This document shows positions 1 to 64,000 of a stretch of DNA of 64,000 bases, one piece after another. The stretch's first letter is position 1. Each line of letters opens with the position of its first letter. Source of the DNA: Bifidobacteriaceae bacterium. Lineage in GTDB: Bacteria > Actinomycetota > Actinomycetes > Actinomycetales > WQXJ01. The DNA lies in NCBI GenBank assembly GCA_031267825.1, contig JAIRYJ010000023.1, positions 1-64,000 on the forward strand, in the 5' to 3' direction. The notes under the pieces were generated by a model. It saw only the letters and a program-made list of their open reading frames with translations. It ran no database searches and was not told the DNA's origin. Both the position numbers and the translations under genes were made by a program.

Positions 1-147
1 ATGGGCTGACCTGGGGTTTTATTGGAGGACCGCCGGATGGAGCTGGTCTGGGTTGAGGGTTGGGGGTCGGTAATCGGTCACCGTTGGCCGAAATGGGTAA
101 CGGTGACCGGTTCCCGTCATGGAAACCGGGATAGACCGCCCTGAGGC
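1..147. repeat. Hairpin repeat, copy 1 (cut by window start)
   Basis: This stretch is nearly identical to 1468-1612 over about 140 bases. Inside it is an imperfect inverted repeat, 72-85 pairing with 99-112, with loop 86-98. The left arm contains CGGTCACCGTT and the right arm AACGGTGACCG. Compared with the copies at 1381-1421 and 1539-1579 one stem pair changes from A-T to C-G on both sides, so pairing is kept. The repeat may continue upstream of the window. No transposase or clear terminal duplication is visible beside it. Confidence 0.8.
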
Positions 148-371
148 CCACCCCAGTGATGAACGGTCCTTCGAACAGTCACCCGGGGCGTTGGCCGCCA
201 GTACGGCCCGCCCCACCAGCACAACGGCTCAGCCAGCAACGTCACGGAAGCTCACCATCGAGCGTTACGACGGCCCACTCACAACGGACCGATGGTCCCC
301 ACCGATCGGGATATCCACAGGACGGCCGCCCGCCACTAGCTTTCAAACGGATTTCAGGGCAGGTTGATCTA

Positions 372-1337
372 ATGCTTCATGTCACACCAACCAATCAACT
401 GCGCCAGTCGGCCGCCAGAAAGCTATCTGAACGGCAGCAACGCATCATTAGAGGGATGTACCTTAGCGAAGACTCGGCGCCAGATGTGCGGCCAGACTCG
501 TTGGCCAGTCGAGTCTCGGCGGCGTTAGCGGTTTGCCCTGAGGGGTCTCTGGTGAGCGGACTTAGCGCGCTGCGACTCATGGATGTTCAGCTACCAGACG
601 GCATGCCTGGCGACGGAACCGTGACGATTGCGGTTCCCAAATCAACCGGGTTTCACTCCTGCCGCCCAGAGCTACAAATCCAACGACTGGCTGTCATGCC
701 ACAGCGCTGGCGGTCGAATCGACCTGTGGCCGAACCAGTCCATTGTTGGGCTACAGCTGTTCTGGCTTTGGCTGGCGCTAACCCGTGGCTGCCGGGGCGG
801 TACCCGACGCCTACGGCGCCGGGCCTGTTTCAGCATCCGCGAAAAGTGGCGTTTCTGCGGGCTGTTCAACTGGGTGACGCTCTAATTCGCCGGTCCCAGA
901 CGGTCATGCGATACGAAGAATTCGCTGCCCGGTTTAGTGCCTGGGGGGTGCGACATCCAGGCAAACGCATTGTACAGGAGCACTTTTCGTGGGTCAGGGG
1001 GAAGACAGACTCCTACGCTGAGACCTGGATGCGCTTGATGGTAGTTGACGCGGGGTTTCCTGCTCCCACGGTGAATTATGGAGTTCACGGCCCGAATGGT
1101 TGGAATTACTTGGACTTGAGCTGGCCTGACCGTCTAATCGCACTGGAGTATCACGGGCGCCAGCATTTTGATGTCCCGTCACAAGCTAAGAAGGATGTCT
1201 ATCGCCGGGGCAACTTGCAAGCTTTCGGCTGGACGATAGTCGAGTCCACCAGGAGCGACCTGGACCAGCCGGGGGATCTGCTTAGGCGTTTGGACGCCGC
1301 GTTTGGCAGAGCGGATCAGCGAACAGACCTTGGGTGA
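372..1337 (+). CDS. DUF559-like endonuclease-fold protein (AbiEi-like family)
   Basis: The 321-residue product has the layout of actinobacterial DUF559 proteins. The first half resembles the AbiEi-type region found in many of them, including a segment reading GLSALRLMDVQLP. The C-terminal third has the restriction-endonuclease-like core: an acidic residue in LDLSWPD, then LEYHGRQHF, then an Arg/Asp-rich helix before FGWTIVEST. This core resembles the very-short-patch-repair nuclease fold; DNA cleavage has not been shown for most members. The ATG at 372 is chosen because family similarity begins there, although the frame is open from 156. The gene sits alone between direct copies of a hairpin repeat, which suggests a mobile or cassette-like origin. 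Its role is unknown. Confidence 0.7.
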   Translation: MLHVTPTNQLRQSAARKLSERQQRIIRGMYLSEDSAPDVRPDSLASRVSAALAVCPEGSLVSGLSALRLMDVQLPDGMPGDGTVTIAVPKSTGFHSCRPELQIQRLAVMPQRWRSNRPVAEPVHCWATAVLALAGANPWLPGRYPTPTAPGLFQHPRKVAFLRAVQLGDALIRRSQTVMRYEEFAARFSAWGVRHPGKRIVQEHFSWVRGKTDSYAETWMRLMVVDAGFPAPTVNYGVHGPNGWNYLDLSWPDRLIALEYHGRQHFDVPSQAKKDVYRRGNLQAFGWTIVESTRSDLDQPGDLLRRLDAAFGRADQRTDLG

Positions 1338-1359
1338 ACTCCGCTTTCTACCGGCCCCT

Positions 1360-1447
1360 TGGTCTGGGTTGGGGGTCGGTAATCGGTCACAGTTGGTCGA
1401 AATGGGCAACTGTGACCGGTTTCCGTCGCGGAAGCCGGGATAGCCGC
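1360..1447. repeat. Hairpin repeat, copy 2
   Basis: A shorter copy of the repeat lies just after the DUF559-like gene. The stem is 1381-1395 with 1407-1421, 15 pairs including one T-G wobble, with an 11-base loop at 1396-1406. The core arms are CGGTCACAGTTG and CAACTGTGACCG. It lacks the first 60 or so bases shared by copies 1 and 3. There is no T-run after the stem on either strand, so it does not look like an intrinsic terminator. Confidence 0.8.
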
Positions 1448-1467
1448 CGCCAGGCAAATCAGAGCCA

Positions 1468-1612
1468 ATGGGCTGACCTGGGGTTTTATTGGAGGACCGC
1501 CGGATGGAGCTGGTCTGGGTTGAGGGTTGGGGGTCGGTAATCGGTCACAGTTGGCCGAAATGGGCAACTGTGACCGGTTTCCGTCGCGGAAGCCGGGATA
1601 GCCGCCGCACCG
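1468..1612. repeat. Hairpin repeat, copy 3
   Basis: Near-identical to 1-147, so copies 1 and 3 form direct repeats around the DUF559-like gene. The stem is 1539-1553 with 1565-1579 and the loop is 1554-1564. Together with copy 2 it fills most of the 329-base gap before the ABC transporter genes. Confidence 0.8.
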
Positions 1613-1666
1613 GAACGGATAACCAATGATTCGGGTGATTCAACGCCAGCAAGGTAAGGTCAAAGA

Positions 1667-2557
1667 ATGATTGAAGTCCGTTCCTTGACTAAACGGTTCG
1701 GACCAGTGACAGCGGTCGACAACCTCAGCTTCCAAGCCCAGGAAGGGCGCGTCACTGGTTTCTTGGGACCAAACGGCTCCGGCAAGACAACCACCCTGCG
1801 CGCGGCGCTCGGCCTGATCCGGCCAACGGCTGGTGATGTTGTATTTGACGGCCAACATTATGGCGAGATCAAACGCCCAGCCAGCGTGATCGGCGCAGCT
1901 CTCGAGGCGTCGTCATTCCACCCCGGCCGCACCGCCCTGGACCATCTGCGCGCTATCGCGCCAGAAGCTGGCCTGCCAGACTCACGCTGCCTCGAAGTCC
2001 TTGACATAGTTGGCCTGGCCAGCCAAGCCGACCGCCGAGTCGGCGGTTACTCGATGGGCATGCGCGGCCGACTCGGGGTCGCCGCCGCCCTGCTAGGCGA
2101 TCCTTCCGTCCTGCTGCTGGATGAGCCAACTAACGGACTTGACCCTGAAGGCATCACTTGGATGCGCCAACTGCTGCGCGCCTTAGCGGCCCAAGGCCGC
2201 ACCATCCTGATCTCCTCACACCTCCTGCGGGAAGTTGAAGCAACCGTCGATGACGTTGTCATCATCACCCGTGGCCGCCTAGTTCACGCCTCACCACTAG
2301 AAGAACTAGAACGCCTAGAGCAACCCGCCACCTTTGTCGCGGCGGCCGATCCGGTGGCCTTGGCCGCCCTAGTCAAGGCTCAACGCTGGGAGGCTCAAGC
2401 CAACCCCGACGGGTCATACCTGGTGCAAGGAACCGAAGCGGGCGGCATCGGACATGCGGCCTTCCTCGCCGGGCTGGAACTAACGCAACTAGCGACCCAA
2501 CGGGCGGGCCTAGAACAAGTCTTCTTCCGGCTAACCGAAGGAGACGGCCTGAAATGA
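1667..2557 (+). CDS. ABC transporter ATP-binding protein, BcrA-like
   Basis: ATPase subunit of a two-gene ABC exporter. Walker A (GPNGSGKTT) is at residues 34-42, Walker B (VLLLDEPTNGLDPEG) near 147-161 and a conserved His (ISSHLL) follows. The signature loop reads YSMGMRGRL, the variant common in bacitracin-resistance (BcrA/CcmA-like) ATPases in place of LSGGQ. The last 90 residues form the usual poorly conserved C-terminal extension. An AAGGTAAGG-like ribosome site precedes the ATG. The stop overlaps the next start (ATGA), so the pair is probably translationally coupled. The substrate cannot be deduced; lantibiotic or peptide efflux is one option. Confidence 0.9.
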   Translation: MIEVRSLTKRFGPVTAVDNLSFQAQEGRVTGFLGPNGSGKTTTLRAALGLIRPTAGDVVFDGQHYGEIKRPASVIGAALEASSFHPGRTALDHLRAIAPEAGLPDSRCLEVLDIVGLASQADRRVGGYSMGMRGRLGVAAALLGDPSVLLLDEPTNGLDPEGITWMRQLLRALAAQGRTILISSHLLREVEATVDDVVIITRGRLVHASPLEELERLEQPATFVAAADPVALAALVKAQRWEAQANPDGSYLVQGTEAGGIGHAAFLAGLELTQLATQRAGLEQVFFRLTEGDGLK

Positions 2558-3384
2558 GAGCAGCGATCAAATCAGAGTTCCGCAAACTCTTCTCAACCCG
2601 CATGTGGTGGATTCTGATGCTTTGCGCGGCCGCCTACCTAATGTTTATGAGCCTGATGATGGCCTTCTCGCTTGAATTCTCGATCCAGCAGGTCAGCCCA
2701 GAAGACCTGGCCACCGCGCCAAGCATGATACAAGGCGACCGGCTGGCTTTGCTGGTCTACTCGATGGCCGGCTCAATGGCGTATGTTTTCCCGCTGCTGA
2801 TCGGTGCGCTCTCAGTGACGCAGGAATACCGCCACAAGACCATCACCCCAACTTTCCTGGCCGAACCGCGCCGGGTTGTGGTGCTGGGCGCCAAACTGAT
2901 CAGCTCGTTGCCGATGGGCCTGGTCTACGGCCTGGTTTGCTTGGCGGCCACCGTCCTACCGGCCGCCATAGTGTTCACCGTCATGGGTGGCTCCAATGCC
3001 CTTGACAAGGCCGACACCTGGGAGTTCTTCGCTCGGGCGCTGCTCGATTTCTCCCTCTGGGCGCCGGTCGGGGTTGGTGTGGGCGCGTTACTGCGTTCCC
3101 AAGTGGCGGCCATCGTGGTGGTACTGGCTGAAACCCAGTTCGCTGAACCGATCCTGCGGATGGTGCCTAGTTTGACTAACTGGGATTGGAAATGGATCGA
3201 GTTCCTGCCTGGTTCAGCTGGTGACGCCATCCAAGGGGTCAGCTTCTACAGCCTCATGGGGTTGGGTGATTCTTCAGCCGCCAGTACCTTGCCGTGGGGT
3301 TGGTCGGCCTTAGTGCTGGGCGGCTGGGCGGTACTGTTCTGCGCTTTGGCCTATCCATTGTCCTGGAAGCGGGACATTTCCTAA
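2554..3384 (+). CDS. ABC transporter permease, ABC-2 type
   Basis: Membrane partner of the preceding ATPase, 276 residues with about six hydrophobic helices. An N-terminal helix (WWILMLCAAAYLMFM) follows a short basic cytoplasmic start, and the sequence then reads LLIGALSVTQEYRHKTITPTFL. That 'EYRHKTI' stretch after the second helix is typical of BcrB/NosY-like ABC-2 permeases. It overlaps the ATPase gene by four bases. The next 211 bases hold no gene. Confidence 0.85.
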   Translation: MRAAIKSEFRKLFSTRMWWILMLCAAAYLMFMSLMMAFSLEFSIQQVSPEDLATAPSMIQGDRLALLVYSMAGSMAYVFPLLIGALSVTQEYRHKTITPTFLAEPRRVVVLGAKLISSLPMGLVYGLVCLAATVLPAAIVFTVMGGSNALDKADTWEFFARALLDFSLWAPVGVGVGALLRSQVAAIVVVLAETQFAEPILRMVPSLTNWDWKWIEFLPGSAGDAIQGVSFYSLMGLGDSSAASTLPWGWSALVLGGWAVLFCALAYPLSWKRDIS

Positions 3385-3595
3385 GGCCAGCGACGTCCAA
3401 TTGGCTGGGGATCGCGCCGCGCCGCTCAAACTAGCGGCCAGACGCCTCCGGCTTAGTTTGGCGCTGAAAAGAACCCTCTTGCCGCGTCTTGGCTGGTTAC
3501 GCTGTAGCGTGAAGGCGTTCGCGATGGTCGGAGGGGGTATCCAACATCCTCTAGCGGTTTCATTACATAATCCTTGACCTGAAAGAATCCACGCC

Positions 3596-9513
<5,918 letters not shown>

Positions 9514-9671
9514 CTCCACCAGCCCCAACGTCCCCAGCACGTCACTAGAAATCCACCCCACCAGTTTCACTGGCTCCAACGCCTCCACCAGCCCCAACGT
9601 CTCACCACCCCACCAGCTCCACGGCGAAATCGCAGGTCGCGGGCGGTGCGGTGAGTCGAGCGCCAGGCAGC
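9514..9671. repeat. Degenerate CCAACGTC/CCACCAG repeats between convergent genes
   Basis: The gap between guaB and the convergent AAA+ gene is mostly a loose array of CACCAGCCCCAACGTC-like units, for example near 9517-9535 and 9584-9605. No gene is seen and there is no clean terminator hairpin. Confidence 0.5.
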
Positions 9672-12128
9672 TCAGGCGGACTCAGCTACTAGTTTGCCGT
9701 CCACCACATGGAAATGAACCTCACGTGTCTTGGCCCGTGAGAGCAACCCAATGAACTCGTGTTCAATGTTGCGTTGCAGATGACGGGCACCATAAGCCGG
9801 GTCATAGCCGTTAGTGGCGAGCCATTGTGTGACCTCGTTATCCCAGTGCACCGCCCAACCACTGGCCGTCAACCTGGTACGAGCGGCGTTCAGCTCAGTG
9901 GTGGCGATCTCTTCAATAGCCTGAGGGCTGAGCGCTTCAAATACCACAATGTCATCAAGCCGGTTGATCAGTTCTGGTGCCATCCGTTCTTTGACGATTG
10001 ACATCAGACGATCCGCGTCAACCGCGCCAGCACCAATCTTGGCGCCAAAGCCGACAGCCTGATTCTTCGCCTCCTGCAACCCTAAGTTAGAGGTCATGAT
10101 GACAACCGACTCGGAAAAGTCAGCCACCGTGCCACGCGAGTCAGTCAGGCGGCCAGCGTCAAAGACTTGGAGGAAGATGTTCCAAACCCGCGGGTGGGCT
10201 TTTTCGATCTCGTCGAGCAGCACCACGCTGCGTGGCATGGCCGCCACCTTGGTGGTCAGCCAGCTTTCCGGCTCAGTTGATCCAACGAACCCAGGGGCTG
10301 GGCCAACGATCCGTGACAGGGCCCAATCGTCGTAATACTCGCTCATGTCGAGCCGGATCAGCCGGTCCGCGCCACCGAACTCGTGGACCGCTAGTTCGCG
10401 GGCCAGATGGGTCTTGCCTACACCGGTCGGCCCAATGAACAAGAAAACACCATTAGGCCGGTCAGGCCGCAAATCGAGGTGTGCCCGGGTGATAGTTAGC
10501 CGGTCAGCTACCCGGATGATGGCTTCTGGCTGTCCCTTAACCCGGTCACCTAAGGCTGTGGCCAGGGCTTCAGCCTCATGCCGGATCGGTGAATCTATCA
10601 GCGTGGGTGAAAGGTGCTTAACATCCACAGTCCTATCGCCCAGCAGGTGGCAACGAGCTACGGCCAAATCAAGACGCGATATGCCGAGGCCAGGCTGGGC
10701 CGGCCCGTTGGAACCAACTCGCGGCGCCGTGGCGGCCGCCACGGTTTCGCCGTCCATCGCTAAGCCGAACCGGGCGGCCAGTTCATCACCTCTGGTTTTG
10801 ACGATCTCTTCGACCGCCTCTGGCGGTAACTCTGGCAACGGCGTTATTTCAAGGGCGTCACCAAGTGACTGGGCCACAACTTTGAGGCGCGACAAGTAAC
10901 GCCGGTTCAATACCACCAGGATCCGCAGGTTACGGTGGAAACGAGCCTCGCTGATGACACTGAGCAGGCCGCGATTAACGTTGTCGGTTCCCAGATCAGC
11001 CATCTCATCTAGATCATCGAGCACAATCACGGCAGGCTCTTTGGTGGTCGCCATGACGGACCGCATTGTGCCAGTGGGGCTTGAACCCGCCGTATCAGGT
11101 CCGATCCGCCAAACCGGTACAGGCTCCTCCAAGGCGTCCAAGCGGGCCGCGATCGCCCCCAACAGAGCGGTCCGGCCGGTGCCTGGATCACCGGTGATGG
11201 CGGCGATGACCGGTTCGGAGCGCAAAAGCTGAGCCGCCACATCACTCGCTTCACGGTCACGCAAGCCAAGATCAGGCTTCGGTTCGACCAGTTTGACGAC
11301 CTCTTCGAGTCCCTTGGCGATAGCTGGGCCGCGGTTAGCTTTGGCCGAGCTGGCCGCACGGTCCCCGGGCAAGGCGTTAGCCGGACCGTCAGAACCGGAC
11401 CGGCCGGTGTCGCCGGTCGGCATATCTGATGACGCGTCTGACCCGCTGTCCGCCGCGGCGTCTGAGTCTTTACTGGCTGGGCTGGCCGAACCGTAACCGC
11501 CGCCTGAGGCGCCATCAGATGAACCGCCAGCGCCTGCCCCAGAACTTCCCCGCTCCGGGCTTTCGGCGGGATTTGGACCACCTTTAGAGAACGCCGAACC
11601 ATCACCGGAGCGGCGTGGCGGCCTGGCTCCCCCCTTGGAGAAAGTTGAACTCCGGCTTTCACCGCCACTTGATCCGCTAACGCCTAAATCCTCTGGTCCG
11701 CCGCCCGCGCTGGACGTCCCCCCAGATCCGGCCGCGCCGCCAGACAAGCCACCTGAGCTAGCTGAGCCAGAAGGACCGGTCGAGTCGGCCGGGCCAGAAG
11801 GGCCAGAAGGATCAACCGGGCCGCCAGCCGTATCTCCAGCCGCCGTCAAATCATCTTTCAGATCAGCGAACAGAGCCTGCGCGATCTCAAGCGTCGAACC
11901 GGCCTGCGACAGGATGCTAGTTAGCTGTGCTTCTGTGCCACGGAACTGGCCGGCGCTAAGCAATGACTCAACCCGTGAACGGCCACTCGGGCCGAAAACC
12001 TGTTCAAACTCATCGCTGCGCTTAATCGCCAGCGCCCAGGCGGCGTGGGTCAGGGACGGTTCACTACCCCCCCAGCGTTTAGTTTCAGAGCGGGCACGGT
12101 CAAGAATCATCGCGGCAACTGGCAGCAT
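9672..12128 (-). CDS. Clp-like AAA+ ATPase with long Gly/Ser/Pro linker
   Basis: An 818-residue two-module AAA+ protein of the ClpA/ClpC type. Residues 1-95 resemble one Clp-N repeat. About 100-270 is a disordered linker of Gly, Ser, Pro and Asp. The first AAA module is degenerate (Walker A GDPGTGRTALL, Walker B VIVLDDLDEM). The second is canonical: GPTGVGKTHLA, VVLLDEIEKAHP, PELINRLDDIVVF and the C-terminal YDPAYGARHLQR. A VGFGA segment sits where ClpC/ClpA carry the ClpP-docking loop, so ClpP contact is possible. The ATG at 12128 has a GAGGAG ribosome site inside the end of the upstream YbjN-like gene, so the two are probably coupled. Unfoldase function is inferred from the family; the target is unknown. 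Confidence 0.85.
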   Translation of the reverse strand: MLPVAAMILDRARSETKRWGGSEPSLTHAAWALAIKRSDEFEQVFGPSGRSRVESLLSAGQFRGTEAQLTSILSQAGSTLEIAQALFADLKDDLTAAGDTAGGPVDPSGPSGPADSTGPSGSASSGGLSGGAAGSGGTSSAGGGPEDLGVSGSSGGESRSSTFSKGGARPPRRSGDGSAFSKGGPNPAESPERGSSGAGAGGSSDGASGGGYGSASPASKDSDAAADSGSDASSDMPTGDTGRSGSDGPANALPGDRAASSAKANRGPAIAKGLEEVVKLVEPKPDLGLRDREASDVAAQLLRSEPVIAAITGDPGTGRTALLGAIAARLDALEEPVPVWRIGPDTAGSSPTGTMRSVMATTKEPAVIVLDDLDEMADLGTDNVNRGLLSVISEARFHRNLRILVVLNRRYLSRLKVVAQSLGDALEITPLPELPPEAVEEIVKTRGDELAARFGLAMDGETVAAATAPRVGSNGPAQPGLGISRLDLAVARCHLLGDRTVDVKHLSPTLIDSPIRHEAEALATALGDRVKGQPEAIIRVADRLTITRAHLDLRPDRPNGVFLFIGPTGVGKTHLARELAVHEFGGADRLIRLDMSEYYDDWALSRIVGPAPGFVGSTEPESWLTTKVAAMPRSVVLLDEIEKAHPRVWNIFLQVFDAGRLTDSRGTVADFSESVVIMTSNLGLQEAKNQAVGFGAKIGAGAVDADRLMSIVKERMAPELINRLDDIVVFEALSPQAIEEIATTELNAARTRLTASGWAVHWDNEVTQWLATNGYDPAYGARHLQRNIEHEFIGLLSRAKTREVHFHVVDGKLVAESA

Positions 12129-12135
12129 AGTCAGA

Positions 12136-12567
12136 TCACTCCTCGTGGAACCGGCTGCCGCCAAACTTGGCTTGCAGCTCTTCATCAAACCTGTTGGCTG
12201 TTTCCATCACGAAAGCCAAAGCGAATCCCAACTCTGGCTCGTCAATATAATCGCCCAGCAAAACATGTCTCAGCATCAAATCAACAGTTCCGTCAGACCT
12301 CATTTTCAGGTGGTATGAGCCGAACAAGAAGGTGTCGTTGAAGGCCAGCCAACGGTGCAGTTCTGGCGAATCGACCGCTCCGGTCAGCACCGGAGCAAAA
12401 ATCAAAACGACGGAGAAGTCATCACTATCATTCCCAACGACCCGCACAAAACCGCGAGCCGATTCGCGCCGGATCGTGAAATCGCCATCGGAATCTATTG
12501 TCGCCGACCCGTAAATGTTCGTCAGATACTGCTGTACGCGAGACCTGACCATCTCAGTTTTTGACAT
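12136..12567 (-). CDS. YbjN-fold / secretion-chaperone-like protein
   Basis: A 143-residue acidic protein resembling YbjN and the type III secretion chaperone fold widely found in Actinobacteria (recognisable run VRSRVQQYLTNIYG, then a beta-rich middle with VRVVGNDSDDFSVVL). It starts at ATG 12567 behind an AAGGA ribosome site. It lies eight bases upstream of the Clp-like ATPase start, so they form a two-gene unit. A peptide-binding or adaptor role for the ATPase is an inference from fold and linkage. Confidence 0.75.
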   Translation of the reverse strand: MSKTEMVRSRVQQYLTNIYGSATIDSDGDFTIRRESARGFVRVVGNDSDDFSVVLIFAPVLTGAVDSPELHRWLAFNDTFLFGSYHLKMRSDGTVDLMLRHVLLGDYIDEPELGFALAFVMETANRFDEELQAKFGGSRFHEE

Positions 12568-12734
12568 CTGAATAGTTCCTTCCGGTTGATTCTGAGGGGC
12601 GTCAGCGCGAATGCTCGCCGTACAGCCTATTGGCCTGACCGCGATTTTGGGAACTGAACCGCGGTTGCGTTGAAACCTGGCCAACTGGCGGTGGGATGAT
12701 GAACACCCCGGCAAGCCTGACCCAGGCAGCGGGT

Positions 12735-13415
12735 TCAGGGCCAAGCCAGATCCACGTCCCCGACTTCGCCCCGCCCAACCAGCCAACGGTTGAAAGACTC
12801 AGCCCACTTGCGGTGCCCCAACGTCTGCCACTTGTGCAAAGCCATCGCGTCCATCTGACTGATTCGCTCATACTTAGCCTCAATCGCGTCAAACACAGCG
12901 ATCGCCTGATGGACATCTTCCAGTGCGTCATGCAGATTGTCACTGCTCGGCACCCCATAGGCGGCCATTAAGTCATCGAGACGCCGTTTACCCTTACGGA
13001 AGTGCACCAAGGCGCGATCTAGCACCAGCGGGTCAACAACTGGTGCGACATCCCGCCCCAGCCGCTGGCTGAGCGGCGGCAAGCCATGACGGGCGAGTTC
13101 GGCTTCCACCAGGCGCAAGTCGAAGGCCGCGTTGAACGCCAGCACAGGTGCTTGTGTGATTAGGAACTCAGTTAGGGCGCGGGCCACTTCTTCCAAGGCT
13201 TGATCCGGTGGCATACCTTCGGTTTGGGCGCGTTCAGTAGTGATGCCGTGGATGGCTGTGGCCCGTTCCGGGATCGCCACGCCTGGGTTGATCAACCAGG
13301 TTTGGGTTTGGGTTGTTCCGTCGGCCGCCCGGCGCACCACGGCGGCCGTCACAATCCGGTCCAAGGTCACGTCAACACCGGTTGTCTCAGTATCAAATCC
13401 GATCAGTTGTCTCAT
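12735..13415 (-). CDS. DnaQ-like 3'-5' exonuclease
   Basis: A DEDDh-family exonuclease of 226 residues, like the stand-alone epsilon-type exonucleases of Actinobacteria. ExoI motif FDTETTG is at residues 7-13, ExoII is NAAFDLRLVE, and ExoIII is HDALEDV with the catalytic His and Asp. The C-terminal 50 residues after the core are a small extension. ATG 13415 is preceded by GGGAGAG. It should remove nucleotides from DNA or RNA 3' ends; the specific substrate is not predictable. It is separated from the YbjN-like gene by 167 bases. Confidence 0.88.
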   Translation of the reverse strand: MRQLIGFDTETTGVDVTLDRIVTAAVVRRAADGTTQTQTWLINPGVAIPERATAIHGITTERAQTEGMPPDQALEEVARALTEFLITQAPVLAFNAAFDLRLVEAELARHGLPPLSQRLGRDVAPVVDPLVLDRALVHFRKGKRRLDDLMAAYGVPSSDNLHDALEDVHQAIAVFDAIEAKYERISQMDAMALHKWQTLGHRKWAESFNRWLVGRGEVGDVDLAWP

Positions 13416-13648
13416 GGCGTTAACTCTCCCACTAACCTCTAGGCCGTCTCCCACCAGCCACAACGCGAACCCGGCTGACCGACGGACCAGTTGGGTCGGC
13501 ATCGGACGAAACGAACTTGACTGACGCACGGACCCGTCGGGGCGGCATCGGGCGCTAAACGGAGCCAGAAAACGGACTGGGCGGCGCCGACCGCTGGGCT
13601 TAACCTCTGGTCAGAACGTCCAAGAGGGGCAAGCTAGGCTTTTGCACC

Positions 13649-14773
13649 GTGAGCAATGAGATCGAGATCGGGCGCGGCAAACGCGGTCGGCAAGCCTATG
13701 CCCTAGATGATGTGGCGGTGGTGCCATCCCGCCGGACGCGTGACCCGGAAGAGGTTTCGGTCGGCTGGCAGATTGACGCCTACCATTTCGACACACCTTT
13801 CGTCGCGGCACCGATGGATTCCGTCATGTCACCGGCCACAGCTATCCAGTTAGGGCAGCTCGGCGGGCTGGGTGTGTTGGATCTGGAAGGTGTCTGGACG
13901 CGGTATGACGATCCGCAACCACTATTGGATGAGATCGCCACACTGCCGCCAGACATCGCCACACCCCGCCTCCAAGCGATCTACCAGGAACCGGTCCGGG
14001 CTGAGCTGATCTTCCAGCGTCTAGCGGAAATCCGGGCGGCTGGAGTGACCGTGGCGGGCGCCTTGTCCCCGCAACGGACCCAGGCGCTGTGGCGGACCGT
14101 GGTGGACGCCGGAGTGGATCTGTTCGTTATTCGTGGCACAACTGTGTCAGCCGAACATGTTTCATCCGGTAGTGAGCCGCTCAACCTGAAACGCTTCATT
14201 TATGAGCTAGACGTGCCAGTTATTGTGGGCGGAGCGGCCAGTTACACGGCCGCTTTGCATTTGATGAGGACCGGCGCGGCAGGCATCTTGGTTGGTTTTG
14301 GGGGCGGGGCGGCCCACACCACCCGGGTCACCTTAGGTATTCACGCGCCGATGGCGACCGCCATCGCTGATGTGGCCGCCGCCAGGCGCGACTATTTGGA
14401 CGAGTCAGGTGGGCGTTACGTCCACGTCATCGCTGACGGCGCGGTGGGCCGGTCTGGTGACGTTGTCAAAGCCATCGCTTGCGGGGCCGATGCCGTCATG
14501 CTGGGAGCCGCTCTAGCGCGGGCCGCGGAGGCACCTGGCCGGGGTTGGCATTGGGGACCGGAAGCTCATCACGGCCGGTTGCCACGCGGTGAACGGGTTC
14601 AGGTGGGTACCGGCGGAACCATGGAGCAGATCCTTTACGGACCGTCACGCACGGCCGACGGCAGCGCCAACTTTGTTGGCGCCTTGAAGCGGGCGATGGC
14701 GTCCACCGGGTACATCGATCCGAAAGAGTTCCAGCGGGTTGAGGTTGTGGTGGCACCATATTCAGCCAACTGA
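13649..14773 (+). CDS. GuaB3-family IMP dehydrogenase-related protein
   Basis: A 374-residue (beta/alpha)8 enzyme of the IMPDH/GMP-reductase superfamily, GuaB3 branch. It has the family start GKRGRQAYALDDVAVVPS and the phosphate-binding end VHVIADGAVGRSGD. It lacks CBS domains, as expected. The loop corresponding to the catalytic GSICTTR of true IMPDH reads GGGAAHTTR near residue 217, so the nucleophilic Cys is replaced. It therefore should not work by the standard IMPDH mechanism; the physiological reaction is debated in the family. Translation begins at GTG 13649. It is not next to guaB: three minus-strand genes lie between. Confidence 0.9.
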   Translation: MSNEIEIGRGKRGRQAYALDDVAVVPSRRTRDPEEVSVGWQIDAYHFDTPFVAAPMDSVMSPATAIQLGQLGGLGVLDLEGVWTRYDDPQPLLDEIATLPPDIATPRLQAIYQEPVRAELIFQRLAEIRAAGVTVAGALSPQRTQALWRTVVDAGVDLFVIRGTTVSAEHVSSGSEPLNLKRFIYELDVPVIVGGAASYTAALHLMRTGAAGILVGFGGGAAHTTRVTLGIHAPMATAIADVAAARRDYLDESGGRYVHVIADGAVGRSGDVVKAIACGADAVMLGAALARAAEAPGRGWHWGPEAHHGRLPRGERVQVGTGGTMEQILYGPSRTADGSANFVGALKRAMASTGYIDPKEFQRVEVVVAPYSAN

Positions 14774-14859
14774 AGCAACGTTCAAACTAGCTGCCAGCGA
14801 GCCATCATGACGAGTCGGCCTGGCCAACTTCCTGACACCTAAGAAAGGCGATCCCCAAA

Positions 14860-15483
14860 ATGTCCTTACCCGAGATCTGCGGGTTTAGCGTGGCCCCGGC
14901 CTTGGAGCATCTTGACCTGGTACCACCGGCCGTCGCCGAGGTGTTAGTGGAATGGGCCCAGGCCGAACCCTCAGTCAAGTCTGATGTTGGTCTAATCGAG
15001 ATTGATCCAGCCGATTCCGACACCGCGGCGCTGGTCGAGAAGTTCGGCCTGAACTGGGACCTAGCCGCTAACTGCGTGCTCGTGGCGGGAAGGCGGGCAG
15101 GCCTGGAACGGATCGCCGCGGTGCTGGTGCGAGCCGATACGAAAGCCGATGTCAACGGCACCGTACGCCGTCTGCTTGATGCCCGCAAAGCATCATTCAT
15201 GCCAGCGGATCAGGCGGTGGCCGCTTCCGGCATGGAATACGGCGGTATCACGCCTGTTGGTGTACCGGACGACTGGCGCATCCTGATTGACTCAGGAGTG
15301 ATCACGCGGGGTGATGCCTTGATAGGTGCGGGAGTCCGCGGCGCCAAACTGGTCGCGCCAGGCGAGCTTTTCGCCACACTGCCCCGGGCCGAGGTCATTG
15401 ACGGTCTCGCCTTGACGACCTCAACTGGCAACCCGCCGACTGGTCCAGTTACCTTGGATGAAGTCGCCGTTCGTCTTGTCTGA
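14860..15483 (+). CDS. YbaK/aminoacyl-tRNA deacylase-like protein
   Basis: A 207-residue member of the YbaK/ProX editing-domain family, which hydrolyses mis-charged tRNA in trans. The core signature is MEYGGITPVGVP at about 127-138, followed by ILIDSGVITRGDALIGAG. The N-terminal 80 residues are diverged and may bind tRNA or a synthetase. An AGAAAGG ribosome site lies ahead of ATG 14860. The aminoacyl specificity (Cys-tRNA(Pro) is common) cannot be read from the sequence. Confidence 0.8.
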   Translation: MSLPEICGFSVAPALEHLDLVPPAVAEVLVEWAQAEPSVKSDVGLIEIDPADSDTAALVEKFGLNWDLAANCVLVAGRRAGLERIAAVLVRADTKADVNGTVRRLLDARKASFMPADQAVAASGMEYGGITPVGVPDDWRILIDSGVITRGDALIGAGVRGAKLVAPGELFATLPRAEVIDGLALTTSTGNPPTGPVTLDEVAVRLV

Positions 15484-15501
15484 TGTCAAGTCGGTCCATC
15501 G

Positions 15502-15880
15502 TCATGCCTCAAAGTCAAATACGCGCGTAGCGTGACCCTTTGCCTCATTTAGTTTTGCTCGCTTTGCCGTGATTGGGTCTATGGAGCCAGATGCCTGTCG
15601 TCGCATCAGGGATCTTGGGTTTGACGGTCGGGGTGAAAGATGTCCTGGCCGGTGGCCCGGATGACCACGTCGTGGTTGATGAACTCGCTGCCATTGTCGC
15701 CTTCCGGGCCAGCGACCTGGTAGGGGATTCGGTCGATGGCCAGGTCCAGGGCGGCCGGATACGGATGTGGGCGTTGTCGCGGATCGCCCAGGCGAATACC
15801 CACCCAATATGCCCTTCGGTCAGGTTGATGGTTCGGGCGATCTCTGCCTTAGCCCTACGCGGAGGTTTTCAATGAGTCAA
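15502..15880 (-). pseudogene. Decayed DDE transposase remnant
   Basis: In more than one minus-strand frame this region has pieces of a retroviral-integrase-type transposase. One frame gives EIARTINLTEGHIGWVFAWA from about 15850 to 15790. Another gives IDRIPYQVAGPEGDNGSEF, where DNGSEF marks the second catalytic Asp of the rve core. The two pieces need a frameshift to join. Neither a full catalytic triad nor terminal inverted repeats are present. It fills most of the 488-base gap between the YbaK-like gene and groES. Confidence 0.65.
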
Positions 15881-15916
15881 CGCGCGGCCCGAGTCCAGCC
15901 AGCCGCAGGCAAAACT

Positions 15917-15959
15917 AAGGCCCCGGTCAGTGCCTTCAGCAGACACCGGCCGGGGCCTT
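15917..15959 (-). terminator. Intrinsic terminator of groES
   Basis: A perfect 10-bp stem, AAGGCCCCGG at 15917-15926 with CCGGGGCCTT at 15950-15959. Read on the minus strand it is followed by TTAGTTTTG. It lies 13 bases past the groES stop. Confidence 0.75.
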
Positions 15960-15971
15960 GGCTCTGGTTGC

Positions 15972-16265
15972 TCAGACGACCTTCGCCAAAATGTCACGAG
16001 CCGACAAGATCAGATAATCGACCTCGTCGAAGGTGACTTCCGTACCGCCATACTTCGAGTAGATGACTCTGTCACCAACTGCGACATCAAGCGGTATGCG
16101 CTGGCCGTTATCGTCGATCCGGCCTGGCCCAACGGCCACGACCTCGCCTTCCTGCGGCTTTTCTTTAGCCGTATCAGGCAAATAGATGCCGGCCGCTGTA
16201 ACGGCGGCGGCCTCAATCGGCGTCACGACAATCCGGTCTTCGAGCGGTTGAATGGAGACCGACAC
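15972..16265 (-). CDS. groES: Co-chaperonin GroES
   Basis: The 97-residue Hsp10 subunit whose heptamer caps GroEL. It reads [14 protein letters not shown] at the start, a mobile-loop region [14 protein letters not shown] at about 18-31, and the C-terminal [15 protein letters not shown]. No groEL follows: the gene is closed by its own terminator, so it is monocistronic and its partner must be elsewhere. Regulation is clear from the sequence: a perfect CIRCE element overlaps the promoter upstream, implying control by the heat-shock repressor HrcA. Confidence 0.97.
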
Positions 16266-16397
16266 TGCGGACCTCCCTTTCGCGATCTAGAAGTTGCAAT
16301 GATTGGTCCACTACCCAACCAGGTAACCAAGTGTGCCGTCGCGGTGCCACACTCCGAACCCTGGGGCAGCGGCCCCGCCTTTCGGCGGGACTGCTTC

Positions 16398-16427
16398 ACT
16401 GTAGGCCGTGCATTAGCACTCGGTCAA
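16398..16427 (-). promoter_or_regulatory. Vegetative promoter of groES
   Basis: On the minus strand a -35 box TTGACC (16427-16422) and a -10 box TACAGT (16403-16398) are spaced by 18 bases. The -35 lies in the spacer of the CIRCE inverted repeat, so repressor binding would block it directly. Confidence 0.7.
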
Positions 16428-16439
16428 GCCGAGTGCTAA
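16413..16439 (-). promoter_or_regulatory. CIRCE operator (HrcA site)
   Basis: A perfect consensus: TTAGCACTC at 16413-16421, nine-base spacer, GAGTGCTAA at 16431-16439. This is the operator for HrcA, the repressor of groES/groEL genes in many bacteria. hrcA itself is not in the window. Confidence 0.97.
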
Positions 16440-16552
16440 GTGTGTCCACCAATCGGAGGGGTTGTCCATTCGGCCTGGGACGGACCACCCCAATGTGACC
16501 AGTTTCTGGCCCTCCCCGGCTCTCGCCTTGAACTTCCGCGTTTACGCGGGTT

Positions 16553-16993
16553 TCAATCAGTCTTGGGCTTACCGTTCTCTTCAGCAGGTGGGCCAGTAGG
16601 AATTGCCGCCGCCAACAGTTCCACCAGTGGTTCAACCAGTGCCTGTGTCTGTCCGTCCAAGATAGGCGCTTCACGCAAAGGCACACGGCCGTCATAACCA
16701 TCAACATCCAAACCAAGGCTAGGCCAAGCCCCAGCCCAATAATCCTCCAACGGGCACTCGTCGAGCAACAGTTCCAACTGCGGCGGAGCGATCGTCACCG
16801 GCAACAACGCTGAAGGCATACTCCTATAGCCGTCCACTTTGGGCGCCTCAGCGTCATCCAACTCCGGATAACCATGATCCCTGGCGCAACGCAACCAATC
16901 ATTACTGGCCTGTGCCACAGCTGTCTTGTCAGCCAATTCCTCAGCCGGATCAAACGGTAGCGCTGGAGGCACATAATCAATCATCTGGTGCAT
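16553..16993 (-). CDS. Probable C-terminal half of a split lipoprotein
   Basis: A 146-residue acidic protein with no signal peptide. It contains WLRCARDHGYPEL and a segment ALLPVTIAPPQLELLLDECP. Such runs normally lie within one polypeptide in a family of secreted actinobacterial lipoproteins. The reading frame begins at ATG 16993, inside the last codons of the upstream lipoprotein (stop at 16981-16983), in a different frame. Either the two are one gene broken by a frameshift, or they are translationally coupled. Function is unknown. Confidence 0.55.
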   Translation of the reverse strand: MHQMIDYVPPALPFDPAEELADKTAVAQASNDWLRCARDHGYPELDDAEAPKVDGYRSMPSALLPVTIAPPQLELLLDECPLEDYWAGAWPSLGLDVDGYDGRVPLREAPILDGQTQALVEPLVELLAAAIPTGPPAEENGKPKTD

Positions 16994-17451
16994 TCACGGT
17001 AAGCGGCCGTGTAATCGGACTCTCCGACCAGCAGGTAACTCACACCGCGCCGGTCATCCGGCAGGTGCGTCCATTCACCCAGGTACGGTTCCTCCAACTG
17101 GTCAAGAATCACCTGTTCAGCATCAGCTTCAGCCTGGTTCATCCCGGTGCCGCCACCGCCATGGCACATGCCATCCTGTTCCTGGCAAAGCCGCCACGGC
17201 GCCCCGTCAAGGAAGCTGACCTCGCCTTGACCGTCCTCCCACAACTCCAAAACGGCCGGCACGTCCAAACCTCGCAGGCACTGCACCATTTCATCAGCCA
17301 CCTCAGCTTGGGCACTGATGTCACCCGCCGGGACGGCGGATGGTGAGGCCAAAGAAACCACATCATCGCCATCCTGGCAGGCGCCAACAGTCAACAAACA
17401 GGCAAGTCCCGTCAAGACAGCGACCCCACGCGAAACCGACACAAACCTCAT
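16981..17451 (-). CDS. Putative lipoprotein (N-terminal half)
   Basis: A 156-residue product from ATG 17451. A lipoprotein signal peptide is clear: basic start MRFVSVSRG, hydrophobic core and lipobox LTVGAC at residues 20-25. The mature part is acidic, with CLRGLDVPAVLELWEDG. It ends at TAAYRECTR, where the next frame opens in a 13-base overlap and continues with sequence typical of the same family. I read it as the front of a single secreted lipoprotein gene with a frameshift. A GTG at 17475 is a possible longer start. Confidence 0.65.
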   Translation of the reverse strand: MRFVSVSRGVAVLTGLACLLTVGACQDGDDVVSLASPSAVPAGDISAQAEVADEMVQCLRGLDVPAVLELWEDGQGEVSFLDGAPWRLCQEQDGMCHGGGGTGMNQAEADAEQVILDQLEEPYLGEWTHLPDDRRGVSYLLVGESDYTAAYRECTR

Positions 17452-17505
17452 TCTAAGTACACCGAAACAGCCCACCTAGAACGTGCGCTGACCAAACGAG
17501 AAAGC

Positions 17506-17923
17506 TCAAGTAACTTGGAAGGTTTTCTGTCCCCCATAAGTCGGTATCAGGTAGTGCTTCCCTCTTGGACTCCTACCTGTCATCGGGAATGCGACATTAC
17601 CGAGGGCGCTCGAATACCGCGGCGTTGGCGTATAAACAGTCGCTCCGTTCGCCTGATCAGCCAAGTAGACGATCACATTGCTCTTCGCGACACCACCACA
17701 TGTAATCCTGATTGCCGCAGAGTAGCTTAAGCCAACCGGCCACACCGCCGGGCCACGCGGTCCAAGCACCAACGTTGGAACAGGCGGCCTCAGCCTTGGG
17801 CAAATTGGGAGATAACACCTGGCCAACCAGCACCACAGCGGTGAGGACAACCGCAGCGACAACCATGGTGGCCAACCTCCGGATTCTAGTTTGCTCCACA
17901 AGCCAACTGTTTCTTACAGCCAT
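17506..17923 (-). pseudogene. Frameshifted small secreted protein
   Basis: From ATG 17923, with a GAGAGGAG ribosome site, the first frame encodes a signal peptide: a basic start, a hydrophobic run MVVAAVVLTAVVLVGQVL, then a likely cleavage after AEA. It continues to GGVAGWLKLL near 17730. There the neighbouring frame takes over with IRITCGGVAKSNVIVYLADQ and runs to a stop at 17506 through YLIPTYGGQKTF. Joining the frames would give one protein of roughly 135 residues. A mutation or a sequencing error could explain it. No recognised family. Confidence 0.55.
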
Positions 17924-17944
17924 CAATAGCTCCTCTCTGAGTCC

Positions 17945-17971
17945 AGCCTGTTCCTTTGTACGGAACAGGCT
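17945..17971. promoter_or_regulatory. Palindrome upstream of secreted-protein gene
   Basis: A perfect 10-bp inverted repeat, AGCCTGTTCC at 17945-17954 and GGAACAGGCT at 17962-17971 with loop tttgtac. It is 22-48 bases upstream of the ATG at 17923, a place suited to an operator or a leader hairpin. A TTGACA at 18006-18001 on the minus strand could be a -35 box, but I could not place a good -10. Confidence 0.4.
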
Positions 17972-18082
17972 CTGAGCACAAGCTACCCCCCGGCTGCGAT
18001 GTCAATTTCAAAGGGCTCGTATGTGGTGGCTTGCCCAGTTGGCGCTTCTTGTTGCCAGCCCCAGGCCAGCCACCAACCATCA

Positions 18083-18150
18083 GAGAAAGTGGACACAGTG
18101 GGGTAAATACAGCCACTGTGACCACTTTCCGCGGTCGGCCTGGGGCGCAC
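18083..18150. repeat. Hairpin repeat, diverged copy 4
   Basis: A 16-bp stem with one mismatch, left arm 18086-18101, right arm 18113-18128, loop of 11 bases containing AAAT. The inner stem, loop and 3' flank (CTGTGACC..TTTCCG..GCC..GG) align with copies at 1381-1440 and 1539-1600. Stem differences are mostly paired. It lies in the 345-base gap before the methyltransferase gene; the rest of that gap shows no gene. Confidence 0.65.
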
Positions 18151-18271
18151 CAGGCCGGGAATGAATCAGGAATCGCGTTCTATTCGCGCCGGGCACACCA
18201 ACCCAGTCAGCTACAGCACCAACATGGACAACCCACCCAATCGGTCGTCCGGGCGGCATTATGGTTGAGTC

Positions 18272-19537
18272 GTGGATCTGACCGATGCCGTCTGGTTGAG
18301 CAGCCAGCAGGGTCGGCTCTTAACTGAGCGGCTAGCTACCGCCATGCCGGTCTATGACGCGACCTTAGCGATGCGGCTGGCAGAAGGTTTACGGCGGCGC
18401 GGAATCAACCCTAAAGCGGCTGCCGCCAGTTTGACGCAGGTCCGGTTACGCCTCCAAGGCCAGGCCAAGTTTGGCGACTTTGCCAGCCAAATGCTGTTCA
18501 CCCAGGTGGGCCTGGAACAAGCCACCCGCCTGACGGTGGCCGTTCACCACGCCCAGCGCTACCGGTTAGCTGGCTGCCACCGGGTAGCTGACCTGACCGG
18601 AGGAATCGGCGGGGACGCACTGGCCTTAGCCGGGCTTGGTTTACGGGTTGATGTCTACGAATCAGACCCGCCGACAGCGGCAATCGCCCAGTCGAATCTG
18701 GCCGCCTTCCCGGAAGCCCGCGTCATCTTAGGTGACGCCCTTGAGCAAGACCTAAGCCTGGCGGACGCCATCTACGCTGATCCGTCCCGGCGGACCGCGG
18801 CCGGTCAGAGAGTCTTTCAGCCGGACGCTTACAATCCGCCGTTGAGAGCCATCTTGGCACTACGTACCAGCCATCCACTGGGTGTCAAAGTAGGGCCAGG
18901 CATCCCGCATTCGGCGATCCCTGAGGACGCCGAGGCACAGTGGGTTTCGGTTGATGGCACCGTGGTTGAGGCCGGGCTTTGGTTCGGCCCGCTACGCCAA
19001 GCCGGTCTAAAACCGGCGGCCAGGACACCAACCGACCCAGCATCAGGCACCAGCCAAACCTCAGGCACCGAACCGGCCTACAGTGCTTTGGTAATCCGGT
19101 CCGGCCGGGCAAATCACCTTCTGGCGGGCTCACTGCCAACACTGCCGGTTGGTCAACTAAGGCGTTACATCTACGAACCAGATGGCGCGGTCATCCGGGC
19201 CGGGCTACTACCAGAGGCGGCCACCGCGTTAGGCCCAGCCAACCTGGTCAACAGCCGGATCGCCTACATTACGTCTGACACTGAACTAGCCAGCTCGCCG
19301 TTCCTGACCGGCTATGAGGTGAAAGACACTTTGCCGTTCAATCTGAAACACTTGCGGACCTACTTGCGGGGGCACGGCATCGGACAACTAACTGTAAAGA
19401 AACGCGGAACCGCTGTTGACCCTGTTGACCTGCGTAAACGCCTGGGCCTTAACGGCCCGGCCAGCGCTGTGGTGATACTAACCAGGCTCGGTGCGCAACA
19501 ATCAGTCCTGATAGTTGAACCGTTGGCAAGGAGTTAG
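18272..19537 (+). CDS. SAM-dependent methyltransferase, THUMP-like domain
   Basis: A 421-residue Rossmann-fold methyltransferase typical of Actinobacteria. The SAM-binding motif I is VADLTGGIGGDALALAG at about 108-124, the acidic end of strand 2 is VDVYESD, and YADPSRR is the motif IV equivalent. The C-terminal region after about 330 (SNTLPFNLKHL-like stretch PFNLKHLRTYL) is the THUMP-like domain, suggesting RNA as substrate. Thr/Ser/Gly-rich residues at 252-268 form an extra linker. It begins at GTG 18272 and ends in contact with the next gene, so they are probably co-transcribed. Confidence 0.85.
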   Translation: MDLTDAVWLSSQQGRLLTERLATAMPVYDATLAMRLAEGLRRRGINPKAAAASLTQVRLRLQGQAKFGDFASQMLFTQVGLEQATRLTVAVHHAQRYRLAGCHRVADLTGGIGGDALALAGLGLRVDVYESDPPTAAIAQSNLAAFPEARVILGDALEQDLSLADAIYADPSRRTAAGQRVFQPDAYNPPLRAILALRTSHPLGVKVGPGIPHSAIPEDAEAQWVSVDGTVVEAGLWFGPLRQAGLKPAARTPTDPASGTSQTSGTEPAYSALVIRSGRANHLLAGSLPTLPVGQLRRYIYEPDGAVIRAGLLPEAATALGPANLVNSRIAYITSDTELASSPFLTGYEVKDTLPFNLKHLRTYLRGHGIGQLTVKKRGTAVDPVDLRKRLGLNGPASAVVILTRLGAQQSVLIVEPLARS

Positions 19538-19539
19538 TG

Positions 19540-20739
19540 ATGCGAATCCCGTTCGCCCGCTCGCCGCGCTCAAGCGTCGGAATTGAATGGGAGATCCAAC
19601 TAGTTGACCGTGACAGCGGCGACCTGCGTCAAGCCGCCCAAGCGGTGCTGGCCGCGATGCGCCGACCAGACGGTTCAGCCCAGCCTGGAATTGTTCAAGA
19701 GTTCCTAGTCAACACAGTTGAGATAGTGACCGATCCGTTCGCCTCAATCCCGCTAGCGGCGGCCCAAATCGAACAGCGGCTGGATCTGATCCGTCAGGCG
19801 GCTGACCCGCTACGGATCGACCTGCTGGCGGCCGGCGGTCACCCGTTCGCCCGCTGGGAACTTCAAGAAGTAACCGACAAGGAGCGATATCACCGCCTGA
19901 TTGACCGCACCCAATGGTGGGGGCGGCAGATGGTGATCTACGGTGTCCACACGCATGTTGGGATAGAGGACCGGCGCAAAGTTTTGCCGATTGTGCGGGC
20001 GTTGCTGTGCTATTTGCCGCATCTGCAGGCCTTGTCCGCCTCCTCCCCTTATTGGGCGGCCCAAGCCACCGGTTACGCCTCGAACCGGGCCTTGCTGTTT
20101 CAGCAACTGCCCACCGCTGGCCTGCCAATTCAATTCACCACCTGGGATGAACTGGAGCATTACACCGGTGACATGATCCACACTGGCGTGATTGATGTCT
20201 TCAGTGAAATCCGCTGGGATATCCGCCCAGCGCCCCGGTTCGGCACCGTTGAGGTCCGGGTGTGTGACGCTTTGCCGACATTGCGTGAGGTCGCGGCTGT
20301 CTCTGCCCTGGTCCAGTGTCTAGTTGAGGAGTTCTCCGGGATTCTTGATCGCGGCGGCGAATTGCCATCAATGCCAGCTTGGTTTGTTCAGGAAAACAAG
20401 TGGCGATCAGCCCGCTACGGCATGGACGCCATCATTGTGCTGAACGCTTTTGGCGACGAGTTGCTGGTGACAGATCACCTGCCGGAGGTTTTGACGCGCC
20501 TTGAGCCGGTGGCGGTCGGCCTGGGTTGCCTCGATGAACTCAACTACATCCACACGATGATCCGTCTGGGAGCCTCATATCAGCGGCAGTTGGCAGCGGC
20601 GGCCAGTTCGGATGGCGCGGCCCAGGCCGCCGGTTCAGATGGAGCGGCCAATGCCACCAGTGGTGATGGCTTGCGGACCGTGGTGGCTAGCCTGGTGGCT
20701 GAGTTGGCCGCCAACCAACCGGGCCCCAACCCCGCCTGA
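19540..20739 (+). CDS. Carboxylate-amine ligase, GCS2 (YbdK) family
   Basis: A 399-residue ATP-grasp-like ligase related to glutamate-cysteine ligase type 2. The opening GIEWEIQLVD, the segment VHTHVGIED, and FGTVEVRVCDALPT near 230 are family signatures. Members make gamma-glutamyl-type amide bonds with ATP; in Actinobacteria many are called EgtA- or YbdK-like, and actual substrates are often untested. AAGGAG lies six bases before ATG 19540. The last 45 residues (A, S, D, G) are a low-complexity tail. It overlaps the end of the methyltransferase region within three bases. Confidence 0.88.
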   Translation: MRIPFARSPRSSVGIEWEIQLVDRDSGDLRQAAQAVLAAMRRPDGSAQPGIVQEFLVNTVEIVTDPFASIPLAAAQIEQRLDLIRQAADPLRIDLLAAGGHPFARWELQEVTDKERYHRLIDRTQWWGRQMVIYGVHTHVGIEDRRKVLPIVRALLCYLPHLQALSASSPYWAAQATGYASNRALLFQQLPTAGLPIQFTTWDELEHYTGDMIHTGVIDVFSEIRWDIRPAPRFGTVEVRVCDALPTLREVAAVSALVQCLVEEFSGILDRGGELPSMPAWFVQENKWRSARYGMDAIIVLNAFGDELLVTDHLPEVLTRLEPVAVGLGCLDELNYIHTMIRLGASYQRQLAAAASSDGAAQAAGSDGAANATSGDGLRTVVASLVAELAANQPGPNPA

Positions 20740-20742
20740 GCC

Positions 20743-20791
20743 CCCGGGAAAACCGGGCGCCAGCCCGCCCTGAGCCCCCGGGAAAACCGGG
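20743..20791. terminator. Twin GAAAA-loop hairpins between convergent genes
   Basis: Two copies of a CCCGG-gaaaa-CCGGG hairpin at 20743-20757 and 20777-20791 are separated by a 34-base direct repeat period. They lie between the ligase gene and the convergent tsaD. There is no T-run, so termination is likely but not certain. Confidence 0.45.
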
Positions 20792-20830
20792 CCCCAACCC
20801 GGCCTAAGCCCGGCGCCACCAAATCCAAAC

Positions 20831-21871
20831 TCAGGCTACAAGCTGGGTGGACGGCATCGACGAATCAGCCCCAATGCCAAGCCCAGACGGCGTCAAACCA
20901 TGGACGATGCCGTGCGTCCCGGCGGCCGCGATCATCGCACCATTGTCGGTGCAGTAGCGCGGCGGCGGGATGCGGACCTCCAGCCCGCTAGCCCCGAAAC
21001 GCTCCCGTGCCATATCCCTGAGCTGCGAGTTCGCTGAAAACCCACCACCGATGACTACTGTTTTGAGTCCCAAATCGCGGGCTGCGACCACCGTTTTAGC
21101 GGTCAACACATCAGCCACCGCCTGGCTGAATGAGGCCGCGAAATCAGCTAATGGCACCTCGCGGCCGTCATCTTGGGCGGCTTCGATCCAGCGGGCAGCG
21201 GCCGTTTTGAGGCCAGAGAAAGAAAAATCGTAACGATGAAGTGCCATGTCCTTGGGCCGGGTCAAGGCCCGCGGGAAAGCGATGGCGGCCGGATCACCGC
21301 GACGCGCCAGGGCGTCGATCTCTGGCCCTCCGGGATAAGGCAAACCGAGCAACCGGCCGACTTTATCAAAGGCCTCACCGGCGGCATCGTCCAAGGTCTG
21401 GCCCAACTGGGTGATTTGGGCGCCATCGATCACCAGCAAGGACGAATGGCCGCCACTGACCACCAAAGCTAAGACCGGGCCGCTGAAAGGACCATCAACT
21501 AACTGGTCCACCAGCGCGTGTCCGGCCACATGGTTGACCCCATAAAGTGGTTTCCCCAGTGCCCAGGCCAGCGCTTTAGCGGCCGCCAGGCCAACTGTCA
21601 GCGAACCGGTCAAACCAGGGCCGGCTGTCACAGCTATGGCATCTAGTTGGTTAAGTCCCAGATCAGCCTCTTCCAGTGTGGCTGCCAGGGCCGGTCCGAG
21701 CGCTTCAAGGTGAGCCCGTGACGCGACTTCCGGCACGATCCCCCCGAAGCGGGCATGTTCCGCCATCGAAGAGGCAACAGTTTCGGCCAAGAGGTCGAAT
21801 CCTCGCGCGATCGCCACACCAGTCTCGTCGCAGGACGTTTCGATCCCTAAGACCAGCGGCACGTTCGACAC
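20831..21871 (-). CDS. tsaD: tRNA N6-threonylcarbamoyladenosine transferase TsaD
   Basis: Catalytic subunit of t6A37 tRNA modification, 346 residues. It has the ASKHA fold with [15 protein letters not shown] at the start, the metal-binding [11 protein letters not shown] around residue 110, [12 protein letters not shown], and the C-terminal [10 protein letters not shown]. With TsaB and TsaE it moves the threonylcarbamoyl group to adenosine 37. tsaB and rimI lie upstream on the same strand, with a DUF3152 gene in between. The 196 bases in front of the start contain tandem repeats. Confidence 0.97.
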
Positions 21872-21891
21872 CCAGCCACCTTAGCGTTTAG

Positions 21892-22005
21892 TGCCCGATG
21901 CCGTCCCACGGTTTTCGCTGCCAGGCGGTTTTCGTTGCCGGGCGACTCTTAATGCCGGGCGGCTTTTGCTGCCCGATGCCGTCCCACGGTTTTCGCTGCC
22001 AGGCG
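21892..22005. repeat. 36-bp direct repeats upstream of tsaD
   Basis: Two identical 36-base copies at 21892-21927 and 21970-22005 bracket degenerate GCCGGGCGGYTTT-like units. Each holds the word CGATGCCGTC. The array lies between tsaD and the DUF3152 gene and contains no gene. Confidence 0.75.
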
Positions 22006-22067
22006 TTTGTCGCGCTTCGACCAGTCTGGTCTACCACCTGCCTTCCGCCTGACACCCCGGGCCGGGC

Positions 22068-23168
22068 TTACCCTGCCCTACCGGCCGCCAGGGTTATCTC
22101 CTCTTCCAGCGGCCAAGGGTTGAAGGTGCAACCATCCAGGCTCTTCGATTGCTGTTGCATTAGTGGGGCAGGCTGGCCCTCAGCGGGACAGCCGGTGTGA
22201 TCAAAGCCAAGGAAATGGCCCACCTCATGGTTGACCACCATGTGGCGGTAGCCGCCCAAACTGAGGCCGGCTCGCTGCCAGGGTTCGGTCGCCTCGGTCC
22301 AGCGGACATCGTTGATCAGGACTCGTTCCTGAACCCGGCAGGAATATTCGGCCGAACAGCCCTCGGCGGCTGCCTCCACTTCCGCTGGGCTGGCCAGAAC
22401 CAGGAACATTTCGGGGGCGTCTTCTGACCGTTCAAAGCTGATGCCGGCCCTAGCCCAGCCGCAGCGGTTAGTCAGGATCAGCCCCAGACCGCGAGCGAAT
22501 GATTCCGTGTCTTGCGATACTCCGCCCAGTGTTTCAACGCCGTAGGTCACGGTGCGTTGAACTGGCACCGACTGAGCCGCGGTCGGGTCACAGACCTGAC
22601 TGAAGACTGTGACTGGTTCGGCTTCCGGCAGGACGCCCCCAGCCTCAGAGGCACCGATTTGCCAGCCGGACAGATGAGCGATCACCGCTAAGCCCGCTCC
22701 AGCCACCGCCGTTATGACGGCGGCCATCAGCCAGGCGGACCTTGTCCGGCGCCGGGTCGGCTGGCTCTGATTAGGTGCCCGCCTTGGTCCAGCCGCGCGC
22801 GGCGGTGGTGGCAGGTCGCGACCACCCTGTCGCGGCGGAAATCGCGCCGGTTGGCGCTGGCCGTTCGGCTGCGGTGAAGACGGCTGGCGCTGGCCGTTCG
22901 GCTGCGGTGAAGACGGCTGGCCTTGGCCGCGCGGCGGTGGTGGCAGATCGCGGCCAGCCTGTCGCGGCGGGAACCGCAGGGGTTCGCCTTGGCTAGCGCT
23001 TCGCGGCGGAAACCGCACGGGTTGGACTTGGCCGCTCGGCCGCGGTGAAGACGGCTGACGCCGCCCCGGATCAACCGACCTTGGACCATCCGGCCTGCCC
23101 GGCGGCAGGCCCCGGCGCCTCGGCAAGAACGGCCCCTGCAGCCGGTCATCGCGGTGCGAGCCTGTCAA
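22068..23168 (-). CDS. DUF3152 membrane-anchored protein with metalloprotease motif
   Basis: A 366-residue protein. About 150 N-terminal residues are Arg/Pro/Gln-rich and built of repeats (PPRQGGRDLPPPPR-like). One transmembrane helix follows (WLMAAVITAVAGAGLAVI), then an extracellular domain. The domain carries NHEVGHFLGFDHTGCP, which fits the HExxHxxGxxH zinc-protease motif, plus three or more Cys. DUF3152 is common in Actinobacteria and its enzymatic activity is not established. It is inserted between rimI and tsaD, which are neighbours in many relatives. Confidence 0.85.
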   Translation of the reverse strand: MTGSHRDDRLQGPFLPRRRGLPPGRPDGPRSVDPGRRQPSSPRPSGQVQPVRFPPRSASQGEPLRFPPRQAGRDLPPPPRGQGQPSSPQPNGQRQPSSPQPNGQRQPARFPPRQGGRDLPPPPRAAGPRRAPNQSQPTRRRTRSAWLMAAVITAVAGAGLAVIAHLSGWQIGASEAGGVLPEAEPVTVFSQVCDPTAAQSVPVQRTVTYGVETLGGVSQDTESFARGLGLILTNRCGWARAGISFERSEDAPEMFLVLASPAEVEAAAEGCSAEYSCRVQERVLINDVRWTEATEPWQRAGLSLGGYRHMVVNHEVGHFLGFDHTGCPAEGQPAPLMQQQSKSLDGCTFNPWPLEEEITLAAGRAG

Positions 23169-23375
23169 CTCTTCCTCCCGGGGACTTGTTTGGTCGGCTC
23201 GGCCCCTCGGTTCGGGGCCCGCCTAAGCTGACCATCTCTTCGAGGCTAACCGGAGCCAGGCCGGGCGGATCATCTCGCGGTACAACCAGGGCTCCTCCCG
23301 CAGGCCCAGACCAGGCCAGGCCAGGGCGATCCACCGGTTGTTGCGGGCACGCCAAAGACCTTGGCGGGGACCAAC
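23169..23375. other. Gap without a convincing gene
   Basis: The 207 bases between rimI and the DUF3152 gene contain open frames on the minus strand but none with a ribosome site, family similarity or sensible codon use. Nothing else is seen. Confidence 0.4.
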
Positions 23376-23882
23376 TCAGGCCAACTCAGCCAACATTGCG
23401 ATACCGTCCTGCCCGGACGCCCGATAATAGCCTCTGACCAGCCCTTTCTCAGCAAAACCGAGCGACCGGTACAACGTCATAGCTGGCACCGAGCCGGCCT
23501 GAACCATCAACTCAACCCGCTTTGAACCGGCCTCGGCGGCATCAGCCATGAGCCGTTCCATTAGCCTCCGGCCAAACCCATGACCGCGGACAGCCGGATC
23601 AACCGCCAAACTCATGATCCCGGCCCAGCTGGGCCTCAAGGCGATGCCAGCGGACCCAGCCACCACGCCACCAACCAACGTAACCCAGTAATGCTGGGCC
23701 GGATCAGCCAGATTCGCGCGCCAAACCTCGACTGGCCAAGCTTCGGTACCGAGCACCAAGTCATCCAGTTCCACCAGGCGATCCAAGTCACCAGCCACAG
23801 CCCGGCGCAAGACCATCACCGCTTCACCTTGACCACCGGCCAGGCCCTCCCCCGGGTCCCCGGCCGGGCCAGGTGAGTTCAT
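23376..23882 (-). CDS. rimI: Ribosomal-protein-alanine N-acetyltransferase RimI-like
   Basis: A GNAT-fold acetyltransferase of 168 residues. The acetyl-CoA loop is VRGHGFGRRLMERL near 100 and the C-terminal part reads ALTLYRSLGF-like (AMTLYRSLGFAEKG). RimI acetylates the N-terminal alanine of ribosomal protein S18 in enterobacteria; paralogues vary. Its start ATG overlaps the tsaB stop by four bases. The first 22 residues are Gly/Pro-rich and a later ATG at 23816 is a possible start. Linkage with tsaB and tsaD is the usual tsaB-rimI-tsaD order. Confidence 0.9.
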   Translation of the reverse strand: MNSPGPAGDPGEGLAGGQGEAVMVLRRAVAGDLDRLVELDDLVLGTEAWPVEVWRANLADPAQHYWVTLVGGVVAGSAGIALRPSWAGIMSLAVDPAVRGHGFGRRLMERLMADAAEAGSKRVELMVQAGSVPAMTLYRSLGFAEKGLVRGYYRASGQDGIAMLAELA

Positions 23883-24619
23883 TGGCCACTAACCCGCCGC
23901 TTCAAGTCAGGCACCCGGACATCCGGTCGGCGCAAATAGAGCGGCCGGGTTGAAACATCCTGACCAAGACTCGCCCGGCGAACCGCCAGGTGAGCCAATA
24001 TCACCGGATCAACCACTTGAGGCCCGCCCACCGCCGGGCCCATCACCTCGGCATAGCGTTCACTTCCCGGACCCACCACCAGGTCAGCGCCTGGCACGGC
24101 CGCCGGAAGACTCACAGCCGGGCCCTCTAAGCGGGTCAAACCGTCAACCTTAGCTGGCTGGTCAACCCGGTAGCGTGCCCAATAAACCTCACGCCGTTTA
24201 GCGTCCAAAGCCGACACCAGCGTTACACCCGCTGTCAGCCCAAACCGTTGGACGGCATCGGCCACCAAGACATCCAAATCGCTCACACCCCAAACCGGCA
24301 GACCGAGCGCCGAACCAAGCGCTTGAGCTGTCGCCAAAGCGATCCGCAACCCGGTGTAAGGCGCCGGGCCACGGCCGACCGCGACCGCCGCCAAGTCACC
24401 AGGAACCGCCCCTGCCCGCGCCAACACCGCGTCAGCCAGCGGAATCAACCCCTCAACGTGACCGGCCGACTGATCCGAATAGATGGCATGACCGGACCGA
24501 CCAAACCCAATCAGACCAACCGCACTGAGTGAGGCACCCGTCAAAGCCAACACCGGGCCAGGCGAGACCAAACCGGGCTGGCCGGACGGGTTGTTCTCCA
24601 GGTGCGAAGGCATCCGCAT
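23879..24619 (-). CDS. tsaB: tRNA threonylcarbamoyladenosine biosynthesis protein TsaB
   Basis: The 246-residue non-catalytic partner of TsaD in t6A synthesis. The conserved AVAVGRGPAPYTGLRIAL is at about 81-98 and ALDAKRREVYWARY at about 150-163. Like other TsaB proteins it lacks the metal-binding His pair of TsaD. The first residues before VLALTGAS are poorly conserved, so the true start could be a little downstream. It is coupled to rimI by ATGA. Confidence 0.92.
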   Translation of the reverse strand: MRMPSHLENNPSGQPGLVSPGPVLALTGASLSAVGLIGFGRSGHAIYSDQSAGHVEGLIPLADAVLARAGAVPGDLAAVAVGRGPAPYTGLRIALATAQALGSALGLPVWGVSDLDVLVADAVQRFGLTAGVTLVSALDAKRREVYWARYRVDQPAKVDGLTRLEGPAVSLPAAVPGADLVVGPGSERYAEVMGPAVGGPQVVDPVILAHLAVRRASLGQDVSTRPLYLRRPDVRVPDLKRRVSGQ

Positions 24620-24639
24620 AGCCTATATGTCCGGCCGGT

Positions 24640-25527
24640 TCATCCTGGGCGCGCCTGCCCAGATGGGTCTCCTCGGGCGGCCGGATCACCCCGGGCGGCA
24701 CCAAAACTAGCCACCATTACGAGCGCCATTCCGCCAATCGCCCACAGGCTTAGCCCCTGCCCAGCGACCAGCCAGCCAAACAAAGCCGCCGAGGCCGGCG
24801 CCACAGCCGTCATAACGCTGAACGTGGCAGCCGCCATGCCACGCAGGGCCGTCATTTCCAGACCGTACGGAATTAGCGTGCCAAGTAACGCCACCACCAT
24901 GCCCCAGCCCAGGACCGGCCAGGTCGGAGGGGATTGCGCCAGGTAGACGATGCCGCGCGGCAGGCAAACCAGAGCCGCCACAGTCATGCCAACGGCCAGT
25001 CCCTCCGCCCCGTTGAAGGCTCGGCCGACGCCACGAGCCGCCACAATATAAGCCGCCCACATCACACCGGCGCTGAGCGCTAAGAGACTGCCAGGTGAAG
25101 CCAGTTCAGCCAGCTTGAAACCGTTCAGCAGGGCCACGCCGCCCAACGCAAGGACAGCCCATAACCAGGCGCGCCAGCGGCGCACCAACGCGACCGACAG
25201 GACCAGCGGCCCGAGCATTTCAACCGTCACCGCTGGGCCAACTGGCATTACCTCGATCGCCTCATAGAACAGTGAGTTCATGGCTGCCATGGCGATCCCG
25301 TAAGCGATCGCGGCGGTCCAGGCCCGCCGGTTGAACCGCCTCAGCTTAGGTCTTGTCAAAGCCAGCAGCACCATAGCTGACAGCCCGTTACGGGCCAGCA
25401 CAACAACAGCCGCGCCAGTCACGGCGAAAGCGTGAACCGCCAGGCCAGAGGCTAAATTGACGGATAGCTGGGCACCCAGCGCGAGTGTTACGGCCAGCCG
25501 GAAACTGACTTGGCGGGGTCCTGGCAC
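24640..25527 (-). CDS. EamA-family (DMT) transporter
   Basis: A 295-residue inner-membrane protein with about ten hydrophobic helices arranged as two EamA repeats. The stretch MPVGPAVTVEMLGPLVLSVA is typical of the RhtA-like branch, which exports threonine, homoserine or other metabolites. The C-terminal tail repeats GDPAARGDPS. Substrate is unknown. It runs with tsaB on the minus strand, 20 bases upstream of the tsaB start. Confidence 0.88.
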   Translation of the reverse strand: MPGPRQVSFRLAVTLALGAQLSVNLASGLAVHAFAVTGAAVVVLARNGLSAMVLLALTRPKLRRFNRRAWTAAIAYGIAMAAMNSLFYEAIEVMPVGPAVTVEMLGPLVLSVALVRRWRAWLWAVLALGGVALLNGFKLAELASPGSLLALSAGVMWAAYIVAARGVGRAFNGAEGLAVGMTVAALVCLPRGIVYLAQSPPTWPVLGWGMVVALLGTLIPYGLEMTALRGMAAATFSVMTAVAPASAALFGWLVAGQGLSLWAIGGMALVMVASFGAARGDPAARGDPSGQARPG

Positions 25528-25656
25528 GGGGACAAGCCTAGTTGCCTGATACTCCTCCGCTACCGCACGCCACGCCTTGGTCGCGCCTGGCTGACGCTAC
25601 CGTGCCACGCCTTGGTCGACCTGTATCGGGGTCAGCGCTGGTTTATTGGTATCTGG

Positions 25657-25716
25657 CCGGAACCAGCAGGATCCAGCCGGAACCAGCGTGATCCAGCGGG
25701 AACCAGCGGGGTCCAG
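25657..25716. repeat. Three 20-bp tandem repeats
   Basis: Units CCGGAACCAGCAGGATCCAG, CCGGAACCAGCGTGATCCAG and CGGGAACCAGCGGGGTCCAG follow each other without gaps. They lie between the EamA gene and the HAD gene, upstream of the former. Several frames through them are open but none is convincing as a gene. Confidence 0.85.
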
Positions 25717-25736
25717 CGGGTGAACCGATCTTTCTG

Positions 25737-26897
25737 TCAGGTTCGGACCGCTGGGTAGGTCAACTCGATCCGCCCGTCAGGTAAGCGTCTTGCCCGAATA
25801 CCAGTCAGGTCCTGAACCGCTGCCAGTTGATTCGGATGATCTGGTTGGCCGGCTTCACCGCCAACCACGATCAACTTGGCGCCGGCCGCTAAAGCACCCG
25901 CCACTCCGGCTGGCGCGTCTTCCAATACCAGACAATCGGTGATCGGTACGCCGAGCGCCCCGGCCGCCGCCAGGTAGCCGTCCGGCGCCGGTTTGCCCTG
26001 CGGCACATCTTCACCACAGACCGCCACTTGAGGAAATGGCACTCTGGCCGCTTCCATCCGGACTTGCGCTAACCTCCGCGTGGCCGATGTCACCAAAGCG
26101 ACCACCGGTCTTTCAGGCGATTCGGGCTCATCTTCAGCCATCAGACTGGTCAGCAATGCCCTCGCTCCAGGTACCTCAGTAATGGGTTCTGTCAGAGAAA
26201 CTTCCTGCTCCTCCAGACGGGCGGTGGTGGATTGCGGATCTGGATCATCCGGCGCGAAGTGTTTCAGTGTCGCCTCCGGGCGTCGGCCCGTCGAATAGCT
26301 CACCACTTCAGCCGGATCCAGTCCCTGCGAGTTGGCCCAGCTACTCCAGACTTGGCGTACCACGGCGTGAGAATCAACCAACGTGCCATCCATGTCCACG
26401 ATCAACCCACCAACCACGACCGCACGTGTCAGGTCGGCGGACTGTTCCGAGCTGGAAGACCGTGTCAGGCTGGCGGACTGTTCCGAGCTGGATGACCGTG
26501 TCAGGCTGGCCGACTCTTCTGGGCCGGAGAAGAGACCTTCGTCAGTCAACAGCGCGGCGGCCAAGAGCACAGCATCATGGGCATCACCAGCGGCGCCAAT
26601 GACTACCGGGAGCCGCATGGCCTGCAAGACCTGCCGCATGCCTGGTCCCATGTGTTCGGCTACGACGCATCCGACCTGGTTGTCGCGTAGGAACCGGACT
26701 ATCCGGGCATGGTGGGAGCCGTGCGTGCCTTGGTCGTGCGCGATGTCCCAGTCGACTTGGTGAACCTCCCAGCGGTCTACTTGGACAGGGGTTGACAGAT
26801 CGGCCAGCGCGACCCGGCTGGCCCGGCCCCAACCGGGGCCAACTTGCCCATCGGGCGTTACCGGAATGCAAAAGATCACGCCCTGACCATAACCCAT
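25737..26897 (-). CDS. NifX/NifB-like domain fused to HAD phosphatase
   Basis: A 386-residue two-domain protein. Residues about 5-120 match the dinitrogenase iron-molybdenum-cofactor (NifX/NifB C-terminal) fold as found alone in Actinobacteria: IPVTPDGQVGPGWGRA, HHARIVRFLRDN, AEHMGPGM and VVIGAAGDAHDAVLLAA. A linker holds three SLTRSSSSEQ-like units. Then comes a beta-phosphoglucomutase-like HAD domain: DMDGTLVDSH (motif I), VTSATRR (II), GKPAPDGYLAAA (III) and LVLEDAPAGVAGALAAG (IV). The HAD part should hydrolyse a sugar- or small-molecule phosphate. No nitrogenase genes are nearby, so the first domain has some other role. ATG 26897 is chosen; a TTG at 26966 would overlap the DUF554 stop. 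Confidence 0.85.
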   Translation of the reverse strand: MGYGQGVIFCIPVTPDGQVGPGWGRASRVALADLSTPVQVDRWEVHQVDWDIAHDQGTHGSHHARIVRFLRDNQVGCVVAEHMGPGMRQVLQAMRLPVVIGAAGDAHDAVLLAAALLTDEGLFSGPEESASLTRSSSSEQSASLTRSSSSEQSADLTRAVVVGGLIVDMDGTLVDSHAVVRQVWSSWANSQGLDPAEVVSYSTGRRPEATLKHFAPDDPDPQSTTARLEEQEVSLTEPITEVPGARALLTSLMAEDEPESPERPVVALVTSATRRLAQVRMEAARVPFPQVAVCGEDVPQGKPAPDGYLAAAGALGVPITDCLVLEDAPAGVAGALAAGAKLIVVGGEAGQPDHPNQLAAVQDLTGIRARRLPDGRIELTYPAVRT

Positions 26898-26962
26898 GGC
26901 TGACACAGGGCGGGCCGCGGGTGATGCGATCCTGGAGCGGCCGGGCGCCCGCCAAGGCAAGG

Positions 26963-27700
26963 TCAACGCAAAATGGAGACCAGCCAGGTCAGGAGCGGAG
27001 CGAAGACTAATCCTGGCAGCAGGTCACCAACATTGATCTTTACAATGCCAGCTAACCGTGTCCCGAGGGCTATCAGAATGATCCCGCCAACAGCTCCCAG
27101 GGAGTCGATCTGTCCGGCGCTCAAGAACTCGCCTAAACCCCAGCCGAGCAGAGTCAACGCACCTTGATACAGGGCCAGCGGCAGAATCGAAAACAGCACA
27201 CCCAGCCCCAGCGTGGACGCGAAAGCGATCGCCGCGAAACCGTCTAGGACCGATTTGACCAGGAGTTGTTCTATCCCCCGTCCCAGGCCATCGTTGATTG
27301 ACCCAAGAATCGATAACGGGCCAACACAGAAAACCAAGGCAGCCGTCACCATACCAGCGCCGAACCGGCCTGGTTCGGCGCCTCGGGCAACCTTGGCCCG
27401 CAACCAGTCAGCTCCGGAAGTCACCCTGTCTTCCAGGCGGATCAAAGAGCCTGTGATGGCTCCTGCCAGCAGTGCGCCCAGGACAATCAGTAGTGGTGCT
27501 TGGGACCCGACTTCGCTGGTCAGGGCATCGCTCAGGCCGTCGGCCACGGCGTAAGCCCCCAACACCATGGTGAACAGCCCAATGCATTGTGTCAGCAGCC
27601 CGCGTGTCCGCTCCGGTAGGCGGCTACCGACCGCCAACCCAATCCCGCCGCCCAGCAGTACTGTGCCAACGTTGATGGCCGTACCAGCACCTATAAACAC
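26963..27700 (-). CDS. DUF554 membrane protein
   Basis: A 245-residue protein with six or more hydrophobic segments, matching DUF554 (YqgA/YdfK): it opens GAGTAINVGTVLLGGGIGLAVG and contains VFCVGPLSILGSINDGL, both highly characteristic. Function is unknown. The GTG at 27700 has GGGAGA upstream and gives the normal family length; the frame is open further to 27883. It precedes the NifX/HAD fusion on the same strand. Confidence 0.85.
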   Translation of the reverse strand: MFIGAGTAINVGTVLLGGGIGLAVGSRLPERTRGLLTQCIGLFTMVLGAYAVADGLSDALTSEVGSQAPLLIVLGALLAGAITGSLIRLEDRVTSGADWLRAKVARGAEPGRFGAGMVTAALVFCVGPLSILGSINDGLGRGIEQLLVKSVLDGFAAIAFASTLGLGVLFSILPLALYQGALTLLGWGLGEFLSAGQIDSLGAVGGIILIALGTRLAGIVKINVGDLLPGLVFAPLLTWLVSILR

Positions 27701-27916
27701 GGTTCGACAGTCTCCCACATCGCCGTCAATCGCTTGGCCAGTCCAGGCAGTAAGCCGACCAATACTCGCGCTCAACTCGCTACCGCCCCTCAGATCGAAT
27801 CGTTTCCGGGTCATTCCCGTGGGTCCAACTGACCCCGCCAAACAGTGCCACAACACCACCAATCCGCTAACCTGCGAGTTCACTGTGAAGCCGGTTTACC
27901 GATCGAACGGGCGGGG

Positions 27917-29332
27917 TCAGTCCGGGTCCTGGTCGCGGGCCTGGCCGAGGATCGCCCTGATCTTGGCCAGGCGCTCAGCCACCTGACGTTCAAAGCCGCG
28001 ACCTGAAGGCTCGTAGTAACGGCGGTCCTCCAGACCCGGCGGGGCGTAAACCTGTGGCGCCACAGCGTGAGGCGAATCGTGAGCGTAGAGGTAACCGTCA
28101 CCGTGACCGAGGCGGCCAGCACCCACATAATGAGCATCACGTAAATGCGGCGGCACAGGGCCGGCCAAGCCGGCCCTGACATCAGACAAGGCCGCCTCAA
28201 TGCCCAGATAGGCCGCATTGGACTTTGGTGCGGTCGCCAAATGCACAACGGCTTCGGCCAACACGATTCGCCCTTCCGGCATGCCGATCAACTGCACCGC
28301 CTGGGCGGCGGCCACGGCCGTCTGTAAAGCTGACGGGTCAGCCAGGCCAATGTCCTCAGATGCCAAAATAACCAGCCGCCGGGCAATAAACCGAGGATCC
28401 TCACCAGCCGCCACCATCCGAGCCAAGTAGTGCAGGGCGGCGTCCACATCACTACCCCGGACCGACTTAATGAAAGCCGAGATGACGTCATAGTGCTGAT
28501 CGCCGTCCCGGTCATAACGCACCGCGGCCGCATCGACCGCTCGTTCAATCTGATCCAAATCCACCACCGGATCAGGTTCACCCAAGGCGGCCGCCCCAGC
28601 CGCGGCCTCCAAAATGGTCAACGCCCGCCGGGCATCACCGCCAGCTAGGCGCACAAGAGCGGCCCGGGCCGCCTCACTCAAGGAGACGGTGCCAGCCAGG
28701 CCGCGTTCATCAGTCACCGCCCGGTCAACTACCTGAAGCAAGGCGGCGCCATCAAGTGGTTCCAAGGTGAGCAGTAGTGAACGTGACAGCAACGGAGTTA
28801 TGACTGAGAACGAAGGGTTTTCGGTTGTCGCCGCGATCAACGTGACCACCCGGTTTTCGACCGCCGGGAGCAGAGCATCCTGCTGAGCTTTAGAGAAACG
28901 GTGAACTTCGTCAATGAACAGCACTGTCTCACGGCCCAAGGCGAGGCCGCGCCGAGCTTCGTCAATCACCGCCCTGATGTCTTTGACTCCAGCTGAAACC
29001 GCGCTCAGTTCGGCGAAGCCCCGGCCTGAGGCCCGTGCCACCAGATAAGCCAATGTGGTCTTGCCGGTGCCCGCCGGTCCCCACAATATGACTGAAGCCG
29101 GGGCGGCCCGGGCGCCACCTTGGCCGGAAGAATCATCGGCCGGTTCGATCAGGCGGCGCAAAGGCGAACCGGGCCCAAGCAAATGGCTCTGACCAGCGAA
29201 CTCATCCAAGGCGCGGGGCCGCATCCGGACCGCCAAGGGCGCCCCAAGATCAGCCGCCGCCGGACTGGCCGTCTGAAGCCAGGCCACTGGGTCAGCCCGG
29301 GCAGCACCAGGAGCGGAATCGAACAAGTCCAC
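27917..29332 (-). CDS. rarA: Replication-associated recombination protein RarA/MgsA
   Basis: A AAA+ ATPase of 471 residues related to clamp-loader subunits, acting at stalled replication forks. It has [19 protein letters not shown], Walker [12 protein letters not shown], Walker [20 protein letters not shown], sensor ATTENPSF, and the C-terminal RarA tetramer region with [12 protein letters not shown]-like [12 protein letters not shown] and [13 protein letters not shown] start at 29332 puts the family's VDLFD at the N terminus. It is divergent from the MMPL gene with little space between. Confidence 0.93.
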
Positions 29333-29496
29333 CTGACCACTGTATGACTCGGCCCGCCCGTCTGCCAGGTGGCGGTGCCCCACCCAACGGCCAGCCATCT
29401 GCCGCAACCCACTCACCAGGCAGCCATGCCCGGGGAGGGCCACCCGCCTTCAGAACCAGCTCTCATATCGCGGGCCTGGCCCGCGCGGGTGGGTCT

Positions 29497-31860
29497 ATGG
29501 CATACCCTTGGACCGTGTTCTTGCGGCTAGCGCACGGAATTGTGCGTCACCCAATCATCACCTTGCTCATCTGGTGTCTGGCTACCGCCACAGGCGCCGC
29601 CCTGGCTGTGGTCGGCGTCACCGGAGACGGCCTATTCGACAGGGTCAGTTCTGGGGCGCCACTCGCCCCAGATAGTGATTCGTCTGAAGCGGACAAGATT
29701 ATTCAGGACGGCGCGCACTCCGATCAGACCATAACTTTGCAGGTAAACGGCATCAATTTAGCTGACGTTAGGGTGGTTGGCGAGGTTGCGACGATCCTCG
29801 GTCAGGCTCGCGCCGAACTAGCTGAGATTGATGGTGTGGCGCACCGCGCCTCCGATGGTTACGCCATGGTGATTGACCCGCTCAACCCCAGTTTCGCGAC
29901 CGATCCGGCGCTTGATCCGTTATCACCCGAAGCCGCCATGAGCGCTTTGGGAAACCAGGCGGTCCAAGGCATGGTGGCGCAAGACCGGCGTGGTCTGCTG
30001 CTGACAGTGGAGATCGCTAAAGACTTGGATGACAATACAAAAGCTTTAGCGGTCGATGCCGTCGTAGGGCGTCTTGAGAGCACGGCGGCAAGTCTGGAGG
30101 AATCAGTCCTTGGCGCTAACGCCTCTGTTGGCGGGCAGAGCTTGGTCCTGGACGAGATCATTTCAGCGATGAAACATGACCTTGAGCTTGGTGAGATGAT
30201 CGCTTTGCCGGTCGCCCTGTTGGTCATGGTCCTGGTTTTCGCGGGTTTCCTGGCCGCCGCTATGCCTGTGGCAGGCGCCATCGCATCCATTTTGACCTGC
30301 ATGGGCGCAGTTTTTGGCTTCACTTATGTGACAGATATACACACCTCGGTTATCAACGTCATATCTCTGATCGGTTTGGGGTTGTCGATTGACTACGGTC
30401 TGCTCGTAGTGTCGCGTTTCCGTGAGGAGGTCCGCCGGACCGGACCGGAGGGACGGACTGAACTGCCAGGCCGGGACTTAGCGGTAGTTAAACGGCGGGT
30501 CCGCCAGGCTGTCATTCAAACTGTTCGCACAGCCGGTAAGACCGTCTTCTATTCGGCTTTGACGATCGCTGTCTGTGTGGCCGGGTTGATGGCTTTTGAG
30601 CCGTCAATTCTGCGGACCTTTGGCTTGGCCGGGTTGATTGTTGTGCTGTTGGCGCTGGCCAGCGCTATAACACTGGTACCGGCTTTTCTGGTTCTGTTGG
30701 GCCGCTACCTGATTCAGCCTTCACCGCTGTCCCGCCTGCCTGGCTTGGCCTTGCTGTACTCCAAGTCGTCTGACATCAGCCCAGATGTTGGGGTCTTTTC
30801 TAAACTGGCCGCGGCTGTCCAGAAGCATCCTTGGCTGGTGATGGGTGGCGTGCTGGTGATAATGGGTGCCTTGGCTTGGCCTGCCCGTGGCATCGAGTTG
30901 CGCAACTCAACAGTTGAGTTACTGCCAATTGATTCACCGCAACAAGAGTTCCTGCATGATTTGGCCCGCGACTATCCCGGTACAGGATCAGATGGCATAA
31001 CAGTTGTCTCACAAGGTAACCCTCAAGCCACCGAACAGTTCGCCCGTGATCATTTGGCTGACATACCGGATACGGAACTGATTGTGCGGGCTGATGGTTC
31101 AGCCGCGATCGAAATGGACGGCTACGCCCTGGTCATCTTGCGGGTTGAGGCGGCCGACAATGAAGGACCTGAGGCCCGCGCCGCGGTCAGAGCGGTCCGG
31201 GCCGCTGAGCTGCCCGATTTCGCTATCCATGTGACTGGCCCGGCAGCTCATCTGCTCGATTTTGAGGATCAACTCAAACAGGGCGCCCCGAAGGCCGCCA
31301 TCATCATCTGTTTGGCGGTTTTTGTTCTGCTGTTCTTGTTTACCGGATCGATCCTGATACCACTCAAAGCCTTGATCACCAACGCTTTATCGCTGCTGGC
31401 TTGCCTTGGGGCGGTGACTTGGGTTTTCCAGGATGGGCATTTTGAGGGCCTGCTCGGCTTCAACGCGATGAACGGCATTGAAAGCTACATTGTGGTGCTG
31501 TTACTGATTTTCAGTTTTGGCCTGGCGATGGATTATGAGGTGTTCCTCATTTCACGGATCAAAGAAGCCTGGGATCAGGGGCATGACCCTCAAGGTTCGG
31601 TACGTGACGGTCTGCAGCATTCGGGCCGTATCATCACTTCAGCCGCCCTGATTATCATCATGGTTTTCCTCGGTTTTGTGGCCGGCGATTTGGTGATCAT
31701 CAAAGAGATGGGGATAGGGCTGGCCGTGACGGTGGCGTTGGACGCCACCTTGGTTCGGATGTTGCTTGTCCCAGCCACCATGTCTGTTCTAGGCAAATGG
31801 AATTGGTGGGCCCCCAAGCCGCTGGTCTGGCTCCATTCCAAGCTCGGTTTAACTGAATAA
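29497..31860 (+). CDS. MMPL/RND-family transporter
   Basis: A 787-residue membrane protein with two sets of six helices and two large external loops, like MmpL proteins that export lipids or drugs. An N-terminal helix follows the basic HGIVRHP. The first helix cluster has GLGLSIDYGLLVVSRFREE and the second FGLAMDYEVFLISRIKEAW, the paired Asp-Tyr motifs of proton-driven MmpL pumps. ATG 29497 was chosen because similarity begins there; the frame is open to 29344, overlapping rarA. Its cargo is unknown. Confidence 0.9.
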   Translation: MAYPWTVFLRLAHGIVRHPIITLLIWCLATATGAALAVVGVTGDGLFDRVSSGAPLAPDSDSSEADKIIQDGAHSDQTITLQVNGINLADVRVVGEVATILGQARAELAEIDGVAHRASDGYAMVIDPLNPSFATDPALDPLSPEAAMSALGNQAVQGMVAQDRRGLLLTVEIAKDLDDNTKALAVDAVVGRLESTAASLEESVLGANASVGGQSLVLDEIISAMKHDLELGEMIALPVALLVMVLVFAGFLAAAMPVAGAIASILTCMGAVFGFTYVTDIHTSVINVISLIGLGLSIDYGLLVVSRFREEVRRTGPEGRTELPGRDLAVVKRRVRQAVIQTVRTAGKTVFYSALTIAVCVAGLMAFEPSILRTFGLAGLIVVLLALASAITLVPAFLVLLGRYLIQPSPLSRLPGLALLYSKSSDISPDVGVFSKLAAAVQKHPWLVMGGVLVIMGALAWPARGIELRNSTVELLPIDSPQQEFLHDLARDYPGTGSDGITVVSQGNPQATEQFARDHLADIPDTELIVRADGSAAIEMDGYALVILRVEAADNEGPEARAAVRAVRAAELPDFAIHVTGPAAHLLDFEDQLKQGAPKAAIIICLAVFVLLFLFTGSILIPLKALITNALSLLACLGAVTWVFQDGHFEGLLGFNAMNGIESYIVVLLLIFSFGLAMDYEVFLISRIKEAWDQGHDPQGSVRDGLQHSGRIITSAALIIIMVFLGFVAGDLVIIKEMGIGLAVTVALDATLVRMLLVPATMSVLGKWNWWAPKPLVWLHSKLGLTE

Positions 31861-31878
31861 CCAAGACCCAGCAGCACC

Positions 31879-31982
31879 AACCGCAGCCAGCCAAGACCAG
31901 ACAAGCCAGCCACCGACTAGGCCGTCTACGTCAGCCACAGCCGCGGCCAGTCAAGACCAGACAAGCCAGTCAAGACCAGTGG
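31879..31982. repeat. CAAGACCAGACAAGCCAG repeats between convergent genes
   Basis: The 18-base word CAAGACCAGACAAGCCAG occurs twice, near 31893 and 31954, with further partial copies, filling the gap between the MMPL gene and aspS. No terminator hairpin was recognised. Confidence 0.6.
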
Positions 31983-33740
31983 TCAGACTGAAGGCGGCTT
32001 GGGTTTGAAGTCAACCCCAGCCTCTTTCCGCTGCAAGGCGGTGATCTGGGCCGGTGCGCCAGTCAACGGGTCATAACCGCCACCTGACTTGGGGAACGCG
32101 ATCACCTCGCGGATTGATTCCGCCCCAGCCAGCAGAGCGGCGATCCGGTCCCATCCCATGGCGATCCCGCCATGAGGTGGCGCACCGAAGCGGAAAGCTT
32201 CTAACAGAAACCCAAACTTTTCTTCGGCCTCGGCGGCACTAATGCCCATCACCTCAAAAACCCGCTGCTGGATGTCAGCCTGATGGATCCGGATTGAACC
32301 GCCGCCGATCTCATTGCCGTTGCAAACAATGTCATAGGCGCAGGCCAAAGCCTCACCCGGGTCCTGTTCGAAGCGGTCCACCCAATCGGCCGCCGGACTG
32401 GTGAAAGCGTGATGAACAGCCGTCCAAGCCCCACCGCCAACAGCCACATCATCATCCTGGCCGACAGGTTTGAACAATGGCGCGTCAACCACCCAAACAA
32501 AAGACCACTCGCCTTGGCGGATCAACCCCAGCCGACGGGCGATCTCAGCCCGGGCCGCGGCCAGCAAGCCGCGGGACGGCCCTGGCACACCAGCCGCGAA
32601 GAAAACACAATCCCCCGCTTCAGCGCCAACCCGGGCCGCTAAACCCGAACGCTCGGCATCGGACAGATTCTTCGCCACCGGGCCACCCAGCGAACCGTCC
32701 GGGCCAACTGTGACATAAGCCAAACCGGCGGCGCCACGCTGTTTAGCCCAATCCTGCCAAGCATCAAAAGTCCGTCGCGGCTGAGCGGCGCCACCAGGCA
32801 TCACCACCGCCCCAACATAAAGCGCTTGGAAAACACGGAACGGCGTGTCTTTGAAAAAGTCCGCCAGTTCAGTCAACTCAAGCCCGTAACGCAAATCCGG
32901 TTTGTCAGAACCGAAACGGCGCATCGCCTCAGCGTATGTCAAGCGCGGAATTGGTGGAATGTCGTAACCAATCAGCCCCCAAATCGCGCGCAACACCTGT
33001 TCGGCTACAGTAATCACATCTTCTTGATCAACAAAAGACATTTCGACGTCAAGCTGGGTGAACTCAGGTTGGCGGTCCGCCCGGAAATCCTCATCCCGGT
33101 AGCAGCGAGCGATCTGGTAGTAGCGCTCCATGCCAGCCACCATCAGTAACTGTTTGAACAACTGCGGGGATTGTGGCAAGGCGTACCAGTTACCTGGCGA
33201 CAGCCGGGCCGGGACCAAGAAGTCGCGTGCCCCTTCCGGAGTCGAGCGGGTCAGAGTTGGTGTTTCGATCTCAGTGAAACTAAGTCCATGTAACACTTCC
33301 CGGGTCACCCGGTTGATTTCAGAACGCAGCCGGATAGCTTGAGCTGGTTTGGATCGCCGCAGGTCAAGGTAACGGTATTTGAGCCTGGTTTCTTCGCCAA
33401 CCTCAACATGATCATCAATCGGGAAAGGCAGTGGGGCTGACGGGTTCAACACCTGAACTTGGCTGGCCATGATTTCAACCTCACCGGAGGCCAGGTCAGG
33501 GTTTTCGTTACCTTCAGGGCGGCGCCTGACTTGGCCGGTGACGGTCAAAACAAACTCTGGCCGCAGCGCGTGGGCTGTGGCTTCATCGTGGATCACAACT
33601 TGAGCCAGTCCGCTGACGTCACGTAAATCAATAAAGGCAACTCCGCCGTGGTCGCGCCGGGCGGCTACCCAGCCCGCCAGAGTTACAGTTTGGCCGATGT
33701 CGTCCAGGCGTAGTGAGCCAGCCTCACGGGTTCGTAACAC
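31983..33740 (-). CDS. aspS: Aspartyl-tRNA synthetase
   Basis: A class II synthetase of 585 residues. An N-terminal OB-fold anticodon domain ([23 protein letters not shown]) is followed by motif 2 region [26 protein letters not shown], the bacterial insertion domain, and motif 3 [14 protein letters not shown]. It attaches Asp to tRNA(Asp), and possibly tRNA(Asn) if it is non-discriminating; that cannot be settled here. It lies downstream of hisS with 183 bases of hairpin-rich leader between. Confidence 0.97.
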
Positions 33741-33780
33741 AACTAGGCATCCTAGTAGACCCCATGGAATCGCTTCTCTA

Positions 33781-33804
33781 GGCGGGTGTTGGACAACACC
33801 CGCC
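33781..33804. promoter_or_regulatory. Perfect 11-bp palindrome ahead of aspS
   Basis: GGCGGGTGTTG and CAACACCCGCC face each other with two bases between. It is 41 bases upstream of the aspS start on the minus strand. It could be an operator or leader hairpin; there is no T-run for termination. Confidence 0.5.
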
Positions 33805-33873
33805 GACCGTGTTGACGCGGTGTGAGTGAAGCTCTCACCAGCGGAAACGCGGCGATAAGGCGCTGGGGGACCG

Positions 33874-33906
33874 CCTAGGAGACTGTCGATCCGACAGTTA
33901 CCTAGG
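33874..33906. terminator. Hairpin just downstream of hisS
   Basis: CCTAGG (33874-33879), ACTGTCG (33882-33888), loop ATC, CGACAGT (33892-33898) and CCTAGG (33901-33906) make a 13-pair stem with one internal 2x2 mismatch. It starts 18 bases past the hisS stop. The lack of a T-run leaves open termination, mRNA-end stabilisation or protein binding. Confidence 0.45.
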
Positions 33907-33923
33907 CTGGGCCGCGGGACGGT

Positions 33924-35363
33924 TCAGGAGTCGGCTGAGGCTCCCAGATCGCGAAACTCGGTTGATTCGCCGGGACCTTGCTCGCTTAGTTGACCGCCAG
34001 GCCGGGCCAAACCGATCGTCAGATCGGCTGGCGGCGGCGTCCAGCGGTCAACCGTGGCCGCCGTTTGAAGACCGCTGCGGATGTCTTTTACCTGGTCCGG
34101 CTCATCTTGTCCGGCCGGAGCGGGGAACCAAACAAACGGTACGCCACGCTGATCAGCGTATTTGATCTGTTTGCCGAACTTCGCGGCGTAAGGCGCCACC
34201 TCAGCCGCGATACCGCGAGCCCGCAACCCAGTGGCCACCGCGTCTGACTTCTCCCGCTCCGCTTCGCTGACCACAGCTACCACCACAACAGCTGGTGAAA
34301 CCCGTTCCGGGATTAGCAGGTTGTCCGCCACAATCCGGCTGACCAGCCGTGATACACCAATCGCTAAACCAACGCCAGGGTAGGTTTGTGACCCTTGGCT
34401 GGCCAGCGAATCGTAACGGCCACCAGAACAAACCGAACCAATCGATTCATGACCCAACCAGACAGTCTCATAGACTGAGCCGGTGTAATAGTCCAGGCCA
34501 CGGGCGATTTTCAAGTCAGCTACCAACATCCCTAGGCGGCGCGCGTTAGCGGCTTTCAACAGGGCCGCCAACTCGGTCAAGCCTTCTTCCATCAGGGCGC
34601 CACCTGACCCAACGGCGGCGGCTAACGACTTGACAGCGGTAACCAATTGGGCGGCATCGGACTGGGTAATCTCAGCCAAGCTGATCATGGCGGCGGCCTG
34701 CCCGGCGGTTAGGCCCGCCCCTTCAAGTCCGCTCTGAACCGCGGCCCAGCCGATCTTGTCGGCTTTGTCGATCCAATGCAGGGTCTGGCGGGCGTCAGGT
34801 AAACCAAGACCTTTGGCGAACCCTTCAGCTAGTTTGCGGTTGGAAGCCAAAACCCGGAACTCGCCCACATTCAGCGCCGCCAGCGCCTCCGCCATGACCA
34901 GCGGTAACTCCACTTCGTAATGGAACGGCAAGTCGCCTTGCCCAATGACATCAAGGTCAGCTTGGTAGAACTCACGGAAACGGCCCTCTTGGGGCCGTTC
35001 GCCACGCCAAACCTTTTGGCATTGGTAACGCTTGAACGGGAAGTCCAGATTCCCGGCGTGTTCCAGGACGTAGCGGGCCAGCGGCACAGTCAAGTCGAAG
35101 TGCAGGCCTAAAGTCCGCTGGTCGATCGTTTGGCTGTCAACGCCGCCCTGTTCTAGGTCTTGCAGACGGCGCAACAAATAGACTTCCTGTGACGTTTCGC
35201 CTTTGCGCAACAGTTGATCTAGCGGCTCGACCGCTCTGGTCTCGATTTCCTGGAAACCATGCAGGCGGAAGACCTGGCACAGCTTGTCAATGACGTGCCG
35301 TTCGACTAGCCGACCGGCCGGGAGCCATTCAGGAAATCCGGACAAGGAGCGGAGACGAGCCAT
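33924..35363 (-). CDS. hisS: Histidyl-tRNA synthetase
   Basis: A class II synthetase of 479 residues charging tRNA(His). Motif 2 region KRYQCQKVWRGERPQEGRFREFYQADLDV, the HisRS-specific ARGLDYYTGSVYE and motif 3 SVCSGGRYDSLA are present, followed by the anticodon-binding domain. ATG 35363 follows GGAAGG, and family similarity begins at LRSLSGFPEWLP; the open frame upstream is not conserved. The C-terminal 40 residues are an extension rich in Pro, Gly and acidic residues. Confidence 0.95.
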   Translation of the reverse strand: MARLRSLSGFPEWLPAGRLVERHVIDKLCQVFRLHGFQEIETRAVEPLDQLLRKGETSQEVYLLRRLQDLEQGGVDSQTIDQRTLGLHFDLTVPLARYVLEHAGNLDFPFKRYQCQKVWRGERPQEGRFREFYQADLDVIGQGDLPFHYEVELPLVMAEALAALNVGEFRVLASNRKLAEGFAKGLGLPDARQTLHWIDKADKIGWAAVQSGLEGAGLTAGQAAAMISLAEITQSDAAQLVTAVKSLAAAVGSGGALMEEGLTELAALLKAANARRLGMLVADLKIARGLDYYTGSVYETVWLGHESIGSVCSGGRYDSLASQGSQTYPGVGLAIGVSRLVSRIVADNLLIPERVSPAVVVVAVVSEAEREKSDAVATGLRARGIAAEVAPYAAKFGKQIKYADQRGVPFVWFPAPAGQDEPDQVKDIRSGLQTAATVDRWTPPPADLTIGLARPGGQLSEQGPGESTEFRDLGASADS

Positions 35364-35507
35364 CCAGGAAGCCTTCCCGACTAGGAGCGGATAGGAGCAG
35401 ATACGTTGACAAGGGTATCGGAGACGTAACAACGCTAGACTTTCGTGGCTGACTATTACGCGGTTTGGCGTGAGTTCGGCAGAAGAGTCTGGCAGGAAAG
35501 GTCCACC

Positions 35508-36320
35508 ATGATGGCGAAGCGCAACTACAAGCGTGAACGTGAACGCAGCAAGGCTTTGGCGCGGCAGCAGCGGATGATTCAAGCGGCCCGGCGCCGGCGG
35601 CGCAACCAGATCATCGCGGGTGTGACAGTGGCCGCGTTGGCGGCTGGTGGGATTGTCACAGCCGTTGTGGTCTCTGTTGTCAACAGCCGTAACGCGCCGG
35701 TTGATTCACCGATCAGTGACTTGACTGATGGCGCTGATCTGACCACACCTGACACTGGCGAAACCCCGGCCAGTGAGCCGGGCCCTAATCCGCGGGCTAG
35801 TTACACGGCGGCGCCGAGTCCGGTTTTGGCTGAGGGACGCGAATGGACCGGCCAGATTCAGACATCGGTTGGGAACTTAGAGATCACCCTGGATGGTGTG
35901 GCGGCACCGCAAGCGACAGCCAACTTTGTGGTTTTGGCGCATGACGGCTACTTTGATGCGACTTCTTGCCACCGGGTGACACTGGGTGAGACTGGAATTT
36001 TGCAATGCGGTTCGGTTACTGGTGATGGCACCGATAATCCGGGCTACCAGTTTGGCCCGTTGGAGAACACCCCGGAAGGTGATGTTTACCCGGTTGGGAC
36101 TATCGCCATGGCCCGCACCCAGGCAGGCGAGGACACTATGGGTTCACAGTTCTTCATTGTTTACCAGGAGTCTGTTTTCCCTGGTGGTTACACCATTTTT
36201 GGGCATGTCACGTCTGGTATTGACATCATTGAAGAGGTCGCCAAGCAGGGCACCACTAACTCAACCATGGACGGCCCGCCGAACACGACAGTTACGATCG
36301 ATCGGATTGAATTACAGTGA
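35508..36320 (+). CDS. Membrane-anchored cyclophilin-type peptidylprolyl isomerase
   Basis: A 270-residue protein. The N-terminal 35 residues are strongly basic, then one transmembrane helix ([21 protein letters not shown]), then a linker of Pro, Asp and Thr, then a cyclophilin domain outside the membrane. Catalytic-site segments are [14 protein letters not shown] and [10 protein letters not shown]. It isomerises Xaa-Pro bonds of exported proteins. AGGAAAGG precedes ATG 35508. It overlaps the DUF349 gene by four bases (GTGA), and is divergent from hisS across 144 bases. Confidence 0.92.
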
Positions 36321-38128
36321 ATACCGAATCCGGTGCCAGCGCCACGCCTCTTCCGGCTGACGATGCCGCCGTTACAGTTCCCAGCGCCACCAGCGGTTCA
36401 GTTGATTCGCCCGATGCCGCCCAAGTAGTTACGCCGCCCGCTCCGGTTCCGTTGGAGCTCAGTCCGGAAGTTTCTCCGGAACTGGAGGTAGGTTCTGAGC
36501 CTGAATCAGAACCCGAGCCTGAACCCGAACCAGCCGACGTCACGCCGGAGCCCGAGCCGGAGCCGGAGCCTGAACCCGAACCGGCCGACGTCACGCCGGA
36601 GCCCGAGCTGGAGCCGGAGCCTGAACCGGCCGACGCCACGCCCGAGCTTGAACCAGCCGACGCCACCCCGGAGCCCGAGCTGGAGCCGGAGCCTGAACCC
36701 GAACCGGCCGACGTCACGCCGGAGCCTGAACCGGCCGACGCCGCCCCGGCACCGAAACCAGCCTCCCCCAGTCCCTCCGCCATACCCAGGCCCGGACCTA
36801 GACCTGGTCCCCGCCCAGGTGTTGGGACGGCATCGGGCACAGCTGTGGCAACCCCACCACGCCATTCAGCGGCTGCCATCGCGGCCGCCGCTGAATGGGG
36901 CCGGGTCGAGGCGGACGGCACAGTCTTTGTCCGTGAAGGCAAGTCCGAACGCGCCGTTGGCCAATTCCCTGGCGTACCCGCCGCCGAAGCCCTAGCACTT
37001 TACGCCAAACGGTTCCTCGATCTGGAAGCCCAGGTTGACCTGTTCGAGGCCCGCCTCGAACAGTTAGCCCAGAAAGACATCGACCAGACCCTGTCTAACC
37101 TCAAACAGGCCCTAACCGAGCCAGCCGCCGTCGGTGACCTGGTGGCTTTGCGGGCCAAATACCGGGCCGTCAAAGCCCACGCCAGCCTGGTGCGCCAGCG
37201 GATCGAAGCCGACCGGGCGGCCGCCAGAACCCAGGCCCTGGAGGAACGGACCGCCATGGTGACCGAAGCCGAAGCTCTGGCCGGTCAGGACGCCGAACAG
37301 ATCAACTGGAAACACACCTCAAACCGGTTACGGGAAATCCTCGACGCTTGGCGTGAAGCCCAACGTTCCGGCCCGAAGATTGATCACGACATCGAAGACG
37401 AACTGTGGAAACGCTACTCGCACGCTCGTGCCACCATCGACCGCAAACGGCGAGCCTACTTCGCTGAACTCGACAAACGGCAAGGCGCGGCCAAGTCAGC
37501 CAAGGAACAAATCGTCGCCGAAGCCGAGAAACTAGCGACATCACAAGACTGGGGTAACACCGGGCGCGAGTTCCGTAACCTGATGGATCGCTGGCGGGCC
37601 GCCGGACGGATCGGCCGACGCGAAGATGACGCTCTGTGGGAACGGTTCCGGGCGGCCCAGGAAAGGTTCTTCCAGTCACGTGACGCCCAGCATGCCGCCA
37701 ACGACGCTGAACGCGAATCCAACCTGCAAGCCAAGCTAGCCATCCTAGAAGAAGCCGAAAAGCTGCTTCCGGTGACCGATTTGAAGGCCGCCAAAGCCAA
37801 GCTGCGCCAGTTACAGGACCGCTGGGACAAGATCGGTCATGTGCCGCGAAAGGACGCCGATACGGTTGAGCAGCGCATGAAGACAGTTGAGGACGCCATC
37901 CGGGCTGAAGAAGACCGCACTTGGCGGCGCTCCAACCCTGAAACGATCGCCCGCATGAGTTCTATGACATCACAGCTTGAAGCGGTCATCGAAGGTTTGG
38001 AAAAGAAACTCGTCAAGGTTCGGGCGACCGGTGATGAGACCTCAATCGCGGCGCTTGAAGAAGACATCAAGAGCCGTAAGTTGATGCTGCATAACTTGCG
38101 TCAGTCGGCCGGGCGCGGCTGGGAATAG
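36317..38128 (+). CDS. DUF349 coiled-coil protein
   Basis: A 603-residue protein. About residues 55-145 are a Glu/Pro tract (repeating [15 protein letters not shown]), followed by a Pro/Arg stretch. The rest is charged helix with DUF349 repeats, each marked by a Trp in a sequence such as [31 protein letters not shown] and [19 protein letters not shown]349 proteins are widespread in Actinobacteria without a settled role. It uses a GTG start overlapping the cyclophilin stop. Very similar coding repeats at 36500-36740 make the gene prone to length change. Confidence 0.88.
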
Positions 38129-38139
38129 CGGTCAACCGG

Positions 38140-38205
38140 CTGGCTAGTCAGCCATAAGCGGGACGCTAGCTGGTTAGCCATAAGCGGGCCGTTAGCTGGT
38201 TAGCC
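38140..38205. repeat. 26-bp tandem repeat between convergent genes
   Basis: The word GCCATAAGCGGG recurs with a 26-base period (38151 and 38177), with GCTGGTTAGCC around it, and continues into the last codons of relA. It occupies the 71-base gap between the DUF349 gene and relA. Confidence 0.65.
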
Positions 38206-40494
38206 GACGTGGCGTTGCCCTGAGCCGGTGATGCGGTAGGCGTCAAACACGCCATCAACCCGCCGGACGGCGGCCAGGATAGCGTCAAGATGTGACGTGT
38301 CAGCCAGTTCGAACATGAACCGGTTGATCGCTACCCGGTCCTTGGTGGTGGAAACTTCGGCCGACAAAATGTTGACATGCGATTCTGACAGCGCCCGGGT
38401 GACATCCGACAACAGATGGCGCCGGTCAAGCGCCTCAACCTGGATTTGCACCCGGTAAGCCCCTTGCGGATGCTCCCGCCAGGCGACCGTCACCCGCCGT
38501 TCCGGTGCGGCCTGGAGTGAGGCCGCCAAGTTGGCGCAGTCTTGGCGATGAACTGAAACACCAGATCCGCGGGTCACAAAACCGGTTATAGCGTCCGGCG
38601 GAACCGGCGTACAACACAACGCCAGCTTCACCCAAACATCATCATGGCCTTCAACCACCACTCCCGGATCGGCTTGGCCCGGTTCACCAGCCCGCCGCCC
38701 AGACAACCCTGGCCGGGTGACTTCAACAATCTCTTCCTCGTTACCGGCCGCCCCACCAACCGCTCGGAGCAGTTTTTCGACCATTGAGTGAGCTGCGAAA
38801 CGGCCTTCACCGACCGCCGCGTACAAGGCTGACACATCAGGAAAACGCAGCTCATTGGCTAAAGCCACCAATGATTCGTGTGTCATCAGGCGTTGCAACG
38901 GTAGATGCTGTTTGCGCATCTCTTTGCCGATCAAGTCACGGCCGTGTTCAACCGCCTCCTCGCGCCGTTCACGGGTGAACCATTGGCGGATTTTGTTCCG
39001 CGCCCGGGGTGAACGGACAAACGCCAGCCAGTCACGCGACGGCCCGTGTTCTGGTGATTTAGATGTGAAAACCTCAACCACATCACCGGTTTGGAGTTCT
39101 GTATCAAAGGACACCAGACGTGAGTTGACGCGTGCGCCAACCATGTGATGCCCAACCTCAGTGTGGACCGCGTAAGCGAAGTCAACCGGGGTGGCTCCTG
39201 ATGGCAAAGCTAAGACATCACCTTTAGGTGTGAAAACGTAGGTTTCAGCACTGCTGATCTCATAGCGCAAAGAGTCAAGGAACTCGCCCGGGTCTTGGGT
39301 TTCACGCTGCCAGTCAACTAGTTGCCGCAGCCAGTCCATTTCTGTGCCACCGGTCGCTTTACCAGCTTGGTCTTCTTTGTATTTCCAGTGGGCCGCTACC
39401 CCATAAACACTGCGCCGGTGCATTTCATGGGTTCTGATCTGGATTTCGACTGGTTTACCGGAAGGCCCAATAACGGTGGTGTGGAGCGACTGGTACATGT
39501 TGAACTTCGGCATCGCGATGTAATCTTTAAACCGCCCCGGCACCGGATTCCAGCGGGCGTGCATCGCCCCGAGAGCGGCATAACAATCACGGACCGAATC
39601 AACTAGAATACGCACACCAACTAGGTCGTAAATCTCAGCGAAATCACGTCCCCGGACAATCATTTTCTGGTAAATCGAATAATAGTGTTTTGGTCTGCCG
39701 GTCACGATGGCTTTGATTTTGTTGGTCCGCAAATCGGCTTTGACCTGCTCTGATACAACCCGCAAGTATTCGTCGCGGGCTGGTGCGCGTTCCGCTACAA
39801 CCCGCACTACCTCTTCATAAACCTGTGGATGCAAGGTCGCGAAAGCTAGATCTTCAAGCTCCCATTTTATGGAGTTCATACCTAGCCGGTGAGCCAACGG
39901 CGCGTAGATTTCAAGAGTTTCGCGGGCTTTGATTTCAGCTGATTCCGCCGGGACATATTTCCAAGTCCGAGCATTATGTAACCGGTCAGCTAGTTTAATC
40001 AACAACACTCTGATGTCTCTGGCTGTAGCCACAACCATTTTACGAACAGTTTCTGACTGGGCCGCCTCACCGTAGCTGACTTTATCTAATTTGGTGACGC
40101 CATCGACCATCAAGGCGATCTCATCACCGAACTCATGGCGGAGATCCTCCAGCTCATAATCAGTGTCTTCAACGGTGTCATGTAATAGGGCCGCCGCCAG
40201 AGTTGACGGGGTCAAACCCAGCTCCGCCAAAATGGTGGCGACCGCGACCGGATGGGTGATGTACGGTTCGCCGTTCTTCCGGACTTGACCCTGATGCACC
40301 CGCTCAGCCACGGCGTAGGCCCGTTCAACGAGTTCGGTTGAGGCTTTAGGGTGGGACGCCCGCAAGGCCGCCAGAACCGGTTCAAGGGCCGCAGGAGGCG
40401 CCTGATGAGGCCGGAAACCAGGTAACCAGGAAAGCGGGCCAGTGTGCTGGCTGATTTCAACCGCGGTGCGGTCAGTCGTGTCAGCTTCAGCCAT
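38200..40494 (-). CDS. relA: Bifunctional (p)ppGpp synthetase/hydrolase
   Basis: Long RSH protein of 764 residues that makes and degrades the stringent-response alarmone. The HD hydrolase domain contains [14 protein letters not shown] and [11 protein letters not shown] with intact His-Asp. The synthetase domain has [25 protein letters not shown] and [19 protein letters not shown] ([22 protein letters not shown]), zinc-finger-like and C-terminal ACT domains follow. Both catalytic halves look intact. It is downstream of apt, 133 bases away, with the usual actinobacterial order secD-secF-apt-relA. Confidence 0.97.
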
Positions 40495-40627
40495 AGATCA
40501 ATCCTATGACCGCCGTCCAACGGCCCGCCCGGTGGGTCCGATTCAGCACCACCCTTGGCGGGCGATCAGACAACCGCCACAATGTGGTTTGACCGGTTCG
40601 CTAAATCGACTGAGCCCTGGCGAACGG

Positions 40628-41155
40628 TCAGGGAACTGTCACAATGCAGTCGATGTTGCGCCCAGCTAGCTTGCTGCGACCATGCAAACTGGCCAGCTCA
40701 ATCAGGAAAGACAAACCGGCCACTTTAGCTCCAGCCCGTTCCAGCAGGTCAGCCGCCGCAGCAGCGGTACCACCAGTCGCCAGGATGTCATCCATGATGA
40801 CAACCCGGGTGCCCTGCTGGATGGCGTCCTCATGCATTTCGAGGCTAGCTTCGCCGTATTCCAAGGCGTATGACTCGCGCAGCGTAATGCCAGGTAGTTT
40901 GCCTGGTTTGCGTAAAGGCACAAACCCAAGCCCAGATTGCAAAGCGGCCGGCGCCGCCAGAATAAAGCCGCGGGCTTCGATCCCAACAACCAGTTCCGCC
41001 CCTAGACGTTCCACCAAATCACCAAGGTATTCAATGGTCCGGCCAAAAGCTGAAGCATTCGCCAACAGCGGAGTGATGTCCTTGAAAACAATCCCCGGCT
41101 GAGGGAAATCAGGAATATCCCGCAAATGGGTTTTAACCAAGTCGCCTACACTCAT
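40628..41155 (-). CDS. apt: Adenine phosphoribosyltransferase
   Basis: A 175-residue type I phosphoribosyltransferase making AMP from adenine and PRPP. It has FPQPGIVFKDITPLL at the start, GIEARGFILAAPAA, and the PRPP-binding loop VVIMDDILATGGTAAAA. It overlaps the secF stop by four bases, so it is translated with the secDF operon. Confidence 0.96.
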   Translation of the reverse strand: MSVGDLVKTHLRDIPDFPQPGIVFKDITPLLANASAFGRTIEYLGDLVERLGAELVVGIEARGFILAAPAALQSGLGFVPLRKPGKLPGITLRESYALEYGEASLEMHEDAIQQGTRVVIMDDILATGGTAAAAADLLERAGAKVAGLSFLIELASLHGRSKLAGRNIDCIVTVP

Positions 41156-42255
41156 CGCCCTGACCTCGGCTTGCGGCGCGGTTGCGCCTCTCGTCCTTGA
41201 TGTTCCCCGGCCCGGACCGCCCCAAGACCAGACAGCGCCGCCAGGCCAGTGCCATCAGATTGGCCGGCCGCCACGGCCGCCGCCCGCTTCTGCTTAACCA
41301 ACGCCGTGTGAGCCGCCAATTTCGGTTCCTTCATCCGTAAAGCCACTTCCAGTGGTGTAGCCAAGAAGATCGAAGAATAAGTACCGGCCAGCATGCCAAT
41401 GAACAAAGCCAGCGAAATGTCCTGCAGTGAAGACGGCCCCAACATGGCCCAGCCGATGAACAGAATCGCGGCCACCGGCAGCACCGCCACCACCGACGTG
41501 TTGATTGAACGCACCATGGTCTGGTTAACCGCCAAGTTAGCCGCCTCACCGTAGGTGTATTGCGTCTGATCAGTCACGCCGTGAGTGTTCTCACGGACTT
41601 TGTCGAACACCACCACCGTGTCATACATCGAATAGCCCAAGACTGTCAGGAAACCAATCAACGTGGCGGGTGTGACCTCAAAACCAACCGCCGCGTAAAC
41701 ACCAACAGTCACAATCAGATCGTGCAGCAGCGCCGTGATAGCGGCCACCGCCATAGCCCAGTTGCGGAAATAGCCCACCATCGCGACAGCTACTAGCGCC
41801 AAGAAGATGATCGAACCACGGATCGCTTTACCTGAGACGTCAGTTCCCCACGAAGCTGAAACCATCTGGTTGGAGACGTTCTCAACCGCTACCTGATAAG
41901 TCTCAGCCAACCTTTCACGCAGTTCAACTGTCTGATCTGTGGTTAGCCGGACGGTTTGGACACGAACCCCGCCAGCCGCCAGTGAAGTGATCTTCGGTGC
42001 GGCGTCAGCTCCGAGAACCTCATGGACCGTGTCGATGGCGGGCTGTTGTTCAGCGCTGGTAGTTCCAGTGACACGGAACTCAGTCCCACCAACGAACTCC
42101 ATCCCCAAGGTCAGACCAGGTTTGAACAGCAACAGACCACAAACAACCACCACCCCGGCCGCTACCAGCAGCCAGACCCGGATCTTAGGTACCACCTGGT
42201 AGGAACGCCGCCCGGTGTACAGGTCATTACCCCAGCCCGCAAATCCGCGCGCCAT
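41152..42255 (-). CDS. secF: Protein translocase subunit SecF
   Basis: A 367-residue partner of SecD in the SecDF complex that uses the proton gradient to pull proteins across the membrane. Six helices are visible; GMEFVGGTEFRVT is the conserved first periplasmic start, and FLTVLGYSMYDTVVVFDKVREN is the family signature in helices 4-5. The C-terminal 60 residues are basic and Gly/Ala-rich. The stop of secD and start of secF share one base (TGATG). Confidence 0.96.
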   Translation of the reverse strand: MARGFAGWGNDLYTGRRSYQVVPKIRVWLLVAAGVVVVCGLLLFKPGLTLGMEFVGGTEFRVTGTTSAEQQPAIDTVHEVLGADAAPKITSLAAGGVRVQTVRLTTDQTVELRERLAETYQVAVENVSNQMVSASWGTDVSGKAIRGSIIFLALVAVAMVGYFRNWAMAVAAITALLHDLIVTVGVYAAVGFEVTPATLIGFLTVLGYSMYDTVVVFDKVRENTHGVTDQTQYTYGEAANLAVNQTMVRSINTSVVAVLPVAAILFIGWAMLGPSSLQDISLALFIGMLAGTYSSIFLATPLEVALRMKEPKLAAHTALVKQKRAAAVAAGQSDGTGLAALSGLGAVRAGEHQGREAQPRRKPRSGR

Positions 42256-44390
42256 CAGCCTTCACCTCCATCCGGCTCGGAGCCGTTAGTTCGGGTTTCG
42301 TCAGCCGCCCGTCGTTTGCGTTCGGCGATCGATAAGCCGGCCTCACCTGGGACCCTCTCAGCCACAACGGTGGTTGTTTTCTTCTTGTCCGATGCCGCCG
42401 GTTCGGCTCCCGGCACCGGTTCGGCTGCGGTGGCCGCGTCAGGTGTGGTAACGGCGCCAACCGCCCGGAACTGCCCCCGGCCGGCGTAACGCACGGCGCC
42501 CGGAGCCCCCAGACGGTACGGGTCAAGACCAGACCACGGGTGACCGTCAGCCCAGTACTTGAAACGGCTGAGCAGAACAACTGTCGGATGGGTGAACAAG
42601 ATCACAACCACCAGGTCCATCACCGTGGTCAAACCTAAGGTGAAGGCGAAGCCGCGGACACCACCAACCGCGACCAGGTAAAGCACAACGGCGGCCAAGA
42701 AGTTGACACCATCTGAGGCGATAATTGTGCGCCGGGCCCTGACCCAGGCCAAGTCAACGGCTTGGCTCAAACCACGCCCAACGCGCAGCTCGTCACGTAT
42801 TCGCTCAAAATAAACAATGAACGAGTCCGCTGTGATACCGATCGCCACAATCATGCCGGCCACACCAGCCAGCGACAGGCGGTAACCCTGCAACCAGCCC
42901 AGCAGGACGATCGTTCCGTAGGAGATACCAGTCGCCAAGATCAGTGACAGCATTGTCACAACCGACAGTGAACGGTATTGGAAGAACGAATAAATGAAGA
43001 CCGCGATCAAACCGATCAGTCCAGACCACAGACCAATTCTGAGCTGATCAGACCCAGCCGTAGCGGAAATCTGGTCTTGCGAATCGACATTGAAGTTGAT
43101 CGGCAAAGAACCGAAAGACAACTGCCCGGCCAGTGTCTTAGAACTGGCCTGGGTGAAAGTGCCGGAGATTTCTGCCCGGCCTGAGGGGATCGCACCATTG
43201 CAAACCTCCGGAGCCGACACGACGACATCGTCCAAGACAATCGCGAACTGGCGCCGCGGATCTTCGGCTGACTGCTGGCAAGTCGTGTTGAGCCGTTCGG
43301 TGACGGCGCCGAACTGCCTGCCGCCGGCCGTGTTGAACTCAATCGCCACCACCCATTGGCCGGTGGTGTTGCCTTGCGAGGTGGTTCCCATCAGGTTCTG
43401 GGCGTTGTCTAACTCTGAACCTTCAACCATGACTGGCCCCAGGATGAAGGCTTGAGAACCGTCATCGTTGCAGGTCACGAGCGCTTTATCAGGATCGGAT
43501 GGCTCGTTACCGCGGGCTGAACCGACCATGGAGCAGTTGACTGTCTGAGCGATGATCTGAGCTTTGGCGGTCGCTTCGGGGGTGCCGCTGGCGACCGCCT
43601 GCTGCACGTCAGCTTCAGTGCCTTCAAGCAGGTAGGCGTAATCCTCGATGATCTGGGAGTAGACGATCGATTCGTCCAAGGCGTTGTCAAGCCGGTAAGT
43701 GTAGGCCGCGTCGGGCGGCACTGGCAGGAAACCGGTTGTCTCATCAACTTTTGAGGTTGGGGTTGGCGCTGGTGCTGGTGCGGAGCTGGTGTCGGGCGTT
43801 GGAGAGGCCTCCGGGGTGGCTGACTCCTCTGGGGTGGCTGACTCCTCCGGGGTGGCTGACTCCTCAGGGTTAGCTGACTCCTCAGGGTTAGCTGACTCTT
43901 CTGGGTTGGCTGATTCTTCGGGGGTCGGCGAAGGCGAATAAGTTGGATTCGGATAATCGCGTGAAGCCCACGACGCCACCTGCGACTGGGTCGCACCAAC
44001 GACATACAACACAGTCCTAAATGACATCTTGGCGGACTTAGTCACCAAATCAAGATCATCTTGACTCGGGTTACCCGGAATTGACACCACAATGTTGTTA
44101 TTGCCTTGCCGGGCGATCTCCGCCTCAGCCACACCTTGGGCGTCAACCCGGGACCGGATAATGTCAATCGCCCGGTCAATCTGTTCAACTGTCACCTGCT
44201 GGCCCGCCTGAGCCGCCTGAGGCGTCAACACCAGCTGGGTGCCACCTTCTAGGTCAAGCGCGAACTTCGGCAAGAAAGTTGTTTTGCCTTGGGCTAAGCC
44301 AACACCGATACTGCCAAATATGGCTGCTATCAGCACAAACAAAACGATCAATGACCGCCCAGGCCGGGTCTTTTTGGAATATGTTGCCAC
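42255..44390 (-). CDS. secD: Protein translocase subunit SecD
   Basis: The 711-residue larger SecDF subunit. The N-terminal helix is followed by FALDLEGGTQLVLTP, then the P1 domain, and six C-terminal helices with GIVIAIGITADSF-like MIVAIGITADSFIVYFERIRDELR. Inside the periplasmic P1 region, at about residues 155-210, is an insert of seven EESAxP units (EESANP, EESATP) followed by a Pro/Thr/Ala stretch. A 50-residue low-complexity tail contains KKKTTT. Core motifs are intact. Confidence 0.95.
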   Translation of the reverse strand: MATYSKKTRPGRSLIVLFVLIAAIFGSIGVGLAQGKTTFLPKFALDLEGGTQLVLTPQAAQAGQQVTVEQIDRAIDIIRSRVDAQGVAEAEIARQGNNNIVVSIPGNPSQDDLDLVTKSAKMSFRTVLYVVGATQSQVASWASRDYPNPTYSPSPTPEESANPEESANPEESANPEESATPEESATPEESATPEASPTPDTSSAPAPAPTPTSKVDETTGFLPVPPDAAYTYRLDNALDESIVYSQIIEDYAYLLEGTEADVQQAVASGTPEATAKAQIIAQTVNCSMVGSARGNEPSDPDKALVTCNDDGSQAFILGPVMVEGSELDNAQNLMGTTSQGNTTGQWVVAIEFNTAGGRQFGAVTERLNTTCQQSAEDPRRQFAIVLDDVVVSAPEVCNGAIPSGRAEISGTFTQASSKTLAGQLSFGSLPINFNVDSQDQISATAGSDQLRIGLWSGLIGLIAVFIYSFFQYRSLSVVTMLSLILATGISYGTIVLLGWLQGYRLSLAGVAGMIVAIGITADSFIVYFERIRDELRVGRGLSQAVDLAWVRARRTIIASDGVNFLAAVVLYLVAVGGVRGFAFTLGLTTVMDLVVVILFTHPTVVLLSRFKYWADGHPWSGLDPYRLGAPGAVRYAGRGQFRAVGAVTTPDAATAAEPVPGAEPAASDKKKTTTVVAERVPGEAGLSIAERKRRAADETRTNGSEPDGGEG

Positions 44391-44438
44391 CGGGTTGCTT
44401 CTTCCTTTGGACTTAGTTCACGATCAATCAGGCCAAAA

Positions 44439-44963
44439 CTATTCGGCCTCATCCTCCGATGGATCCGCTTGGCTGGCTGGCTCGTTGACACCAGGTTCCG
44501 ACGCGGCCTCTTCGGCGGCATCTTCCCCGGCGTCTTCGGCTGGCGCGTCATCCCCGGCGCCGCCCAGGTCTTCATCCTCAGCCGCCAGGTCTTCATCCTC
44601 AGCCGCCAACGGCTCCAGCATCGCGCCCCACTCCTCATCCGAAAGCTGGGACCGGATAGCGCGCCGAACATAAGCCGACTCATCACCAGATGGTGACATC
44701 AGTGTCACCACATCGCCTTGGATACCGGTCACCACACCAATCATCCCGCCAGCCGTCATGACGCGCTGGCCTGGGCCCAAACTGTCACGGAAATCAGCTT
44801 GCTGTTGCTGCTGTTTCTTGTTGCGGCGTGACATGAAAAACATCAATCCGATCATGCCAACCAAGAAAATGACCCAAATGAAGTTGCTGCTACCACCACC
44901 AGGGGTCGGCAGGGGCGTTTCGGTCTCGCCTTCGGCCAGCAGGCCAGCCAGGTAAGTAATCAA
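44439..44963 (-). CDS. yajC: Preprotein translocase subunit YajC
   Basis: A 174-residue protein, long for this family (about 110). One helix (FIWVIFLVGMIGLMFFMSRRNKKQQQQ) is followed by the conserved GQRVMTAGGMIGVVTGIQGDVVTL. The last 70 residues are acidic and repetitive, with EDEDLAAEDEDL and many Glu/Ala. It associates with SecDF. It lies 48 bases before secD and after an intrinsic terminator that separates it from ruvB. Confidence 0.93.
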   Translation of the reverse strand: MITYLAGLLAEGETETPLPTPGGGSSNFIWVIFLVGMIGLMFFMSRRNKKQQQQQADFRDSLGPGQRVMTAGGMIGVVTGIQGDVVTLMSPSGDESAYVRRAIRSQLSDEEWGAMLEPLAAEDEDLAAEDEDLGGAGDDAPAEDAGEDAAEEAASEPGVNEPASQADPSEDEAE

Positions 44964-45075
44964 GAGGTAACTCCTTTAGTAGGTGGGTCTTACTTGAGCC
45001 CACGTCCGGGCCGAGTCTAGGGCAGATGACGAACTGGCGCACCTCTCCACCCGGACTTAGCCCAGGATGCCGGTG

Positions 45076-45101
45076 AAAAAGCGGCCGCATCACCGGCCGC
45101 T
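45076..45101 (-). terminator. Intrinsic terminator between ruvB and yajC
   Basis: On the minus strand AGCGGCCG, six-base loop, CGGCCGCT is followed by TTTT. An alternative overlapping stem (GCCGGTGA with TCACCGGC) is possible in the same place. It would stop transcripts from the ruv operon before yajC. Confidence 0.8.
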
Positions 45102-45170
45102 CCAACTACTAGCGGCAGGCCAGACTGAGTTTACCCGGCCAAGCCCGGGTTTGGTGTCGAGCGGGCCAGA

Positions 45171-46226
45171 TCAGGCCAGCAGCGGCACGCCGAGATGCTG
45201 ATAGGCCGCGGCCGTCGCCGTCCGGCCCCGCGGAGTGCGCGAAATCAGGCCCTCACGCAGCAAGAACGGTTCCATCACCGTCTCGATCGTATCGGCCTCC
45301 TCACCAACCGCGGCCGCCAAAGTGGACAAACCCACCGGTTGGCCTAGGAACCGGTTCACCAGCACATCAAGAATCGCCCGGTCTAACCGGTCCAACCCGC
45401 GAGCATCAACCTGGTAGATCTCTAAAGCACCAAGCGTCGCGGTCATGTCCGCCACACCAGCGCCACGCACTTGAGCCCAATCACGCACCCGGCGCAGCAA
45501 ACGGTTAGCGATCCTGGGCGTGCCGCGTGACCTGACCGCCAATTCGGCCGCCGCATCCGAATGAACCTCAAGATCAAGCAAAGCGGCCGAACGGATCACA
45601 ACACGTTCCAGTTCAGCCGGGCCGTAATAGTCAAGCTGCCCGGTGAAACCGAACCGGTCACGCAGCGGGGCCGGCAGCAGGCCGGCCCGGGTGGTCGCCC
45701 CAACCACAGTGAAAGGCGGCAAACTGAGCGGCACGGCATTAGCCCCTGGGCCTTTACCAACCACCACATCAACCCGGAAATCCTCCATCGCCAGATAAAG
45801 CATCTCCTCAACTGGGCGGGCCAGACGGTGAATCTCATCAATGAACAAGACCTCACCCTCCTCCAAAGAGGTCAACACAGCCGCCAAATCACCAGCGTGC
45901 TGGATAGCTGGACCGGAGGTGACACGCATCGGCACACCCAGTTCAGAGGCGATGATCATTGACAAGGTGGTCTTACCTAGCCCTGGTGGGCCAGACAACA
46001 AGACGTGATCAGGTGGAGTGGCGCGAGCCTTGGCCGCGTCCAACACCAGTTTGAGCTGTTCACGCACCACCGGCTGGCCAATGAATTCGCCCAGGTTCTT
46101 CGGCCGTAAAGCGGCCTCAATCGCCCGTTCAGTTCCGGAAGCACCAGGAGCCAAAGCCTGGCGGGCCAAAACTCCAACAGTCATATCATCCATGGCGTCA
46201 TCAGGCATCAAACTGGCAGGATTCAA
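45171..46226 (-). CDS. ruvB: Holliday junction DNA helicase RuvB
   Basis: The motor ATPase of branch migration, 351 residues. Walker A is [15 protein letters not shown], Walker [13 protein letters not shown], sensor [19 protein letters not shown], and the C-terminal winged helix ends near [15 protein letters not shown]. The N terminus includes [15 protein letters not shown]. It overlaps ruvA by four bases. Confidence 0.97.
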
Positions 46227-46840
46227 CGCCGCCCGCCTAACCGGGCCAAACTGGCCCGAAGCAACCCAGCCACGTCCGCTGGGGCATCCGGGGCTGACTG
46301 AACCTGGGCGACGGCATCGGCCGCTTGTGCCGCGGGCCAGCCCAAACCCTCAAGCGCCGCCTGAACCTGACTACCCATCTCGTCACTAACCGACCCCGGC
46401 AAACCAGAACCAGAACCAGCCGAACCCGGATGGCTGACAAAGCCAGACAACTTGCCGCTGAGCGACAAGATCAGCTTCTGAGCTGATTTGCGGCCAATCC
46501 CAGGAACCTTCGACAAAGCCGCGACATCTTCTGTGGCGACCGCTTTGACCAGCCCATCAGCTCCCAAAGTAGAGATCAACGCCAAAGCCAGACGCGGCCC
46601 CACCCCACTGACCGACTGGGCGGTTGTGAACACCTCACGTTCAGCCGAATTGGCGAAACCGTACAAAGTCAACGAATCTTCCCGCACCACCAAATGGGTC
46701 AGCAGATTACCTTCCTCACCTTGACGGAGCTGGTCACGGGCCGTCGGCGAAAGAATCACAGCCATACCAACACCAGCGCATTCGATCACCGCGTTATGAG
46801 CTGTCAGGCTGACAACCAAGCCGCGCAACGAGGCGATCAC
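46223..46840 (-). CDS. ruvA: Holliday junction DNA helicase RuvA
   Basis: The 205-residue junction-binding tetramer subunit. It opens [13 protein letters not shown], as other RuvA proteins do, so the GTG at 46840 is chosen; this codon overlaps the ruvC stop as GTGA. The helix-hairpin-helix pair is [14 protein letters not shown] and [14 protein letters not shown] Gly/Ser linker precedes the RuvB-binding domain III at the C terminus. A TTG at 46852 would add four residues. Confidence 0.95.
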
Positions 46841-47412
46841 ACTGTCACCCAACCTTGGCGGGCCCGTTTAGTGGCCGCCCGGGACGCCTCAACCCAAGCT
46901 TTTTGGGCTGGTGTGGCGGCCTCAGCCAGCGGACTGAGCGCCAACGGACGCCAAGCGTGGCAGATCGCCAAAGCCAAGGCGTCAGCCGCGTCAGCTGGGC
47001 GCGGTTTATCCTCAAGCCGCAATAACCGCATCACCATGCGGCTGACTTGTTCCTTACCGGCCCGGCCATCACCGGTCACAGCCGCCTTGACCTCAGTTGG
47101 TGTGTGCAAGGCGACCTCCACACCGCGCCTGGCGGCCTCAACCATGGCGACACCTGAAACCTGCATCGTGCCGGCCACAGTGTCAACGTCACGCCGCGCG
47201 AAAACCCGTTCAATGGCGACAGCGTCAGGCTGGTAAAGCTCAATCCACTGTCCGACCGCCTCAGCTATCTGAAGTAAACGCCGGTCAGTGGTCTGACCGG
47301 CCGGTGTGCTGGCGGTACGGTAAGCCACCAGGCGGACAGTACGTGAGCTAGACGCGTCGATCACCCCCAGACCGCAGCGGGTCAGACCCGGGTCCACGCC
47401 CATAACACGCAT
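46837..47412 (-). CDS. ruvC: Holliday junction resolvase RuvC
   Basis: The 191-residue endonuclease that cuts junctions in the RuvABC complex. The RNase-H fold carries the catalytic acids in VMGVDPGLTRCG, AIERVF and DAADALALAICHA. ATG 47412 is preferred over the adjacent TTG. It lies 12 bases past yebC and is coupled to ruvA. Confidence 0.95.
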   Translation of the reverse strand: MRVMGVDPGLTRCGLGVIDASSSRTVRLVAYRTASTPAGQTTDRRLLQIAEAVGQWIELYQPDAVAIERVFARRDVDTVAGTMQVSGVAMVEAARRGVEVALHTPTEVKAAVTGDGRAGKEQVSRMVMRLLRLEDKPRPADAADALALAICHAWRPLALSPLAEAATPAQKAWVEASRAATKRARQGWVTV

Positions 47413-47423
47413 CAAGCTGGAAC

Positions 47424-48182
47424 CTATTCGCCCATCGCCTGGGCGATCACATCATCTGGGGCGGTGAAATTGGTGTAGACGTTCTGGACGTCATCTGAGT
47501 CTTCCAGGGCGTCAATGACACGCATGATCCGTTTGACGCCGTCAACATCTAGCGGCACTTCAACTGAAGGCACGAACGATACTTCGGCCGAATCGTAGTC
47601 AATTCCGGCGGCTTGCAGGGCTTGACGTGTCGCTACCAGGTTTTCGGTGGCGGTGATGATCTCGAAGCCGCCATCCTCAACGTTGACTTCCTCTGGGTCG
47701 GCTTCCAGCACAGCGGTCAGGACGGCGTCCTCATCTAAACCAGCTACGGCTGGCACCACAATGACGCCTTTACGTGAGAACAGGTAAGCCACCGAGCCGG
47801 GGTTAGCCAAGCTTCCGCCGTTTCGGGTTAGGGCCAGACGGATGTCCGATGACGCCCGGTTGCGGTTGTCGGTTAGGGCTTCTACCAGCACAGCGATTCC
47901 GCCAGGGGCATAGCCTTCATAAATGATTGACTGGTAGTCGGCGCCGCCGCCTTCCGCCCCTGAGCCACGTTTAACGGCCCGGTCAATGTTTTCATTGGGA
48001 ACCGATGACTTTTTAGCTTTTTGAATCGCGTCATACAAGGTCGGGTTGGCCGCTGGGTCGCCACCGCCGGTGCGGGCGGCGACCTCAATATTCTTGATCA
48101 GTTTGGCGAACAGTTTGCCGCGTTTAGCGTCGATAGCGGCTTTCTTGTGTTTAGTGGTAGCCCACTTCGAATGACCTGACAT
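47424..48182 (-). CDS. YebC/PmpR-family regulatory protein
   Basis: A 252-residue TACO1/YebC family protein: [25 protein letters not shown] at the start, then [16 protein letters not shown] and [23 protein letters not shown]. Members act in translation of difficult peptides or as transcription regulators. AGGAGA lies before ATG 48182. Gene order yebC-ruvCAB is standard for Actinobacteria. Confidence 0.95.
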
Positions 48183-48400
48183 TAGCCCCTGCTTTCTCCT
48201 CCCGCATGCGCACGATGGCGTCTGAGGCATTCTACCGGCGGACACTCGCCGGTTTGGCTGAGGCGCACCGCCCTGGTCCGGTGTCAGTTAGGGCCAGGCC
48301 GGTTTGGGGCGTGGTTGGCGACTCGGCCGGGATACGGCCGGGGGCATGGCTGGTGGCTCCCGGCCGGAGGTATAGCTGGTGGCTCGCGGCCAAGGCGCGG

Positions 48401-49015
48401 CTAGAACTCGGCCGGAGGTTCTGGGCAGGCCGCTGGTGACGGCGGGTTTGCCTCTGGGGGCGGCGGTGGCGGCCCAGGCCGACCATCCGGCCAGGACTCT
48501 GGCGGGGCGTCATCTATGTCGCAAGTCAACGGTAAGGGGGCACGGCCCGCCAAATGAAAGAACCGCACCAGGCGGCGCGAACGCAACCGTCCAGTCAAGC
48601 CCACAGCTTCATTCAAGAAACGGCGAGCCAAACTGGCGCGGAACCAGACGCCAGCCAAGTCATCCAATAGACCAGCCACAGCCGGATCTTCCCGAGCTGA
48701 CTCCAGCCGCCGTCGGCCAGCTAAAGCCTCACGCACCACGGCCGACAACTCTGAATGTTCCTGACCTGGTGGTGCGGCCGTCAAAGCCGCCCGGGCCGCC
48801 CGCTCAACAACAGCCGATTCGCTCTGATCCCACAAGCCGGTGCGGGCCAAAACTAGGCAAACCGAAGCCCGGCGGGTGAGTTGCAGTTCAAGTGCAGCCT
48901 GGGCCCGGTCAATCCGGCGGTGCAGACGGTCAAGCCGACTGGCACCAAACCAGACCGCCACCACAACAGCCGCCGCCACCGCCACAGCGATCAGTAAAAT
49001 CCCAGTCCAATCCAC
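48401..49015 (-). CDS. LemA-like membrane protein
   Basis: A 204-residue protein with one N-terminal helix (ILLIAVAVAAAVVVAVWFGA) then helical, charged sequence, RRIDRAQAALELQLTRRAS, and the conserved end SLARRFLNEAVGLTGRLRSRRLVRFFHLAG. This is the uncharacterised LemA-like protein often found beside pimA in Actinobacteria. A Pro-rich tail ends it. It starts four bases after pimA stops. Downstream there are 218 bases before yebC, where many relatives carry pdxS and pdxT; they are absent here. Confidence 0.75.
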   Translation of the reverse strand: MDWTGILLIAVAVAAAVVVAVWFGASRLDRLHRRIDRAQAALELQLTRRASVCLVLARTGLWDQSESAVVERAARAALTAAPPGQEHSELSAVVREALAGRRRLESAREDPAVAGLLDDLAGVWFRASLARRFLNEAVGLTGRLRSRRLVRFFHLAGRAPLPLTCDIDDAPPESWPDGRPGPPPPPPEANPPSPAACPEPPAEF

Positions 49016-49019
49016 CGTT

Positions 49020-50126
49020 TCAGACCCCGGCGATAGTTTCGTAAACAGCCAAGATTTGCTCAGTCACAACTGACCAGTCATAGCGCCGGACAGCCTGTTG
49101 GGCCCGGTCAATTTGGCTGGCGGTGGCAGCGGTTTCAGTCAACGTCTTTTCAACCGCCCGCGCCAAAGCCAACCCGTCACCAACAGCGAACAAGCGACCC
49201 AATTCGCCTTGATCCAAAACACGAGCGAAAGCCGGTAAGTCTGAGGCGACAACCGGAGCACCGGACGCCATCGCCTCAACTAGGACTATGCCAAAAGATT
49301 CACCACCCAATTGGGGTGCCACATAAACCGAACAACTGCGCAGCAAGGCGGCTTTGTCGTCGTCAGAGATCGCGCCAGCAAGTTCCACAGCGCCAGCCTC
49401 CGGCCCAAGACGGCTAATCATCTCCTCAGCTGAACCAGAACCAGCCACCACTAGGCGTAGCCCGGGGAACAACTCCAGCAGTCGGCGCAACGCCGCCAGC
49501 ATCACAGTCAATCCTTTGCGCGGCTCATCGAGGCGGCCCAAGAAAGCCACCACCGGCCGGCTTGGACTGCCCCGCCACTGAGCGGCCTGTGGCGCTAAAG
49601 CGAACCGGTCCACCGAAACCCCATTCGGGATGATGACCGCGTCTAAACCCAAATGATCCATCACCGTACGCCGGGCGTCCTCGCTCACCGCGATAGCCCC
49701 AGACAGTTTCTCCAAAGCTGATCTGACCAGCGGATAAGCCACCCTAAGGGCCCGCGAGGCGGTTTGCGATGAATGGAAAGTCGCAACCGCCGGGCATTGA
49801 GCGTAAATCAGCGCCAAACCACCAAGCGAAGGGGTGATCGGCTCATGAATATGCAACAAGTCAAAGTTGCCTTCAATCAGCCAGCGTCTGGCGCGATGAG
49901 CTGTCAACGGGCCAAAGTTGACCCGCGCGACCGACCCGTTATACCTGATCGGTAACGCCCGCCCAGCCGGCCTGACATAAGACGGCAAAGGCGTGTCGTC
50001 ATCAGCTGGGGCCAGCACCGACACTTGATGACCTTGAGCTAGCAGCTCTTCAGCTAAATCACGAACATGGAACTGGACGCCACCAGGCACATCAAACGAG
50101 TACGGGCAAACAAGGCCGATCCGCAT
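49020..50126 (-). CDS. pimA: Phosphatidylinositol alpha-mannosyltransferase
   Basis: A 368-residue GT4 glycosyltransferase that adds the first mannose from GDP-Man to phosphatidylinositol. The N-terminal domain opens RIGLVCPYSFDVPGGVQFHV, the C-terminal donor domain has FLGRLDEPRKGLTVMLAAL and the GGESFGIVLVEAMASGAPVVASD signature. It is cytoplasmic and membrane-associated. The next genes upstream make and acylate its lipid substrate. Confidence 0.92.
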   Translation of the reverse strand: MRIGLVCPYSFDVPGGVQFHVRDLAEELLAQGHQVSVLAPADDDTPLPSYVRPAGRALPIRYNGSVARVNFGPLTAHRARRWLIEGNFDLLHIHEPITPSLGGLALIYAQCPAVATFHSSQTASRALRVAYPLVRSALEKLSGAIAVSEDARRTVMDHLGLDAVIIPNGVSVDRFALAPQAAQWRGSPSRPVVAFLGRLDEPRKGLTVMLAALRRLLELFPGLRLVVAGSGSAEEMISRLGPEAGAVELAGAISDDDKAALLRSCSVYVAPQLGGESFGIVLVEAMASGAPVVASDLPAFARVLDQGELGRLFAVGDGLALARAVEKTLTETAATASQIDRAQQAVRRYDWSVVTEQILAVYETIAGV

Positions 50127-50129
50127 CGG

Positions 50130-51029
50130 TCAAGCCCCTGCCAGCCGTTGGCGTTTGGCTGGATCCAGATCAGCCACGAACACTTTCTGCAGCATGTGCC
50201 AATCGGCCGGATGTAACCGGATCTGTTCCTCTAAGACACTGACCCAGGCTTGAGTCATGATCTGGATCCGCTCAGCCCTAGAGGACGCCTCAGGCACAGC
50301 GATCACCTCACCGAAATGAAGAACATAGCCTGGCCCGTCACGCCACATGGCGATCGGCGCCAAAGGACGTTCAACCGCTAGGGCCAGCGCCGCCGGGCCA
50401 GCCGCCACCAAGGCGGGTTCACCGAAGAACGTCACCTCAACGCCGCTGCGTCCCAGGTCACGCTCAGCCAGCAGCGGAGCCAGCCAACGATCAGTTGACC
50501 GGACAGCCGCCAACAGCTCCGGGAAAGCGGGTTTCCCTTTCTCAAGCGGGATGATGCGCAAGCCAAGGGCTTGACGCATGGCCAGAAACTCCTGGAAAGC
50601 TTCCTCCGGTTTGAGCCGTTCAGCCACCGTGATGACAGGTTCGAGGTGTCGGCAAGCCCAAGCCCCGGCCAGGTCCCAGTTGCCCATGTGGGCTAAAGCG
50701 CCGACCGCTTGCCTGGCTTGGCCGAAGGCCCGGTCAGCGGCGTCCGCGCCGTCGAGCCGCACCATCTGGTCAATCCGACCACCAGACCAAGTCGGCAGTT
50801 GGAAAGCTTCACAGTAATAACGCAGATAGCGCCGCATTGACTGGCGTGACAAGCGACGCAAGCTGGTCCGGCTGGAATCGCTGACCACCCGACGCAAATT
50901 TGCTTCCAATTGACGCACGCCTTTTCCGCGAACCAGCCAGACGGCATCGGCCACTAAATCAAACAACCACCGCGCCAACGGAGCGGGAATCTTCGGGACA
51001 AGCTTCCAGGCCAGGGCGGTCGGGTTCAC
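50130..51029 (-). CDS. Phosphatidylinositol mannoside acyltransferase
   Basis: A 299-residue LPLAT acyltransferase of the HtrB/PatA type. The catalytic HX4D is HMGNWD at about residue 114, with LVAAGPAALAL and an RxxxP-like block. In mycobacteria PatA transfers palmitate to the mannose of PIM. Its place between pgsA and pimA supports the same role. It overlaps pgsA by four bases. Confidence 0.88.
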   Translation of the reverse strand: MNPTALAWKLVPKIPAPLARWLFDLVADAVWLVRGKGVRQLEANLRRVVSDSSRTSLRRLSRQSMRRYLRYYCEAFQLPTWSGGRIDQMVRLDGADAADRAFGQARQAVGALAHMGNWDLAGAWACRHLEPVITVAERLKPEEAFQEFLAMRQALGLRIIPLEKGKPAFPELLAAVRSTDRWLAPLLAERDLGRSGVEVTFFGEPALVAAGPAALALAVERPLAPIAMWRDGPGYVLHFGEVIAVPEASSRAERIQIMTQAWVSVLEEQIRLHPADWHMLQKVFVADLDPAKRQRLAGA

Positions 51030-51637
51030 TCGGCGGCCTCACGCCATTGACGGTGAACCGCGGCCGTCCGTTGACCAACCGTCACCAGCGAACCGACGGT
51101 GATCAGGCCGAGCCCGCCCGCCAGAACCCACCACGGCAGGCCAAACCCCGTCAAAAGGGCTGTCACCAGGGCAATCACCAGCCGGTCGGTGCGTTCAGCG
51201 ATCCCAACTGAGGCGTCGTAGCCTAAAGCTCCGGCCCGCGCCCGGGCGTAAGGTACCAGGCCAGCGGCGGCGATGGCGGCCGCACCAGCGATCACGCCCC
51301 AGGTTTCACCGAGCAAGGCCAAGTAGATCGTCAAGCCAAGCAGCATGGCGCCATCAGCTACCCGGTCAAGTGTCGAATCCAGGAAAGCACCCCACTTTGA
51401 CTCCATACCAGCCAGGCGCGCCATTGTTCCGTCAAGCGCGTCAGTGGTCGCGATCAGGCCCAGCACCACCGCCCCCGGCCACAAATAGCCCAGCGGGAAA
51501 AGCGTCAAAGCTGATCCAGCGAACGCTACGGTCCCCATGACGGTAACAACGTTGGGCCGGACATGGTGGCGCACTAAGAAAGCCGCCGGACGGCCGAACA
51601 CCTTCTGTTCCAAGCCTTTTGATCTGGCGCCTAGCAT
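51026..51637 (-). CDS. pgsA: CDP-alcohol phosphatidyltransferase (PI-phosphate synthase)
   Basis: A 203-residue membrane enzyme with the CDP-alcohol motif DxxDGxxARxxxxxxxxGxxxDxxxD, seen as DALDGTMARL then FLDSTLDRVAD. In this gene context it most likely condenses CDP-diacylglycerol with inositol 3-phosphate to make PI phosphate. About six helices. It overlaps the HIT gene by seven bases. Confidence 0.88.
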   Translation of the reverse strand: MLGARSKGLEQKVFGRPAAFLVRHHVRPNVVTVMGTVAFAGSALTLFPLGYLWPGAVVLGLIATTDALDGTMARLAGMESKWGAFLDSTLDRVADGAMLLGLTIYLALLGETWGVIAGAAAIAAAGLVPYARARAGALGYDASVGIAERTDRLVIALVTALLTGFGLPWWVLAGGLGLITVGSLVTVGQRTAAVHRQWREAAE

Positions 51638-52308
51638 GCTGTGTCCTCCCAGGCGGCGGCGATGGCGTCCCGCGTCTGACCGAGCAGTTCAGGTAAAGCC
51701 CGGGTCTGCCCGACGATCGGAAAGAAGTTGGAGTCCGCTTTCCAGCGCGGCACAACATGTTGATGCAGGTGTGCCGCGATACCGGCACCGGCCGCTGAGC
51801 CTTGGTTAATTCCCAAGTTGAAGCCGTGCGGCCCTCTAGCTTGGACGATGGCGCGCATCGCGTGTTGGGTGAACGTGACTAACTCGCAGGCTTCGGTCTG
51901 ATCTAGATCAGTCAGTAAAGGCACATGACGGTAAGGGCAGATCAGAAGGTGTCCCGGGTTGTACGGGAAAAGATTAAGGACGGCGTAAACATGTTGCCCG
52001 CGAGCCACGATCAGGGCTTCGCTGTCCGGTTTGGTTGGTCCGGTGCAGAACGGACAGGCGGCTGGTGTTCCATCGGCGGGCCTGGCCTCACCGCCAATGT
52101 AAGCCATCCGGTGTGGCACCCACAGGCGTTCAAACCCGTCCGGCTGGCCAGCCAAGGCGCTGGCTGGTTCGGCTGGCGGGTCAACCGACGGGCTGACGGG
52201 CGGCGCTGCGACTGGCCCGCCTAACGGCCCGGCCGGAAACCCGGCCGCCAACCCGTCAGACAGTTGGGCGGGCTGGTCAGCTGTCGACCCGGGCTCCTGG
52301 TCAGCCAT
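51631..52308 (-). CDS. HIT-domain (Ap4A phosphorylase-like) protein
   Basis: A 225-residue protein. The first 55 residues are Pro/Ala/Gly-rich and variable. Then [13 protein letters not shown], a CPFC motif, and the His-triad [10 protein letters not shown] near 184 follow. Such actinobacterial proteins split dinucleoside polyphosphates. It always sits next to thrS and pgsA in this group; it overlaps thrS by eight bases. Confidence 0.9.
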
Positions 52309-54268
52309 TGTCGCGCCGCGCTATCACGTCAACAATCCGTTGGACAGCGGCCTCCACTGGTACGCCGTTGTCTTGCGAACCATCCCGCAACCGGAAAGAA
52401 ACCGCCCCTTGGGAGGCGTCATCCGCACCAGCGATCAACGTAAACGGAATCTTGTCAGTCACCGCCCGGCGGATCTTCTTACCGAACCGGTCATCGGAGG
52501 TGTCGAGTTCGGTCCGCACGCCATGACGTTTGAGTGTTCGCAGCACTTCATCTAGGTAAGGTTCGAATTCGTCAGATACTGGAATACCGCGTACCTGAAC
52601 TGGTGCCAGCCAAGCCGGAAAGGCACCAGCGTAATGCTCAGTCAAAATCGCGAAGAATCGCTCAATTGATCCGAACAATGCCCGGTGGATCATAACTGGG
52701 CGCTGACGTGAACCATCTGGTGCCGTGTATTCCAAACCAAACAATTGCGGCATGTTGAAATCTAACTGGATGGTGGACATCTGCCAAGTTCGCCCAATCG
52801 CGTCACGGGCTTGAACCGAAATCTTAGGCCCATAGAAGGCGGCGCCTCCTGGATCGTCACGCAATTCCAAACCAGAAGCTAAAGCGACTTCTTCCAGGGT
52901 GCGGGTCGATTCGCGCCAAACCTCCTCCGAACCGACTGATTTCTCCTTGTTCTGGGTTGAAAGCTCCAGATAGAAATCATTCAAACCGTAATCACTCAGC
53001 AAATCTAGAACAAAAGACAGCAGCGACGACAGCTCGTCACGTAACTGCTCTGGGGTGCAGTAGATGTGAGCGTCATCTTGAGTGAATGATCTGGCCCGGG
53101 TTAGGCCGTGAACCACACCAGATTTTTCATAACGGTAGACCGTACCAAACTCAAACAACCGGAGCGGCAGTTCGCGATATGACCGGCCGCGAGCCGCGTA
53201 AACCAAGTTATGCATCGGGCAGTTCATTGGCTTGAGATAGTAGTCCTGACCCTGGCGTGTGACATGACCGTCCGGGCCACGTTCCTCATCAACCCGCATA
53301 GGCGGATACATGGCGTCCTTGTACCATTCCAGATGGCCTGAAACCTCATAAAGGCGAGCTTTTGTAATATGTGGCGTGTAGACAAAGTCATAACCGGCCG
53401 CGATGTGCTGGCGGCGGGAATATTCTTCCATTTCTTGGCGTACAATGGCGCCCTTCGGATGGAAGACAGCCAAGCCAGAACCGATTTCTTCTGGGAAGGA
53501 GAATAAATCCAGTTCGGCTCCGAGTTTACGGTGGTCACGGCGTTCGGCCTCCGCCAGGCGGGCGGTGTAGTTTTTCAGGTCTTCCGGTGTTGCCCAGGTC
53601 GTGCCGTAGATGCGTTGCAATTGCGGGTTATGTTCGTTCCCCCGCCAATAGGCGGCGGCCGAACGCAGCAGTTTGAACGCGCCTTTCTTGATTAGTGTTG
53701 TGTTCGGCAAATGCGGGCCACGGCAAAGGTCCTTCCAGGCGACCACACCATCACGTCGGACGTTGTCATAAATGGTTAACTCACCGGCGCCGACTTCAAC
53801 TGAAGCACCTTCGGTGGCGACTGAATTACCTTTCAACCCGATCAGTTCAAGCTTGTACGGCTCACTAGCCAATTCTTGACGGGCTTCAGCTTCACTAACA
53901 ACCCGGCGGCGGAAGGTTTGGCCTTGCGCCGCCAGGCGGGTCATCACCTTTTCGAGCCGCTGTAATTGTTCCGGGGTGAATGGTTCCTCAACATCAAAGT
54001 CATAGTAGAAGCCATCACTGATGGGTGGCCCAATTCCGAGCCGGGCCTGGGGGTTTATTTCCTGGACAGCCTGGGCCAGCAGATGAGCCGCCGAGTGACG
54101 CAGGATCATCAGTCCGTCCGGTTCATCCAAGGTGACCGGTTCAACTGTGTCTTCAGGCTGGATTGAGCGGCTCAGATCGCGTAATTCACCGTTGACACGC
54201 ACTGCGACCACGTCTTTCCGGTCACTGAACAATTCAGCGCCCGTCTTGAGGGCCTCATCGTTGGACAC
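52301..54268 (-). CDS. thrS: Threonyl-tRNA synthetase
   Basis: A 655-residue class II synthetase. An N-terminal TGS domain and the editing domain with [14 protein letters not shown] come first. The catalytic core holds [37 protein letters not shown] and motif 3 [22 protein letters not shown], and an anticodon domain follows. It charges tRNA(Thr). It heads the PIM block on the minus strand. Confidence 0.97.
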
Positions 54269-54495
54269 CTGGTTTCACCTTCCCTGAGATTTGATCGGCC
54301 TGACTGAGCCTACCGTGCAGCACTCGCCGGTAATCGCTTTAGTTGCGCGATTCCCGCTGACGGGCCAGATCAGGTTCCGCCATATCCCTCCACCGGGTGA
54401 GACGGATCCAACGTCGCGGCCGGAAACCAACTCGGCGGTGGCGGCGGCGGACATTATTCAGGCTGACCGGGCCAGGCGGCGAAGCGCCAGGCCCG
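54269..54495. other. thrS leader region without a gene
   Basis: The 227 bases upstream of thrS contain no convincing gene. Read on the minus strand they include GAACCTGATCTGG (54369-54381), which matches the 3' half of TPP riboswitches, but the 5' half is missing, so no riboswitch is called. Confidence 0.35.
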
Positions 54496-55266
54496 TTAGG
54501 CGAGCGCTGTCAGTGAGGCGAAATGCTCGAGCGACTTAGCTGTTTCAACCGTCGGCCAGTACTCCAACCCGAAGAACCCGTCATAGTGGTTGGCCTTGAA
54601 CCAGGCCAGTTCAGCGGGCCAATCGGCCCGCCCCGAACCCGGTTCATGACGGCCTGGAGCATCCGCGATGTGGACGTGCCTAATCAGGTCAGTGTTGCCT
54701 TCAAGGCCGTGGCCGATCGGTTCCCCCATCGCCATGGCGTGGTAGCGGTCATAGATCAAAGCCACCGCTGGACTGCCAGTCCGGCGCAAAATGGTGACCG
54801 CCTCCGCCGTATCGGTCAGAAAATAACCCGGATGATCCACCTTGTCATTGAGTGGCTCAATCAGCAGAGTCACCCCAGCGTCTTCCACTATGGGCCCGGC
54901 CGCTTTCAAGGCCGCTACCACGGCGTCCCGCTGAACCGCCCGCTCCACCCCGGCCACAGTCTGGCCAACTTGGGTGATTAGTTGGTTAACCCCGAGCCAC
55001 TGAGCCTGGGCACAGGTCTCGCGCAAACCAGCCAAGAACACGTTATGACTGGCCGGATCAGTTAATTGGCCCCACGGTTCAACACAGAACCCGGCGATCT
55101 GGATAGTGCGGTCCTGAGCCGCGGCCGCGATCCCCGCCAGGTCCTTGTCACGCCAATTCCAAAACTCAACAGCGGGCAAACCGGCCGCCGCGGCGGCCCT
55201 CACCCGGTCAGCGAAATCGTCACCAGCCTCGTTAAACAAAACCTCAATACAAGCTGAGAGCTTCAA
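54496..55266 (-). CDS. Hydroxypyruvate isomerase-like TIM-barrel protein
   Basis: A 256-residue xylose-isomerase-like barrel. Family traits are CIEVLFNE at the start, LIEPLNDKVDHPGYFL and HVHIADAPGRHEPG, which hold metal-binding residues. Proteins of this type include Hyi and other sugar epimerases. AAAGGAGA precedes the ATG. The substrate is unknown; it lies between thrS and an IS remnant, divergent from the genes after it. Confidence 0.85.
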   Translation of the reverse strand: MKLSACIEVLFNEAGDDFADRVRAAAAAGLPAVEFWNWRDKDLAGIAAAAQDRTIQIAGFCVEPWGQLTDPASHNVFLAGLRETCAQAQWLGVNQLITQVGQTVAGVERAVQRDAVVAALKAAGPIVEDAGVTLLIEPLNDKVDHPGYFLTDTAEAVTILRRTGSPAVALIYDRYHAMAMGEPIGHGLEGNTDLIRHVHIADAPGRHEPGSGRADWPAELAWFKANHYDGFFGLEYWPTVETAKSLEHFASLTALA

Positions 55267-55388
55267 TCGTCTTCTCCTTTAGTGCCAGTCATGGCGCTGG
55301 CCGCCCCTGTCACTGATGCCACGGCCGCGTTATTCCAGGCCAGTCACCAACCGTAGCGCGACACCGGATCAGCCTCTAGATCCTGACC

Positions 55389-55478
55389 GAAGACAAAACC
55401 GAACACGAAACCCGCCGCCGCCTCAAACGCCACATCACCCGCCAGATCTACCGCCAACTAAGGCGAATCACAGCATGA
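55389..55478 (+). pseudogene. IS110-type transposase C-terminal remnant
   Basis: A 29-codon piece reading ETRRRLKRHITRQIYRQL resembles the conserved C-terminal helix of IS110-family transposases. An in-frame stop lies just upstream (55377) and no other part of the element is present. This fragment lies in the 377-base gap between the TIM-barrel gene and the small open frame at 55644; the remainder of that gap shows nothing. Confidence 0.4.
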
Positions 55479-55643
55479 CAAAACCCATAGAAGGGTCGGA
55501 TTAGAAGACGGGGTGGCGCTTGTGGCCAAGGCTCACGGCCAGCGCAGCCTGGCCAGACTAGACTGCCTTCAGTGGCGGCAGGACGGCTGCGCATCTCTCT
55601 GGCGGCGTTGGCTAGCTGGATGGTTAGACATAAGGACAAAGAC

Positions 55644-55847
55644 ATGAAACGTTTCGCCAGGGCATTCCTTAATCTGGTTTCATCGGCCGGTCGGGCCAGC
55701 TCGGTGGTCATGGAACGGGGCGCTGAACGCCTAACCGAATACGCCGAGAAGCATCGTCCCGACCCGCCCAAGGCGGCCACGCCCCCAGCGTCCACAGCAC
55801 CACTAGCCACAGCACCACCAGCCACAGCGCCCCCAGCCGAGGATTAG
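55644..55847 (+). CDS. Small hypothetical protein
   Basis: A 67-residue frame with an amphipathic helical first half (MKRFARAFLNLVSSAGRASS) and a Pro/Ala/Thr tail. AAGGAC lies eight bases upstream. It ends two bases before the lactonase start. No known family; it may be real because of its position and ribosome site. Confidence 0.45.
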   Translation: MKRFARAFLNLVSSAGRASSVVMERGAERLTEYAEKHRPDPPKAATPPASTAPLATAPPATAPPAED

Positions 55848-55849
55848 CC

Positions 55850-56656
55850 TTGGTCCAGACGAACAACCCGGCAGACCCATCCGGCGAAGTCAAACTCACC
55901 TGGCTCGGCCAGGCCGGCTTGGTGCTCCAATACGGCGCCAACCGCCTGGTGATCGATCCCTTCATCGCACCCCACCCCGGCCGCGCCATCGCCCCACCAG
56001 ACCCAGAAACGATCCCAATCGACCAGGTCAGCGCGGTTCTATGCACCCACGAACATGACGACCACCTGCATTTCCCGTCACTCCGCCTGATCCGCCAAGC
56101 CTCCCCCGGTTGCACCATTATGGTGCCCGCGCCCCTGGTTGACGCCGTAACCCAAGTCTTGGGCGGCCCGGTCCAGGCCGCTGTAATAGGCCAAACGGAC
56201 GGCATCGGACAGGCGACCATAACACCAATGCCAGCCTGCCATGCGGTCAACGTGGCCGATGGTATGAGCAGCGACGGCGGACGATTCGTTGGCTATGTGG
56301 TGCGGCTCGGCGGCCAGACGATCTACCACGCTGGTGACACGCTGACCTGGGAAGGCCAGGCCGCAACCCTGCGTCGCCTCAATGTCAACACAGCTTGCCT
56401 GCCGATCAACGGGCGTGACGCGGAACGTGAAGCGGCCAACATAGTAGGTAACATGAACGCCGCTGAGGCTGTCGCACTCTGCCTAGAAGCGCGGGCGGAA
56501 CACCTCATACCGATCCATTGGGACATGTTCTCGATCAACTTAGGGGACCCAGCCGAAGCGGTCAGACTAGGCCAGGCGTCGGGGCTGACAGTTACCGTCC
56601 CTGTCCGCTACCAGCCCATCACGCTGCCGACCACTAGCGGCACAGCCACCACCTGA
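55850..56656 (+). CDS. UlaG-like metallo-beta-lactamase-fold hydrolase
   Basis: A 268-residue MBL-fold protein of the UlaG (L-ascorbate 6-phosphate lactonase) type. It has LTWLGQAGLVLQYG, the metal-binding THEHDDHLHF, HAGDTL and the C-terminal IPIHWDMFSIN. The start is TTG 55850 with GAGGA upstream, overlapping none of the small frame before it. Sugar-lactone or phosphodiester hydrolysis is possible; substrate unproven. Confidence 0.85.
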   Translation: MVQTNNPADPSGEVKLTWLGQAGLVLQYGANRLVIDPFIAPHPGRAIAPPDPETIPIDQVSAVLCTHEHDDHLHFPSLRLIRQASPGCTIMVPAPLVDAVTQVLGGPVQAAVIGQTDGIGQATITPMPACHAVNVADGMSSDGGRFVGYVVRLGGQTIYHAGDTLTWEGQAATLRRLNVNTACLPINGRDAEREAANIVGNMNAAEAVALCLEARAEHLIPIHWDMFSINLGDPAEAVRLGQASGLTVTVPVRYQPITLPTTSGTATT

Positions 56657-56779
56657 TCGGCACAACCGCAACAACAGCCACCACCTGGGCGGCTTTACAA
56701 AACTCATCCCCACCCCGGACACCAAGTAGCGTTAACGTCCCCGCGGACATAGCTAACGGTCAACAGAACGGCGGACATC

Positions 56780-57946
56780 ATGGCCGAACCGGGCTTCTCA
56801 ACCAGAGCGGTCCACGCCGGTAACGGCATAGACAAAGACACCGGCGCCATTCGGCGGCCAATCACCATGGCCAATTCCTACGCCCTGCCCTACGACCCAA
56901 GCGAACTCAATTGGTCATCGGCCGACGCCAATCTCTACACCCGTAACGGCGGAGCCAACCAACGCTACCTGGAACAAAAGCTAGCCAGTCTGACTGACGC
57001 GCAGGACGGAATCGTCCTAGCTTCTGGCGTAGCGGCACTAGCCGGACTGTTCTTCTCCTTGCTGCGCAGTGGCGACCACGTGATCTTCTCCAACGTCACC
57101 TATATCGCCGCCTACCGACTGCTGAACGAACTGTTCAAGGACAAGTTCAAGGTTGAAACCTCACTAGTGGACAGTACCGACCTGGCCGCTGTGCGCGGCC
57201 TGATCCGGCCCAGCACCAAACTGATCCACATTGAGACACCCGCTAATCCGACCACCGGGATCAGCGACATCGCCGCACTGGCGGAGATCGCCCACCAAGC
57301 CGGGGCACGCCTGTCGGTTGACAACACCTTCGCTAGTCCTTACAACCAGCGGCCGCTCGCTTTAGGCGCCGATTACGTGATCGAATCACTCACCAAGTAC
57401 ATCAACGGCCACGGCGACGCTTTAGGTGGAGCCATTTTGGGCAGCCGTCAACTACTTGACCCGATCCGAGCCCAAGCCCAGGTCAACTTGGGTGGCTCGA
57501 TCAGCCCGTTCAACGCCTGGCTGATCATGCGCGGATCGGTCACATTGCCGTTGCGTATGCGTCAGCACAACGACAACGCTTTGGCGATCGCCCGTTTCTT
57601 GGAACGAGCCCCCCGGGTGCGTTTTGTTTGGTATCCGGGCCTTGAGTCTCATCCCGGTCACAGCACCGCGCGCCAGCAAATGTCGCCCGGTTTTGGTGGG
57701 GTGATCGCCTTTGGTTTGGATGGCGGCCGTGACGTGCATAACCGGTTTGTCAGCCACCTGCGGATCATTACTTCGGCCGTCTCATTGGGCCACGATGAAA
57801 GTCTGATCGTTTTCTTGGGCGCCGATGACGAGCGCCAGCATCTTTTCCCGGAGCCGTTCCATGGTGGGTTCTTTCGCTTCAGTGTCGGCTTGGAGGACGC
57901 CGAGGATCTGATCGCCGACCTGGATCAGGCTCTGCACCAGTTCTAG
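56780..57946 (+). CDS. Cys/Met-metabolism PLP-dependent enzyme
   Basis: A 388-residue fold-type I PLP enzyme of the cystathionine gamma-synthase/gamma-lyase/methionine gamma-lyase family. Lys of SLTKYINGHGDALGG binds PLP; IHIETPANPTTG and SVDNTFASPYNQRPL are family signatures. The usual YSRxxNPT is YTRNGGANQ here, a variant near the substrate pocket. Whether it makes or breaks cystathionine, or cleaves Met, cannot be told. GGCGGA is upstream of ATG 56780. Confidence 0.9.
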   Translation: MAEPGFSTRAVHAGNGIDKDTGAIRRPITMANSYALPYDPSELNWSSADANLYTRNGGANQRYLEQKLASLTDAQDGIVLASGVAALAGLFFSLLRSGDHVIFSNVTYIAAYRLLNELFKDKFKVETSLVDSTDLAAVRGLIRPSTKLIHIETPANPTTGISDIAALAEIAHQAGARLSVDNTFASPYNQRPLALGADYVIESLTKYINGHGDALGGAILGSRQLLDPIRAQAQVNLGGSISPFNAWLIMRGSVTLPLRMRQHNDNALAIARFLERAPRVRFVWYPGLESHPGHSTARQQMSPGFGGVIAFGLDGGRDVHNRFVSHLRIITSAVSLGHDESLIVFLGADDERQHLFPEPFHGGFFRFSVGLEDAEDLIADLDQALHQF

Positions 57947-58126
57947 TTTGGCTTGGGGGTTCTTCCAAGTTGCCCGATGCCGTCCCTTGACTTCCCAGCG
58001 GCCCGTCAGTTCCGGCCGTCGGCCAGTCTTGGCCGCACCCTAGTTTCCGCTCGTTGGTTTCCGGACCCGCTGGTTCCCGAACCCGTCAATTTGCTCGTGC
58101 CACCCAAACCAACCTGTGACGACCCC
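57947..58126. other. Gap with a GACGGCATCG element
   Basis: The 180 bases between the PLP enzyme and the convergent permease gene contain no gene. The word CGATGCCGTC lies at 57975-57984 with flanks (GCCC..CC) like those at 21896 and 21974. Confidence 0.4.
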
Positions 58127-59023
58127 TCAACCCCTCAGGCCGGCCCGCGATATTGAGTCCACGATCCAACGCTGCAACAGGCCGTAAACCACTATCAGTG
58201 GCAGCGCCGAGAGCAACGCGGCCGCCATCATGTCACCAGTGGTGAACTTGGATTGCGGGTTGAAATAGGTCGCCGCGGCGACTGACACCGGATACAGGCC
58301 GGGTTTAGTTACTGTCACCAAAGGCCACAGGAAGTTCGACCAAGCCATCACACAAACCAAGATGCCGACCGCCAGCAGCCCGTTGCGGGTCAGGGGCAAC
58401 GCTATGCGCCAGTAGATGCCGAACTTCCCGACGCCATCGACAGTCGCCGCTTCGATCAGTTCCTTCGGCACAGCACGCATGTATTCGGTCAATAGGAACA
58501 AAGCGAAGGCCGATGCCGTCAACGGGATTACCAGCCCCTGCACGGAGTTAAGCCAGCCCAAGCCAGAGACTATGCGTTGTGTTGGCAGAACAATCACCCC
58601 CAGCGGCACCATCAGACCAACCAAGCTGAAGGCGAATAGGGCCGCTCGGCCGGGGAATCGCAGATGAGCGAAGCAGTAGGCCGCCAGCGAGGCGATGAAC
58701 AAGGTGATAAGTGATTGCGATCCAGCGAACATGAAGGAGTTCGCCATGGCTCGAGCGAAGACTCCGTCAGTCATGACCGTCACTATGTGACCAACTCCGG
58801 CGCTCCATGATGTCGGGACTAGCCGAGGTGAAAGAGCCAGAGCCGCACCCGGAGGAGCGAACACAATATTGACCATCCACCACACTGGGAACAGTGCCAC
58901 CAAGGTGATGGCGGCTGAGGCGACCCATTTCGCGCCAACACCGACCAGCCGTTTGGCCCGCCTACCGGTCCGGCCTTGGCGATCCGGCTTGGGGTTTGGC
59001 GGATTGGGTTTGAAGCTAGCCAT
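58127..59023 (-). CDS. Carbohydrate ABC transporter permease (MalG-like)
   Basis: A 298-residue inner-membrane subunit with six helices. The EAA motif reads ELIEAATVDGVGKFGIYWRIALPLTRNGL. It pairs with the MalF-like permease directly upstream, whose stop meets its start at 59023. A matching ATPase gene is not present here, so a shared MsmK-like ATPase is probable. Confidence 0.92.
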   Translation of the reverse strand: MASFKPNPPNPKPDRQGRTGRRAKRLVGVGAKWVASAAITLVALFPVWWMVNIVFAPPGAALALSPRLVPTSWSAGVGHIVTVMTDGVFARAMANSFMFAGSQSLITLFIASLAAYCFAHLRFPGRAALFAFSLVGLMVPLGVIVLPTQRIVSGLGWLNSVQGLVIPLTASAFALFLLTEYMRAVPKELIEAATVDGVGKFGIYWRIALPLTRNGLLAVGILVCVMAWSNFLWPLVTVTKPGLYPVSVAAATYFNPQSKFTTGDMMAAALLSALPLIVVYGLLQRWIVDSISRAGLRG

Positions 59024-59955
59024 CAGTCATCCTCCCAACGCCGCCGGATCAGGAAGGATACCGCTGTAGTCAGTGCTATCAGACCTAACAGCAGTACTCC
59101 GATAACCGCCGCGTCGCCGAACCGCATCCCTCCAGTTGACCGGATAACAGCTTCCATCACTGGAAACAGCAGGCCCTGGTGTGGTCCTCCGGTGCCTTTG
59201 GAAGCCTGCGATTCGGTCAGAAGCCACGGCAAATCAAACACCTGAAAGGCGGAGATGAAGGCGTTGGCGGTCACCATGAAGAACACTGGCCGCAGTTGCG
59301 GCAAGGTGACACTCCAAATCTCACGGCCAACTCCGGCGCCATCAAGTTTGGCGGCCTCATACAGTTCAGCCGGAATCGATTTGAGGCCAGCTAGTAACAG
59401 CAGCATGTTGAATCCCGCTGAGTGCCAAATGTCAACAATGATCAGCCCGGCCATCATGAAAACTGGGTCTTGGCGCCAGTCGAGGGCCGGGCCGCCCAAA
59501 GCCACCAGAATTTGATCGATGATCCCAAAGGATGGGTCCAGCATCCAACGCCAAATCAGAGCGGTGATGAATAACGGCATGATGTACGGGAAGAACACAG
59601 CCGATCGCATGAACGCGCCGAGCCGCCCACTCAAGCGGTTGATGAACAGGGCCAGCCCAAGGCCCACAGCCATCCCTAGGGGAACCGTGATCACAACATA
59701 GATGATCAGGTTGGTGAACGCCTTGGTGACCGATGCGCTGTGCAGCATCGCGTCAAAGGTGTCCGTGCCAACGAATTTCGGGGAGGTCACCCCGTTCCAT
59801 TGGGTGAAGCTAAGGACAAAGGTTAAAACGATCGGTGCCACCACAAACAGCAGGTAGACCGACAGGAATGGCCCCAGCATAAGGTAAGCGGGCCAGGCCG
59901 GACCCAAGGCCCGGCCTGGCCGCGACGGCCGCTTGACGGCTGACTTGGTGGTCAT
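59023..59955 (-). CDS. Carbohydrate ABC transporter permease (MalF-like)
   Basis: A 310-residue permease with six helices and the EAA motif ELYEAAKLDGAGVGREIWSVTLPQLRPV. A long extracytoplasmic start follows helix 1. It overlaps the binding-protein gene by four bases and the MalG-like gene by one, giving the order binding protein, MalF, MalG. Confidence 0.92.
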   Translation of the reverse strand: MTTKSAVKRPSRPGRALGPAWPAYLMLGPFLSVYLLFVVAPIVLTFVLSFTQWNGVTSPKFVGTDTFDAMLHSASVTKAFTNLIIYVVITVPLGMAVGLGLALFINRLSGRLGAFMRSAVFFPYIMPLFITALIWRWMLDPSFGIIDQILVALGGPALDWRQDPVFMMAGLIIVDIWHSAGFNMLLLLAGLKSIPAELYEAAKLDGAGVGREIWSVTLPQLRPVFFMVTANAFISAFQVFDLPWLLTESQASKGTGGPHQGLLFPVMEAVIRSTGGMRFGDAAVIGVLLLGLIALTTAVSFLIRRRWEDD

Positions 59956-61244
59956 CCCGCCAATGCTGCGTTGTAGTTCTTGATGATGGCGGCAGCAGCC
60001 TCTTTAGCTGGCATGCCGGTATCAGCGTCAACTAGTCCATCGGCGAAGACTTGGGCGATCCCCGGTGGTAGCTGACGTTGAAGTGGTGATTCGTTGACAC
60101 CGCCCGGGAAGGCCTCAACCGAGACACGGTTCAGTGGGCTTTCCAGGACGGCCGCGTCTTGCATCGCCGCGGCGTTCCCGGTGATCCGGGAAATCGGCAC
60201 TGTGAAGCGCGCCAACTGGGCTTGATCGGTCATGAACTGAACAAACTTCCAGGCTTCCGCCGGGTGTTCCGAATCGGCTGTGATGGCTAGGAATTCGCCG
60301 CCCCGCACACCTCCTGTAGCACCAGGGGCTTTGCCTGGAATCGCCTGGATGTCGAATTCGACACCGTCGGCTTCAATGAATGACCAGTACTTCCATGGGC
60401 CACCAGGCAGGAAGGCGAGCTGGTTGGCGTTGAACAGGTCAACTTCGCCTTGGGTGTCCATCGCTACATCGGACCCGAACTCTTTTGTGGCCTGGCAGAA
60501 GGCGATGGCTTGTTCGAGCGCGTCCTGGTCTAGGAGCAGCGACTTGAGATCATCTTTCAGGTCAAACTGGGTCCGGCTGGGGATGCCGGCGTAGAACTGG
60601 ATGACACGTTCGGCGCCGGATTGGAACGGGTCCGCCATACCAGCGAACCCGGCGTCGTGGACCTGTTTCATTTGGTCTAACCAGCCGTCCCAGCCGTCGA
60701 TTGGCTGATCTGGGTCGATGCCGGCCTGCCTGAGAACGTTCAGATTGCGGTACAGCACCGTGACATAGGCGGTGTACGGCACTCCCCAGCGGCCATCGTT
60801 ACGTCCCATCAGATCAACAAAGTCTTTGTCGAACTGATCGGTGTAGCCCGCTCCGGCTGCCGCCCATTCCTCGGAGATGTCTTTCAGCAGCCCGGCGTAA
60901 ACCAGGCTCGAACCAGCGTTCATCTGGGTTGAGATGACGTCCGCTCCGGTGCCCTGGCCAGCGTTGGTGACCGTGCCGGAGACTATGTCTTCGGCTGGTT
61001 TGCCTACCAGTTCAATCTTGATGCCCGGATTGGCTGTCTCAAACTCATTGATATAGCCCTTGACGATGTCGCCTTGCTCGCCGGTGGTGAACTCGGAGAA
61101 CGTCCAATATTCGATGGTTACATCACCGCCACTGGCTCCGTTGTCATCACCGGCGGTGCCGCAACCCGCCGCTACTGTGCAAACCGCGGCCAGAACGGCA
61201 CAGGCCGCCCAACCACGGGTCTTCAAACCGTCTACGACACGCAT
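59952..61244 (-). CDS. Sugar ABC transporter substrate-binding lipoprotein
   Basis: A 430-residue extracellular binding protein, family 1. The signal peptide ends in a lipobox (TVAAGC at about 25-30), so it is anchored by lipid. The mature part has DVTIEYWTFSEF, FPLPGGPWKYW-like FLPGGPWKYWSF and AWKFVQFMTD. The promoter and a palindromic operator lie 63-105 bases upstream. Its sugar is unknown. Confidence 0.93.
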   Translation of the reverse strand: MRVVDGLKTRGWAACAVLAAVCTVAAGCGTAGDDNGASGGDVTIEYWTFSEFTTGEQGDIVKGYINEFETANPGIKIELVGKPAEDIVSGTVTNAGQGTGADVISTQMNAGSSLVYAGLLKDISEEWAAAGAGYTDQFDKDFVDLMGRNDGRWGVPYTAYVTVLYRNLNVLRQAGIDPDQPIDGWDGWLDQMKQVHDAGFAGMADPFQSGAERVIQFYAGIPSRTQFDLKDDLKSLLLDQDALEQAIAFCQATKEFGSDVAMDTQGEVDLFNANQLAFLPGGPWKYWSFIEADGVEFDIQAIPGKAPGATGGVRGGEFLAITADSEHPAEAWKFVQFMTDQAQLARFTVPISRITGNAAAMQDAAVLESPLNRVSVEAFPGGVNESPLQRQLPPGIAQVFADGLVDADTGMPAKEAAAAIIKNYNAALAG

Positions 61245-61306
61245 TGCGCATCCTCCTCTTTGAGGTCGGAAGAGAACATTTGGGAGTTGTTCCCTAGGTG
61301 TCCACG

Positions 61307-61335
61307 ACTCTAGGCCAAGGCGGGAAAGATGTCAA
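61307..61335 (-). promoter_or_regulatory. Promoter of the sugar ABC operon
   Basis: On the minus strand a -35 TTGACA (61335-61330), 17-base spacer and -10 TAGAGT (61312-61307). This is close to consensus for a vegetative sigma factor. Transcription would begin about 50 bases before the binding-protein start. Confidence 0.75.
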
Positions 61336-61349
61336 CTGGTTGACCAGTT
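61334..61349. promoter_or_regulatory. Palindromic operator 1 (FadR/GntR-like)
   Basis: AACTGGT-TG-ACCAGTT, a perfect palindrome with the TGGTNNACCA core of many GntR-family sites. It overlaps the -35 box of the ABC operon, so binding would repress it. Confidence 0.65.
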
Positions 61350-61411
61350 TGCTATAAAACCGGCTCTCCGACCGGACCAGTTCCAGCTCTCCGGCCGCCC
61401 GTGTTATGGTC

Positions 61412-61427
61412 TACTGGTTGACAGGTT
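61412..61427. promoter_or_regulatory. Palindromic operator 2, imperfect
   Basis: TACTGGTTGACAGGTT matches operator 1 at 13 of 16 positions and lies 78 bases away, nearer the Gfo/Idh/MocA gene. TATGGT at 61405-61410 could be that gene's -10 box, so this copy would sit near its start site. Confidence 0.5.
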
Positions 61428-61515
61428 TGGGCCGCCCGAGGCACGGACGGCCTGACCCACCACAGCGCAAACCGGCCGCGGCCCTCGGCCGCGAACTGAG
61501 TAAAGGAGGCCCCTC

Positions 61516-62712
61516 ATGGCGTTCAGTATTGGGATCATCGGCGCGGGCGAGTTCGCTGAGCAGTTCGTGCCACTCTTCCAGCTTCACCCCGACATCAGTG
61601 ACGTCGCCATCGCCGACTTGATTCCGGAACGCCGCGAAGACTACGCCAAACGTTTCGGCATTGAGCGAGTTTTCGCCTCAGCTGACGAAATGTTCAATTC
61701 CGATCTCGACGCTGTCGGCATCTTCACCCAAAGATGGACCCACGGCGAATTAGCGGTCAAGGCTTTACGAGCCGGTAAACACGTCTATTCGGCCGTCCCA
61801 ATGGCCTACAGCACCACGGAAATAGGACAAATCATCGCCGAGGTGAGACGGAGCGGTTTGGTTTACATGATGGGTGAAACCTCCTACTACAACCCGGCGG
61901 CGATCTATGGGCGCCAACGCCAACAAGATGGCGGTTTTGGCAGGCTGTTCTACGCCGAAGGCGACTACGTCCACGACATGGACCACGGCTTTTACACCGC
62001 CTTTCAACGAGGTGGCGGCGAAAACTGGCGCGGGACGGCATCGTACCCACCGATGCACTACCCAACTCACTCACTTGGCGGAGTGCTTTCCGTAACGCAA
62101 GACCCAATTACCTCGGTGTCTTGTCTCGGGGTGGAAGATGACCACCCGGACGGTATTTTCAACCGCGAATTGTCGATCTTCGGCAACAGTTTCTCCAACC
62201 AAACCGCCCTGTTCCAAACTAAGTCAGGCGGCGCGGTCCGCATCAACGAAATGCGGCGCGTCGGCTACCCAACCCATATTCGCGAATCACGTTTCCGTTT
62301 CTTCGGCACTGAGGCGGTTTTTGAACAGACCGCGCGGGTTAGCGCCTGGCAAACCAAACACACCTATGAGGACGTTAGTGACCTGTTACAGGTCCGCCCG
62401 ACAGCCCAATTAACCGCCGAACGGGCGGCCGTTTTCGCGGCCGACGTCAAACGGGTTTTCCTCGGCGGATATTCGCCGCTACATGACCGTTCACGGTTAC
62501 CTCAGGGCTATGACGCGATCCCGAACGGGCATGAGGGGTCGCATCATTTTCTGGCGGCGGATTTTGTTGAGGCCGTCATTACCAGGACGATGCCGTCCGT
62601 CAACGCTTGGGTGGCCGCCCGTTTTACGGTGCCGGGCATTTTGGCACACGATTCATCGCTGGCTGGTGGCGAACGCCTGATGGTGCCAGATTTTGGTGAC
62701 GCCCCGGTCTAG
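61516..62712 (+). CDS. Gfo/Idh/MocA-family oxidoreductase
   Basis: A 398-residue NAD(P)-dependent sugar or polyol dehydrogenase. The Rossmann motif is IGIIGAGEFAEQF at about 4-16; AGKHVYSAVPMAYS occupies the usual EKP-like position but the Lys is replaced by Val-Pro-Met, a point to check. GETSYYNPAAIYGR and HYPTHSLGG line the substrate site. AAAGGAGG lies before the ATG. It is divergent from the ABC operon and shares its control region. Confidence 0.88.
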   Translation: MAFSIGIIGAGEFAEQFVPLFQLHPDISDVAIADLIPERREDYAKRFGIERVFASADEMFNSDLDAVGIFTQRWTHGELAVKALRAGKHVYSAVPMAYSTTEIGQIIAEVRRSGLVYMMGETSYYNPAAIYGRQRQQDGGFGRLFYAEGDYVHDMDHGFYTAFQRGGGENWRGTASYPPMHYPTHSLGGVLSVTQDPITSVSCLGVEDDHPDGIFNRELSIFGNSFSNQTALFQTKSGGAVRINEMRRVGYPTHIRESRFRFFGTEAVFEQTARVSAWQTKHTYEDVSDLLQVRPTAQLTAERAAVFAADVKRVFLGGYSPLHDRSRLPQGYDAIPNGHEGSHHFLAADFVEAVITRTMPSVNAWVAARFTVPGILAHDSSLAGGERLMVPDFGDAPV

Positions 62713-62713
62713 T

Positions 62714-62733
62714 CGGGTGTCGGTTGGCACCCG
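62714..62733. terminator. Hairpin between convergent genes
   Basis: CGGGTG and CACCCG form a six-bp stem around an eight-base loop between the stops of the dehydrogenase and SDR genes. It could end both transcripts; no T-run is present. Confidence 0.4.
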
Positions 62734-62734
62734 C

Positions 62735-63532
62735 CTAAGCCGCTGCGGCGCGCCGGGCGTAAGGGGCTGATGGCACCTGGGTCGCTAGTTTGCCACCGGA
62801 TACGTCAATCACCGTGCCAGTGATATACCCGGCACGGTCAGAAGCTAAGAAACACACCAGGTCAGCGACTTCTTCTTTGGCGCCCCAACGGCGCAGAGTC
62901 AGCATGTCAAGCAAGCGGTCCTGTTCCTCCTGGGAACGTTCAGTGAAATGGTTAATGTCTGTCGGCACCATGCCTGGGGCGTAAGCGTTAACCGTGATGT
63001 TCCAAGGGCCCAGTTCACCCGCCAAAGCGCGGGTCAGCTGCACTACACCAGCCTTGGCGGCGGCGTAAGCGCCGACACCAGCCATCGGCACAATGGCGGC
63101 GAAGGACGCCGCGTTGATGATGCGGCCCGCGTTTTGGCGTTTCATGATCGGCATGACGGACCGGCTCATCAGCCACAGTCCCTTCAGGTTGACGTTGAAG
63201 CAACGGTCCCATTCAGATTCGGTCAGCTCATCGAGTGGCTTGTCGGCACCGACTCCAGCGTTGTTTACCAGGACATCGATCCGGCCGTAACGTTCGGCTA
63301 CAGCCTTGGTGGCAGCGGTGATTTGAGCGGCTTGGGTGACATCAACCGTCAACGCTTCCCATTTGGCACCGGCCGTGGTGATGGCCTGTCCAACCTGTTT
63401 CAGGTCTTCCTCCAAGATGTCGATCCCAATGACACGGGCACCTTCCAGAGCGAAGCGTTCAGCCAGGGCCGCGCCGATGCCTCGTCCGGCTCCCGTTACT
63501 ATGACCACCCGGTCAGTCAGGTCGATCAGCAC
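62735..63532 (-). CDS. Short-chain dehydrogenase/reductase
   Basis: A 265-residue classical SDR. The cofactor motif is VTGAGRGIGAALAE, then NNAGVG, the catalytic Ser in INAASFAAI and Tyr-Lys in AYAAAKAG. VIDVSGGKLATQ ends the core, plus a short Ala/Arg tail. A GTG start at 63532 places the family's beta-1 strand correctly and overlaps the upstream gene's stop by seven bases. It probably oxidises a sugar or polyol taken up by the ABC system. Confidence 0.9.
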   Translation of the reverse strand: MLIDLTDRVVIVTGAGRGIGAALAERFALEGARVIGIDILEEDLKQVGQAITTAGAKWEALTVDVTQAAQITAATKAVAERYGRIDVLVNNAGVGADKPLDELTESEWDRCFNVNLKGLWLMSRSVMPIMKRQNAGRIINAASFAAIVPMAGVGAYAAAKAGVVQLTRALAGELGPWNITVNAYAPGMVPTDINHFTERSQEEQDRLLDMLTLRRWGAKEEVADLVCFLASDRAGYITGTVIDVSGGKLATQVPSAPYARRAAAA

Positions 63533-64000
63533 GGCTCGCCCTGCCTTGGTTCGCCTGGACCTGATGTCGCAGATCCGGCCGACCCACAACCGGGCAGCGC
63601 CAAGCTGGGCAGCGCCAAGCTGGGCAGCCCGGCCGCCTGGCGGCGCTGTTCAAGCGGTTCCACCCTGACAGCGGTTGAACCATCAAAATAGGTTTCCCGC
63701 GCCTGACGTAAGAACTTAACCGATTCGGTCAGATCAGCCATCCCGTTGACACCATCTTCGATCGAAATCCAGCCGTCATAACCATGCCCGGCCAGAGTCT
63801 GGAAGATGCGCTGGTAGTCGTTCAGGCCACGCCCAATCACACCGTGACTGAGTTTAGGCGAATAGCCCAATGTCCCATCCTGCAAGCGCAAGTCATCCAA
63901 GCTGGCGCCCGGCTCTAGGAAACGGTCCGAGGCTTGCATTGTGATGACACGGTCAACCACAAGGTCAAGGAAGTCAGCCGAATCGACGCCCGCCACGATG
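63526..64000 (-). CDS. Sugar-phosphate isomerase/epimerase, C-terminal part
   Basis: The end of a xylose-isomerase-like TIM barrel; the gene enters from beyond the window. Visible features are LDDLRLQDGTLGYSP, GRGLNDYQRIFQTLAGHGYDGWISIED and a basic/acidic helix before the stop. The last 35 residues are an unusual tail with repeated LPSLALPSLALPG. It is the first gene seen of this operon and is translationally coupled to the SDR. Confidence 0.8.
   Translation of the reverse strand, partial: IVAGVDSADFLDLVVDRVITMQASDRFLEPGASLDDLRLQDGTLGYSPKLSHGVIGRGLNDYQRIFQTLAGHGYDGWISIEDGVNGMADLTESVKFLRQARETYFDGSTAVRVEPLEQRRQAAGLPSLALPSLALPGCGSAGSATSGPGEPRQGEPC

Follow-up and report, generated by a model that had tools for sequence, protein, structure and literature searches.

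Does a small YbjN-type gene placed directly ahead of a Clp-type ATPase gene in a Bifidobacteriaceae genome encode an unfoldase with its own peptide-binding adaptor? We analyzed a stretch of 64,000 nucleotides (contig JAIRYJ010000023.1, positions 1 to 64,000; the window), in which an earlier note, made from the sequence alone, had recognized such a pair and proposed this function for it. The features of the pair are as follows, with residue numbers referring to the ATPase.

12136..12567, minus strand: TY-Chap1/YbjN-type chaperone gene, 143 aa (PF22551, PF10722; conserved in L030, G301, G005 and G328)
12139..12144, minus strand: GAGGAG within the YbjN-type gene, presumed ribosome-binding site of the ATPase gene (sequence)
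9672..12128, minus strand: Clp-type double-AAA+ ATPase gene, 818 aa (Pfam and structure-relative matches)
11835..12128, minus strand: N-terminal helical domain, residues 1-98, resembling Clp N domains only in the model (block pLDDT 84-97; no Pfam match; profile not significant)
11289..11834, minus strand: disordered Gly/Ser/Pro-rich linker, residues 99-280 (pLDDT <50 at 101-289; length variable in relatives)
10569..11288, minus strand: degenerate first AAA module (D1), residues 281-520 (profile match to Clp D1, probability 93%)
11169..11192, minus strand: D1 Walker A with Lys replaced by Arg, GDPGTGRT (Arg in 7/7 clade members)
11007..11030, minus strand: D1 Walker B ending in DD, VIVLDDLD (DD in 7/7)
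9675..10568, minus strand: intact second AAA module (D2), residues 521-818 (PF07724 3.7e-42, PF10431 3.3e-13)
10410..10433, minus strand: D2 Walker A, GPTGVGKT (sequence motif)
10281..10292, minus strand: D2 pore loop, GFVG (five relatives have GYVG; no such loop was found in G619)
10047..10055, minus strand: VGF at the position of the ClpP-docking loop (alignment to ClpC/ClpA-type loops)

The gene pair and the architecture of the ATPase

The small protein is a member of the TY-Chap1/YbjN superfamily. Its Pfam matches to TY-Chap1 (PF22551; E 4.5e-17, 62.4 bits vs a cut-off of 27) and YbjN (PF10722; E 9e-6, 26.4 bits vs a cut-off of 22) both score above the cut-offs. The ATPase gene starts 7 nt after it on the same (minus) strand, with its ATG at 12128. 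The junction reads CAC GAG GAG TGA TCTGACT ATG, in which GAGGAG represents the final two YbjN-type codons ahead of the TGA. The earlier note had described both the pairing of a YbjN-fold gene with a Clp-like AAA+ gene and a ribosome site of the ATPase gene within its neighbour, and both descriptions held. A promoter scan at the pair returned two overlapping weak sites (0.9 expected), two terminators were found (4.2 expected), and no clear break in GC content was detected there. Note that the structure model of the YbjN-type protein was poor (pLDDT 58). No secretion-type chaperone was present among its listed Foldseek and VIA matches, and given the quality of the model we dropped this match list as evidence against a chaperone fold.

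The second AAA module of the ATPase is intact. In Pfam it was identified by AAA_2 (3.7e-42) and ClpB_D2-small (3.3e-13), and its Walker B reads VVLLDEIE. By sequence, the best solved relatives of the protein are ClpB and ClpC, with significance only over residues ~520-800. The first module matched the Clp D1 profile at a probability of 93% (Clp D2 at 80%) and is a decayed Clp D1. A degenerate first and an intact second module had indeed been predicted: D1 carries GRT and DD, and no KYRG loop was found in it, while the Walker motifs of D2 are preserved. At the M-domain site the alignment of the ATPase has a gap of about 60 columns, and the M-domain is missing. HMMER aligned the VGF segment of D2 with AGF in S. 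aureus ClpC and with IGL in 5ofo, a ClpB/ClpA chimera that carries the ClpA-type loop. Thus, the placing of VGF at the ClpP-docking site was borne out.

The region preceding D1 was less readily classified. In an AlphaFold model built from a 13-row alignment, residues 1-98 formed six helices (block pLDDT 84-97), followed by a stretch of pLDDT <50 (residues 101-289) and then the two AAA modules. The N-domain part of that alignment consisted of the window sequence, L030 and short stray stretches of two viral rows, and the predicted fold was therefore not copied from full Clp N domains. The best VIA match of the whole model was ClpB (4ciu; Z 28.6, rmsd 11.0 over 416), and that of D2 alone was 4lj7 (Z 27.7, rmsd 2.6 over 285). 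In three of the 50 VIA rows listed, the alignment starts within a ClpC or ClpB N domain, with a global rmsd of 28-35 A. Pfam Clp_N gave no match to the ATPase up to E 10, and hhalign of the N domain against Clp N domains reached a probability of 1%, which is not significant although the register is plausible. The single Clp-N-like repeat proposed earlier is thus matched by a confident six-helix model but not by Pfam or by the hhalign profile comparison. On the basis of the model, a Clp-N-like identity of residues 1-98 is plausible.

Signature and linkage among relatives

The seven pair-type ATPases (the window's included) grouped as one clade, with a support of 0.917, when a tree was built from 45 D2 domains. 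All seven have a D1 Walker A of the form GxxGxGR[T/S] and a D1 Walker B with DD, are missing KYRG, and keep Walker A and B of D2. A GYVG or GFVG pore loop is present in six of them and was not found in G619. ClpC and ClpA carry their ClpP loop at a corresponding place after TSN. At 13 residues past TSN, [V/I/A]GF occurs in 7/7 clade members, the loop around the motif being variable. The D2 domains of the clade are 36-47% identical to two further proteins of the host, which we read from their motifs as ClpB-like (L002) and ClpC-like (L003). These carry GKT and KYRG or RYRG, and the ClpC-like protein also has DE and a GF loop (MTGF); the ClpB-like protein is without such a motif at that place.

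The very long linker to which the earlier note drew attention is present in the window (residues ~99-280) but is not conserved across relatives. D1 Walker A begins at residue 313, 182, 175, 251 and 188 in five full-length members. We rejected the linker as a defining feature, on account of this variable start and of low-complexity stretches being common in the window. Five other ORFs of the 57 mechanically called in the window carry stretches rich in Gly/Ser/Pro/Ala/Thr: a SucA-like protein (3596-7915, plus strand) with ~197 residues in such stretches, and the ORFs at 29344-31857, 36317-38125, 42258-44390 and 51634-52308 with 55-122 such residues each. Long low-complexity linkers thus recur in the window.

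The ATPase gene lies directly downstream of the YbjN ortholog in all five genomes with a close ortholog (blastp below 1e-20; window included). The gaps are 7, 3, 5, 5 and 3 nt in the window, L030, G301, G005 and G328, respectively, the last counted in the sequence with the stop codon excluded. The two genes are therefore not unlinked in relatives, the finding that would have spoken against the pair as originally proposed. A D1 profile matched 7 of 396 genomes of the order (G000, G005, G301, G009, G328, G619 and G298), and a scan of a genome collection added one MAG, Propionibacteriaceae bacterium Md513_bin133 (L030). The pair occurs in 3 of 10 genomes of the window's genus, several of them incomplete; of the 18 genomes of the family, four have the ATPase N domain and three have the YbjN protein. 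YbjN profile matches in the family of G328 were limited to G328 itself (1/24 genomes).

Two ATPase copies are without a visible YbjN partner. In G009, the ATPase is located 280 bp from the contig start, and a YbjN gene is absent from the stretch, with no match genome-wide. In G619, a phage-type integrase next to tRNA-Leu overlaps the frame of the ATPase, and no YbjN match was present in the 19 kb around it. From the integrase to position 8842 of L063 the frame has no start codon, and the N domain is unmatched; this copy is therefore probably 5'-truncated. A repeat of the tRNA end of at least 13 nt was not found within the same 19 kb. The contig of G005 stops ~67 codons into the ATPase, with the D1-D2 part on another contig (L065). 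The D1 match in G298 was weak and partial. Its ATPase (L066, 1515-3293) is cut by the contig, has a different N-terminal region and has no YbjN match on the 3.3 kb contig; it perhaps represents a sister family.

Genomic setting and the wider TY-Chap1 family

In the window, the pair sits between two genes that we take, from reading of the ORFs, to be guaB and a DnaQ-type exonuclease gene. It is flanked by housekeeping genes, and no defence gene adjoins it. In G001, of the same genus, guaB and the DnaQ-type gene are ~0.16 kb apart and the pair is absent. In G300, the gap is occupied by a PIN-domain gene and an RHH-like gene (RHH below the Pfam cut-off), the PIN-domain gene following the RHH-like gene at the place of the window pair (L232, 771-1501). 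These two were the only ones of 16 other DnaQ loci with guaB on that side within up to 1.5 kb; in G009, the end of guaB lies on the other side. The neighbours of the pair differ among L030, G301, G005 and G328. The pair-free site in G001 and these differing neighbours indicate that the pair was gained, lost or moved as a block.

In the complete genome G328, druF and druE come after the pair in the same orientation, translationally coupled to it by an ATGA overlap between the ATPase gene and druF; their PADLOC matches are DruF2 (1.5e-163) and DruE2 (E=0). This same-strand run (L064, 1-10658) lies beside a C-terminal ZorD-like piece and a GIY-YIG gene, with a weak PD-T4-3-like gene nearby, and is possibly an extended Druantia operon. 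DruF2 occurs in 16 of the 396 genomes of the order, and none of the other 15 DruF loci contained a YbjN or pair-ATPase profile match. A recurrent link of the pair to Druantia (1/16 DruF loci) was therefore rejected. The window genome had no DruF match at 1e-10, and the arrangement that characterizes Druantia, a DruE helicase and DruF in one locus, is present in G328 only. In the accessible text of a Druantia preprint (PMC12458937), the words 'Clp' and 'chaperone' are absent. PADLOC matches of the pair ATPase also included DolB (82 bits) as well as PDC-M37B (102 bits). We rejected these matches as evidence for defence because host D2 domains score similarly (97 and 131 bits for the ClpC-like protein, 75 and 123 bits for the ClpB-like protein). 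With the mad8 profile the window ATPase scored higher than the host proteins (41 vs 18-19 bits), but weakly.

Across 396 genomes of the phylum, the YbjN profile matched 27 at 1e-6 (own included). We examined 28 TY-Chap1 loci outside the close clade, from genomes with a YbjN-profile or PF22551 match (6-20 kb each, some cut by contig ends). A Clp ATPase matching the pair-ATPase profile lay beside the TY-Chap1 gene in one of them, G072. There, the TY-Chap1 gene follows the Clp-like ATPase gene on the same strand with few bases between. D1 of this ATPase keeps its Walker A and D2 is without one, the mirror image of the window protein, and the D2 tree places it outside the pair clade. The region (L124, 7632-12923, and L054, 811-9558) also has a second, more ordinary Clp-type ATPase, a second P-loop protein and two TIR-domain genes. 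In G647 (L093, 2509-4650) and G711 (L094, 3890-5881), large proteins have a TY-Chap1 domain in their C-terminal half; the first 560 residues of one of them (714 aa) are without a Pfam match, and the other carries DUF3293.

The window YbjN protein had no match in plasmids or phages, that of G328 none in plasmids, and YbjN none in viral contigs. Of the 2097 plasmid records matched by the G328 ATPase, none covered more than 80% of the query, and the 15 listed covered the D2 half alone. Viral contigs returned general Clp proteins (594 of 600 stretches being relatives), and the 80 kept were nearly all D2-only matches.

A candidate adaptor-unfoldase module and its alternatives

ClpC functions with adaptors, as in MecA-ClpC-ClpP and in ClpS with ClpC1, and MecA/ClpC/ClpP structure entries were among the VIA matches listed. 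Like ClpC, the window ATPase would be a double-ring Clp unfoldase with an LGF-type loop (VGF aligned) and an N-terminal domain able to take adaptors, in a genome containing ClpP1P2. In ClpC, however, both modules have intact Walker motifs and D1 contains a short M-domain, whereas the window D1 has GRT and DD, only D2 is intact, and the M-domain is missing. Moreover, the window ATPase has a long tether and no detectable Clp_N family match, and its partner is a coupled TY-Chap1/YbjN gene in place of MecA or ClpS. The altered D1, the missing M-domain and the separate D2 clade support the proposed distinction from ClpC. ClpB has a long M-domain and no LGF-type loop, in contrast to the window ATPase with VGF and no M-domain. 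ClpI, in the part of its description available to us, is likewise a Clp class that exists in addition to ClpB and ClpC and whose N domain varies, and its ClpIa subtype has the loop; none is listed there in Propionibacteriales (PMC10149685). As described in the same source, however, the ATPase modules of ClpI are intact and an M-domain is present, which sets the window ATPase apart (PMC10149685). The small protein shares its Pfam family with the TY-Chap1 proteins, predicted peptide-binding chaperones of conflict-type gene neighbourhoods; Clp and AAA are absent from the accessible text on them (PMC9503650). In the literature searched, mostly outside subscription journals, we found no paper that connects YbjN or TY-Chap to a Clp ATPase. 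As far as sequence can tell, the pair would operate as ClpC-type systems of adaptor, unfoldase and protease do, yet it departs from ClpC, ClpI and ClpB in features that define them.

We see about an even chance that the pair forms an accessory adaptor-unfoldase module feeding ClpP1P2. A TY-Chap1/YbjN dimer would bind an extended stretch of the client, as type III secretion chaperones do, and hand it over to its cognate Clp ATPase at the N domain, with the flexible tether of variable length allowing the N domain to reach. The first ring would no longer burn ATP and would serve as a scaffold. The second ring, as the motor, would pull the client through the GYVG-lined pore, and the [I/V]GF loop would feed it to the host ClpP1P2. 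In the available parts of the sources, YbjN proteins resemble class I secretion chaperones, which are dimers with grooves that fit extended chains (PMC5398634), and Clp unfoldases use pore loops to thread clients and LGF-type loops to hold ClpP (PMC10149685). This reading is supported by the 5/5 linkage, the D1, D2 and loop signature in 7/7 ATPases, the coupling in G072 outside the clade and the two adjacent ClpP genes of the genome. Against it count G009 and G619 without a partner, the TY-Chap1 genes mostly without a Clp neighbour, the poor YbjN model, the single Druantia locus in 16 and the lack of an adjoining defence gene in the window.

The pair may instead act independently of ClpP, with the chaperone holding a partner protein or complex that the ATPase remodels and releases, much as the chaperones of type III secretion act together with their ATPase, or TRIP13 with HORMA domains. 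The relation of TY-Chap1 to secretion chaperones (PMC9503650) and the switches of an AAA+ protein plus a peptide-binding co-chaperone described in conflict systems (PMC7159879), both as given in the accessible parts of these papers, would fit such an activity, and the G328 pair could remodel DruF-DruE. We consider this unlikely: [V/I/A]GF is maintained at one position in 7/7 ATPases although the surrounding loop varies, and ClpP1P2 is present in the genome. That the unit is two-gene, coupled and patchy, and that the same guaB-dnaQ gap holds a PIN and RHH-like pair in G300, would also agree with a controlled toxin-antitoxin-type unit, in which the YbjN protein inhibits or regulates the ATPase or is the main client of the ATPase. 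Both proteins come from families of chaperones or unfoldases, however, and Pfam detected no effector domain in either of them, making such a unit distinctly improbable. Already disfavoured, and in our estimation highly improbable, is an adjacency of functionally unrelated genes, with an ATPase that is a divergent ClpC or ClpI of the ordinary sort. In its favour are the large size of both protein families, the additional Clp classes of Actinomycetota (PMC10149685, as far as accessible) and the two ATPase copies without a visible partner; but the linkage at 3-7 nt persists in five genomes with differing neighbours, D1 is altered, the M-domain is missing and the D2 clade is separate.

For the adaptor-unfoldase module, the patchy distribution and changing neighbours favour an accessory role, perhaps a conflict-related one. 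Neither these two features nor the Druantia link had figured in the earlier note. Considering the distribution together with the one Druantia operon, a conflict or defence role is somewhat more likely than a housekeeping role. Possible but doubtful is a mobile targeted-degradation module of two genes plugged into conflict systems, in which a Clp unfoldase with a single motor is combined with a chaperone-type adaptor of its own; it would drive or license DruF-DruE of Druantia in one lineage and elsewhere, acting alone, unfold invader or toxin proteins into ClpP1P2.

If the adaptor-unfoldase reading is correct, the pair would represent a clade of Clp unfoldases that is accompanied by an adaptor of its own and has an altered first ring in all members seen. 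It would provide a natural test of the role of D1 in double-ring Clp machines, and the TY-Chap1/YbjN family would gain a defined ATPase partner. The pair is also a candidate for connecting regulated proteolysis with anti-phage operons.
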